38,250 nt of DNA from a virus. How positions within the stretch are numbered: the stretch's first letter is position 1; every line of letters begins with the position of its first letter. A program made the translations under genes and the position numbers. The notes beneath the pieces were generated by a model, which saw only the letters and a program-made list of their open reading frames with translations, was not told the DNA's origin and made no database searches. Below, piece after piece: positions 1-38,250 of the stretch. The stretch covers positions 1 to 38,250 of the IMG/VR virus record IMGVR_UViG_3300036781_000102, one strand, 5' to 3'.

Positions 1-247
1 CTCCGGCGACGGCGACGGCTCCGGCGACGGCGACGGCTACGGCTACGGCTACGGCTACGGCTACGGCGACGGCTCCGGCGACGGCGACGGCTCCGGCGAC
101 GGCTACGGCTCCGGCTACGGCTACGGCGACGGCTCCGGCGACGGCTACGGCTCCGGCGACGGCTACGGCTCCGGCGACGGCTACGGCGACGGCTCCGGCG
201 ACGGCTACGGCTCCGGCGACGGCTACGGCGACGGCTACGGCTCCGGC
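1..247 (+). repeat. GGC-NNC hexanucleotide tandem repeat (left end)
   Basis: Forty-one consecutive 6-base units of type TCC-GGC, GAC-GGC or TAC-GGC. The variable triplets differ from TAC by one base each (GAC, TCC). GC content is about 70 percent, far above the AT-rich flanks. A sub-pattern of about 10 units (Y D S D Y S D Y plus two) occurs twice near the 3' end. The same repeat class closes the right end of the window. Confidence 0.95.
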
Positions 248-250
248 TAA
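1..250 (+). CDS. Gly-X repeat protein, 3' part (gene enters from the window edge)
   Basis: This is the carboxy end of a low-complexity protein in which every second residue is Gly (always GGC) and the others are Ser (TCC), Asp (GAC) or Tyr (TAC). There are 41 such units, then TAA at 248-250. The frame is chosen because the matching 5' part at 38064-38250 has a start codon and Shine-Dalgarno site in this frame; the other forward frames are also open (Arg/Leu-rich and Pro/Ala/Thr-rich) but have no such start. The order of X residues here is irregular, with Asp-Asp and a run of five Tyr units. The next gene (ERF) starts 48 bases downstream. Function is unknown. The chain would be acidic, tyrosine-rich and probably disordered, but that is inference. 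True length cannot be read because the repeat is broken by the window ends. Confidence 0.75.
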   Translation, partial: SGDGDGSGDGDGYGYGYGYGYGDGSGDGDGSGDGYGSGYGYGDGSGDGYGSGDGYGSGDGYGDGSGDGYGSGDGYGDGYGSG

Positions 251-298
251 CGCCCAAGCATATAAACCTTAAACATAAATTATGAAAAGGAATTAGAA

Positions 299-988
299 AT
301 GACTGATAAGGCCCCACATGTATATTTAGCTATCGCTGAAATTGCTGGAAAGCTTGCAAAGGAAGGAATTGCTAAGAACCGTAAAAACGAACAAGGATCT
401 GGATATAAATTCAGAGGTATCGATGATGTTTATAACGCTCTGGCCTCTCTGTTGGCTGAGCATAAACTAGTCATTCTTCCTAGAGTTACGTCTAGAGAGA
501 TTACAGAAAGAACCAGCAAAAGCGGTGGGGCCTTATTTTATATTGTTCTGAATGTAGAGTTTGATTTTATTTCAGCAATTGATGGCTCAAAACATACTGT
601 TGTGACTATGGGAGAGGCCATGGACTCTGGGGACAAGGCGACAAATAAAGCTATGTCTGCTGCCTACAAATATGCTGCCTTACTGACCTTCTGCATCCCG
701 ACAGAGGGGGATAATGATACCGAAAATCAGACCCATGAAGTTTCACCAAAGAAGGAAACAAAATCTAAATCAGACGATAATAAGCCACTCAAAAAAGAAA
801 AAACTCCACAACAGATTAAGATAGCGGGATGGATTGATGAGCTAGAGAAACTTAATGAGATATCAGATGTAACATACTTTACGCAGAAAATCAATCCAGA
901 ACTCAAAGACCTTAGCGTTGAACAGTTGCAATATTTAAACAAAAAGCTAAAAGAACGCTCAATAGAACTCTCACCAATAGGTGCATGA
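299..988 (+). CDS. erf: ERF-family single-strand annealing recombinase
   Basis: A 229-residue protein of the ERF superfamily, which anneals complementary single strands and circularises or recombines phage DNA in the cytoplasm. The family core is visible at about residues 8-145: the SGYKFRGIDDVYNAL stretch, a central beta-rich part, and the GEAMDSGDKATNKAMSAAYKYA helix. The last 80 residues are a Lys-rich linker and a small helical tail, as in P22 Erf. AAAAGGA sits a few bases before the ATG. It heads a recombination block (SSB, NinB, RusA downstream) and its TGA overlaps the next gene. Family assignment is firm from the motifs; activity is inferred. Confidence 0.9.
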   Translation: MTDKAPHVYLAIAEIAGKLAKEGIAKNRKNEQGSGYKFRGIDDVYNALASLLAEHKLVILPRVTSREITERTSKSGGALFYIVLNVEFDFISAIDGSKHTVVTMGEAMDSGDKATNKAMSAAYKYAALLTFCIPTEGDNDTENQTHEVSPKKETKSKSDDNKPLKKEKTPQQIKIAGWIDELEKLNEISDVTYFTQKINPELKDLSVEQLQYLNKKLKERSIELSPIGA

Positions 989-990
989 AA

Positions 991-1740
991 ATGAATCAAA
1001 TTGCAATGATGGGACATAATAAACCACCCTCTGAAACAGAAATTTTAAAAGAACGCCTTTCTGGATATGAGGATATTCCGAAAAGATTGACCGTGTTAAA
1101 GACAACTGAACTTCCAGCAATAATCAATGATGATATGGAAGCTGCAAAGGCAGCAGATTACTTGGGTAGCATTAAGAATTTCTTCGAAGAAGTCGATAAG
1201 ATTTTTGTCAAAGAAAAGGCCCCGTTCTGGGATGCTGGAAAGGCTGCGGATGCTTGGAAGAATTCTTATAAACTCGAAACTAGCACATTGACTGCAAAGG
1301 CAGAAAAAATTCTATTGGTATGGAACCAGAAGAAACGCAAGGACGAAGAGGATAGACAAGCTGAAATTGCGAAAAAGGCAAGGGAGGATGCAGAGAGTTT
1401 GGCGCAACAAGCTGTTGTACATGAATCTGAGGGGATTCAGGATACAGCAGAAGAGCTGATGAATATGGCACTTAACGCTGAACAAAAGGCTGAAAAAATT
1501 GAGGCAGGTGGATTTTCTATTAAATCGACTTCACGTGGAACATTTTCATCGTCCAGCCTTAAGACCGAAACTGTAGGACGGATTGAAAGCATATCAACTA
1601 TAGATCTTAATGCACTTAAGGGTCATTTTAAGGAAAGTGAAATTCAAGATGCAATCAACCGATCTATAAAGGCTGGGGTAACTGGTATTGCCGGTGTTAT
1701 TTATTCGCAAGAAGACAAGCTTACAACAAGGAGAATATAA
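991..1740 (+). CDS. Conserved phage protein downstream of ERF, coiled-coil rich
   Basis: A protein of 249 residues whose N-terminus carries the MGHNKPPSE signature that I associate with uncharacterised phage proteins near recombination genes. Residues about 100-170 are charged and helical (Lys/Glu/Ala/Gln heptads, likely a coiled coil); the C-terminal third has short Ser/Thr strands followed by a compact helical end. AGGTG at 979-983 is 7 bases from the ATG at 991 and only 1 base from an ATG at 985, so I take 991. It sits between ERF and SSB, and a recombination or replication accessory role is inferred from position only. Confidence 0.8.
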   Translation: MNQIAMMGHNKPPSETEILKERLSGYEDIPKRLTVLKTTELPAIINDDMEAAKAADYLGSIKNFFEEVDKIFVKEKAPFWDAGKAADAWKNSYKLETSTLTAKAEKILLVWNQKKRKDEEDRQAEIAKKAREDAESLAQQAVVHESEGIQDTAEELMNMALNAEQKAEKIEAGGFSIKSTSRGTFSSSSLKTETVGRIESISTIDLNALKGHFKESEIQDAINRSIKAGVTGIAGVIYSQEDKLTTRRI

Positions 1741-1742
1741 TT

Positions 1743-2153
1743 ATGGCTGGTTCAGTAAATAAAGTAATTCTAGTGGGAAATGTTGGTCAAGACCCTGAAA
1801 TCCGGAGCATGCAATCCGGGGACCGTGTGGCTAATCTATCGATTGCGACCTCGGAGACCTGGAAAGATAAAAGCGGCGAGCGCCAGGAAAAAACCCAATG
1901 GCACAAGATTGTCGTGTTTAACCAGAATATTGTTAACGTAATTGATAGCTACGTTACCAAGGGATCTAAAATATTCGTTGAAGGTCAATTAGAAACTCGC
2001 AAATGGGACAATAAAGAAGGTGTCACCCAGTATATGACTGAAATCGTTATTAAGCCGTTTAATGGCTCATTAACCATGCTTGATTCAAAGGGCGATAAAG
2101 TCATAAAAGAGAGAGAATATGAGACTGATGATTCAGGTGATATTCCTTATTAA
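1743..2153 (+). CDS. ssb: Single-stranded DNA-binding protein
   Basis: A 136-residue bacterial-type SSB. The OB fold covers residues 1-110, beginning with NKVILVGNVGQDPEIR and containing ATSETWKDKSGERQEKTQWH and the FVEGQLETRKW strand. It ends in the acidic tip DDSGDIPY, the tail that docks partner proteins onto SSB; the final residue is Tyr rather than the usual Phe. The linker is very short, about 15 residues. AAGGAG lies 9 bases before the ATG. It coats single strands and should cooperate with the adjacent ERF protein. Length and motifs fit the family well. Confidence 0.95.
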   Translation: MAGSVNKVILVGNVGQDPEIRSMQSGDRVANLSIATSETWKDKSGERQEKTQWHKIVVFNQNIVNVIDSYVTKGSKIFVEGQLETRKWDNKEGVTQYMTEIVIKPFNGSLTMLDSKGDKVIKEREYETDDSGDIPY

Positions 2154-2154
2154 T

Positions 2155-2487
2155 ATGCAAACTAACTTCAAACAAATCATCGTTCGAGACAAGAAACACT
2201 TAGAATTTATCCGTAAATTGAATTGCTGTGTGTGTTCTTGTTGGCCATCCGAAGCCTGTCACGTTCGTGCTGGTCTTTCGGGAGGTATTGGGATGAAACC
2301 GCCAGATTCGTTTGTGATTCCTATGTGTCACTCCTGTCATTTTACCCAACATAATATTGGGGAGAAAAAGTTCTGGGGGGATACAGACAAACCAAAAGAA
2401 CTGGCCAACGCTTTGTGGTTAATGACTAGCAATTTAGAAAAGGCAAAAGAGCGCATTGTATTGTTCAGAAAGACTATACGGACATGA
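2155..2487 (+). CDS. YbcO/DUF968-like HNH-type nuclease
   Basis: A 110-residue Cys/His-rich protein. Visible motifs are CCVC (24-27), ACHVR with His36, and MCHSCHFTQH (57-66) with Cys58, Cys61, His62 and His66. This matches the YbcO/DUF968/Ref group of small HNH nucleases found in lambdoid recombination regions, where Cys pairs bind structural zinc and the His residues form the active site. I place the start at 2155, one base after the SSB stop; an in-frame ATG at 2119 would add 12 hydrophobic residues read out of frame across the SSB tail, although it has a better Shine-Dalgarno (GAGAGA). It likely cuts DNA intermediates with NinB and RusA nearby. Confidence 0.75.
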   Translation: MQTNFKQIIVRDKKHLEFIRKLNCCVCSCWPSEACHVRAGLSGGIGMKPPDSFVIPMCHSCHFTQHNIGEKKFWGDTDKPKELANALWLMTSNLEKAKERIVLFRKTIRT

Positions 2488-2861
2488 AATATATTCTTAA
2501 AGACAGAAAGATAATTGAGAACTGCATAGAAGATGTATCTGGCTCTCTTGGCATGGAGGTTATAATTCAAAAACCTAAACGCTCTAATCCCCAGAATAAT
2601 CTGTACTGGTCTTTGGTTAAAGTTCTATCCGATTATATCGGAGACACTCAGGAAACAATCCATGAGCGTTTGAAGGTTGAATTCTTAGGCATAGAAAGAA
2701 AGATTGTCAGGGGAATTGAGTTAATTATGCCTAAGTCAACTGCGGAATTGAATACAAAGGAATTCACTGAGTACATAGACAAGGTTTATCTGCTCGGAGA
2801 GACTTTGGAACTAAAAATGCCAAAACCAAGCGACTATGGATATGGAGAGAAAAATGATTGA
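2484..2861 (+). CDS. ninB: NinB-family recombination protein
   Basis: A 125-residue protein resembling lambda NinB (Orf), a recombination mediator that binds single-stranded DNA and SSB and replaces RecFOR. The family pattern is seen in KRSNPQNNLYWSLVKVLSDYIG (about 32-53), the HERLKVEFLGIE segment, the PKSTAELNTKEFTEYIDKV segment and the acidic C-terminus. The ATG overlaps the previous stop by four bases (ATGA), so translation is probably coupled. Length is close to the lambda protein (146). Confidence 0.85.
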   Translation: MKYILKDRKIIENCIEDVSGSLGMEVIIQKPKRSNPQNNLYWSLVKVLSDYIGDTQETIHERLKVEFLGIERKIVRGIELIMPKSTAELNTKEFTEYIDKVYLLGETLELKMPKPSDYGYGEKND

Positions 2862-3033
2862 TCTAACCCATGAAGTAGAAATGAACACACTGAAAAATAT
2901 TTATGAGAAATTGCTCGCCCATAAGGGCTGTAAGGTTGCCGCTTGGTTGGTTCTAGCGGAGGCTACGAGGAAAGATCTGGAGTTTAAGTTTTATAAGAAG
3001 AATGGCGTAACAGTGCATGGAAGTGCATTTTAA
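2854..3033 (+). CDS. Small hypothetical protein (59 aa)
   Basis: No family recognised. The start at 2854 is chosen over an in-frame ATG at 2836 because GGAGAG lies directly in front of it with good spacing and the overlap with ninB becomes eight bases. The sequence is a single amphipathic helix region with a mid-segment GCKVAAWLVLAEAT, then a basic tail. It lies between NinB and a larger unknown. Translational coupling to ninB is likely. Confidence 0.65.
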   Translation: MIDLTHEVEMNTLKNIYEKLLAHKGCKVAAWLVLAEATRKDLEFKFYKKNGVTVHGSAF

Positions 3034-3063
3034 CCCCAACCAAGTTTAATGAAGGAGAGAGTG

Positions 3064-3885
3064 ATGAAAGCTATTAGATGGTCTGATAATGACCAATATT
3101 TTGGACCATTTACCTATTGTGGTTCTGACTATAGCAGATGGGCTATCATGCTTGGATCTGGTGACAACGATGATTATCCGCGCTGTCGTTTGCGTGTACA
3201 ATTGGGTACAAAAACATTTATTACGCTTTTACCGCAATGGGTTCTTAAACCTAAAAGGTTCTGGGTTGATACTTCAAAATATGGATGGTCGGACAACCCC
3301 AAAGGCGGGTATTGGGATACATATGAGCGAGAATATGGATTCACATACGGGGAAAAGAGCCTGCATGTTCATTTCGGTGAACAGACAATGTCTTGGCCAG
3401 GATCAAAAAGTAAATGTTATAGCATTCCATGGATAGACCAGCGTTTTGTGCGTATGAGTTATTACGGGGAAGATGGGAAACATTTCTATACAGAGCCGCT
3501 AGGTTTAAAGTGGTCAGATAAGGAATATAACGAGTCTAAAAAAATATCAGAATCCTGCCCATCGATTAAATTTGAATTCATTGACTTTGACAACCAAAGA
3601 ATTGAGGTCACGACCACAATAGAAGAGAGAGAATGGCATAGAGGAACTGGAAAGTTCAAATGGCTATCACTATTCTATAAACCTATGGTAAGCCGCTCTC
3701 TTAGCCTTAATTTCTCTTCTGAGGTAGGCCCTGAAAAGGGTTCTTGGAAAGGCGGCATGTTGGGGCACGCTATAAATATGCTATCCGGTGAGCTTCATGA
3801 AGAAGCATTCCGCAGGTATTGCGATGAAGAGCAAAGTGCAAGACACGGAAGAAAATATCGAATTACTTATATTGGTAAAATCTAA
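3064..3885 (+). CDS. Conserved hypothetical phage protein, Trp/Tyr-rich (273 aa)
   Basis: A 273-residue protein of unknown function that looks like a globular beta-rich fold, unusually rich in Trp and Tyr, with motifs such as RFWVDTSKYGWSD and YWDTYEREYGF. I recall similar proteins in other phage early regions but cannot name a family. ATG 3064 is preceded by AAGGAGAG with 6-base spacing; the ATG at 3049 overlaps that ribosome site and is rejected. The C-terminal GHAINMLSGELHEEAFRRYCDE is helical. No transmembrane segment or catalytic motif is visible. Context is replication and recombination. Confidence 0.75.
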   Translation: MKAIRWSDNDQYFGPFTYCGSDYSRWAIMLGSGDNDDYPRCRLRVQLGTKTFITLLPQWVLKPKRFWVDTSKYGWSDNPKGGYWDTYEREYGFTYGEKSLHVHFGEQTMSWPGSKSKCYSIPWIDQRFVRMSYYGEDGKHFYTEPLGLKWSDKEYNESKKISESCPSIKFEFIDFDNQRIEVTTTIEEREWHRGTGKFKWLSLFYKPMVSRSLSLNFSSEVGPEKGSWKGGMLGHAINMLSGELHEEAFRRYCDEEQSARHGRKYRITYIGKI

Positions 3886-3916
3886 CCCCGAGCGAATTGA
3901 TGAGGAATGAAAAATA

Positions 3917-3936
3917 ATACCGGACAATCCGGGTAT
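3917..3936 (+). other. Imperfect hairpin in intergenic space
   Basis: ATACC-GGA pairs with TCC-GGGTAT across a CAA loop with one bulged base, inside the 111-base gap between 3885 and 3997. No U-run follows, so it is not a clear intrinsic terminator; it may mark the mRNA 5' end of the next gene. The rest of the gap holds only the Shine-Dalgarno of the next gene. Confidence 0.35.
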
Positions 3937-3996
3937 ACACATTTAGACCTAATCCTGACTATTTGTGTTTAATCAAAGGATAAATGGAGAACTAAA

Positions 3997-4257
3997 ATGA
4001 CTAGAGAAGTAAAATTATTAAAGCCTATAGCTCGTACATCCGCTGGTCTTCGTGATGCTCTTTTTGATGAGCTGGATGGTTTGCGTGACGGCAGTGTTAA
4101 TGCAACACAAGCAAACGCAACTGCAAAGATTGCAGGTTCTATTGTTGATACAGTAAACATGGAAATGGCTGCTCATAAGATCCTTAGCAAGCACCCACAA
4201 CAGCAATTGACTGATTCAAAATTGCCATCAATTAGCCTTGGAACCCATAGTGGTTAA
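3997..4257 (+). CDS. Small hypothetical protein (86 aa)
   Basis: No function recognised. It is a helical protein: LRDALFDELDGLRDGSVNA followed by the Ala/Thr-rich TQANATAKIAGSIVDTVNMEM segment, with a short polar tail. The pattern (Asp/Glu-rich helix, then Asn-Ala-Thr repeats) recurs in small phage proteins near replication genes and may pack as a helical hairpin. GGAG precedes the ATG by seven bases. Its end overlaps the next gene. Confidence 0.7.
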   Translation: MTREVKLLKPIARTSAGLRDALFDELDGLRDGSVNATQANATAKIAGSIVDTVNMEMAAHKILSKHPQQQLTDSKLPSISLGTHSG

Positions 4258-4747
4258 TTTATATAAAGAATCTAACGGTGTTGAATGTCGTGCCTGTGGC
4301 GCGGCATTCGCCCAACCCGATGAATATGGTCCATTTTGCAATGTATGCATGAAGAAATTCAGATATGAATATTATGGCACCATAGATTCTAAGAGTAAGC
4401 CCCACACAGATGACGATCTCAATAAATGGCTTGTTAGACAGTTAGAACTTAACATTTTAAGAAAAACAAAACATGGATTTGCTGCGAGATGTGAAGGATT
4501 AACAGGGCAAGATCAAAATGGGAATCTGGGATATCAATGCGGTTTTTACGCATCGCATAAAGTTTGTGGTAGATATTTGTGTGAAAGTCATGCATATCCG
4601 AAAGGTAAGGGTTTTAAACATAGGACAAAATTTATAGAAGAATATAAAAGCCCTTATGTTTGGTTAGAGGAAATGGTTTCAGATTTATCTAAGCATGATC
4701 CAGATTTTAGAATGGCTGTTCTTAAGGGGGTAGGTATTTATAAATGA
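4250..4747 (+). CDS. Zinc-binding hypothetical protein
   Basis: About 165 residues with two Cys clusters: CRACGAAF plus CNVC near the N-terminus (a four-Cys treble-clef or ribbon) and a second group, CEG...YQCGF...VCGRYLCESH, around residues 80-120. This indicates two zinc sites and a nucleic-acid or protein binding role. There is no ATG; GTG at 4250 follows GGAA by six bases and overlaps the previous gene by eight bases. TTG at 4238 is an alternative. The C-terminal part is helical. It directly precedes RusA with an ATGA overlap. No named family. Confidence 0.7.
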   Translation: MVNLYKESNGVECRACGAAFAQPDEYGPFCNVCMKKFRYEYYGTIDSKSKPHTDDDLNKWLVRQLELNILRKTKHGFAARCEGLTGQDQNGNLGYQCGFYASHKVCGRYLCESHAYPKGKGFKHRTKFIEEYKSPYVWLEEMVSDLSKHDPDFRMAVLKGVGIYK

Positions 4748-5088
4748 CTCTAACACTCCCCTGGCCCCCATCTTTGCTATCCCCAAACTGCGCCAAACAC
4801 TGGCGGGCAAAGCTCAAGGCTAAGGACAAATATAAGGCCGATTGCTTGACTCTAGCGCTTGCTACAAAGCTTGAGTTACCACAGGGTAATATTCATCTGT
4901 ATGTTGTGTTCCATCCACCTACAAAGCGTAGGTTTGATCTGGATAACAGCTTAGCATCGATTAAGTATGGGTTAGATTCTGTGGCTCTTGCCTGGGGTAT
5001 TGATGATATCCGTTTTAGACCGATTACTGTGGACATGGGATACCCCATAAAGAGTGGGAAGATTATGGTTTCTATTATAGAATTATGA
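4744..5088 (+). CDS. rusA: RusA-family Holliday junction resolvase
   Basis: A 114-residue RusA homologue, an endonuclease that resolves four-way junctions. The family features are the N-terminal LTLPWPPSLLSPN, the HWRAKLKAKDKYK helix, and the acidic active-site region RFDLDNSLASIKYGLD, where Asp65, Asp67 and Asp78 correspond to the usual metal-binding aspartates, with Lys74 between them. Length is normal for the family (about 120). The ATG overlaps the upstream stop; the 3' end overlaps the convergent gene by six bases. It completes the recombination kit. Confidence 0.93.
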   Translation: MTLTLPWPPSLLSPNCAKHWRAKLKAKDKYKADCLTLALATKLELPQGNIHLYVVFHPPTKRRFDLDNSLASIKYGLDSVALAWGIDDIRFRPITVDMGYPIKSGKIMVSIIEL

Positions 5089-5421
5089 TTCTGTATTTTG
5101 TTTCCCGCGATAACCAATATCTATTAATGATTTCCGAATTAACTCACGTTCGAGGGCTTCCACATCTATGTGCCAATCCGGACGATCTGCACCTGGAGCC
5201 AAGAATGATTCAAATCGATCCTGCATTTCTCGAAGAACACGAATCCTCTGGCGCAACGCATTGCTATACGGTGCCCCTTCAGGACTCCACATTATAGTCA
5301 TATGGGCCTTAACTTCTTCTTCCGTGCTATGGCGGCTAGGGTCAAATTCCATTTCATGGATCTGTGAAGTTAAAGCGGGAGTTGGGATATTCTTAGGGTA
5401 ACAGAAAAAGTTTAATTTCAT
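5083..5421 (-). CDS. Unknown partner of the HTH regulator (112 aa)
   Basis: The second gene of a two-gene minus-strand operon; its ATG follows the HTH gene's TAG by one base, so the two are almost surely co-translated. I do not recognise the family. It is soluble, without membrane or signal segments: a Pro-containing N-terminus, an acidic patch, and a long charged helix NALRQRIRVLREMQDRFESFL, then a second helix near the C-terminus. The 3' end runs six bases into rusA. A role in immunity or lysogeny control is inferred from its partner only. A toxin-antitoxin-like pair is another option, but 58 plus 112 residues is not diagnostic. Confidence 0.7.
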   Translation of the reverse strand: MKLNFFCYPKNIPTPALTSQIHEMEFDPSRHSTEEEVKAHMTIMWSPEGAPYSNALRQRIRVLREMQDRFESFLAPGADRPDWHIDVEALERELIRKSLIDIGYRGKQNTES

Positions 5422-5422
5422 G

Positions 5423-5599
5423 CTAACCCAATTCCTTGATGGTTAATTTAACACCTGCCTCAATAGCAGTATGGACAAGCATAAATCTGTGAGCTTTTGG
5501 CACTTCCCCACGTTGCCGCCATTTCCAAATGGTGGGCTGTTTAAATCCGTTATAAAGAGCAACAATGTTTACACGCTGCCAAAGATCTAATTTCTGCAT
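5423..5599 (-). CDS. Small HTH transcription regulator (Cro/YdaS-like, 58 aa)
   Basis: Reads MQKLDLWQRVNIVALYNGF then KQPTIWKWRQRGEVPKAHRF: helices separated by the turn typical of Cro/YdaS-type HTH proteins, with QPTIWKWRQRG as the likely recognition helix. It is transcribed against the flanking early genes and faces a region with three ACAATTGT palindromes, its probable operators. A TTTACA/CATATT promoter pair on this strand places the transcript start at about the ATG itself, so the mRNA may be leaderless, like lambda cI from PRM. The next gene follows after one base. Function as repressor or Cro-like switch is inferred. Confidence 0.8.
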   Translation of the reverse strand: MQKLDLWQRVNIVALYNGFKQPTIWKWRQRGEVPKAHRFMLVHTAIEAGVKLTIKELG

Positions 5600-5605
5600 A
5601 CTGAC

Positions 5606-5634
5606 AATATGGACAATTGTCCTACAATTGTAAA
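5606..5634 (-). promoter_or_regulatory. Leftward promoter of the HTH operon
   Basis: On the minus strand TTTACA (5634-5629) is spaced 17 bases from CATATT (5611-5606). Predicted start of transcription is near 5599, the A of the ATG, with no Shine-Dalgarno. The spacer contains two ACAATTGT sites, so binding there should block this promoter. Confidence 0.55.
5611..5632. promoter_or_regulatory. Operator sites O1 and O2
   Basis: O1 is the perfect palindrome GGACAATTGTCC (5611-5622) and O2 the perfect palindrome TACAATTGTA (5623-5632). They share the core ACAATTGT and their centres are 11 bases apart, one helical turn, as expected for cooperative dimers. Confidence 0.7.
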
Positions 5635-5671
5635 GACTAAAAGAAAGAAATTTTATTGCTCAAATAGTCTA

Positions 5672-5685
5672 TGGACAATTGTCCA
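5672..5685. promoter_or_regulatory. Operator site O3
   Basis: A perfect 14-base palindrome, TGGACAATTGTCCA, containing the same 12 bases as O1. Its centre is 62 bases from O1 and it overlaps the -35 element of the rightward promoter. Confidence 0.72.
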
Positions 5686-5699
5686 GTTTTTGTTATTCT
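5672..5699 (+). promoter_or_regulatory. Rightward promoter of the accessory operon
   Basis: TGGACA (5672-5677) and TATTCT (5694-5699) are 16 bases apart. The -35 lies inside operator O3, so repressor binding would shut off the genes from 5733 onward. Confidence 0.5.
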
Positions 5700-5732
5700 C
5701 ATTTTTACCAACAACCAACCGGGACAAAACAA

Positions 5733-5879
5733 ATGAATATTGTATCAAAAGATGAAGAAATTTCAGAAATGTTGAAAGATAGATCTAAGCTAATTAGCTC
5801 CTTAAAGATATTGGCGGGGGAAGATAATAATGGTCTTTCTGAATCTGTTATCAATCAAATTAACTTATTAAAGGTGTGA
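5733..5879 (+). CDS. Small hypothetical protein (48 aa), first gene under the operator
   Basis: An acidic helical peptide with KDEEISEMLKDRSKLISSLK and a C-terminal SESVINQINLLKV. Upstream Shine-Dalgarno is weak (GGGAC). By position it is the first gene expressed from the operator-controlled promoter, the slot where a cro- or cII-like regulator often sits, but no HTH is visible. The frame extends upstream to 5679 only through the operator, so the ATG at 5733 is preferred. Confidence 0.6.
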   Translation: MNIVSKDEEISEMLKDRSKLISSLKILAGEDNNGLSESVINQINLLKV

Positions 5880-5884
5880 TAATC

Positions 5885-6037
5885 ATGAACGTATACCAAC
5901 TCACAGATAACGGCCAGGTAATCACAGAAGGCACAATGCTTGATTGCTTTAAACACGTAGCAATGGAATTACCGGCAATGACAGCGAAAGAATTTGTTGA
6001 TAGTGGGTTGGTGATTAAAGTTAGGGAGGGGGTGTAA
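5885..6037 (+). CDS. Small hypothetical protein (50 aa)
   Basis: Not recognised. AAAGGTG lies eight bases before the ATG. It starts MNVYQLTDNGQVITEGTML (two strands and a turn) and then a helix with AMTAKEFVDSGLVIKV; this looks like a small alpha/beta fold. The stop falls two bases before the next ATG. Confidence 0.65.
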   Translation: MNVYQLTDNGQVITEGTMLDCFKHVAMELPAMTAKEFVDSGLVIKVREGV

Positions 6038-6039
6038 TC

Positions 6040-6348
6040 ATGACGACATCACACACACCGACACCTTGGAAATGGGATGGTTCAGTTGTTGACTTCGATA
6101 AAGAACAAGAGGCTCCATGGATGGTTACTGATTATATCCCTGAAGGAAAAAGAACACATGATAAAATACTTTTTGGGGCTATTGAGTGTAGCTCTGAAGA
6201 GAATGCAGAATTTATCATCAGAGCATGCAATGCGCACGATGAGCTAATTGATTTTGTGAAGGATGTTTCTGAATTTGACGGTCGCAACAGCACTATTCAC
6301 TTAAAAGAAATAGCCAAAGAATTACTCGCTAAAGCGAAAGGAGAATGA
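6040..6348 (+). CDS. Phage hypothetical protein with HTPTPW start and NAEFIIRACNAHDEL helix (paralogue A)
   Basis: A 102-residue protein of a class often seen in phage genomes but without a known role. Marks are the SHTPTPWKW N-terminus and the ENAEFIIRACNAHDELIDFV motif, which resembles a short conserved helix in many phage accessory proteins. Strong ribosome site (GGAGGGGG). The next gene is a diverged copy (same SHxPTP start and RACNxHDELI motif), so the pair arose by duplication. The stop overlaps the next start codon region. Confidence 0.75.
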   Translation: MTTSHTPTPWKWDGSVVDFDKEQEAPWMVTDYIPEGKRTHDKILFGAIECSSEENAEFIIRACNAHDELIDFVKDVSEFDGRNSTIHLKEIAKELLAKAKGE

Positions 6349-6350
6349 CC

Positions 6351-6689
6351 ATGACAATATCACATATCCCGACACCTTACGACATTAACGGATTTAATCT
6401 TGCTCAAATCATCAAAATTAAAGATGGTCCAGACGCAAAAGGGCAGCATTACGTGGATGGTCGGCATTCAATCATTATTGCTAATATCGGATCGGATGAC
6501 ATGCCTTGGGAAGAACGTCACGCTTTGACTAATTTTGTGCACCGCGCCTGTAATAGCCATGATGAATTGATCAATACACTTGAACAATTGAAGAAATACA
6601 CTCTTCTATTTGTTAATCCGGCAACAGATAAAATTGCTAGCGCGATGATGGATTGTGTAGAAATAACTTTAACCAAAGCGAAGGGTTAA
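6351..6689 (+). CDS. Paralogue B of the preceding gene
   Basis: A 112-residue relative of the upstream gene, sharing the SHIPTP start and the FVHRACNSHDELINTL helix with the same order and spacing, but a different central region (DGRHSIIIANIGSDDMPWEER). GGAGA is six bases before ATG 6351, so the in-frame ATG at 6345 is rejected. Function unknown. A 5' hairpin region follows it. Confidence 0.75.
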   Translation: MTISHIPTPYDINGFNLAQIIKIKDGPDAKGQHYVDGRHSIIIANIGSDDMPWEERHALTNFVHRACNSHDELINTLEQLKKYTLLFVNPATDKIASAMMDCVEITLTKAKG

Positions 6690-6694
6690 CAAAG

Positions 6695-6744
6695 TTTCCG
6701 TCCCGGAAAGGTTCAGGGTGGCACCCCACACAGGCCACCCTGAA
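6695..6744 (+). other. Double stem-loop between direct repeats
   Basis: Two hairpins lie in the 86-base gap: TTTCCG-tcc-CGGAAA (6695-6709) and an 11-base perfect stem TTCAGGGTGGC/GCCACCCTGAA (6712-6722 with 6734-6744) with an 11-base loop. They are flanked by the direct repeat TTAACAAAG (6686-6694 and 6754-6762). No U-run follows the large stem, so a simple terminator is unlikely; an mRNA processing or stability element, or the scar of an insertion, fits better. Confidence 0.6.
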
Positions 6745-6775
6745 TTCCGAGGATTAACAAAGATAGGAGAGTAAA

Positions 6776-7225
6776 ATGCAAGATAATAATGGGATACCAG
6801 ACTTGTCTATATTCCAAGCAAATATAGCTGGTGAACTAATTAGTGGAGAGGGAATGAATAACGTACTTAATCAAGAGTATTATAAAATTCAATCAAAACA
6901 ACAAATAATCGACGGTCTACATCTAACAGTAGAGCGCTTGATTAAAGAATCGGCAAGCCTTAAGCGTGAACTAGCCGATGAGAAATCAAAAATGGTTCTT
7001 ATGAGTTTCAAAGATAAAATTGAATTGATTTCTAAACTTGCTCATCAAATCCAATATGATAGTTCGGTGCCAGAAAGTTTGGTAAATGAGCAAGAGGAAT
7101 TTTTCATGCAGCTACAGAATGAAATTCTTCCGGCGCTGCTGTCTGCTAATAACCAGTCTATGTATGATTCAACGGAAAGTATATTTGCAGCGGATAGGGC
7201 TTATTTTAACAAGGGGTTGGTGTGA
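6776..7225 (+). CDS. Hypothetical protein with coiled-coil centre (149 aa)
   Basis: Not recognised. TAGGAGAG precedes the ATG. The central part (about 45-100) is a heptad-like helix rich in Lys, Glu and Leu (LTVERLIKESASLKRELADE), suggesting oligomerisation; flanks are polar. No membrane segment. It is the first gene after the double hairpin and precedes a small membrane protein. Confidence 0.65.
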   Translation: MQDNNGIPDLSIFQANIAGELISGEGMNNVLNQEYYKIQSKQQIIDGLHLTVERLIKESASLKRELADEKSKMVLMSFKDKIELISKLAHQIQYDSSVPESLVNEQEEFFMQLQNEILPALLSANNQSMYDSTESIFAADRAYFNKGLV

Positions 7226-7419
7226 TGAGAAATTTTACCAAAAGTTTTTTAGTATTTTTAGTTGTCTGGCCAGTTCTTTGCATGGTTCTAATTTTTTCTG
7301 ATAAAATATTACATTCGGATAATAATATAGAGAATTTTGTATTCTATGGAATGGCTGCAAATTTTGTATTTGGAAAAATTAAAAATATTTTTGATGTTAA
7401 AGAATTGAGAGAAAAATGA
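7225..7419 (+). CDS. Small membrane protein (64 aa)
   Basis: One clear transmembrane helix (about residues 8-27, FLVFLVVWPVLCMVLIF) and a possible second hydrophobic stretch (FVFYGMAANFVFG), ending in a basic tail. A GTG at 7222 is in frame, but GGGG at 7213-7216 fits ATG 7225 better. Overlaps the previous stop. Role unknown; small membrane proteins in accessory operons can affect superinfection or envelope traffic, which is speculation here. Confidence 0.6.
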   Translation: MRNFTKSFLVFLVVWPVLCMVLIFSDKILHSDNNIENFVFYGMAANFVFGKIKNIFDVKELREK

Positions 7420-7511
7420 ACAAACTTTATATGCTCAAAGTCTATCTCTCAGCACTTGCTGTCCTTGCATCGTTCTATGGTATGTTTATTCTTCTATGGG
7501 CATTACAGTGA
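7416..7511 (+). CDS. Single-span membrane peptide (31 aa)
   Basis: MNKLYMLKVYLSALAVLASF continues into a Leu/Ile/Phe-rich stretch, giving one transmembrane helix over most of its length. GAGAG precedes the ATG; start and stop overlap both neighbours (ATGA at 7416, GTGA at 7508). Too short to classify. Confidence 0.5.
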   Translation: MNKLYMLKVYLSALAVLASFYGMFILLWALQ

Positions 7512-7666
7512 GATACATCATCACCATCACAGACAAGAAACCAGCGGAGAAATGGATCCATCTGTATAAGAAAATTCCACCTCTACAGGTCATGCAGTTT
7601 GACCATATTACCTACCACAATCCGACAACCAAAGATTTATATGCGAGGACTCAGTATAGGAAATGA
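7508..7666 (+). CDS. Small basic hypothetical protein (52 aa), GTG start
   Basis: Starts at GTG 7508, overlapping the previous TGA (GTGA). Composition is basic and aromatic: ITITDKKPAEKWIHLYKK then HITYHNPTTKDLYARTQY. It looks like a short beta-strand peptide. The only evidence for expression is the tight overlap with its neighbours; the Shine-Dalgarno is weak. Confidence 0.5.
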   Translation: MRYIITITDKKPAEKWIHLYKKIPPLQVMQFDHITYHNPTTKDLYARTQYRK

Positions 7667-7776
7667 AAAGTTATATTTTTACCCAACCAACGGCACGTGA
7701 GTTGATCGTTATTGCTTTGGAGGCGATGATGGAAGAAGCGGCACGGACTGGTCAAATTGTTATGGAGGAGTTTTAG
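7663..7776 (+). CDS. Small hypothetical protein (37 aa)
   Basis: A short helical peptide: TQPTARELIVIALEAMMEEA and an acidic end. ATGA overlap with the preceding gene; TAG directly abuts the next ATG. Unknown role. Confidence 0.5.
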   Translation: MKSYIFTQPTARELIVIALEAMMEEAARTGQIVMEEF

Positions 7777-7920
7777 ATGAAACACCACATTTGTACTATA
7801 TTTATCGCTCTATTTGCCCTGTTACTTGGTTGGACATCTAGGGGAGATTATATCTATTCCAATATGTTCAAAAATACTTTGAGTGTCGCCATCGAGAGAG
7901 AAATACCGGTGAGAAAATGA
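7777..7920 (+). CDS. Small protein with N-terminal hydrophobic segment (47 aa)
   Basis: HHICTIFIALFALLLGWTS near the N-terminus forms a signal-anchor or transmembrane helix, followed by a polar tail. GGAGG is seven bases before the ATG. Start abuts the previous stop. Probably inner-membrane; function unknown. Confidence 0.55.
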   Translation: MKHHICTIFIALFALLLGWTSRGDYIYSNMFKNTLSVAIEREIPVRK

Positions 7921-8090
7921 CCAATAGCATTGAAATAGCCAAATACGCCGCAGACTTGATGAGAGATGAAAGTAAAAGCACTGAATTCTGCCTTCAGATG
8001 ACCTCAGACAATTTTGATATAACGATGAAATCAGTCGTTGATGCAGTATTGAAACACGGCGACATAACGGGATTTAGGGAGCAGAAATGA
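7917..8090 (+). CDS. Small hypothetical protein (57 aa)
   Basis: Two helices, SIEIAKYAADLMRDES and FDITMKSVVDAVLKHGDI, in an acidic, soluble peptide. GGTGAGAA precedes the ATG and the start overlaps the upstream stop (ATGA); its own stop overlaps the next start in the same way. No family recognised. Confidence 0.6.
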   Translation: MTNSIEIAKYAADLMRDESKSTEFCLQMTSDNFDITMKSVVDAVLKHGDITGFREQK

Positions 8091-8881
8091 CTAATTCACG
8101 CGAGAACAACATTCAGATTGTGCCGGATGCAATAAGAAGATTGAAATACCGATCAATCCTAGTTTCTGAAGATGAGCAGTTCGACAATATTTGTTTCCCA
8201 AAAGGCGGCAAACGCGATCAGTTCAATAAAGATATTAATACTTTGATTGAAGAGGTGGACAGGCTGACCGGAACCCACAAGCTAGATAAAGTTAACGCTA
8301 CTGATAATATTGGTTTTGTGCCATGGGGGAGAATGGACTATGGCCATATGCGAAGTCCTGCGCAATGCCCTCTAGGCGAAAACTGCGACCTGACGATTGC
8401 ATACATGAAAGGCGTCGCGGATGAGCGGGATAGAATGAAGGACACACCTGTTAACGTTGGAAACATTATCCTGCAAGGCACGATGGCTTACAATACCAAC
8501 GATTATATAGTTGTAGAAAAGGTAAAGTCAGAAGCGGTGCAGAAGACGATTGATCGCATTGATGACAGAATACAATTGATGAAAGACGTTATTAAGGGCG
8601 GAGAGGAAATAAAACTTCCTCCTGAATTGCATGATTATCATGAATTATCACAGGAGGAAAATAAGGATGAACTTAAAGATTATGAAACGATCCTCGCCGC
8701 GCTCCGTTCATTCAATCCGCCAGTTCAGCAATCGGCGGTGGATGGTGAAATAAAAGCCGCACTTGGTTGGCTGGATATTTTCATGAGTGGGGATCAAATT
8801 GATGTCTCATATTGGTTGGAATGCCATGAGCCAGCAATAAGGAAAGCACTTCTGGCCGGGTCGAATAAGGAGGGCGCGTGA
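8087..8881 (+). CDS. Hypothetical accessory protein (264 aa)
   Basis: The largest gene in the accessory stretch. It appears modular: an N-terminal helical part, a central SPAQCPLGENCDLTIAYMKG segment with two Cys, a charged helix region around residues 145-200, and a C-terminal domain (GEIKAALGWLDIFMSGDQID, ending with WLECHEPAIRKALL). The C-terminal block resembles short conserved tails in other phage accessory proteins. TAGGGAG precedes the ATG. No catalytic motif recognised. Confidence 0.65.
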   Translation: MTNSRENNIQIVPDAIRRLKYRSILVSEDEQFDNICFPKGGKRDQFNKDINTLIEEVDRLTGTHKLDKVNATDNIGFVPWGRMDYGHMRSPAQCPLGENCDLTIAYMKGVADERDRMKDTPVNVGNIILQGTMAYNTNDYIVVEKVKSEAVQKTIDRIDDRIQLMKDVIKGGEEIKLPPELHDYHELSQEENKDELKDYETILAALRSFNPPVQQSAVDGEIKAALGWLDIFMSGDQIDVSYWLECHEPAIRKALLAGSNKEGA

Positions 8882-9459
8882 TGATTGGAACTAAAAATGA
8901 AGCTATGAAACGTTTTATCGGTTTTGTTAAACGGGCGAATGGAAATTATCAGATTGTTTACGATGCTTTCAAGGAATTATCTGACCCTACAGATGAACAA
9001 ATAAACAATTTTATTGATGGGTATGAAAATACGAATAACGATAAAAATAAGCATTTGTGTAAAATGACCGAACCAGAAAAACACGACTTCGCCGGGGCTT
9101 TGGATAATCTTGAAAAATCCATTAATCAAGAAACCGGATCGTCTGAAAAGATAGGTTTTTGGATCGAAAAATATGCGAATACAATCCGCGCGGCGCTCAC
9201 TATGGCCATGCAACAGGCGGAGAGGCCGGTGGTCGATGTTGAGGATATAGCGCAAACTGTTCTACGAGCCGCTGGGTCTGAGTTTAAACACTACATGCCG
9301 TACACAAAAGATAAAATCATAAATAATCTGAAAGCCTTACTAGGCAATCACAAATGTTCTGCTGGCGGCACTGGTAAAATGAGGTGTGATAACTCAGTGC
9401 CATCAACTGGTGATATTTGCCCCGAATGTTTTTCATCTGGATGTGGAGAAGAAAAATGA
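8881..9459 (+). CDS. Hypothetical protein with C-terminal zinc-knuckle (192 aa)
   Basis: The last 40 residues contain HKCSAGGTGKMRC, then DICPECFSSGCGEE, five or more Cys in CxxC-like spacing, suggesting one zinc site. A helix with RPVVDVEDIAQTVLRAA sits before it; similar segments occur in other phage accessory proteins. AAGGAGGG is six bases before ATG 8881; GTG at 8878 is in frame but too close to the ribosome site. Function unknown. Confidence 0.65.
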   Translation: MIGTKNEAMKRFIGFVKRANGNYQIVYDAFKELSDPTDEQINNFIDGYENTNNDKNKHLCKMTEPEKHDFAGALDNLEKSINQETGSSEKIGFWIEKYANTIRAALTMAMQQAERPVVDVEDIAQTVLRAAGSEFKHYMPYTKDKIINNLKALLGNHKCSAGGTGKMRCDNSVPSTGDICPECFSSGCGEEK

Positions 9460-9827
9460 CCCAAGAACGCGCCGACGATTTGTTGCCTGAAGAATTTTTA
9501 ATGGCCTATATCAGAAAGACCTGTTCTGGCGCTATTGCCGTGATGGGCGATAAAGATATCCGAGCACATTTCGAGCAATATTTTCCCACTGATTTTTCTA
9601 GCGTAATTAAGAGCGCAACCGATCTTTATATAGTTGCTATGAACACCCGCAGCAAAGGAACGCAGGAGGGGGATCAGAAAGAAGGGGAGGTAATTGATCA
9701 TGCAATTGGGACCATAAAATACCTTGCTCAATTTCTTACCAAAGAAGAACTTTCGGCCGCGATTGAATTGGGTGAGGTCCACAACCCTGATGACGTAATA
9801 TATAATCTTCGGAGTTTAAAACAATGA
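9456..9827 (+). CDS. Hypothetical protein (123 aa)
   Basis: A helical, acidic protein: EEFLMAYIRKTCSGAIAVMG, a hydrophilic loop with TRSKGTQEGDQKEGE, and a C-terminal helix pair. ATG 9456 has GGAGAAG in front and overlaps the previous TGA; an in-frame ATG at 9417 lies inside the upstream gene without a ribosome site. Not recognised. Confidence 0.6.
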   Translation: MTQERADDLLPEEFLMAYIRKTCSGAIAVMGDKDIRAHFEQYFPTDFSSVIKSATDLYIVAMNTRSKGTQEGDQKEGEVIDHAIGTIKYLAQFLTKEELSAAIELGEVHNPDDVIYNLRSLKQ

Positions 9828-10123
9828 CATTTTCTGAAAATGTGAAACTGACGCTTGAGAAAATAACAGCCATCCGCAGCGGAGAGCATAGTGTTCTGTC
9901 ATTACTGGACATGGTTTGTTTGCCGACGATTGAAAGGGTTTTATCCGAATATAACCCTGAAACAATCCGCGCCGCATTCGAACAGCCATCTATCCCACCC
10001 GGATATGCGGTGGTTCCGATTAAATTGACAGAAGGAAATATGAGAGGACAAATAAAGACGCACATTGAAAAACCTATCGGACCACCACCTTCACCGAACG
10101 CTGCGCCAAAACGGGAGAAATAG
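9824..10123 (+). CDS. Hypothetical protein (99 aa)
   Basis: N-terminal helix (FSENVKLTLEKITAIRSGEH), then ETIRAAFEQPSIPPGYAVVP, a segment found with small changes in other phage accessory proteins, and a Pro-rich basic tail. CGGAG precedes the ATG; start overlaps the upstream stop. Role unknown. Confidence 0.65.
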   Translation: MTFSENVKLTLEKITAIRSGEHSVLSLLDMVCLPTIERVLSEYNPETIRAAFEQPSIPPGYAVVPIKLTEGNMRGQIKTHIEKPIGPPPSPNAAPKREK

Positions 10124-10125
10124 TA

Positions 10126-10431
10126 ATGAAAAAATCTAATTACTTTGATGACACGTCAAAAGTTAGCGGACATGGTTTTACAAGATGGAATCCGTTTATT
10201 GATAACTATGATTCCGGACTGAAAATAACCCCCCACGGTATTGTAGACATCACATGTGAAAAGCCGGGGCCAGAATTTAAATACTCGGAATATACGCGAT
10301 TGGATTTCGTATATAAGGGCCGTCTCTATATGCGTAACTTTCGCGGGCAGAGCTTTAACCGGAAAAAGCTTGCTCAACTAGCGAATGAGTTTGCCAGAGA
10401 GATCGCAAACAGAAAGCCGAGAAAAAAATGA
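10126..10431 (+). CDS. Hypothetical basic protein (101 aa)
   Basis: A mixed alpha/beta protein. The middle (TRLDFVYKGRLYMRNFRGQS) looks like a beta hairpin; the C-terminus is a basic helix (KLAQLANEFAREIANRKPRKK). Nucleic-acid binding is possible from charge alone. GGGAG precedes the ATG at 10126. Confidence 0.65.
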   Translation: MKKSNYFDDTSKVSGHGFTRWNPFIDNYDSGLKITPHGIVDITCEKPGPEFKYSEYTRLDFVYKGRLYMRNFRGQSFNRKKLAQLANEFAREIANRKPRKK

Positions 10432-10703
10432 CCATTTCAATCGAGCAGATGAAGACGCTTTGTGATGAAAGCACCAGCCTTGGCGAGTGGCGTGCTGCCT
10501 CCCATGTATTCGTCCCGGAAGCCATCCGCGTGATGGAGATGATGGCGGAGGCTTTGCAAATATCAGCTGGTTATATTGCTCTAGTCGCAGATGGTGCTAG
10601 TAAAATGCCAATCCTTAAAAGTCGGGCGCAATCAGATTGTGAGATAATAAGTAACGCATTAAATGCATTCGACGCACTGGCAACACCAAGGATAAATAAA
10701 TGA
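10428..10703 (+). CDS. Hypothetical protein (91 aa)
   Basis: All-helical protein with EQMKTLCDESTSLGEWRAAS and a long alanine-rich helix containing MEMMAEALQISAGYIALV. ATGA overlap with the gene before. Family not recognised. Confidence 0.6.
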   Translation: MTISIEQMKTLCDESTSLGEWRAASHVFVPEAIRVMEMMAEALQISAGYIALVADGASKMPILKSRAQSDCEIISNALNAFDALATPRINK

Positions 10704-10990
10704 AAACATTTAAAGAAATGGTTCTAGAACGATGGAAAAATGATCCAGCATTATTGTCAATTCATTTTGATGAATTTGCTGAATTATTGGCTAGACAGGC
10801 CGCAATCGAAAAACTGTTGTTACCGATGATTAATGTGCTAGAGCAAATTGCTAAACAAAAACTTCCGGCGGAATTCAATGATGAAGAAAGCCAAGGGGAT
10901 TTTGAATACGGCTACGAATGCGTTGTAAACATTGCGAGAGAAACTAAGGAAACAGTAATGCAAATTAGGGTAATTATGGAGAATAAATGA
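10700..10990 (+). CDS. Hypothetical protein (96 aa)
   Basis: Helical, acidic protein with LERWKNDPALLSIHFDEFAE and ARQAAIEKLLLPMINVLEQI, ending in a short basic helix. AAGGATAAATA precedes the ATG. Overlaps the previous stop by four bases. Function unknown. Confidence 0.6.
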   Translation: MKTFKEMVLERWKNDPALLSIHFDEFAELLARQAAIEKLLLPMINVLEQIAKQKLPAEFNDEESQGDFEYGYECVVNIARETKETVMQIRVIMENK

Positions 10991-11030
10991 TGAACAATAA
11001 ATATAAATTTAGATTATTGGAGTGCGCAAT

Positions 11031-11147
11031 ATGACAGTAATTTACGACTATGACCTTGACTGGTATGAAGCTCAGATCGCCTTAGATAAGGCACATGAAG
11101 CTAAATTGATTGGGGAGTTTATAGAGAGCTTATCTGATATCAATTAA
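11031..11147 (+). CDS. Last plus-strand accessory gene (38 aa)
   Basis: A short acidic helix (DWYEAQIALDKAHEAKLIGE) preceded by TTGGAG eight bases from the ATG. It ends 18 bases inside a minus-strand open frame, marking the convergent end of the early operon. No terminator is visible at this junction. Confidence 0.55.
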   Translation: MTVIYDYDLDWYEAQIALDKAHEAKLIGEFIESLSDIN

Positions 11148-11300
11148 TATATAATGTGACTTACACCTTGCACACGAAACCAATACTCCATCACTGGCGT
11201 TTGTCATGGTAAATTTATCGTGTTCGCAAGTATCACAGAAATGAACATTCTGGAAGAACTCTACAGAATTGTCATTGCAATATTCTGGTTGTTCTTTTAT
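11130..11300 (-). CDS. Possible zinc-ribbon protein without a standard start (56 codons)
   Basis: Directly after the Rz1 stop, a minus-strand frame reads IKEQPEYCNDNSVEFFQNVH then FCDTCEHDKF, a loop, and VSCARCKSHY to TAA. The two CxxC knuckles separated by about 20 residues are a zinc ribbon. There is a stop one codon before GCC-ATA, so the reading frame can only begin at ATA 11300 (GAGGG seven bases upstream), at an internal ATG leaving 25 residues, or by a shift from Rz1; none is certain. The 3' end overlaps the convergent plus-strand gene. It may be a remnant or a real gene with a rare start. Confidence 0.4.
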   Translation of the reverse strand: MKEQPEYCNDNSVEFFQNVHFCDTCEHDKFTMTNASDGVLVSCARCKSHYILIDIR

Positions 11301-11530
11301 GGCTTAACCCTCGCCAAAGATAATTTGCAATCATAAAAGTCATAATACAAATCAACTACATATTGACGAGTTTCATCCAGATTGTCTGTTCGTGGTTTAT
11401 CCGGTTCATCAGAGCAATTATAGGCGCTATTCGGAAGCGTTTGGGTTGAACTGCAAGCCATTAATTGTATCAAGCAAAGGCTTAGGGGTAACAATACTAG
11501 ATGGCGTTTGCTTGATTTTGTTAGACGCAT
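11297..11530 (-). CDS. Rz1: Outer-membrane spanin lipoprotein (Rz1-like)
   Basis: A 77-residue lipoprotein: basic N-terminus, hydrophobic stretch, and lipobox LMAC with Cys26 as the predicted lipidated residue, followed by a Ser/Asp/Pro-containing periplasmic part. It starts inside the Rz gene in a different frame (AAGGG eight bases before ATG) and runs 130 bases past the Rz stop, the overlapping arrangement known for spanin pairs. With Rz it should connect inner and outer membranes and fuse them at lysis. This implies a Gram-negative host. Confidence 0.82.
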   Translation of the reverse strand: MRLTKSSKRHLVLLPLSLCLIQLMACSSTQTLPNSAYNCSDEPDKPRTDNLDETRQYVVDLYYDFYDCKLSLARVKP

Positions 11531-11756
11531 CTTTTCTGCCCTTTTGTATTTTAACCTGTGTCTTTAATAATTCATCCAGATAATCTGCCTGTAACTTTAC
11601 CTGGTTCTGTAGGGCAATATTATCTTTTTTCACTTTATCATATTCATGAAGCTTGTACGATACGAAAACTCCACCAGACACGATTATGAGGGCAAAAAAT
11701 GCATATATAACTAAACGGATGTTGAGAGGGATCAAGTTCCAGAGATTAGACAGCAT
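11427..11756 (-). CDS. Rz: Inner-membrane spanin (Rz-like)
   Basis: A 109-residue i-spanin: an N-terminal transmembrane helix at about 12-33 (IRLVIYAFFALIIVSGGVFV) followed by a periplasmic coiled coil (DKVKKDNIALQNQVKLQADY onward) and a Pro-containing end. ATG 11756 is preceded by GAAGGA; the in-frame TTG at 11759 is not needed. Overlaps the end of the endolysin gene and contains the start of Rz1. Sequence identity to lambda Rz is not visible; assignment rests on architecture and position. Confidence 0.82.
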   Translation of the reverse strand: MLSNLWNLIPLNIRLVIYAFFALIIVSGGVFVSYKLHEYDKVKKDNIALQNQVKLQADYLDELLKTQVKIQKGRKDASNKIKQTPSSIVTPKPLLDTINGLQFNPNASE

Positions 11757-12228
11757 CAAACAAATCCTTCTCTGCTTGTCGGCGCTTTACTAATCCAGGT
11801 AATTCTCGACCGCCAGCATGGGTCCATTTGAGAAATTCACCGGAGGCTGCCAGAATATGCCCAGCATTAAGCTCACGAAGTAATGTAGATGGTTCGCCAG
11901 ATTTTAAATAAACTAATCCATCTTTGCCATTAGGGCCAGCTACACCCTTTCCAACGTTAAATACAAACGATACCAGGGCTTGAAATTGATTCTCATTGAT
12001 TGGAGCATTCACAGCTGCGTCAACAATCTGCTCGGCCTTGGCAAGATCACTGTCTAGTAAATCATCGGCTTCTTCTTGTGAGATTCTAAGACCTGGATAG
12101 ACATCTTTTCCAGTGTGGCCGTATCCAACACTCCATATACCAATTGGATCCGCATAAGCGTGAAGTTCGCAGCCCTCAAAACGTTTGCAGATGTCTTTTG
12201 CTGTTATCATAGATGAATAATATCTCAT
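11746..12228 (-). CDS. GH24 endolysin (T4-type lysozyme)
   Basis: A 160-residue muramidase of glycoside hydrolase family 24, hydrolysing the MurNAc-GlcNAc bond of peptidoglycan. The active-site region is KRFEGCELHAYADPIGIWSV followed by GYGHT: Glu18 is the catalytic acid and Asp27 the second residue, with the same nine-residue spacing as T4 E11/D20; Ser33 stands where T4 has Thr26. The later NENQFQALVSFVFNVG motif is also typical. No signal-anchor, so a holin should release it. The start is uncertain: ATG 12228 and ATG 12210 both lack a good Shine-Dalgarno. Confidence 0.92.
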   Translation of the reverse strand: MRYYSSMITAKDICKRFEGCELHAYADPIGIWSVGYGHTGKDVYPGLRISQEEADDLLDSDLAKAEQIVDAAVNAPINENQFQALVSFVFNVGKGVAGPNGKDGLVYLKSGEPSTLLRELNAGHILAASGEFLKWTHAGGRELPGLVKRRQAEKDLFDAV

Positions 12229-12246
12229 ATGCTGAATATAATCTAT

Positions 12247-12384
12247 TCAATGTTTCACTGAAGTTATTTTATTAATCATGAAATCTATTTGCTTACAGTT
12301 ATCCTGTAGATCGGCATGTGCTTTTCTAAATGACCTCTTACATGGTCGCAAATAGTCTTTAACTTTTGCGTATAGCGATAGCAT
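12247..12384 (-). CDS. Small basic lysis-region protein (45 aa)
   Basis: Between the holin candidate and the endolysin an open frame begins at ATG 12384, inside the end of the upstream gene, with a perfect AAGGAG seven bases upstream. It reads MLSLYAKVKDYLRPCKRSFR and is strongly basic, with two Cys and a helical end; no transmembrane segment. It fills the otherwise empty gap and overlaps the upstream gene by 26 bases in another frame. No family recognised; an anti-holin or lysis timing role is only suggested by place. Confidence 0.6.
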   Translation of the reverse strand: MLSLYAKVKDYLRPCKRSFRKAHADLQDNCKQIDFMINKITSVKH

Positions 12385-12583
12385 TTAGCAGCTCCTTCAG
12401 TGAAGCAAGTGTTACGTTAATTGAACCCAATGCCTCAGTTGTTTCTTTGCGCTCTGCCCTACCGTCCCTATATAGATAGATTGCGACTGTGAACAAGGCT
12501 AATATGACAACCATCATAAACGCAAATAAAGGCCCCACTTGCCCAACTTGAGTTGCTAATGCTGTCACATCAATTGGATTCAT
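12359..12583 (-). CDS. Putative holin / small membrane protein (74 aa)
   Basis: One transmembrane helix (about 17-38, containing FAFMMVVILALFTVAIYLY), then RDGRAERKE and a helical cytoplasmic tail with alternating Leu residues. Size, single span and location just upstream of the endolysin suggest a holin or a regulator of membrane lesion formation. It does not match a holin family I can name. The stop lies inside the next small gene. Confidence 0.6.
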   Translation of the reverse strand: MNPIDVTALATQVGQVGPLFAFMMVVILALFTVAIYLYRDGRAERKETTEALGSINVTLASLKELLNAIAIRKS

Positions 12584-12598
12584 AGACTTACTCTATAA

Positions 12599-13900
12599 TT
12601 AAGCCCAAGCCTTTAAAACTACTGTCCATAATGCTGGAGTAAGGACCACAGTCGCGCCTGATCCTTTTGTTAAAACAACAATTTGTGCAGCCCCAATTTG
12701 AATCCCAATAACAGAAGAATTGGCATAAACCTGTGCGCCATTACTTGGTCCTGTTGTATCTTGACCACCAAGGCATCCGATATTAATCCTGTCCCCTGCT
12801 GAATATCCAGAATTTGTACTGCTACAAACAAATTCAGCGGTATAGAAAATAGGTGAAGTTCCTAAACCATGAGAGAAAGCAATATTCGCTCCAATTGTGA
12901 AAGATGAAGCAGAACTTACGAATAAATTAGAAAATCCTAACGCACCCTTAAGGCCTCCAGGAGTAACACCTTTAGTGGTAATACTCCCAGCTTGAGTTTC
13001 TGCTGTACTAGCTAATGGAAATGTAGGACTTATAACAGCAGTGCCATCATATTTAGAATATTCTCTGATGCGCCAATTGCTAGAACTAATATATTCTACA
13101 ATAGCTGTATCGCCAGCAGCGGTTGTTATATTTGCGGATGATGGAATAAGTAAACTTGTAGCATTATATGTAAGTGTCAGAATATCATTGAATTCAACAA
13201 AATAAATAGGGCTTGCGACATTAGCAGAAGATCCAAATGCCGTGATTGTGGTCGTCCCTGTTATCAGAACATTCTGACTTGAAATTGTTCCGAGATCCGT
13301 TGTTGTTGCACTGGCAAGCGTTGTCTGCGTTGTATTAATAGTGTTAGGTTGCAAAGAAGAGGTGGGAATAAACGGGGTTCTGGCAGGAGATAGAAGCTGG
13401 AAAACTGTGCCATCATATATAACTTCTGCAGAATCACCAGTAGTCCAGTCTCCAGAACCAAGAGCAAACTGATTTTTCTGTACAGTCGTATCAGGAAGAG
13501 AATTAATGCTTAATGTGACAGGACCAGTATTGGTCCCTCCCAGCTTGAATCTAAATGTTTGACCTTTCACATATGCTGTAATAGCTGGGGTTGCATTCGT
13601 TGTAACTGTATTGGTCCCGGTACTATCAGAAAGGATTATGAATTGTCCATCCTGAACTTGCCCAGCAGAAGCATATTGTGTGCGTGTTGCGGCATCACCA
13701 ACATTAAGATGCTTAAATGTATCCATCTTCAGATCGGCTGTGATGGTTGTCTGACCATCTCTTGTAATACATGTAGATAGGCCTTGGGCAAAACCATTGT
13801 CCTCGTTATCCATACGATCAGACTTAATCTTTATCCCCGCGTTGGCATCGTTGGTCCAGTTATAAAGACGTTGAAATATGCCGTTTCCGTTAAATGCCAT
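12599..13900 (-). CDS. Tail fibre protein (433 aa)
   Basis: A structural fibre. The N-terminal 85 residues (MAFNGNGIFQRLYNWTNDAN onward, with KHLNVGDAATRTQYASAGQ) form the conserved adaptor seen in many podophage fibres that attaches to the tail. The centre and C-terminus are Thr/Ser/Gly-rich beta repeats with TSLLIPSSANITTA and a final IGAAQIVVLTKGSG stretch, probably receptor-binding. AGGAG precedes the ATG. It is the last structural gene before lysis. No chaperone domain or enzymatic motif. Confidence 0.82.
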   Translation of the reverse strand: MAFNGNGIFQRLYNWTNDANAGIKIKSDRMDNEDNGFAQGLSTCITRDGQTTITADLKMDTFKHLNVGDAATRTQYASAGQVQDGQFIILSDSTGTNTVTTNATPAITAYVKGQTFRFKLGGTNTGPVTLSINSLPDTTVQKNQFALGSGDWTTGDSAEVIYDGTVFQLLSPARTPFIPTSSLQPNTINTTQTTLASATTTDLGTISSQNVLITGTTTITAFGSSANVASPIYFVEFNDILTLTYNATSLLIPSSANITTAAGDTAIVEYISSSNWRIREYSKYDGTAVISPTFPLASTAETQAGSITTKGVTPGGLKGALGFSNLFVSSASSFTIGANIAFSHGLGTSPIFYTAEFVCSSTNSGYSAGDRINIGCLGGQDTTGPSNGAQVYANSSVIGIQIGAAQIVVLTKGSGATVVLTPALWTVVLKAWA

Positions 13901-13999
13901 TGAGTTTATCTCCTGTATTATGTAAGCTATGGTATGAGTTTATTAGCAATTGCCATAGGCGGATTTTTATATTCTGTTGTGTTTCTTTCATTAAAGCAT

Positions 14000-15667
14000 T
14001 TATGGCGATACCAGCGCACGAGCCAAAGCTGCCGGATTAGAATATTTGGAAATGGCATCGGCGACAGGTTTAAACGCAGCAGGACGCTGTGAAAGAGCGG
14101 CTCCTAACTTTGTCCCCATATTGCTATAAATAGCCGCTGTAGGTATGCCTGCGCCAATCGACAGGGGTATGCCTAACATTCCTTGTCCGCCCAATAATCC
14201 TGAAGCAAGATATCTACCCGCTGTACCGCTATCAGGATATTTATTTGGTAAGACAGCTTTTGCTGCATCAGATAAATCCTGCATATAAGCATTGCCAGTT
14301 GCATATCCGCCATGCCCTACAGTTTTATCCGCAGATTTCACAGCATTGGATAATTGTCCGGGCGTAAAAGTACCCTGTTCAGCACCAACCATGGAAGACG
14401 CACTACGCATACGGGCATAGTTTGCATAGCCCTCATCTATTTTCTCTAATTCATCAGCATATTGAGGATTGGATCGGCCAATTAAACCACGCAATGAATC
14501 TTGTGTATCCTTTAATGCCTGCGCCAGTTTCCTCTGATAAGGATCTGTCGATGGAGAAAAGTCTTTAATTTCATTACTAAGACCGGTTTGGGCATCTTTC
14601 AAATCCTGACCGGCCAAAGACCCTGATTTTGATCTATTGGCTATTTCACGTTCAAGAATGTTTGCATATGTTTTTTGTTCTTGTGCAGGGAGATCTTGGA
14701 TTGTTTTCTGTATTACTTGCATATCCTGGCCAAATTGAGAATCAGGAGCGGCCGTTAATTTAGGAAGCAAATCATTATATTTGTTTCCTAATGTGTCCTT
14801 AACGTAAGAAACTGCGTCTCTGCCATTTATACCTTCTGGTAATTTTTCTCCGACTGGGTTTAAGGCACGATTAGCAACGGCAGTATTGAGATCTTGAATA
14901 CTTCTACCTTGCGCGTTCTTGATAATATCACCAACAACAGGAATTGAAGTAAACTTATCTTCAAGACTTTTCATCATTCCGCCGTTACGTTGCCCAGGCG
15001 TGAGTCTAATTCCCTCATCCATCAGTAACTGAGCATCATCGGATATATTAGGTTTCATAATACTAGAAACGGCAGACCCGACTAAAGGAGCGGCTGCCCC
15101 GGCCACCCCACCAATACCAGCCTGCCACGCTTTCTGTGTGGCATATGAACCATCTGATGTATCTACGGGTGTTGTTGCCCCATAGATACTGCCCATTGTA
15201 GCTCCTTGAGCTAATTTTGCCCCAAGAGTGGTTGCTTCAGGCATCAGCCCAGCTACTTCACCGCCGACTGCTAGATTAATTGGAGAAATAATATTCCCCC
15301 CAAGTCTAGCCCAATCCATACCCGATTGCCCGGCAGATGTTCTTGAATTTTGATAGTCTTTTTCTCTAGCTGAGTTTCCCTGATCAAGCAATTGCGCTGA
15401 CTGATCATAGGCGCGACTCACAGCATTGGGTGACGTTCCCCCCAAAGATGTTGCATAGGCTATAGCATGTGGTACAGCCTGGCTTATACCAAAAGCTGGA
15501 TCCATTGCACCGTGAAAGACGCGACCTGTAACAGATGATTGAAAATCACCAGTTGTTGCGGTTGGTGGCGGAGGATCCATTTTAATGGTATTAATATCAA
15601 CAGGAACCGGACCTCCCTGAGAAGAGTCCAGTTTAATTGATCCGAGGTCTATTGGAACATAAGGCAT
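14000..15667 (-). CDS. Putative internal virion / DNA ejection protein 2 (555 aa)
   Basis: Long Ala/Gly/Ser-rich protein with helical segments, an internal hydrophobic GGVAGAAAPLVGSAVSS region and a C-terminal GLLGGQGMLGIPLSIGAGIP stretch. Such amphipathic hydrophobic patches and the gene order (stabilisation protein, then two large low-complexity proteins, then fibre) match P22- and T7-type ejection proteins that leave the capsid before the DNA. Its start overlaps the upstream stop (TAATG). Sequence alone does not show homology to P22 gp16 or gp20. Confidence 0.65.
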   Translation of the reverse strand: MPYVPIDLGSIKLDSSQGGPVPVDINTIKMDPPPPTATTGDFQSSVTGRVFHGAMDPAFGISQAVPHAIAYATSLGGTSPNAVSRAYDQSAQLLDQGNSAREKDYQNSRTSAGQSGMDWARLGGNIISPINLAVGGEVAGLMPEATTLGAKLAQGATMGSIYGATTPVDTSDGSYATQKAWQAGIGGVAGAAAPLVGSAVSSIMKPNISDDAQLLMDEGIRLTPGQRNGGMMKSLEDKFTSIPVVGDIIKNAQGRSIQDLNTAVANRALNPVGEKLPEGINGRDAVSYVKDTLGNKYNDLLPKLTAAPDSQFGQDMQVIQKTIQDLPAQEQKTYANILEREIANRSKSGSLAGQDLKDAQTGLSNEIKDFSPSTDPYQRKLAQALKDTQDSLRGLIGRSNPQYADELEKIDEGYANYARMRSASSMVGAEQGTFTPGQLSNAVKSADKTVGHGGYATGNAYMQDLSDAAKAVLPNKYPDSGTAGRYLASGLLGGQGMLGIPLSIGAGIPTAAIYSNMGTKLGAALSQRPAAFKPVADAISKYSNPAALARALVSP

Positions 15668-17340
15668 TATTCCTCCATAACATGAGAACCATCAGGAAGT
15701 TGATAAACAGCCTTGCCTCCCGATGTTCCAATTTTTGTCGCCCCAGAAGGAAGACCCGATTGATTAGGAGGATTCAATAAACTTTTAGCCCGCTGTTGAG
15801 AATAGTTCTCACGGAATTGGGTAATTGGCTTTCCTTGTTGTTCCCATTGCTGTAACGCTCCCAGTTCGTTTACAGAATCACCATACATCGTTCTTTGCAT
15901 ATTATTGATAGATCGAATGGCGCCATCCATTTTATTGGGGTTAGCCAAATCTCTTTGAAATGATTTGAATTCATTTTGACCAATGCGGCCATTTTGCCCC
16001 ATCATTGATTTGAGCTGCAAAAGGGCATGTTGTGCGGATAATCCCTCAAACGCTTGAATTGCAGCAGGATCTCCCCCAGCAATACCCTGTACGACGGATT
16101 GTGGCGCACCCATTGAAGCAGCCATACTGGCAATATTAGCTTTATCTGTTGTCCATGCCCCGCTTTTGAACTTATCCAGTAACGCTTCCTGGGTATTGAT
16201 GATGTTCATGGCTTTTTCACCTTCAGACACTTGCCCGATAAGGCCATTTTTATAGTTCATGGCATTATTGACATCAGTTGTCTGACCAGCTTTACCAGCC
16301 TCAATAGGTGCCATAGCCTTGGCCTTGGCAATCTCAATCTGTGCTGGACTAGCAGTTTGATTTGGCGCTGAAGCCTGCATCGGAGCCTGAGCAGATGGAT
16401 CAATATTTGATGGAATCTGCGGAGTCGGAGCAGGGCTAGACATTGGCGATTGACTGACAGGAGGAATTGGAGCAGACGGACCATTCTGCGGTCCGCTCAA
16501 GGGTTGTTGAATCTGCGATTGAGCAGACAGTTGCGCGCCAGCTTGACTCATGGCTACTGGATTAGGAACAGGTGTAGCATTGGCTGCTTTCATGCCTCCA
16601 GGAGGATAGGTCATCATTTGATCAACTGGGGGCAATTGCCCTATTGATGGAGCCAGTTGCTGTGCGACTGCTTGTGGAGTATTGCCGCCTACGCCAAATG
16701 GCGCTGCTGGGGCCTGTGGAGCAGGGGGTGCGGGAGGCGCTGGAGTTGCTCCAAGCTGATCTGCGGCAATATCAGGTCTTACTAATGTTACAGGTCCGGT
16801 TGGATTGTTTGGATCAACTTTCTCTATAGGTTTGCCATAGACAGCACCGGCCCTGGCACTGCCACCAGCTAATGCATTGGCATAATCTAATGGAGTGGAT
16901 TGGCCAGAAGCTCCAGCATTTTTCATTTCATTGGTGCGTTGCATATCGTCTGCGATAGCTTTGCCAGCTTCAGGACCATAGATATTACTGGCCAAGGCAA
17001 TTTTATATGGGTCAATTCCAGACGATGTTGTGCCACTCCCAGCAGTTTGTCCGCCAATGCTGGACATAAGTGCTTGCGCTTGTTGGGATTGTAAATCTGC
17101 AGCTTTTTGCAATGCATCAGATTGTGTGCTTTGCGCCAACGCCCCAGAAGCCCCACGGGCTAAATATTCCAATGGAGAATGCCTATAAACAACCTGGCCA
17201 GCCATGTCATTAGCCGCGGGCATTTCTGCATTCTTTTGCAGACTTTGCGCTAGTAATTGCGCCCGCATAAGGGCAACAGCACTTGCCTGCTGGTTTTTAT
17301 CGGCTGGATTATAAAATGGAATAGTTGATGCTGTTGCCAT
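15667..17340 (-). CDS. Putative internal virion / DNA ejection protein 1, Pro/Gln/Ala-rich (557 aa)
   Basis: N-terminal helical region (KNQQASAVALMRAQLLAQSL), a Pro/Ala/Gln/Ser disordered middle (about 195-340, with PAPPAPPAPQAPAAP-type runs), and a helical C-terminal domain (NIINTQEALLDKFKSGAWTT through QHALLQLKSMMGQNGRIG). This fits an ejectosome component. Start and stop overlap both neighbours by one base (TAATG), indicating a translationally coupled set of three. Confidence 0.65.
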   Translation of the reverse strand: MATASTIPFYNPADKNQQASAVALMRAQLLAQSLQKNAEMPAANDMAGQVVYRHSPLEYLARGASGALAQSTQSDALQKAADLQSQQAQALMSSIGGQTAGSGTTSSGIDPYKIALASNIYGPEAGKAIADDMQRTNEMKNAGASGQSTPLDYANALAGGSARAGAVYGKPIEKVDPNNPTGPVTLVRPDIAADQLGATPAPPAPPAPQAPAAPFGVGGNTPQAVAQQLAPSIGQLPPVDQMMTYPPGGMKAANATPVPNPVAMSQAGAQLSAQSQIQQPLSGPQNGPSAPIPPVSQSPMSSPAPTPQIPSNIDPSAQAPMQASAPNQTASPAQIEIAKAKAMAPIEAGKAGQTTDVNNAMNYKNGLIGQVSEGEKAMNIINTQEALLDKFKSGAWTTDKANIASMAASMGAPQSVVQGIAGGDPAAIQAFEGLSAQHALLQLKSMMGQNGRIGQNEFKSFQRDLANPNKMDGAIRSINNMQRTMYGDSVNELGALQQWEQQGKPITQFRENYSQQRAKSLLNPPNQSGLPSGATKIGTSGGKAVYQLPDGSHVMEE

Positions 17341-18656
17341 TATTTCACTTTCGAGTAGTAAACTCGTTTATATCCATCTTCACCAGTCACAACGGCCTCA
17401 GGAATCACTTTTTCGACCTCTTGTGCTATAACGCCCGTCATACGCTCTGGGCGGCCAATATAGTTATATTCATAAATACCAATTCCACCCGGGGTTTGGC
17501 CAATGCGGTCAATGTTCTCTTTCATACGGATATCTGAGAAACCCGCCAAAGCAAGAGCACCCGAGCTTAATCCTGAGGAAGCCCCGCTACCCAAAATACT
17601 GCCCAGACCGGCGTTACCTAAGAAACTACCACCAAGCCCAAACAAGCTGCCCATTAATGAGTTGCTTGATGCATTTGAAGCGTTTGAACTATTCAATTGA
17701 GCTTGATAGGCATTTTGTACAGCGCCTTGATAATTAGGGGCTGCGACCTGATTATTGCCGGATGCAGCAAAAGATGGATTCTGAACCTGAACACCATTCT
17801 GAAGAGCTTGGTATTCATTAATTGGTGCATTGTATTGTTGAGAATAATTCGAAACATCTTGCTGATTATTTGCCAAAGCTTCTTGATTATATGTCTGTCC
17901 TGCACTAACCCCGGAAAGAAGCGCTTGGTTATAGGCATCATTCTTTGCCTGATTCTGCAAATTAATGGCATTATTGTAGGCTTGGGAACCTTGGGTAATA
18001 CCCTGGTTTGCTAGTTTACTCTCCAGTGCAGATTGATCGCGATCCAGCTGCGGTTGAAGTCTTTGAAGCAAGCTTTGATAAATAGTATTCTCTTGATTTG
18101 AAACATCGGTGGCAGATGCCAATTGATGAGTAAGATGAGCTAAATCATATGGATTTGCCTGATTAGCTTGCGCTTGGTTTAGCGCTGTACCAGCAATGCC
18201 TTGTTGTTGCTGTTGTAATGACTGTTGATTATCAAGGATCTTTTGCTGTTCTGGTGACAGAGTAATGGTCGATGTAAACCCAGGCGCAGCTCCTGAATTA
18301 GTTTGATAATCTGAAAGTTTCGGAGCTGATGATGCCTGCGGAGTTTGTGGTTGCCCAGGAATATAGAAACTATTGCTACTATTCTCACCATTCTGATATG
18401 GGCCAGAAATGTTTGATGCTTGTTGTGGTGCAGATGCAGCAGCTTGATAAGCTGATAAAGCCTTATTGTAAGCGTCATAATCATATGTTGGAGCGCCACT
18501 GGTTTGGCTATAGGTCAAATTACCATATGGCGTAACCTGATTAACATTATTCAGCTGTGCCTGATAAAGAGCAGCATCTTTATTATATTGTGATTGAGCA
18601 TTGGCTGTTGCTACTGGATCAGGCGCTGCTGGAGTTGAAGATGAGCCCTTACCCAT
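17340..18656 (-). CDS. Internal virion-type protein with C-terminal S74 chaperone domain (438 aa)
   Basis: The body is Ala/Gln/Asn/Ser-rich with long helices and a Gly/Ser/Leu segment (NAGLGSILGSGASSGLSSGA). Residues about 374-438 form a short intramolecular chaperone of the peptidase S74 type: SDIRMKENIDRIG, then YEYNYIGRP, GVIAQEVEKVIPEAV. In fibres this domain aids trimer folding and may be cut at the Ser-Asp; whether it is cleaved here is unknown. ATG 18656 has AGGTGG in front and overlaps the upstream stop (TAATG). Confidence 0.75.
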   Translation of the reverse strand: MGKGSSSTPAAPDPVATANAQSQYNKDAALYQAQLNNVNQVTPYGNLTYSQTSGAPTYDYDAYNKALSAYQAAASAPQQASNISGPYQNGENSSNSFYIPGQPQTPQASSAPKLSDYQTNSGAAPGFTSTITLSPEQQKILDNQQSLQQQQQGIAGTALNQAQANQANPYDLAHLTHQLASATDVSNQENTIYQSLLQRLQPQLDRDQSALESKLANQGITQGSQAYNNAINLQNQAKNDAYNQALLSGVSAGQTYNQEALANNQQDVSNYSQQYNAPINEYQALQNGVQVQNPSFAASGNNQVAAPNYQGAVQNAYQAQLNSSNASNASSNSLMGSLFGLGGSFLGNAGLGSILGSGASSGLSSGALALAGFSDIRMKENIDRIGQTPGGIGIYEYNYIGRPERMTGVIAQEVEKVIPEAVVTGEDGYKRVYYSKVK

Positions 18657-19087
18657 TAAATCCACCTGCATTGGGATTTTAACATCCCGAATGAAATTGC
18701 AGTGCCACCATCCGGCCAATATGCTGGATGTTTTCCCTCTTGAATAAAGCCCAGTCTTTCATTGAACATGATTATTTCCCCTTCATTTGCAGAGCAAAGC
18801 GTTGACACTCTTCTCAATTGGTATTGAGTGAAGGGGATACTGAATAACGCCTTTAGATTATGCTTTGAACACCATCTTTTGTCAATACTATAGATAGACA
18901 TATCAATTGAGTACGGAATGTTATCATTATCCGTCATCATATTATTGTAAACTATACCGGCGATGAGTTTGTCTTGAAATTTTACTCCGACAGCAACGAA
19001 TTTATCAAATTTACCAGGTCTGCCAAATAATCCAATAGACACCCAATCACTTATATCTTGATCGGCTCCATAGATTAAATCTGTCAT
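18656..19087 (-). CDS. GNAT-like acetyltransferase-fold protein (143 aa)
   Basis: The strand-helix order, the central DKLIAGIVYNNMM strand, and the end NERLGFIQEGKHPAYWPDGG (typical 'neighbour-residue, GF, G' of GNAT acceptor region) match small GNAT N-acetyltransferase proteins that occur among podophage tail genes. The pyrophosphate-binding Q/RxxGxG/A signature is not obvious (a related stretch reads RRVSTLCSANEG), so activity may be weak or lost. One-base overlap with both neighbours. Substrate unknown. Confidence 0.65.
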   Translation of the reverse strand: MTDLIYGADQDISDWVSIGLFGRPGKFDKFVAVGVKFQDKLIAGIVYNNMMTDNDNIPYSIDMSIYSIDKRWCSKHNLKALFSIPFTQYQLRRVSTLCSANEGEIIMFNERLGFIQEGKHPAYWPDGGTAISFGMLKSQCRWI

Positions 19088-20643
19088 TAAAGAACCGCGC
19101 CAGGCTCAAAAACAAAATCAGTGGACTGCCATTGAGCTGTTAAATCCATTGCCGATACCTGCATACGCAAGGCAGCTGCGTATCCCACACCATTTACCGT
19201 TTGCCAGTTTTTGATAATGTTAACAGCACTACCCCAAGATGATGTGTCCCACGGAGCAACATCCCATGTCGCGCCCCCTGACGATCCGGAGAAAGCCGGA
19301 GTTGAAGTTGGCACGGAATTGTCAAAATCAATATTGAGAGTAATGGCTGTATTTAATATCCCAGGGCAGGCAATAATAGGTCTTGCCATATTGAACTTTT
19401 TAATGCGCCCAGTATCTCCAAAATATGAAAAAGACTGTTCTACGTCCGCCAGAGCAATAGCCGCTCCATTATCACTTGTCCCGATATCGCATTGAACGAC
19501 CTTGCCATCAGTGCCAAAAAAAAGATCATTTTCAAAAAATTCAAAACATGCAGCATTCCATCCCGTGAACCTGCACCAAGAACCATTGATGGTATTCATC
19601 ACATATTGATATTGTGTAGAGTTCTCAACTTGTGGAACGTTCACAATAAGCTTATTCCCAATGGGATAAAGAATAGGCTGCCAGCCAAAATTATCGGAAT
19701 AAAGCTGAACATCAGAATTTATCAAATTGGTGATTTTGTTGCTAACAGCGAGATTCAAGGAACTTCTATCAGTCAAGAGAGCCTTTGAAAGAGGAAAAAG
19801 TCCATCATCACAGATTAAGAGAACATCAGACCCCACCTTAATGTAAGGTCTATTACCAACAGGTCTTCCAATTCTGAAAACACCAACAAGGGCCCATGTA
19901 TCTGCTGTTGAGGGGTCTGTGCCTTTATAAATTGCAAATTCACCTTCGGAGGTAATAAAGACAGCATAGTCATCAATACCCGAAACGTTATCAATCGTCC
20001 AATTCGTCATACCAATAAGATGGCCACCAAGACCAAATATAGTCGAAAAATCTATACTGGTAGCTGCACCAGCAATTGATTGCAAACCAAGATACCAAAT
20101 CCGCATAGATGTTTTTTCAGTAAACCACAATCTATTTTTGAAAAGGTTTGTATTGATCGCTTTTTCTGTATCGAATCCTGTAATGTCATGCGTTCCATCA
20201 CCATCGATCCACCAATCAGTTCCATCGTATCCTTGAAGCTTGTCTTGTCCATTAACCAGGACAAGAAAATTTCCGCCAGCTGTACCAATATTAGTATATT
20301 GCAATCTGGCATTTGATAGTCCTGTGACAACAGGCATACCAACCACGCCTTCAGTTGTTACATCGTATATATTAGATTCTGCTGCGGCGAATAGCTTTCT
20401 TTCTGTTGGAGAAGAATAATGAGCGATTGTTTCAACCCATCCAGTGATTCCAGTTACATGGTCAACCGAACCATTTCTCAAATCAACACTTGTTGGTGTG
20501 GGAAACCAATTGTTCATAATGACTGCATCTGTTACAGGCATTTTGGCTAAAGCGTCCCTAGCGTTCAATCCACCTGTTGGCGCAGGAATTGAAACCGTTC
20601 TGGAGACTTGGCGTTTTGTCTGTATTGGTTGCGGCCTAGCCAT
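19087..20643 (-). CDS. Packaged-DNA stabilisation / tail needle-adaptor protein (P22 gp10-like)
   Basis: A 518-residue beta-rich protein starting with basic residues then VSIPAPTGGLNARDALAKMP, TDAVIMNNWFPTPTSVDLRNG, a start shared by podophage proteins of the P22 gp10 type that seal the portal after packaging. Repeated short blades (WFTEKTSMRIWYLGL, DDYAVFITSEGEFAIY, DVLLICDDGLFPLSK, ENDLFFGTDGKVVQCD) suggest a propeller. Marks this phage as short-tailed. ATG overlaps at one base from the next gene's start region. Confidence 0.82.
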   Translation of the reverse strand: MARPQPIQTKRQVSRTVSIPAPTGGLNARDALAKMPVTDAVIMNNWFPTPTSVDLRNGSVDHVTGITGWVETIAHYSSPTERKLFAAAESNIYDVTTEGVVGMPVVTGLSNARLQYTNIGTAGGNFLVLVNGQDKLQGYDGTDWWIDGDGTHDITGFDTEKAINTNLFKNRLWFTEKTSMRIWYLGLQSIAGAATSIDFSTIFGLGGHLIGMTNWTIDNVSGIDDYAVFITSEGEFAIYKGTDPSTADTWALVGVFRIGRPVGNRPYIKVGSDVLLICDDGLFPLSKALLTDRSSLNLAVSNKITNLINSDVQLYSDNFGWQPILYPIGNKLIVNVPQVENSTQYQYVMNTINGSWCRFTGWNAACFEFFENDLFFGTDGKVVQCDIGTSDNGAAIALADVEQSFSYFGDTGRIKKFNMARPIIACPGILNTAITLNIDFDNSVPTSTPAFSGSSGGATWDVAPWDTSSWGSAVNIIKNWQTVNGVGYAAALRMQVSAMDLTAQWQSTDFVFEPGAVL

Positions 20644-20645
20644 TA

Positions 20646-21575
20646 TTATGTACCGAAGTTAGTATCGGGAATATTTGCATCACTCAACAGACGCAAACGG
20701 ACTGACTGAGTATTGATAGCCAAATCTCTAGGTCCGCCATTGCGTGCCATTACCCGTCCAGTTACTTTTGAATAATCATCATATTCCTGATTGAAATCCA
20801 AACCTTTTGCACGAAGGAAACGCCATTTCATTCCTTGGATAAAACATTCTTCATCTAATACATATGTATCTGTATCGGCTGTCCAAATTGTTTGCGGCAA
20901 TCCACTACCAGATTGGCACCATGACGATGAAAAATAATCAAATGCAATGACATCAGTATTATTCGTTGGAATAGGATTTAAAAACATTGTATTCAAACGA
21001 ATCCAGAAACGGCGGCGCGGCCCTACCGGGGAAATACCGTATTTGATAACATTCTTCTCTTGCGCTTCCAATGGACCCAAAAGCTGCCAACGATATGATC
21101 CGTCCCAGAAAGTCTGGGCAATGAAGTAATCGAAATCAACCGGCATTGGGTATGCAATTTGGCCAAACATCAATGGCGTAGCAGATGCCGTTTCTGTGCA
21201 TGGAATGTTGAGCGTGATTTGTGAAGAACTATCGACTGATTGAATAACTGCCGCAGAAGGAATGCCGAGACCTGACACAGCCCAAGTACCAGCAATGATT
21301 CCGCCTGTATCGGGTATATTTGTAATAACTGCAGATCCATTTACAACATCTCCGAATAGGTTGTTATTCGCCTGAGTCAGGAAAGTATATTCCTTGTAAA
21401 GCTCTTGCCATCCACCATTCTTATTCGCTAGTTGTGAAAAATCCTTGCCCTCACGATTAGCAAGAGCAAGGAGCTGAATTGATTGATCGTCTGTTGACGA
21501 AATAAGAGATTGTGGCTGCGGAATATTAATCTCACTGCAAGCCTGCTGGACCAGCTGGAGTAATGTCCGCGCCAT
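20646..21575 (-). CDS. Head-to-tail adaptor protein (P22 gp4 / T7 gp11 type)
   Basis: N-terminal helical part, LLQLVQQACSEINIPQPQSL followed by LALANREGKDFSQLANKNGG, is the hallmark of adaptor proteins bound below the portal in podophages. A beta insertion (residues about 75-145) and a C-terminal RGL-type helix with EECFIQGMKWRFLRAKG follow. The 309-residue length is larger than P22 gp4 but usual for marine-type podophages. Located before the stabilisation protein, as expected for tail assembly order. Confidence 0.75.
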   Translation of the reverse strand: MARTLLQLVQQACSEINIPQPQSLISSTDDQSIQLLALANREGKDFSQLANKNGGWQELYKEYTFLTQANNNLFGDVVNGSAVITNIPDTGGIIAGTWAVSGLGIPSAAVIQSVDSSSQITLNIPCTETASATPLMFGQIAYPMPVDFDYFIAQTFWDGSYRWQLLGPLEAQEKNVIKYGISPVGPRRRFWIRLNTMFLNPIPTNNTDVIAFDYFSSSWCQSGSGLPQTIWTADTDTYVLDEECFIQGMKWRFLRAKGLDFNQEYDDYSKVTGRVMARNGGPRDLAINTQSVRLRLLSDANIPDTNFGT

Positions 21576-21587
21576 TAGATCACCTCA

Positions 21588-21944
21588 TTAGGTAGATTTA
21601 TGTGTAACAATTTTCGTATCTGTGGCGAACTGACACAGCATACCTTTGCCAGGCGTAAGTGTCGCCGAGGTGGTAGCATCAATAGTTGCACCAGTCGGCG
21701 GATAAACCGTCAGATTGTTTGAGCCACCGTTAAAAACATAAAGGGCATCCCCAGCTGTCATAGCAGAAGAAATAATAGCTCCTGTTCCAGACCCTACTGT
21801 ACCAAAGGCGTTCATGTTTGAATCAATAAGAAGTGCATCAGTCGCGCTTGATCCAGTTGCAATCAACCCTTGCCCACCACGTCCCGCCAATTGTTCAGCA
21901 GCTAAGGCGGCATAGCCAGATCCCATAAGTTTATTTTTAAGCAC
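21588..21944 (-). CDS. Small beta-rich structural protein (118 aa)
   Basis: After a short helix (AALAAEQLAGRGG) the chain is beta-rich: GTGAIISSAMTAGDALYVFN, then NNLTVYPPTGATIDATTS, a motif that recurs in small phage virion proteins, and a final TPGKGMLCQFATDTK. It lies between connector and head genes. Head or connector accessory protein is likely; exact role unknown. Confidence 0.65.
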   Translation of the reverse strand: MLKNKLMGSGYAALAAEQLAGRGGQGLIATGSSATDALLIDSNMNAFGTVGSGTGAIISSAMTAGDALYVFNGGSNNLTVYPPTGATIDATTSATLTPGKGMLCQFATDTKIVTHKST

Positions 21945-21946
21945 TT

Positions 21947-22573
21947 TTATTCTCCTTGTTGTTTAGGTGGTCGGCCAGGGCCGCGTTTCATATCTTTTTC
22001 TACTGTAGAACTTAACTCTGCCATTTGCTCTTTTAAGAATTTAATATCATTCCTAAGATCTTCATTTTCTTTAATCAAGGAAGATGCAGTATTTTCTTTG
22101 CTGGAATCAAGAAAGAATTTAGCTTTTTCACGCAATTCTCTCCAGCCCAATCCGACAAGAGCTGCATCAGGAAGCGCAGCTAATTGTTCCACGGTATGAA
22201 TTTTAGCCCCCTTAAGTTCCAGGGCTTGGGACCGGCTCAGAGGTGGCCATTCTGTGATGGAAAAACCATCTTGAACTTGTTCTTGTTTATTTTTAAAGGA
22301 TTCCCATTGACGCGGGAAACGATCAGGATCAGAAGGACGATCTCCAGCTCCATCCATGTCAACAGGGCGGTCAATTGTCTTTGTACGATCACCAGGGAAA
22401 TCAATATGAATATAAGGTGTCTCTTTATAAATTGGACGCCCCTGTCTTTCCGACTCAAAACCTTGATAAACTGGCTCTGTCCTAAATTCTACATGGAGAT
22501 TTTTATCTTCTCCATGTGATACATGATAAGAATTTAAGCCGGTTTGTTCTAGTTTGATAGGTGCAAAGCTCAT
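21947..22573 (-). CDS. Conserved phage head-region protein with AT-hook-like tail (208 aa)
   Basis: Contains the pattern RFPRQWESFKNKQEQVQDGF followed by SITEWPPLSRSQALELKGAK and IHTVEQLAALPDAAL, known from uncharacterised phage proteins close to capsid genes; the last part resembles a small helix-hairpin segment. A coiled coil follows (ENEDLRNDIKFLKEQMAELS), and the end KRGPGRPPKQ is an AT-hook-like basic motif. AAAGGAAAA precedes the ATG. Virion role or DNA contact is inferred. Confidence 0.7.
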   Translation of the reverse strand: MSFAPIKLEQTGLNSYHVSHGEDKNLHVEFRTEPVYQGFESERQGRPIYKETPYIHIDFPGDRTKTIDRPVDMDGAGDRPSDPDRFPRQWESFKNKQEQVQDGFSITEWPPLSRSQALELKGAKIHTVEQLAALPDAALVGLGWRELREKAKFFLDSSKENTASSLIKENEDLRNDIKFLKEQMAELSSTVEKDMKRGPGRPPKQQGE

Positions 22574-22606
22574 TATTTTTCCTTTATGTCTGTGATTGTA
22601 TAGAGT

Positions 22607-24544
22607 TTATTTAGATTTTTCAAGTTGAATGAACCAAGTGAAATTTAATCCCAGTTCAGGTTTTCCAAGTTCGTCAACAGCTTTTTTGACTCCCCATGTC
22701 GGCCACGCAATATTATCATAATCATGCCCAGATATCCACCCACCGGATTTTATCTTTGGCAGCCAAGCTTCAATATCCTTTTTAACACTTTCATAACTAT
22801 GATCAGCGTCCAAAAAAACAAAATCTAAGGATTGATCCGCAAAATGAGAAGATGCCTCCAATGAACTTTTACGAATAACCTTCGCCCTAGAGCCAGCAAA
22901 AGATGTGACCAATTTTGTATGCTGATAATATCTCTCCTGTTCCATTTCAGATAATTTACCGTGGAAATCATTTTTACCATATTCGCTTTCAGGATCATGG
23001 GCTATCCAGCTATCAACCATGTAAAGCGTTAAGTCATCTCTCTTTAAAAGCCTTCTTGATAGTTCTCCGGTAAACACACCAACTTCTACCCCAACAGGAT
23101 TGGATATATCTTTGATTCTTTCATTAATAGCTGTGGCTCTTAAATCAGCTTCTGTGACAATCTTTCCGTCCCCGAGGTTTCTTGCCACATAAGGCAAAAG
23201 ACCCTCACCATGGACCGTTAAAACACACCCCAGATCTATTAATTGAGGAACCAATGAGCAAAATTGATTAACTTGCTCTGCCATCCATGCGGCAGTTATG
23301 AATTGCTTATCATAAGCCTCCACAGAGATTACACGCTCTTTGTCATTTAAGTCCTGGCTATAAGCATGGTGTTCCCCATCATCATATGAACTGTCAAACC
23401 CGTAAATATGGATATTCCTATAACCAATAATATAGGCAATACAAATGGCGTTTAGCCCTACGGTAGACCCACCAGCAACAAATACCTCCGCCCGCGGGTC
23501 TTTCTCCAGTAACTTTGCGGCATTTAAATGATTCCAGAGAATGGCATCGGTGGCCTCATCCCAAACAGCTTGGTCACATTGAGATGAATAGTATTTCTTA
23601 GCTGTGGGATTGATAAACTTTTTATTCTCTTCTCGGGCATCCAACATCACATGAAAATCACTCTCAATGCCGTTTTTATTCAGATATTCCCATGAATTAT
23701 TTAATGAAAATACATCTTGGCCATGTTCTTTTCTTATCATTATTTCATTAATGTTCTTCTTTAATGAGGGGCCACCACCTACGATAACGGCATGTCGTTC
23801 ATTCTCTGGCTGGTGATTTAACCATGTTCTGCTGAGACTTGTTGAATATTCAATATTTCTAATAAGGTTTTCCTCATCAGTATTACCTATAACTTGATCT
23901 AATGTATTTGCACCCCCAACTTTCCAAAACTTACTCACCCATCCGTTACATTCATGTGGTTTCGGGGTGCCATGGAAAGCAACAATTTTGGCTCCGGAAG
24001 GGATAAAATGCTGTGCGTTTACTTTGTAGCTAACAATCTCACCGGGAAAAATATCTTGAAGAATATCGGGACTTGAAACACATCTTTCAATCCAAGACTG
24101 GTCCCCACCCACGATTTCAGGGAATCCACATCTCTCATATTCCTCCCATATATCACGGCCCCAATTCCCTTTCCAGGCCATGATTCCAGAGCCCAGACCA
24201 TGCGGTCGATAGAAATCCCTCAGGATTGCGAACTCTCCCCCATAGGAAATAATATTTGTCAGATCACCTGTAATGATAGTATCTAAATCGAAAAATACAA
24301 TGCGATCATCTGGGTTAAAATGACCGTCTTTGAAAAGATACAGTTTATTCCACCAGCCTGCTAATTTGCCGTGTAATGGTCTAAACTCAACATTATCAAT
24401 AATCTCTTCACTATTCGTAAAACAGATAAATTGATAAGCAACGCCGTGCGGCATATTTCTATGAATCATGTCAGCTAAAATTTTGACATATTCTATACCG
24501 CGATCAAGGTAGTTATCGGCTTGGACACAAACTATTTTAATCAT
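22607..24544 (-). CDS. Glycosyltransferase / MptE-like / methyltransferase three-domain fusion (645 aa)
   Basis: Three domains in one chain. Residues 1-215 are a GT-A glycosyltransferase: KIVCVQADNYLDRG strand, GWWNKLYLF at 63-71, DxD motif FDLDT (86 and 88), and GGDQSWIE at 146-153. Residues about 250-455 match DUF115/MptE-like proteins: AVIVGGGPSL at 252-261, then FVAGGSTVGLNAICIAY and YGFDSSY at 381-387. Residues 470-645 are a class I SAM methyltransferase: GVEVGVFTG (485-493), MVDSW, FLDADHSYESV (577-587), SGHDYD (605-610). It probably modifies a surface sugar or virion protein. The start has no Shine-Dalgarno and follows a terminator. Substrates are unknown. Confidence 0.85.
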   Translation of the reverse strand: MIKIVCVQADNYLDRGIEYVKILADMIHRNMPHGVAYQFICFTNSEEIIDNVEFRPLHGKLAGWWNKLYLFKDGHFNPDDRIVFFDLDTIITGDLTNIISYGGEFAILRDFYRPHGLGSGIMAWKGNWGRDIWEEYERCGFPEIVGGDQSWIERCVSSPDILQDIFPGEIVSYKVNAQHFIPSGAKIVAFHGTPKPHECNGWVSKFWKVGGANTLDQVIGNTDEENLIRNIEYSTSLSRTWLNHQPENERHAVIVGGGPSLKKNINEIMIRKEHGQDVFSLNNSWEYLNKNGIESDFHVMLDAREENKKFINPTAKKYYSSQCDQAVWDEATDAILWNHLNAAKLLEKDPRAEVFVAGGSTVGLNAICIAYIIGYRNIHIYGFDSSYDDGEHHAYSQDLNDKERVISVEAYDKQFITAAWMAEQVNQFCSLVPQLIDLGCVLTVHGEGLLPYVARNLGDGKIVTEADLRATAINERIKDISNPVGVEVGVFTGELSRRLLKRDDLTLYMVDSWIAHDPESEYGKNDFHGKLSEMEQERYYQHTKLVTSFAGSRAKVIRKSSLEASSHFADQSLDFVFLDADHSYESVKKDIEAWLPKIKSGGWISGHDYDNIAWPTWGVKKAVDELGKPELGLNFTWFIQLEKSK

Positions 24545-24557
24545 GGTTCATAATGAC

Positions 24558-24589
24558 AAAAAAAGACAGGAGCGTAAACCCCTGTCTTT
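24558..24589 (-). terminator. Rho-independent terminator after the head genes
   Basis: On the minus strand AAAGACAGG, a 10-base loop, CCTGTCTTT and then a run giving seven T in all. The stem core GACAGG/CCTGTC is perfect. It lies between the decoration gene (stop 24612) and the fusion gene (start 24544). On the plus strand it also ends TTTAATTTT, so it could work both ways. Confidence 0.88.
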
Positions 24590-24611
24590 AATTTTGGCTG
24601 AGAAGACTATA

Positions 24612-25166
24612 TTAGGTAATCTGACCCTGCATACTCGGACGATTCAGGAAACAAAGAACCGTCGAAGTAGTTGACGTTACAGTTGTTGCATTGAATGTTT
24701 TCATATTTGTGATCTGGCCACCAGCTGAAGTCAGGACTTTAATCCGACCAGCTGTTGCAGATGCATAAACAACAACATTCGGTGAAACAGTTACTGCAGT
24801 TTTAAGAACAGCGACTTGCCCCTGAATCTGGAACCAGCCGTATTGTACCGCAGTATTGGTAGCAAGCGTAACCGGCGCAACACCAACCCAATCACCTGTA
24901 TTCTTGGAAGTTGCAAGAACGGGCAAGAGGGCCATTGTATAACCAGCAGTCCATGTAACCACATTACCGGCGGTTACTGGGCTAGATGCAGGAATTTTTA
25001 GATAAATGAACTCCGCGCTGCCTAGGGTGGGGTCCCAGCCAGTGCAGATTTCCCCGAGTTGTGGCTCATAACCAGTGCTTGGAAGAATAGCAATGCCAGG
25101 TGCAGTCGTTGTAACTTGCGTTACGTCAATGGCACCAAGCTTATTCGATGAAAACGTATAAGTCAT
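24612..25166 (-). CDS. Putative capsid decoration/cement protein (184 aa)
   Basis: Beta-rich, low-charge protein directly downstream of the major capsid gene, the usual place for head decoration proteins: FSSNKLGAIDVTQVTTTAPG, PASSPVTAGNVVTWTAGYTM, VQYGWFQIQGQVAVLKTAVT, SATAGRIKVLTSAGGQ. The GWFQIQGQVAVL strand is shared by small capsid-associated proteins I have seen described. Followed by a strong terminator. Confidence 0.7.
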   Translation of the reverse strand: MTYTFSSNKLGAIDVTQVTTTAPGIAILPSTGYEPQLGEICTGWDPTLGSAEFIYLKIPASSPVTAGNVVTWTAGYTMALLPVLATSKNTGDWVGVAPVTLATNTAVQYGWFQIQGQVAVLKTAVTVSPNVVVYASATAGRIKVLTSAGGQITNMKTFNATTVTSTTSTVLCFLNRPSMQGQIT

Positions 25167-25177
25167 ATTTTTTCTCC

Positions 25178-26161
25178 TTAAGCGCTGAGGACGCCTTGCA
25201 GACGACGGTTAGAAACCGTCATATTACCTGCAAAGCCAATGAGTTTAACCATAGCATCTTGGTTGACAGCATAACGATCATCACCAAGTGGGACAAAGTT
25301 ACGGTCAGCGTGTGGACGGAAGAAAATGTAATCTGTATTAAGGAAATACATTGTATTCGTCGGAGCGCCGCCACCAAAGCCACCATCCAGTACCACGTCT
25401 GCATTCATATATTTCAGACTGTCGAAACCGGCAGATGCCATTTCGTCAGATCCAATACGTTGAATAGCTTGAAGTGATTCCAGATACAAACGCCAGTAGT
25501 TGTTATCAGCAACAATCAAATCAGTTTTATCAGCACCGCGTACCAATTGGATATACACACGGTTCATATAAGACTGAATATTAGAACTTGCTGTTGCTGC
25601 ACCGCCATCGGTAGCCCCGGAGAATGCAATATTTCTCCAGAATGTACCGATTGAGGCAGAAGCATCAATACCACCAACAACACCTGTCGTTGGTGTTTTC
25701 GATACCAGAAGTGCCAAGCCGCCGATTTGGCGGCCGCCATCTGCTGTGCCATCAGAATAGCAATCCAAAGCGACGTTGTTGGTCATTGTACGTTCCGCAT
25801 TCCCAATGCGGCTTTCCAAAAGATCAATAATCGCATTCTCGCCGGAGTTTTGCAGTTCTTCAAGACCAGAGATAGAAACAGCAACTGCTGCCTGGGCATA
25901 GTTATACTCAGCACCGGTGAATACATCCGAAGGGGAAATATTCAGAGCTTCATAGCCAGAATAGCGTTTGTATGTTCCGTTTTCTGCGTATTCAAGCTCT
26001 TGAACAATAGTGCGGCCACCAGAAACAGGCTTTACTTTGCCTTTTTTCTTCAGACGCATCAAAAGAGCATTGTTTTTCGTTACGTTGTCGGCAAGTTTGC
26101 CGGTACGGTTACGAAGAGTAGTCGTAATAATCTCCGTGAGATTGTTATTTGGAACTGCCAT
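25178..26161 (-). CDS. Major capsid protein
   Basis: A 327-residue protein beginning NNLTEIITTTLRNRTGKLAD and NALLMRLKKKGKVKPVSGGR, with the YNYAQAAVAVSISGLEELQN stretch, the DLLESRIGNAERTMTNNVAL helix and the late MYFLNTDYIFFRPHADRNFV segment, a pattern of HK97-fold capsid proteins from podophages of the Bordetella BPP-1 kind. No N-terminal delta domain is seen; a separate scaffold gene precedes it. Ribosome site AGGAGG is five bases from the ATG but inside a hairpin. Confidence 0.88.
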   Translation of the reverse strand: MAVPNNNLTEIITTTLRNRTGKLADNVTKNNALLMRLKKKGKVKPVSGGRTIVQELEYAENGTYKRYSGYEALNISPSDVFTGAEYNYAQAAVAVSISGLEELQNSGENAIIDLLESRIGNAERTMTNNVALDCYSDGTADGGRQIGGLALLVSKTPTTGVVGGIDASASIGTFWRNIAFSGATDGGAATASSNIQSYMNRVYIQLVRGADKTDLIVADNNYWRLYLESLQAIQRIGSDEMASAGFDSLKYMNADVVLDGGFGGGAPTNTMYFLNTDYIFFRPHADRNFVPLGDDRYAVNQDAMVKLIGFAGNMTVSNRRLQGVLSA

Positions 26162-26166
26162 TATGG

Positions 26167-26195
26167 CCTCCTAAAATGGGGTTAAATTTAGGAGG
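26167..26195 (-). promoter_or_regulatory. Hairpin covering the capsid ribosome-binding site
   Basis: CCTCCTAAA (26167-26175) and TTTAGGAGG (26187-26195) form a perfect 9-base stem with an 11-base loop. In the minus-strand mRNA the downstream arm is TTTAGGAGG, the Shine-Dalgarno of the capsid gene, five bases from its ATG. Pairing would hide the site until unfolded. There is no U-run. Confidence 0.65.
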
Positions 26196-26206
26196 ATGAT
26201 GAAGTA

Positions 26207-27160
26207 TTAAGACCGCAATGCAGCCATATTAGCAACAAGTTCCTCCCGTAATGATCTGTCTGGATTGCCGGAGTTGGGAATTGAAATCCCTGGACTACCT
26301 GAGACTGAGGAACCGGCTTTCTTTTTAGCTGCGATTTCATCTTTTCGTTTCTGCTCTGTATCAACCTGTTGAGATTGAAGAAGAGTAGTTCTAATGGATG
26401 GAATGAGCCAGACTGCCTTATCATATGCGTCCTGTAAGTCTTTCGCTTGTCCAGTTTGAAGTAGTGAAGCCATTGCAGCTTTTACTTCTTGATTACTAAA
26501 ATGGACATTCTTTGGATCAACAGAGAACGCTTCAATCTCACTTTGGACTTTAACATCTTGTTGCTGACTTTGCAAGCGCGTCATTATGTCTTGAGTGATT
26601 TTTTCAGGATCAATCGCTGGAGGTTGATTCTGAGGTATTTGTTGCTGCCCCATATTTCTCATATCGACGCCGTATTGTTGAACGATTTGGGCGACAATCT
26701 GCGCTTTTTGTTGGGGGGAACCGGTACGCAATACATAAGCCGTATTCAATAAATCTTTCACCGCCCCTTGAGGGGTTCCACCCTCTGCCTGGATAACGGC
26801 CATATAGGGTGTAATAACCTCTTTCATTGATTTCCCGAGATTTCTCTCTTCATCAAGTTTAGTGAAGCCTTTATGGACCTCCTCTTCTCTTTGTATAATT
26901 CTGTCTTGAATAGTAGCAGGAAGGGCAAAAAATTCTTCTTTTGTGCCGCCCCATGCCTGAGGGGGAGATTTTGCGGCAATAATAGGCGCTTCCACAACAT
27001 CCTTGGTTTTGAATTTTCCCGATTCATCCCGCTCTTTTTTCTCGCCAGTGTCAGCAACGACCTCAACCTTTTCGGCTGGTTCTGTATGCTCTGCAACAGC
27101 GGCTTCTAATGTTTCACGAAGTGAAGGCTCTTGTTGGACTTCTTCGTTCTCAATAGTCAT
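26207..27160 (-). CDS. Putative capsid scaffolding protein
   Basis: A 317-residue acidic, helical, Gln/Glu/Lys-rich protein directly upstream of the capsid gene. Features: disordered acidic N-terminus, WGGTKEEFFALPATIQDRII and REEEVHKGFTKLDEERNLGK helices, AEGGTPQGAVKDLLNTAYVL, and a basic C-terminal helix (the usual capsid-binding end). This is the scaffold layout of podophages in which the protein guides procapsid assembly and then leaves. Confidence 0.8.
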   Translation of the reverse strand: MTIENEEVQQEPSLRETLEAAVAEHTEPAEKVEVVADTGEKKERDESGKFKTKDVVEAPIIAAKSPPQAWGGTKEEFFALPATIQDRIIQREEEVHKGFTKLDEERNLGKSMKEVITPYMAVIQAEGGTPQGAVKDLLNTAYVLRTGSPQQKAQIVAQIVQQYGVDMRNMGQQQIPQNQPPAIDPEKITQDIMTRLQSQQQDVKVQSEIEAFSVDPKNVHFSNQEVKAAMASLLQTGQAKDLQDAYDKAVWLIPSIRTTLLQSQQVDTEQKRKDEIAAKKKAGSSVSGSPGISIPNSGNPDRSLREELVANMAALRS

Positions 27161-27166
27161 ATAGTA

Positions 27167-27526
27167 TTATCTCCTGTTTAAAACTTCTCTGGTTGCCTGG
27201 GTTAATTCTTTACGCACATTATGGTCTGCCTCAAGCCTTCTCGTAGTTTGGCCCTTTTCTACAATATGACATCCTTTTGATTTAACAGCCTCATAGTATT
27301 TTGATTTGCTGTCATAATGTTTTCCATCTGCGGGATTGTAAACTCTATCGAGATTATCTGATATAATCATATGATTATTTACTGATTTTGGTGTGAACGA
27401 TTTGTTTATCTCTGCAATCTCTTGGAGCTGTAGGTCTCTTTGTGCGATTGCTTCTTGCAATTGACCATTTTCCAATAATTCACTAATTGTTATTCTCACC
27501 AACGGATATTTTATTGCAATAGCCAA
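27167..27526 (-). CDS. Conserved small phage protein (119 aa)
   Basis: Ends with YNPADGKHYDSKSKYYEAVK then GCHIVEKG, a motif recurring in small phage proteins of the head cluster whose role is unknown. The N-terminal half is a helix rich in Gln and Glu. Overlaps the upstream gene by 16 bases. No catalytic residues stand out. Confidence 0.7.
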   Translation of the reverse strand: MAIAIKYPLVRITISELLENGQLQEAIAQRDLQLQEIAEINKSFTPKSVNNHMIISDNLDRVYNPADGKHYDSKSKYYEAVKSKGCHIVEKGQTTRRLEADHNVRKELTQATREVLNRR

Positions 27527-27846
27527 GTAAGTGCCTCCTCGTCATCATCCAGTAATTTCCTCATTCTAACCTGTTCCAGAAGGTTTGTCACCTCTAGGGG
27601 ATTAACAGCTGCAGCAATGGCTATTTTTGTCTCTTCAGGAAGATCAATTGTAAGCGTTGGGCGCTGAAATGAATTTTTATAAAGCCGTTCTTCATTGAGT
27701 TTTGATTGATGTTTTAACTTTTCTTGGTGGCGTTTAATTGTCCATCCATCATGCGTATCAGTTGGAATAGGCGGAACAACGCTTCCCGTTTGAATTTGAA
27801 AAGCATTGGATTGAAAAGATCCGATCTGAAAGGCAGATAATGACAT
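27511..27846 (-). CDS. Small head-region protein (111 aa)
   Basis: Starts SLSAFQIGSFQSNAFQIQTG, a repeated SxAFQ pattern that I associate with small virion-associated phage proteins, followed by a charged linker and a C-terminal acidic helix. First gene of the head cluster after the terminator at 27862. Function unknown. Confidence 0.65.
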   Translation of the reverse strand: MSLSAFQIGSFQSNAFQIQTGSVVPPIPTDTHDGWTIKRHQEKLKHQSKLNEERLYKNSFQRPTLTIDLPEETKIAIAAAVNPLEVTNLLEQVRMRKLLDDDEEALTWLLQ

Positions 27847-27854
27847 AAAACACC

Positions 27855-27889
27855 AAAAGAATATCCAAGGGGTTAAAATCCCTTGGATA
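27855..27889 (-). terminator. Rho-independent terminator between fibre and head clusters
   Basis: On the minus strand a perfect 10-base stem TATCCAAGGG/CCCTTGGATA (27889-27880 with 27871-27862) with an 8-base loop, followed by TTCTTTT. It lies after the stop of the 50-residue gene at 27897 and just before the head cluster. Confidence 0.85.
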
Positions 27890-27896
27890 AAGTTAT

Positions 27897-28049
27897 TTAC
27901 TCAAGATTTGGATTAACCCAATCTTCAGGGGCCATAGCATCAAGAGATTCAGCTTTATCAACAATAATTGACATATCCCCATTCTTATCCAGAATGTAGA
28001 ATTTACCATCTTCTGTCGTAAAAATTTCTCTCCCGAATCTATCTATCAT
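27897..28049 (-). CDS. Small acidic protein (50 aa)
   Basis: Overlaps the previous gene by four bases (ATGA). Reads MIDRFGREIFTTEDGKFYIL and then an acidic end with DAMAPEDWVNPNLE. A short beta hairpin seems likely. Role unknown, but the position after a coiled-coil protein and before a terminator makes it the last gene of the portal-fibre transcript. Confidence 0.65.
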   Translation of the reverse strand: MIDRFGREIFTTEDGKFYILDKNGDMSIIVDKAESLDAMAPEDWVNPNLE

Positions 28050-28468
28050 GCTGAGATCAGCCCGTGTGTTCTAATACGGCCCAAAACAGTATTGAGCTTA
28101 TCAGAAACTGCAGCAACATCGGCAGCCAAACTATTGATTTTAGCCGCAATGGTATTTACCAGATCATCTGTCGTATTAACCTGAGTGGCCAATGTATTAA
28201 CATGATCATTGGTTGTATTTACAGAAGCAGTCAGTGCGCCCAATAAAGTTGTGACAATGTTTTGAGTAGTAGGAAGATTTGTCGCCAAAGACGTGCTCAG
28301 AGATCCTGTAAGACCGCCAGTGGTGGTTGTCGTAGAATCCGTAACAGCGGCAAGTCGTGAACCCACAACCCTATCACCGTTAACGGCCAAGCCAGTATCT
28401 TCTGTAGCGTAAGGATGGCCATCATTCCAATTTCCACCATAATCTTCAACAAGTAAATATGCAGTCAT
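28046..28468 (-). CDS. Small protein with long coiled coil (140 aa)
   Basis: Beta-type N-terminus (YLLVEDYGGNWNDGHPYATE), then a Thr/Leu/Val heptad rod: LGALTASVNTTNDHVNTLAT, VNTTDDLVNTIAAKINSLAA. The 11-residue register of VNT(T)xDxVNT suggests a parallel trimeric rod, as in short fibre shafts or collars. It is translated together with the downstream small gene. Probably structural. Confidence 0.65.
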   Translation of the reverse strand: MTAYLLVEDYGGNWNDGHPYATEDTGLAVNGDRVVGSRLAAVTDSTTTTTGGLTGSLSTSLATNLPTTQNIVTTLLGALTASVNTTNDHVNTLATQVNTTDDLVNTIAAKINSLAADVAAVSDKLNTVLGRIRTHGLISA

Positions 28469-28492
28469 TTTAGTTCTCCTTATTTGTTGTTT

Positions 28493-30703
28493 TTACAAAG
28501 TAACGCTAAGAGTTTCACCAGTTGTACCAGTTCCGCCCGTAACCAGTGTATTGGCACCCCCAGCCAAAGCAACAGGAGAGACCGTTCTCGATCCTGTTGC
28601 TACGCTCACTGTGCCACCCAATTGTACTAAAATAATAACCCCAGCTTTGCCCGCTGCTCCACCATAGCCTCCGGTTGCAACTCCTAAACCAGCACCACCG
28701 TTACCACCGTTGCCACCATTTGCAGTAATCAAACCAGTTTTGGTCGTTCCGCTTAACGTTTTATAGATAATATAAATTAAAGATCCGCCCCCACCACATC
28801 CGCCCATGCCACCACTTCGGTTTGTTCCGCCAGGAGATTGCGCGCCATTACCACCATTACCCGCCGGTGAATTAATGGCATTAGTCCCAGTTGAAGAACT
28901 GCGATTAATCGTATTTGCAGAAATGAAAATACCTATTGCGCCGCAGCCACCACCCCCGCCGCCGCCGCCAGCGTTTGTTCCATCGCCCGCACCAGAAGCG
29001 CCTCCAGCGCCTCCATTGGACGATCCATAGTTAGCACCCATAATTGAGTACGGAAATGGGGTTGCGTATCTAGGATCATTTAAAGAACCAAGGACATTAG
29101 CCGCCTGAGTGCCCCCAGTATTACCACCAGCATTCCCACCCTTTTCACTATTGCCGCCTCCACCCGGTTGACCGCCCATAAATGTTAATAAGTTAATAAC
29201 TGCTGATGATGCCCCGCCGGTTGTTACGCCATTAGCCCCCGCACTCCCTGCTAGCCCAGGTCCTATTGTTCTATTCCCTACAGCAATTGCCGCGCCAGCA
29301 GCCCCGCCGGTTGAGCCAGAAGCATTGGCCCCATTATTTGGTGTTGTGGAAACAATAGCATTCGCTGGAGCAGCCGAAATATCAAGCGTTCCGGCCACAA
29401 ATATTCTGAATTGGCCGGAATTAAGCGATCCTGTCCCAGATATTGTGAGATTATTGTAATACATATCTCTGGTCATTGTGGTTGTGCCACTACTAATCGT
29501 GACATTCCCATCAGAGCCATCGCCAAACCACATTGAATCTGGCGAGGAACCGCCGGTGGAAGCGATAGTTAATGTATTAGTACCCGGCGTAACAGTGATG
29601 CCGGTTCCGGCTGCCAATGTTTTTACTTCTTGAGCCGTCCCAGCCGTGTTCATACCAAATAATTGGTTTGCACTCCCATTGCCCAAAGATGCGGTAGAAG
29701 GTGTGACGTGAATTGTTCCAACCGTTGCAGATGAGACGCCCACAATACCGACTCTATACCGATAATTTGGAGCAATAGGAGCAGTTGAAGTTAGCCCCCC
29801 AGCAACAGTGGAAGAAACATAAACTATTTGTCCGGCTGTGAATAAAGATGTATCTAATCCATGAACAACGCCAATGCATGTGACATACCCGATTGCCCCA
29901 TTTGCTATAGTTTCTGTTGTCAGTCCTGCGCCAATAGTTGTGGTTGATGCGTTTGATTGAGCCAATGCTATTGTTGGCATACCTGCAGATGCCCCGTTTA
30001 AATAAACAGCCGAACCATTAGCAATAGAAGATCCGCTATTATTGGTAACGCGAATCCACTCTTCTTGCCCGATCTGAAGAGAGATATTTGTATCATTATT
30101 GAAAAATGTTAATGATTCATTTGATGTATCATAAACAAGCTTACCACGGGCGTAAGCTGGGGATGAAGTTTGCGATAATGTTAAGTCACCGCCAGAGAAT
30201 GATGTTGCGCCCAAAGTACCTGTATTTGAATTAAAGGTAAAATTTGCGTTTGACTTGACCGCCTGATCGCCAGTGGCAGTCGTTGCGAAAAGAGGAAAAC
30301 AGGTTGCATCTGTCGCTTCATTTGCTACCGCGATGTGAGTTGCTGTTATCGTTCCTGTGCTGGAATAAGTGAGTGTTCCACCAGCCCCAACGGTCATTGC
30401 CGCTGTCGTATTGGATCCGCTTGTAATACCGCTAAAAGCAATAGATGTTGCTGTGGCATGGGAAACCAATGGATTACCAGGGGTTCCGTCTCCGGTCACT
30501 GTCGAACCATCAACGGCAACATTGTTTTGAGTTTGATCTATAGTTCCCGTAATTGTATGTGTTGCATTCCAATCTGATGGAAGCGTGATTTGTGAAAGTG
30601 TTGTCCCGGGTGAAAAATTTCCAGCAAGAATTTGCGCGTCTAATTGGGCTTGTGTCCAATCGGATTCAGCATTCGTCTTTGCATGTTTAATCGTTAGTGT
30701 CAT
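28493..30703 (-). CDS. Large tail fibre / adhesin with glycine-rich C-terminal region (736 aa)
   Basis: Residues 1-80 are a fibre-type head; 80-390 are beta repeats including a YVSSTVAGGLT segment; 390-450 read WFGDGSDGNVTISSGTTTMT and DMYYNNLTISGTGSLNSG, a recurring entry to Gly-rich adhesins; about 457-690 contains dense glycine runs such as GGQPGGGG, an eight-Gly run at about 579-586, and GGMGGCGGGG, alternating with hydrophobic strands (AIGIFISANTI, LIYIIYKTL, AGVIILVQL). This resembles polyglycine-II sandwich adhesins of the phage S16 gp38 kind, though I did not compare structures. It starts four bases inside the portal stop. Confidence 0.8.
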   Translation of the reverse strand: MTLTIKHAKTNAESDWTQAQLDAQILAGNFSPGTTLSQITLPSDWNATHTITGTIDQTQNNVAVDGSTVTGDGTPGNPLVSHATATSIAFSGITSGSNTTAAMTVGAGGTLTYSSTGTITATHIAVANEATDATCFPLFATTATGDQAVKSNANFTFNSNTGTLGATSFSGGDLTLSQTSSPAYARGKLVYDTSNESLTFFNNDTNISLQIGQEEWIRVTNNSGSSIANGSAVYLNGASAGMPTIALAQSNASTTTIGAGLTTETIANGAIGYVTCIGVVHGLDTSLFTAGQIVYVSSTVAGGLTSTAPIAPNYRYRVGIVGVSSATVGTIHVTPSTASLGNGSANQLFGMNTAGTAQEVKTLAAGTGITVTPGTNTLTIASTGGSSPDSMWFGDGSDGNVTISSGTTTMTRDMYYNNLTISGTGSLNSGQFRIFVAGTLDISAAPANAIVSTTPNNGANASGSTGGAAGAAIAVGNRTIGPGLAGSAGANGVTTGGASSAVINLLTFMGGQPGGGGNSEKGGNAGGNTGGTQAANVLGSLNDPRYATPFPYSIMGANYGSSNGGAGGASGAGDGTNAGGGGGGGGCGAIGIFISANTINRSSSTGTNAINSPAGNGGNGAQSPGGTNRSGGMGGCGGGGSLIYIIYKTLSGTTKTGLITANGGNGGNGGAGLGVATGGYGGAAGKAGVIILVQLGGTVSVATGSRTVSPVALAGGANTLVTGGTGTTGETLSVTL

Positions 30704-33174
30704 GCAGATGTTACTCCTGAAACACGGCCTTTTTCATCACGAAGGACCTTTTTAGGCGCTTTAATTGCTGCGACAGCTTCTTGAATGCCGGATAAGGCGG
30801 CTGCAACACCCTGCATGGTCTGCTGGCCCTGCTGTGCCAAGCCAGTCAGCAATTGCATTTGTTTTTCCATGATTTGCATTTGTTGAGCAAGGGATTGGTT
30901 AGTTTGCTGAGCCACACCGACTACAGCTTGACCAATTTGCTGTTGACCCTGTTGAAGTTGATCAAGCTTATTGACTTCCCCATCATCAGGGGCCAAACCA
31001 TGGGCATCAGCCGCAGTCTCGCCATCAGATTTGGTAGCCATCAATGTCGCTCGGGTCATTTTCTCATTAGAATGTAGTTTAGCATATTCTAATGCACGTT
31101 TTTCTTGTAGATCAATTTGCGACGATTGCAGCTTCATATCCTCAATATCTCTCTCATGGGACGCTTTTAATTGTTCGATCTGTGCATCGTATTGAGCCTT
31201 AACCTGCTCAACACCAGCCTGACGATCAGCGATAGCCTGCTCATGAGCAATCGTTTGCTGTGAGATTTTCTCTTGTGATTGAATTTTCATCATTTCAATC
31301 TGCACCTCTGGATCAGGCTTAGGTGTTGGATTTTCAGATTCTTTCTCAATCTTTTTCTCCGCCACTCTAAAGGAACTTTCAAGTTCTCGCCCAACATGGA
31401 AGCCACGAATGCCAAACATAAGCATATTCCAAAGTAATGGTTGTAAGGCCGGATCCTGAACGGTTGAGGCTTGCTGTAAAAACCCTCCAGCGGCTGTCAA
31501 AAATTCAATGCGATCCTGACGTTCTTTGTCCTGATCCATCTTGATGGTTGAATCAACTTCAATATCAATATGAAAACAACGCATTGTATCATTTGATAGC
31601 AACTCATGGACTTCTTCCCATGTTGGATTATCCATGGATTCTGCAAGCTTTTCAGGGTCATTGACGAGCTTTTGTAGTTCTGGTGGCAGTTGAGGCAATT
31701 GAATAGGGGGCATACCTGGTTGCGGAGGCTGTTGTGCTTGCATTTGCATGTATTGCTGGAGTAATTGTTTTTCCTGCGCATGAAGCAATTGAATGCCGGA
31801 GAGCTTCTCTACTGTCTCTGGGCTGAAATGCTCACTGATAATCTCCGCAGCGATCCTGACCATATCCCGGTTAAATCGGGCTACATCGCCTTGCTGAGCA
31901 GATAACCGTAAAGTTGCAAATTGCCCTTTGGTTTGTACGCCAGTGGCCGTTTCATTCGCATCTCCCTGACCCCTGATAATATCAGAAAGACCTGATATTT
32001 CGTAAAGATCCTTTTTGACTTCTTCGCGGATCTTGTAAAGCGCTCCAATGGCTTCAACAATTTCTTTCAGAGGAAGATATTCAATAATACCCTTAAGTCC
32101 GCCCTTTTCAGCAAAGACTGCCCATTGATCAACAGGAACAAGCCTATTTTCTAAACCTTCCGAAAGAATGCGCTGGATACCTTCAGCATCAGCCGCATAA
32201 ACACCGGCGACCTTAACAGCACGCGTAAGCAACTCAACACGCGCTGTAATACTGTCAAGTTCTTCAGCCTGATCTTGGTATTCTGAATAATCAGGAACAG
32301 GAATAATACTATCATTCGCTAGCGTCGAAAATAATGGGCGCGGACACGGGAAGAACTCTTTCAAATTCAACGGATCATCAAGTTCATCCAATGGAGCAGG
32401 AATGTCCTTGTGTATCCAATATGCTTTCTTATTCAGCTTATCCCACAGTTCGTAAATCGTAGCCTTCTTAACAGAATCACGAATTTTTTCGTCATTCAAT
32501 TTTTCGGGTGAGTGATCAAGCGGGATAGATTTGCCAATTTTCTCACCGAACCGCTTCACTAATGCTTCACGGCTCATGTAAACACGTCGCCAGACAATGT
32601 TTACTTCTTCCCAGGTCCTACCCCATTGGCATCCGAAATCTTGCCAATTAACATAGTCGAATATGATTTCTTCGCTATAAAGATTAGTAACTTGCTCTTC
32701 GGTTTCATCAACCTGTCCATCACCGATATCATTGTCATTTTCAAATTTAGGAACATACCGAACCCAAGCCGTGCCACGACCAGGAAGAAGGCGATCAATG
32801 ATAATCTCCTTCATACAATCAAAATATTTATCATCAACAAAATAACTTGTGCAGCGCTCAAGCGCTAATGAAGCAAAGCGACCAATATCATCATCTGACT
32901 GAAAGCGACGCTCAACATTAACAATAGGATTTTTAGCGAAAAGCGCAGGAGATAGTGTCTGTATATTAGACCAGAGAATATTGAAACGATTGCGCGTATC
33001 GTTCGCATTACTGCGTTCATCCTTATAACGCTTAATAATCTTCTTTGATCTCATCTTCCAAGGATCAGCTTCACGCTCGTAAAGCGTAATTTCAGCCTTT
33101 AATCGCGCCGCTTCACCCAGCTGACGATCAGTTTCTTGCTGTTCAGCGTTGGTGAGCTCTTTTTTTTTTGCCAT
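30700..33174 (-). CDS. Portal protein (824 aa)
   Basis: The dodecameric portal through which DNA enters and leaves. Domains: N-terminal stem and wing (RNRFNILWSNIQTLSPALFAK region, WQDFGCQWGRTWEEVNIVWRR), crown-like helical part, and a long Gln-rich coiled-coil C-terminus (from about 610) that could form a barrel. DIIRGQGDANETATGVQTKG (about 400) is the portal signature shared with podophages of the BPP-1 type. Length is large, as for those portals. Directly downstream of the small beta protein and TerL. Confidence 0.88.
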   Translation of the reverse strand: MAKKKELTNAEQQETDRQLGEAARLKAEITLYEREADPWKMRSKKIIKRYKDERSNANDTRNRFNILWSNIQTLSPALFAKNPIVNVERRFQSDDDIGRFASLALERCTSYFVDDKYFDCMKEIIIDRLLPGRGTAWVRYVPKFENDNDIGDGQVDETEEQVTNLYSEEIIFDYVNWQDFGCQWGRTWEEVNIVWRRVYMSREALVKRFGEKIGKSIPLDHSPEKLNDEKIRDSVKKATIYELWDKLNKKAYWIHKDIPAPLDELDDPLNLKEFFPCPRPLFSTLANDSIIPVPDYSEYQDQAEELDSITARVELLTRAVKVAGVYAADAEGIQRILSEGLENRLVPVDQWAVFAEKGGLKGIIEYLPLKEIVEAIGALYKIREEVKKDLYEISGLSDIIRGQGDANETATGVQTKGQFATLRLSAQQGDVARFNRDMVRIAAEIISEHFSPETVEKLSGIQLLHAQEKQLLQQYMQMQAQQPPQPGMPPIQLPQLPPELQKLVNDPEKLAESMDNPTWEEVHELLSNDTMRCFHIDIEVDSTIKMDQDKERQDRIEFLTAAGGFLQQASTVQDPALQPLLWNMLMFGIRGFHVGRELESSFRVAEKKIEKESENPTPKPDPEVQIEMMKIQSQEKISQQTIAHEQAIADRQAGVEQVKAQYDAQIEQLKASHERDIEDMKLQSSQIDLQEKRALEYAKLHSNEKMTRATLMATKSDGETAADAHGLAPDDGEVNKLDQLQQGQQQIGQAVVGVAQQTNQSLAQQMQIMEKQMQLLTGLAQQGQQTMQGVAAALSGIQEAVAAIKAPKKVLRDEKGRVSGVTSA

Positions 33175-33449
33175 TATGCGTAGAACACCGTGATGGAGGC
33201 AGTGCCGCCAATGACAACGGTTAACCCGGTTCCATATGATGTCGGAATTTGATAAAATCCAAGAACTGTTGGGGTGATGGTATCAATCAGAACCGTGCCA
33301 GTCGCAGTAAGGCTATCGTATATCTTGATAGTTCCGACCGTGGTTGAGGAGACAAAGAATCCACCAAGCTGCCCCTGACCAGATTTTACTGTTGTTGTCC
33401 CAGCCGTGAGGGCTTTTGAAACATAATCAGGATTATTGCCAGTTGACAT
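33174..33449 (-). CDS. Small beta-sandwich virion protein (91 aa)
   Basis: Starts at ATG 33449, overlapping the terminase stop (TGATG) with GGGAG in front; longer starts inside the terminase gene are not needed. Reads SGQGQLGGFFVSSTTVGTIK then IYDSLTATGTVLIDTITPTV and a GLTVVIGGTASITVFYA end, a Thr/Gly/Val beta fold known from small marine podophage virion proteins. Likely head or connector decoration. Confidence 0.65.
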   Translation of the reverse strand: MSTGNNPDYVSKALTAGTTTVKSGQGQLGGFFVSSTTVGTIKIYDSLTATGTVLIDTITPTVLGFYQIPTSYGTGLTVVIGGTASITVFYA

Positions 33450-34861
33450 CAGATCCGCTCCCTTTTCACCCTTCCGGTATTGGTCGGGAAGAATATTTCT
33501 TTGGACTGTAAATCTTGCCAATAGGCTGGAGGTTCTTCAGGTTTTTCTATTATAGGCATTTTTTGGCATTGTGCAAGTATTTCGAATGCGTCACATCCAT
33601 CTGAATAACCATCATGCTTGGGATCGTCGCCATATCTTTGTAAATCTTCATTATATGGGAATGAATATTTCTTTAGGCATTTAATTCCATCAGCACATAA
33701 AACAGGATCAAACCAACATTGATTAAGGGTAGATCGAGCGACATCGATCTGTGATTGCTGCTTTACAGCTGCTATTACATGCATCCTTATACCAACATCA
33801 TCGGCTTGTTCTAGAACACTTCTACCGTTTGCGGCAAATAGTCTGTGAACAATATCATGGGGGCCCCAATGTTTCCCATATCTGTATCGTCTGCGCCTAC
33901 TCAATTCCTCAATTGGCTCACCTTTTTTATAAATGATTTTACCTTTTTCAGTCACATCATCAGGAATAAGCTCATATCCAAGCACCTGACCGAAATAATG
34001 TTGAGGGCCTTCTCTGTGATTTTGATAATAATCAATTACCCGAATCTCACCTCCGGTTACCTGAAACCACCAAATCGCTGTATAATCTGTACGGCCAATA
34101 TCCCAAGCAGTATGCACAGGTAGATTAGGATCATAAAGATCCTTTATGAACGCGCCTGCGTCTTCTCTGGCATTCACCCATTTAGCATAGACAGACCCTT
34201 CTGCATTGATATTAAACTTCCCTTCCCATATCCAATCATAACGTGCAGGGTTGTTTTTTTTATCCCTCAATCTTACTTTATCAAGGCTATCCGGGAACCA
34301 TGGATTATCATAATAGTTTATCTTTGTGACCTTAAACGTGTCATCAGCATTAAAGACAAACATTTTATGGACTGGATCATCTTCATCATCAGGATTCCAG
34401 CCTGCCCAAATTTCACAATCAGGAAAATCACGCATGACTGTCGGGATTAAATAATTCAGAGATGACTGGCTGATTTTCTGCGCCTCTTCAAGCCAAGTGC
34501 GCCGAACACCGTGGAGCCCCTTAACTTCCGCAATATTAGACTTTAATCCATAAAATAGAAATTCATTGCCATTCTTGCAGCGGATAAACTCTTTACCTAC
34601 CTCAAATGCATCTTGCACACTCAACTCTTCTATCTGGCTGGCAATAACACTAAAAACACTATCCTTTAACGATTTCTGCAATTCCCTAGCACAAAGAAAT
34701 TTCCAAGGCTTAATCTTGGGGGGTTCCATGATCTCAACCACGGCCATTTTTGCAAAACCAATCGTTTTAGCTCCGCCACGGCCGCCATACGCCCCACGAT
34801 AGTCGGCAGGCCCAATGAAAATATCTAAAAGTTTCTGCGGAAGATTAACATCTATTTGCAT
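33449..34861 (-). CDS. terL: Terminase large subunit
   Basis: A 470-residue DNA-packaging motor. ATPase domain: YGGRGGAKT (Walker A, about 25-33), WLEEAQ (Walker B, about 123-128), and WAGWNPDDEDDP coupling region. Nuclease domain: HTAWDIGRTDYTAIWW, then GPHDIVHRLF, and SDGCDAFEIL, giving the three acidic metal-binding positions. It belongs to the terminase_3 style. ATG 34861 is chosen; an in-frame GTG at 34879 would add six residues. Overlaps the upstream small gene by 17 bases. Confidence 0.93.
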   Translation of the reverse strand: MQIDVNLPQKLLDIFIGPADYRGAYGGRGGAKTIGFAKMAVVEIMEPPKIKPWKFLCARELQKSLKDSVFSVIASQIEELSVQDAFEVGKEFIRCKNGNEFLFYGLKSNIAEVKGLHGVRRTWLEEAQKISQSSLNYLIPTVMRDFPDCEIWAGWNPDDEDDPVHKMFVFNADDTFKVTKINYYDNPWFPDSLDKVRLRDKKNNPARYDWIWEGKFNINAEGSVYAKWVNAREDAGAFIKDLYDPNLPVHTAWDIGRTDYTAIWWFQVTGGEIRVIDYYQNHREGPQHYFGQVLGYELIPDDVTEKGKIIYKKGEPIEELSRRRRYRYGKHWGPHDIVHRLFAANGRSVLEQADDVGIRMHVIAAVKQQSQIDVARSTLNQCWFDPVLCADGIKCLKKYSFPYNEDLQRYGDDPKHDGYSDGCDAFEILAQCQKMPIIEKPEEPPAYWQDLQSKEIFFPTNTGRVKRERI

Positions 34862-35063
34862 GCATTTTTTCGATACCACTCATCCATGAGAGCATATGAG
34901 CTAAATTAACATTTTCATAAAATTCAATTGATTGAGAAATATAATCAATCATTTTTGACGTGACAAATTGCGATATTTTATCTACAGGAAAATTCTTATA
35001 ATCCTTGCCTGTCTTATCCGCCCTACAGTCAATGATCATATTAATAAGTCTATTCATATCCAT
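34845..35063 (-). CDS. Small hypothetical protein (72 aa)
   Basis: A helical, charged protein: LINMIIDCRADKTGKDYKNF, KISQFVTSKMIDYISQSIEF. Overlaps terL and the upstream gene (TAATG). Small proteins at this spot sometimes assist the terminase, but no motif shows it. Confidence 0.6.
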   Translation of the reverse strand: MDMNRLINMIIDCRADKTGKDYKNFPVDKISQFVTSKMIDYISQSIEFYENVNLAHMLSWMSGIEKMHANRC

Positions 35064-35266
35064 TATTTTATCTTACTTCCCAGATTGGCGTTCATGAACC
35101 CCCTACGCCACCAGATTGCCTGCTGGCTTTCAGATTTGTAGGAATGATCTTTGATAGTTCCACTCCGCAAGAAAGCATCCTCGCCCTGTTTGATAATGTC
35201 TCTCATGGCCTGGTCACGCTCGGTGACACTCATTTCAAGCCAGTCAGTCATCTGACTTAACCCCAT
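35063..35266 (-). CDS. Small hypothetical protein (67 aa)
   Basis: Overlaps the upstream gene by 23 bases; an internal ATG at 35251 is an alternative start. Contains SVTERDQAMRDIIKQGEDAF and the C-terminal QAIWWRRGFMNANLG. Not recognised. Confidence 0.6.
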   Translation of the reverse strand: MGLSQMTDWLEMSVTERDQAMRDIIKQGEDAFLRSGTIKDHSYKSESQQAIWWRRGFMNANLGSKIK

Positions 35267-35516
35267 TAATCATCACTGTATATGAGGGTGTAGGGAGGTC
35301 TTTACCATTCTCTCCGGTAATCTCTGTGGGGATTAATTTTGTTACAAGCTTATAAAATTCTGTCTTATTCGCAAGACCCCATTTAACGAGTGCAGGGGCA
35401 CCACCCATCTCATCAAATGCTTCCTTGAAGGCGGCTTTGATTGAGGCTGTCACCTTATTAGGTGATCCTTTAGGGCGGCCTCTAGAGCCTGTTGGTACTT
35501 TAGGATTGTTCCCCAT
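35244..35516 (-). CDS. terS: Putative terminase small subunit (90 aa)
   Basis: Begins SRGRPKGSPNKVTASIKAAF, an AT-hook-like basic start shared by small phage proteins placed just before large terminases, then a helix EAFDEMGGAPALVKWGLANK and LVTKLIPTEITGENGKD. Position and DNA-binding start suggest the small terminase or its recognition helper. Shorter than typical small subunits, so moderate confidence. Confidence 0.55.
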   Translation of the reverse strand: MGNNPKVPTGSRGRPKGSPNKVTASIKAAFKEAFDEMGGAPALVKWGLANKTEFYKLVTKLIPTEITGENGKDLPTPSYTVMINGVKSDD

Positions 35517-35547
35517 ATTCCTAGATTAATATATTCCGTAACATAAA

Positions 35548-35772
35548 TCAAGCCACTCTTGTTATCTTTATATTGTCAGAATAACTTACATTGGCGATCT
35601 TTTTAATTTTAATCTTAAACCCGCTTCTTCTTGCCATGGCCCTTACACACCCTGTGGCAGATTGGTAATCCTCATATTGCCATGAACAATAAGATGTAGA
35701 TTCACCGATGAGCAGGGCATCAATCTTTTGTCTGATTAGGGTCCGCTTTAGCTTCATTCCCTTGCAGCACAT
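35548..35772 (-). CDS. Small basic hypothetical protein (74 aa)
   Basis: Basic protein: LKRTLIRQKIDALLIGESTS, YQSATGCVRAMARRSGFKIK. GGAGAAA lies at good distance from ATG 35772. The Arg/Lys content and Cys residues allow nucleic-acid binding; no family known. Confidence 0.6.
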   Translation of the reverse strand: MCCKGMKLKRTLIRQKIDALLIGESTSYCSWQYEDYQSATGCVRAMARRSGFKIKIKKIANVSYSDNIKITRVA

Positions 35773-35798
35773 TTAATTTTTCTCCAATTCATTAAATA

Positions 35799-36059
35799 TT
35801 AATCATTCTTATTTACAATAGTTTCATGTCCCTCAACACGGCGGGGGATCTTTCCCGGTTCCCCGCCACTTCTAATTTTTTCCCAACGCTTGCGGTACTC
35901 TTCCGTCGTTTCCCAATATACCTTTGGTGTCGTAACCATCTCTGGGGATTCTGCTGCCACCACTGTTACGCCCACATGGCCCGTGGATGCGTTCTCAGCA
36001 ATGGCTGGTGTAAGGGTAGCCAAAACACCCCAGGCTACCAGTAGGGCTAATTTGGTCAT
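35799..36059 (-). CDS. Small exported protein (86 aa)
   Basis: N-terminal signal peptide: MTKLALLVAWGVLATLTPAI ending A-E with a plausible Sec cleavage after AIA (residue 21). The mature part is short, with VYWETTEEYRKRWEKIRSGG and a basic end. Expressed before structural genes; a periplasmic phage protein of unknown role, perhaps in superinfection or host envelope change. Start overlaps the upstream stop (ATGA). Confidence 0.65.
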   Translation of the reverse strand: MTKLALLVAWGVLATLTPAIAENASTGHVGVTVVAAESPEMVTTPKVYWETTEEYRKRWEKIRSGGEPGKIPRRVEGHETIVNKND

Positions 36060-36166
36060 CTACGGCCCCTCACACAAAGACCCATTTCTTCACCGGCCTG
36101 GAGTATTGCATCCCGGTGATCCATACCCTTCGCCATTAAATCATTTACACGAGCAAAAAAATCCAT
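36056..36166 (-). CDS. Small hypothetical protein (36 aa)
   Basis: Perfect AAAGGAG five bases before ATG 36166 and an ATGA overlap with the next gene support a real short gene: MDFFARVNDLMAKGMDHRDA then GEEMGLCVRGRR. Helical; function unknown. Confidence 0.6.
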   Translation of the reverse strand: MDFFARVNDLMAKGMDHRDAILQAGEEMGLCVRGRR

Positions 36167-36216
36167 GAAAACTCCTTTGTTTGGATATTAACGGGGTGGG
36201 GGAAGAGAATGTTCCA

Positions 36217-36717
36217 TTAGCCATGATTAGTATTATTTAATATCCATTGTTCTACCTTTTCATAGTCATATCCCATAACTTTCGCATATGTTGGTTTAAC
36301 TGATTCTGGCATATGACGCATATTTGATAGAAATTCTTTCTTTGCTGAATCTGTTAAAGCACTCCAATCGTGTTTTGGTGGTGTTTTGTCCACCTTATCA
36401 GGCCTTTCCAGATATTTTGAGTAATTATCTCTCCGACTTTCAACCTTTCGCTTAACAATTTTCAGAATATCTGATGGGGTTGGCATATTTGCACTTTCGC
36501 CCATCCATTCCTTGAATGCTGCGGAAATATCATTGTAATCATACGGTTCCAAAATCATCGAGAAACCCTGCAAAACATTTGTCATCTGCTCAGGCTCTTT
36601 ACCATATACATTGAAAACATCAATACTCTGCTGGATTAGGTAACGCAAATGTTTGGTTTTCTCTTGTGGCGTTAATTGAACGCTCTGCGTCATCGAGTGC
36701 TTTGTTAATCCGTTCAT
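36217..36717 (-). CDS. Helicase-loader-like replication protein (166 aa)
   Basis: Resembles phage helicase loaders of the G39P type: N-terminal LRYLIQQSIDVFNVYGKEPE helices, ISAAFKEWMGESANMPTPSD (the loader core in which 'xPTPSDIL' recurs), then a basic helix and a C-terminal KEFLSNMRHMPESVKPTYAK. Overlaps the initiator gene by 98 bases in another frame; AAGGGAA precedes ATG 36717. An in-frame ATG at 36693 is the alternative. Loads the host DnaB onto the phage origin, by inference. Confidence 0.6.
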   Translation of the reverse strand: MNGLTKHSMTQSVQLTPQEKTKHLRYLIQQSIDVFNVYGKEPEQMTNVLQGFSMILEPYDYNDISAAFKEWMGESANMPTPSDILKIVKRKVESRRDNYSKYLERPDKVDKTPPKHDWSALTDSAKKEFLSNMRHMPESVKPTYAKVMGYDYEKVEQWILNNTNHG

Positions 36718-37378
36718 GCTTTGTCATTCCCTTTGTGTTGTTTGGTTTGTACCAGTCCGCCTTGAATCCTTGCCATCCTCGTTCACAACATTCCTTCAAG
36801 GCGGCGTTTAACGATATTCCCGCTTTCTCGGCTTCACGGCGTATTCCGTTTAGGGCTGTTTCCGTCAGCGGGGATCTTTTTGACTTTCTCAGCTTTGTAA
36901 AGTCTTCCCAAACCGAATTTTCAACCCCGTTTGGTGTGTATATATTTAGTTCTTCTTTCTTAGAGTTATTAAGGTTCTTTATATTTGTCTCGCCCCTGTC
37001 TCGCCTCCGTATCGGTTTTTGAACGCCACCTGTCTCGGTTGTTGTCTCTAAATCCTGATATTGTGAATAATTACAGATTGTTATAAGTATTTGTCCTGTC
37101 TCGGTTGCTGTCTCGACCATGTCCCACTTTTTTAGTTTATTTAGAAACCTCGAAACTTTAGCTTTATCCCATCCCCACGCAGTTCCCAAAAATCTTAGTG
37201 AATGAGACAGTTGCCCACGCATTATTCTGACCGGATTATGGTTTACTGGAATAACCAATCCTTCGGGTTGCCATGCAGCACCAGAGATTATCCATTCCCA
37301 TGCCTCTCTTTCGGTATATTTTTCCTGGAGGAAGATGTTGCTATCCATCCACCCCCGGTGCATTTTATAGTATGACAA
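36620..37378 (-). CDS. Replication initiator, O-like (252 aa)
   Basis: N-terminal winged-helix domain: GWMDSNIFLQEKYTEREAWE, VRIMRGQLSHSLRFLG, WGWDKAKVSRFLNKLKKWDM, the pattern of phage replisome organisers. A charged linker with ETATETGQ and ETTTETGG follows, then a second helical domain (EDFTKLRKSKRSPLTETALN) of the DnaD-like type. The linker DNA holds six TGTCTC copies (see below), as in lambda O, where the origin lies within the gene. It should recruit the helicase via its neighbour. Confidence 0.75.
   Translation of the reverse strand: MSYYKMHRGWMDSNIFLQEKYTEREAWEWIISGAAWQPEGLVIPVNHNPVRIMRGQLSHSLRFLGTAWGWDKAKVSRFLNKLKKWDMVETATETGQILITICNYSQYQDLETTTETGGVQKPIRRRDRGETNIKNLNNSKKEELNIYTPNGVENSVWEDFTKLRKSKRSPLTETALNGIRREAEKAGISLNAALKECCERGWQGFKADWYKPNNTKGMTKHERINKALDDAERSINATRENQTFALPNPAEY
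36986..37114. repeat. Three pairs of TGTCTC repeats: candidate replication origin iterons
   Basis: TGTCTC occurs at 36986, 36997, 37031, 37043, 37097 and 37109 (plus strand), in three pairs spaced 11-12 bases apart. Two copies of the 12-base unit TGTCTCGGTTGnTGTCTC are nearly identical. Pairing at one helical turn fits protein dimers. Confidence 0.6.
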
Positions 37379-37567
37379 TTATTTCCCCTGTTTGGCTTTA
37401 TCTTGCCGAATGGTTTTATTGTGTTCGCGGACCCTTTGCATTTCCTCTAGGAAATACTCGATCTGCTTTGTGCGCGGGCGTCGATCTCGCTCGGCTTCTT
37501 TGTCGATCCAGTCAACAAGAGGCTTTGTGAGATAGCTTGAAACCGCGATTCGTTGCTCTTCAGTCAT
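37379..37567 (-). CDS. Ribbon-helix-helix regulator (Arc/CopG-like, 62 aa)
   Basis: RIAVSSYLTKPLVDWIDKEA, then ERDRRPRTKQIEYFLEEM: a short beta ribbon followed by two helices as in RHH DNA-binding proteins, with a basic tail. AAGGTG precedes the ATG. It is the first leftward gene and lies next to the divergent promoter region, so it may autoregulate or switch early to late. Role inferred. Confidence 0.65.
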   Translation of the reverse strand: MTEEQRIAVSSYLTKPLVDWIDKEAERDRRPRTKQIEYFLEEMQRVREHNKTIRQDKAKQGK

Positions 37568-37593
37568 AAGTTTTCACCTTTCATGGCCAATGT

Positions 37594-37599
37594 ATCATA
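37594..37599 (-). promoter_or_regulatory. Possible leftward -10 element
   Basis: TATGAT on the minus strand, 27 bases upstream of the first leftward gene, in an AT-rich gap (37568-37699). The expected -35 is poor, so the promoter may need an activator. Confidence 0.35.
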
Positions 37600-37632
37600 G
37601 TGAATTATTTTTGCAATTAATTTAATTTAGTG

Positions 37633-37661
37633 TTGACATTAGTTTTTCATGGGCCTAATCT
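37633..37661 (+). promoter_or_regulatory. Early rightward promoter
   Basis: A perfect TTGACA (37633-37638) with TAATCT 17 bases downstream (37656-37661), followed within 40 bases by the DUF6948-like gene. It probably drives the early operon across the window junction. Confidence 0.6.
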
Positions 37662-37699
37662 TGGGACAACATTTAATCAACCAACACGAAAGAAACATA

Positions 37700-38080
37700 A
37701 TGAAACTTGATGATTTGACCATTGGCGAAGCTAAAAAACTGGCTGCACTTTTTTCACCGTCTACTCAATCTAACGGCATTAATGATTATGCTCTTGGAGA
37801 GAAAGTTTTAGTTCGTACCTATTCTGCAGGCGTGTGGTTTGGGACTCTTGAACAAAAATCAGGTAATGAGGTAATTGTTCTAAATGCGCGCCGTTTGTGG
37901 CGCTGGCATGCCGCTGAGTCGATTTCACTCAGTGCGGTAGCTGTCTATGGTGTTAACCAAGACAAAAGCAGCATTGCTCCGGCTGTAGAAAAAATCTGGC
38001 TTGAGGCTATCGAGATCATTCCTTGCACAGACAAGGCAATCAAAACAATTGAGGGTGCGAAAGATGCCAAGGCTCAATAA
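37700..38080 (+). CDS. DUF6948-like protein (126 aa)
   Basis: Start KLDDLTIGEAKKLAALFSPS and beta core YALGEKVLVRTYSAGVWFGT, LEQKSGNEVIVLNARRLWRW, HAAESISLSAVAVYGVNQ match the DUF6948 type of uncharacterised phage protein. ATG 37700 gives the usual family start; the longer frame from 37649 runs through the promoter. It overlaps the next start by 17 bases. First gene of the early operon. Confidence 0.75.
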   Translation: MKLDDLTIGEAKKLAALFSPSTQSNGINDYALGEKVLVRTYSAGVWFGTLEQKSGNEVIVLNARRLWRWHAAESISLSAVAVYGVNQDKSSIAPAVEKIWLEAIEIIPCTDKAIKTIEGAKDAKAQ

Positions 38081-38250
38081 TTCGATTGGCCAAGTTAACG
38101 GCTCCGGCGACGGCTACGGCTACGGCTCCGGCGACGGCTACGGCGACGGCTACGGCTACGGCTCCGGCGACGGCTACGGCTCCGGCGACGGCTACGGCGA
38201 CGGCTACGGCTACGGCTCCGGCGACGGCTACGGCTCCGGCGACGGCTACG
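38064..38250 (+). CDS. Gly-X repeat protein, 5' part (runs off the window)
   Basis: ATG 38064 has GAGGG eight bases upstream and lies inside the end of the DUF6948-like gene. It reads MPRLNNSIGQVN and then 25 Gly-X units with X in the order S D Y Y, S D Y D Y Y S D Y, S D Y D Y Y S D Y, S D Y, a nine-unit (54-base) higher-order repeat. The gene continues at base 1 of the window (see the entry 1-250). Joining the ends directly misses one base of a unit. An Asp/Ser/Tyr-rich glycine chain, function unknown. Confidence 0.75.
   Translation, partial: MPRLNNSIGQVNGSGDGYGYGSGDGYGDGYGYGSGDGYGSGDGYGDGYGYGSGDGYGSGDGY
38100..38250 (+). repeat. GGC-NNC hexanucleotide tandem repeat (right end)
   Basis: Twenty-five complete units of GGC followed by TCC, GAC or TAC, with a 54-base super-period (nine units, two full copies and part of a third). 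Window end cuts the repeat after GGCTAC-G. Confidence 0.95.

Follow-up and report, generated by a model that had tools for sequence, protein, structure and literature searches.

What substrate would be served by a phage gene that stands among virion genes and joins, in one chain, a glycosyltransferase, a DUF115 domain and a methyltransferase? The question is raised by a 38,250 nt contig from an IMG/VR virus record (IMGVR_UViG_3300036781_000102), the whole of which was analysed here and is referred to as the window. The gene, termed the module below, is intact, encoding 645 aa from an ATG start with zero internal stops, and the GT-A, DUF115/MptE-like and SAM methyltransferase motifs that the original prediction had read from it (the DxD at D86/D88, VIVGGGPSL, GVEVGVFTG and DADHSYE) are all present in the one chain. 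Its placement among virion genes was likewise confirmed by its neighbours, which match a major head protein and a portal in PHROGs and a terminase in Pfam. In order of transcription, the cluster runs from the terminase through the portal, a 736-aa Gly/Ser/Thr-rich protein, small ORFs, a 317-aa protein (g317), the major capsid protein (MCP), the decoration protein DEC and a terminator-like hairpin to the module, and continues with g208, g118, a tail protein, an amidase and further structural genes (Table 1). The MCP is 50% identical to that of Mx8 and 64% identical to that of a Bradyrhizobium phage, and its named kin include Myxococcus, Bradyrhizobium and Stenotrophomonas phages. The module gene carries no foreign GC signature (0.397 vs 0.375-0.480 in other late genes), and a promoter scan revealed no excess indicative of a private promoter (10 vs 11.6 by chance). 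Two further genes of the window were recorded in passing. The 736-aa protein (28493-30703, minus strand), composed of 19% Gly and 25% Ser+Thr and with an odd codon-position GC, had no family match in Pfam or PHROGs and is possibly a head fibre. The plus-strand arm of the phage probably carries an anti-CBASS gene (3049-3885), which matches the Pfam Acb3 CBASS inhibitor family at E=2e-70.

Table 1. Features of the module and its surroundings in the window.
Feature	Position	Strand	Basis
g208, conserved virion-cluster gene directly downstream of the module, right border of the slot	21947..22573	-	
Three-domain protein, GT8-like / DUF115 (Maf-like) / Methyltransf_24, 645 aa	22607..24544	-	Pfam, PHROGs, AF2, Foldseek
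SAM methyltransferase domain (sugar O-methyltransferase-like), aa 462-640	22625..23161	-	Pfam, NovP/MycF/MeT1 folds
DUF115 / Maf-like domain, aa 225-453, motifs GGGPSL, GFDSSY, HHAYSQ	23186..23872	-	Pfam, Maf profile match
GT-A (GT8, glycogenin-like) domain, aa 1-210, DxD at aa 86-88	23915..24544	-	PHROG 1962, glycogenin profile, Foldseek
Intrinsic terminator-like hairpin between DEC and module	24562..24589	-	
DEC, capsid decoration protein, predicted acceptor, co-inherited with module	24612..25166	-	PHROG 29386, AF2, capsid cement/decoration folds, tree congruence
Ser/Thr patch TVTSTTST, DEC aa 162-169, predicted acceptor loop	24660..24683	-	
Major capsid protein MCP (Mx8-like)	25178..26161	-	PHROG 9953, E=1e-128

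The nature of the three domains was resolved by combining profile matches, which lie above cut-offs wherever cut-offs exist in Pfam and PHROGs, with structure prediction. An AF2 model of the protein (pLDDT 84, pTM 0.50), in which the domains are confident but their mutual arrangement is not, supported all three folds, with Foldseek matching them to glycogenin/GlyE (GT8), Maf (5mu5) and the sugar O-methyltransferases NovP/MycF/MeT1, respectively. The N-terminal domain matches PHROG 1962 (E=3e-33, aa 13-208) and a glycogenin profile (E about 1e-6), and displays the GT-A fold, DxD and GDQ of GT8 enzymes: D86xD88 and G147-D148-Q149 align with glycogenin, D86-L-D88 is invariant among 13 relatives, and a metal-site His lies near that of glycogenin, though not in the identical column. 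Lone relatives of this GT8-like domain were also seen in Rhodospirillales and other proteobacterial genomes (L166-L174), with DUF115 and capsid genes not detected there. The C-terminal domain matches Methyltransf_24 (E=3e-18, aa 486-609, including GVEVGVFTG and DADHSYE), a family that by itself cannot separate sugar from protein or other O-methylation.

For the central domain, the Pfam MptE-like match (E=1e-18, aa 226-389, including VIVGGGPSL) and the GxGPS and GxD motifs of PF01973, with P259/S260 and D384 invariant in the family alignment, uphold the original assignment to DUF115. Its nearness to MptE did not hold: a DUF115 profile matched Maf (5mu5) at E=5.7e-14 vs 0.004 for the MptE-type HMPPK (8sd5), and the Maf alignment runs past GxD into an HH..Q motif, whereas the pterin kinase alignment ends at GxD. 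A reading as an MptE 6-hydroxymethylpterin diphosphokinase was rejected on these grounds. The N-terminal Rossmann-like and C-terminal helical domains of Maf are absent, and because DUF115 is instead flanked by GT8-like and methyltransferase domains we do not classify the protein as a Maf; it may still act in the same way.

How widely this architecture occurs, and which of its parts are constant, was explored among related phages. Since single-protein scans of viral and genome contig collections with the window protein gave no relative, an alignment-based scan was needed; tblastn with the DUF115 domain alone likewise gave no matches in phages. Searching with aligned module sequences, blind to context, recovered 207 relatives. 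In addition, starting from MCP relatives, the DEC-g208 interval was inspected for the module and was found to hold a GT-DUF115-MT chain, GT-DUF115, DUF115 alone, or nothing. Among 78 new loci examined, the MCP lies upstream in 68/68 with enough upstream flank, and 73/73 with room have virion genes downstream, while GT+DUF115+Methyltransf_24 occurs in one ORF in 40, GT+DUF115+FkbM in 14 and GT+DUF115 in 20. The search for the same architecture next to capsid genes that the original prediction had called for was positive, and an order of domains unique to the window's phage was rejected, the chain recurring among IMG/VR phages. As all three domains are kept in dozens of further phage contigs, their combination is not a product of chance; one full module was also found in a Rhodopila-like genome. 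The accompanying statement that no described phage system has this order agrees with the open papers searched, but it recurs widely among IMG/VR phages, homologues are already in BFVD under the label 'MptE-like', and mycobacteriophages offer a comparable arrangement in separate genes.

The variants reveal an ordered modularity. The core tree implies 7 or more switches of methyltransferase type, and among 244 de-duplicated MCP loci a Methyltransf_24 or FkbM domain is present in 81/131 loci with the module and in 0/113 without it. Together with the variant chains, these patterns define DUF115 as the core, with the GT and methyltransferases as swappable decorators, an organization that fits glycan building. 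Variants in which DUF115 is fused to a third methyltransferase class without a GT are also present. Several further occupants of the same slot were observed. In L065, a hexapeptide acyltransferase (3326-4108) stands beside a DUF115 protein whose N-terminal domain is of another kind (4108-5553), possibly reflecting acylation instead of methylation; in L142, a sugar-type C-methyltransferase (2011-3249; Methyltransf_13/23/14) stands beside a GT2/Glyco_transf_7C-DUF115 fusion (3249-5336); and in L122, a slot ORF (5051-6004) combines methyltransferase and CTP-dependent riboflavin-kinase-like (DUF120) domains.

If the substrate is a virion protein, the gene encoding the acceptor is expected to evolve with the module, and the candidate that does so is DEC. 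Its AF2 model (pLDDT 88.8, pTM 0.86) adopts a decoration fold, resembling the capsid decoration/cement proteins of Pam3, HFTV1, Sf11 and TW1 (E 2e-5 to 2e-3) as well as the phi29 head-fibre base, and Mx8 carries a DEC homologue (profile E=4e-46) directly after its MCP gene, where the annotation reads 'major virion structural protein'. A profile seeded with the window's DEC recognised the protein in 149/244 loci. On the same 136 loci, module state changes 3 times on the DEC tree, compared to 13 on the MCP, 18 on the g208 and 17 on the TAIL tree and about 44 when shuffled, these being trees built by quick methods from loci of which the module-positive ones were partly gathered via the module itself. 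IQ-TREE gave 4 changes for DEC, 14 for MCP and 18 for g208 (2, 13 and 16, respectively, without DUF-only loci), and the AMI and g317 trees are likewise poorly congruent with module state. A DEC clade of 67 rows has only module-positive members (SH-aLRT 97), and another of 27 has only module-negative ones. The window displays such a DEC swap directly: its MCP and g208 are nearest to those of module-negative phages (86% and 60% in L002), while the best 10 matches of its DEC are all module-positive (74% in L020). Co-inheritance of this kind could arise from the joint transfer of two neighbours with no enzyme-substrate relation; however, g208 is equally close to the module, and linkage alone therefore does not explain the pattern. 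We found no earlier report, in the open papers searched, of a decoration protein co-inherited with a putative glycan writer.

The composition of DEC also varies with the module. Ser+Thr content is higher in DEC proteins with the module than in those without (0.205 vs 0.162, p=2.5e-10 in a first set; 0.207 vs 0.173, p=1.6e-5 in a replication on later-fetched contigs), with no difference in length, and in the control proteins portal, g317, g208, TAIL, amidase and MCP the change in Ser+Thr content does not exceed 0.014 either way. The effect amounts to +0.045 when corrected on the MCP tree (t=7.7) and +0.038 on the DEC tree, where few transitions account for the t of 2.5; with 2-4 transitions on that tree, the difference rests on few independent events, and an independent-pairs test has too few for significance to be attainable. 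The clearest difference falls at aa 162-169, in the loop preceding the last strand of the DEC model, which reads TVTSTTST with the module and TGTLAATQ without it, position 165 being Ser/Thr in 0.85 and 0.07 of sequences, respectively. Another virion protein might serve as the acceptor in place of DEC, which would then hitch-hike: the MCP, itself slightly richer in Ser/Thr with the module (+0.006, t=2.4), the Gly/Ser/Thr-rich 736-aa protein, which like a 433-aa protein of the virion cluster is 25% Ser/Thr, or a tail fibre. Some module-positive phages moreover carry another, unrecognised protein in the DEC position after the MCP. We nevertheless regard this alternative as unlikely, given that the strong Ser/Thr effect is confined to DEC and that the MCP, g208, TAIL, AMI and g317 trees fit module state poorly.

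Because the module adjoins the DEC gene and is inherited with it, a methyl-capped sugar is most likely put on the exterior of the virus particle. Specifically, we propose that the two genes probably constitute a cassette in which a DUF115-centred enzyme O-glycosylates and methylates the outer capsid decoration protein, which narrows the capsid or fibre protein of the original prediction to one candidate acceptor by virtue of its co-inheritance, Ser/Thr patch and decoration fold. The soluble enzyme would act on DEC in the cytoplasm during late infection, O-glycosylating its Ser/Thr residues, most likely in the TVTSTTST loop. By analogy with Maf, the DUF115 domain would place the first sugar on Ser/Thr, the donor probably being a CMP-nonulosonate or KDO-type compound made by the host; the GT8-like domain would then extend it with a UDP-hexose and the methyltransferase would cap it by O-methylation, resulting in virions with a variable glycan coat that may benefit the phage through surface shielding, stability or attachment. 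We infer this order of steps from DUF115 being nearly always present and the other parts depending on it, and the donor sugars from family knowledge.

The original prediction had also raised the modification of host surface sugars, which for LPS, capsule or flagellin could block superinfection or change serotype. DUF115/GT42-like enzymes act on bacterial LPS and flagellin, and a weak PseD match was found, but we consider this role improbable: the 645-aa protein has no transmembrane segment, its gene sits in the late head operon in all loci whose flanks are long enough, and it shares its inheritance with the capsid decoration gene rather than with other genes. There is little to recommend a permissive moron site in which DEC and the module co-travel merely as neighbours: the slot does carry other cargo and a terminator-like hairpin precedes the module, but g208, just as near on the other side, shows 18 changes vs 3, and the Ser/Thr patch of DEC differs with module state. 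The hairpin, of which a similar one occurs in L041 and others follow DEC in module-negative kin, suggests a dosage step behind the coat genes. Finally, that the module makes or attaches a DNA modification (glycosylated or methylated bases) is barely credible, for although one of the PHROG neighbours of the methyltransferase bears the name DNA methyltransferase and phage GTs can hypermodify DNA (as cited in PMC12619734), hydroxymethylase, thymidylate-synthase-like and TET-type genes were not found among the window proteins scanned, and the folds are those of sugar/protein-type GTs and small-molecule O-methyltransferases.

Returning to the glycosylation of DEC, we tentatively suggest a more general scheme of a 'coat protein + dedicated glycan writer' cassette, for which the case is as yet somewhat short of even, whereby decoration proteins are swapped along with a matched modular Maf-type enzyme, and the sugar coat of the capsid is diversified by shuffling of GT and methyltransferase domains, much as bacteria vary their flagellar or O-antigen glycans. 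If capsid glycans do vary in this manner, they may influence how stable the particles are, how they attach to surfaces and how phages are recognised by immune systems. Should DEC glycosylation prove true, capsid glycosylation would extend, by a different (Maf-type) chemistry, to Mx8-like phages, a large group linked to proteobacteria, the acceptor would have been named ahead of experiment, and a defined test set would be at hand in matched phages that have near-identical capsids but differ in whether they carry the module.

To our knowledge, most of what is known of phage capsid glycosylation comes from mycobacteriophages. Among known systems, the closest is found in the cluster O mycobacteriophages such as Corndog, in which an O-methyltransferase (gp35) and GTs (gp36-38) lie between portal and protease and have been proposed to modify the capsid (PMC4351075); glycans on capsid and tail have since been reported (Freeman et al. 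2023, as cited in PMC11600133 and PMC12619734). The module shares with Corndog the presence of GTs and an O-methyltransferase within the virion structural operon. It differs in that these are separate genes in Corndog, in a phage of Mycobacterium, whereas in the window's system a DUF115/Maf-like core joins them in a single chain, encoded next to a decoration protein, and the phages are Mx8-like. Phage P1 encodes a GT-domain relative, pmgQ, near the weakly DUF115-like pmgO and pmgP among putative morphogenetic genes (L177, 1593-4151), a hint from sequence that P1 virions or late proteins might be glycosylated. Similarly, Citrobacter phage phiNP has adjacent genes annotated as an alpha-2,3-sialyltransferase and a GT relative. 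Both sets are split genes of distant sequence that lack a methyltransferase domain, and no glycan is reported for either in the open papers searched. For the C-terminal domain, the TylF/MycF/NovP sugar O-methyltransferases offer the best solved folds; their substrates are small-molecule antibiotic sugars, whereas the window's domain is fused to two GT-like domains. The Maf flagellin O-glycosyltransferases (5mu5; Maf of C. botulinum) have a central PF01973 domain related to the Cst-II sialyltransferase (PMC11339370) and include the best solved relative of the window's DUF115 domain, 5mu5. Maf targets Ser/Thr of a self-assembling surface protein, as is predicted for the window's enzyme, but has other N- and C-terminal domains and flagellin as its acceptor, in place of the GT8 and O-methyltransferase flanks and the predicted acceptor DEC. 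By analogy with these systems, the window's module would thus represent a capsid-glycosylation strategy comparable to that of the mycobacteriophages, but one executed with Maf-type chemistry.
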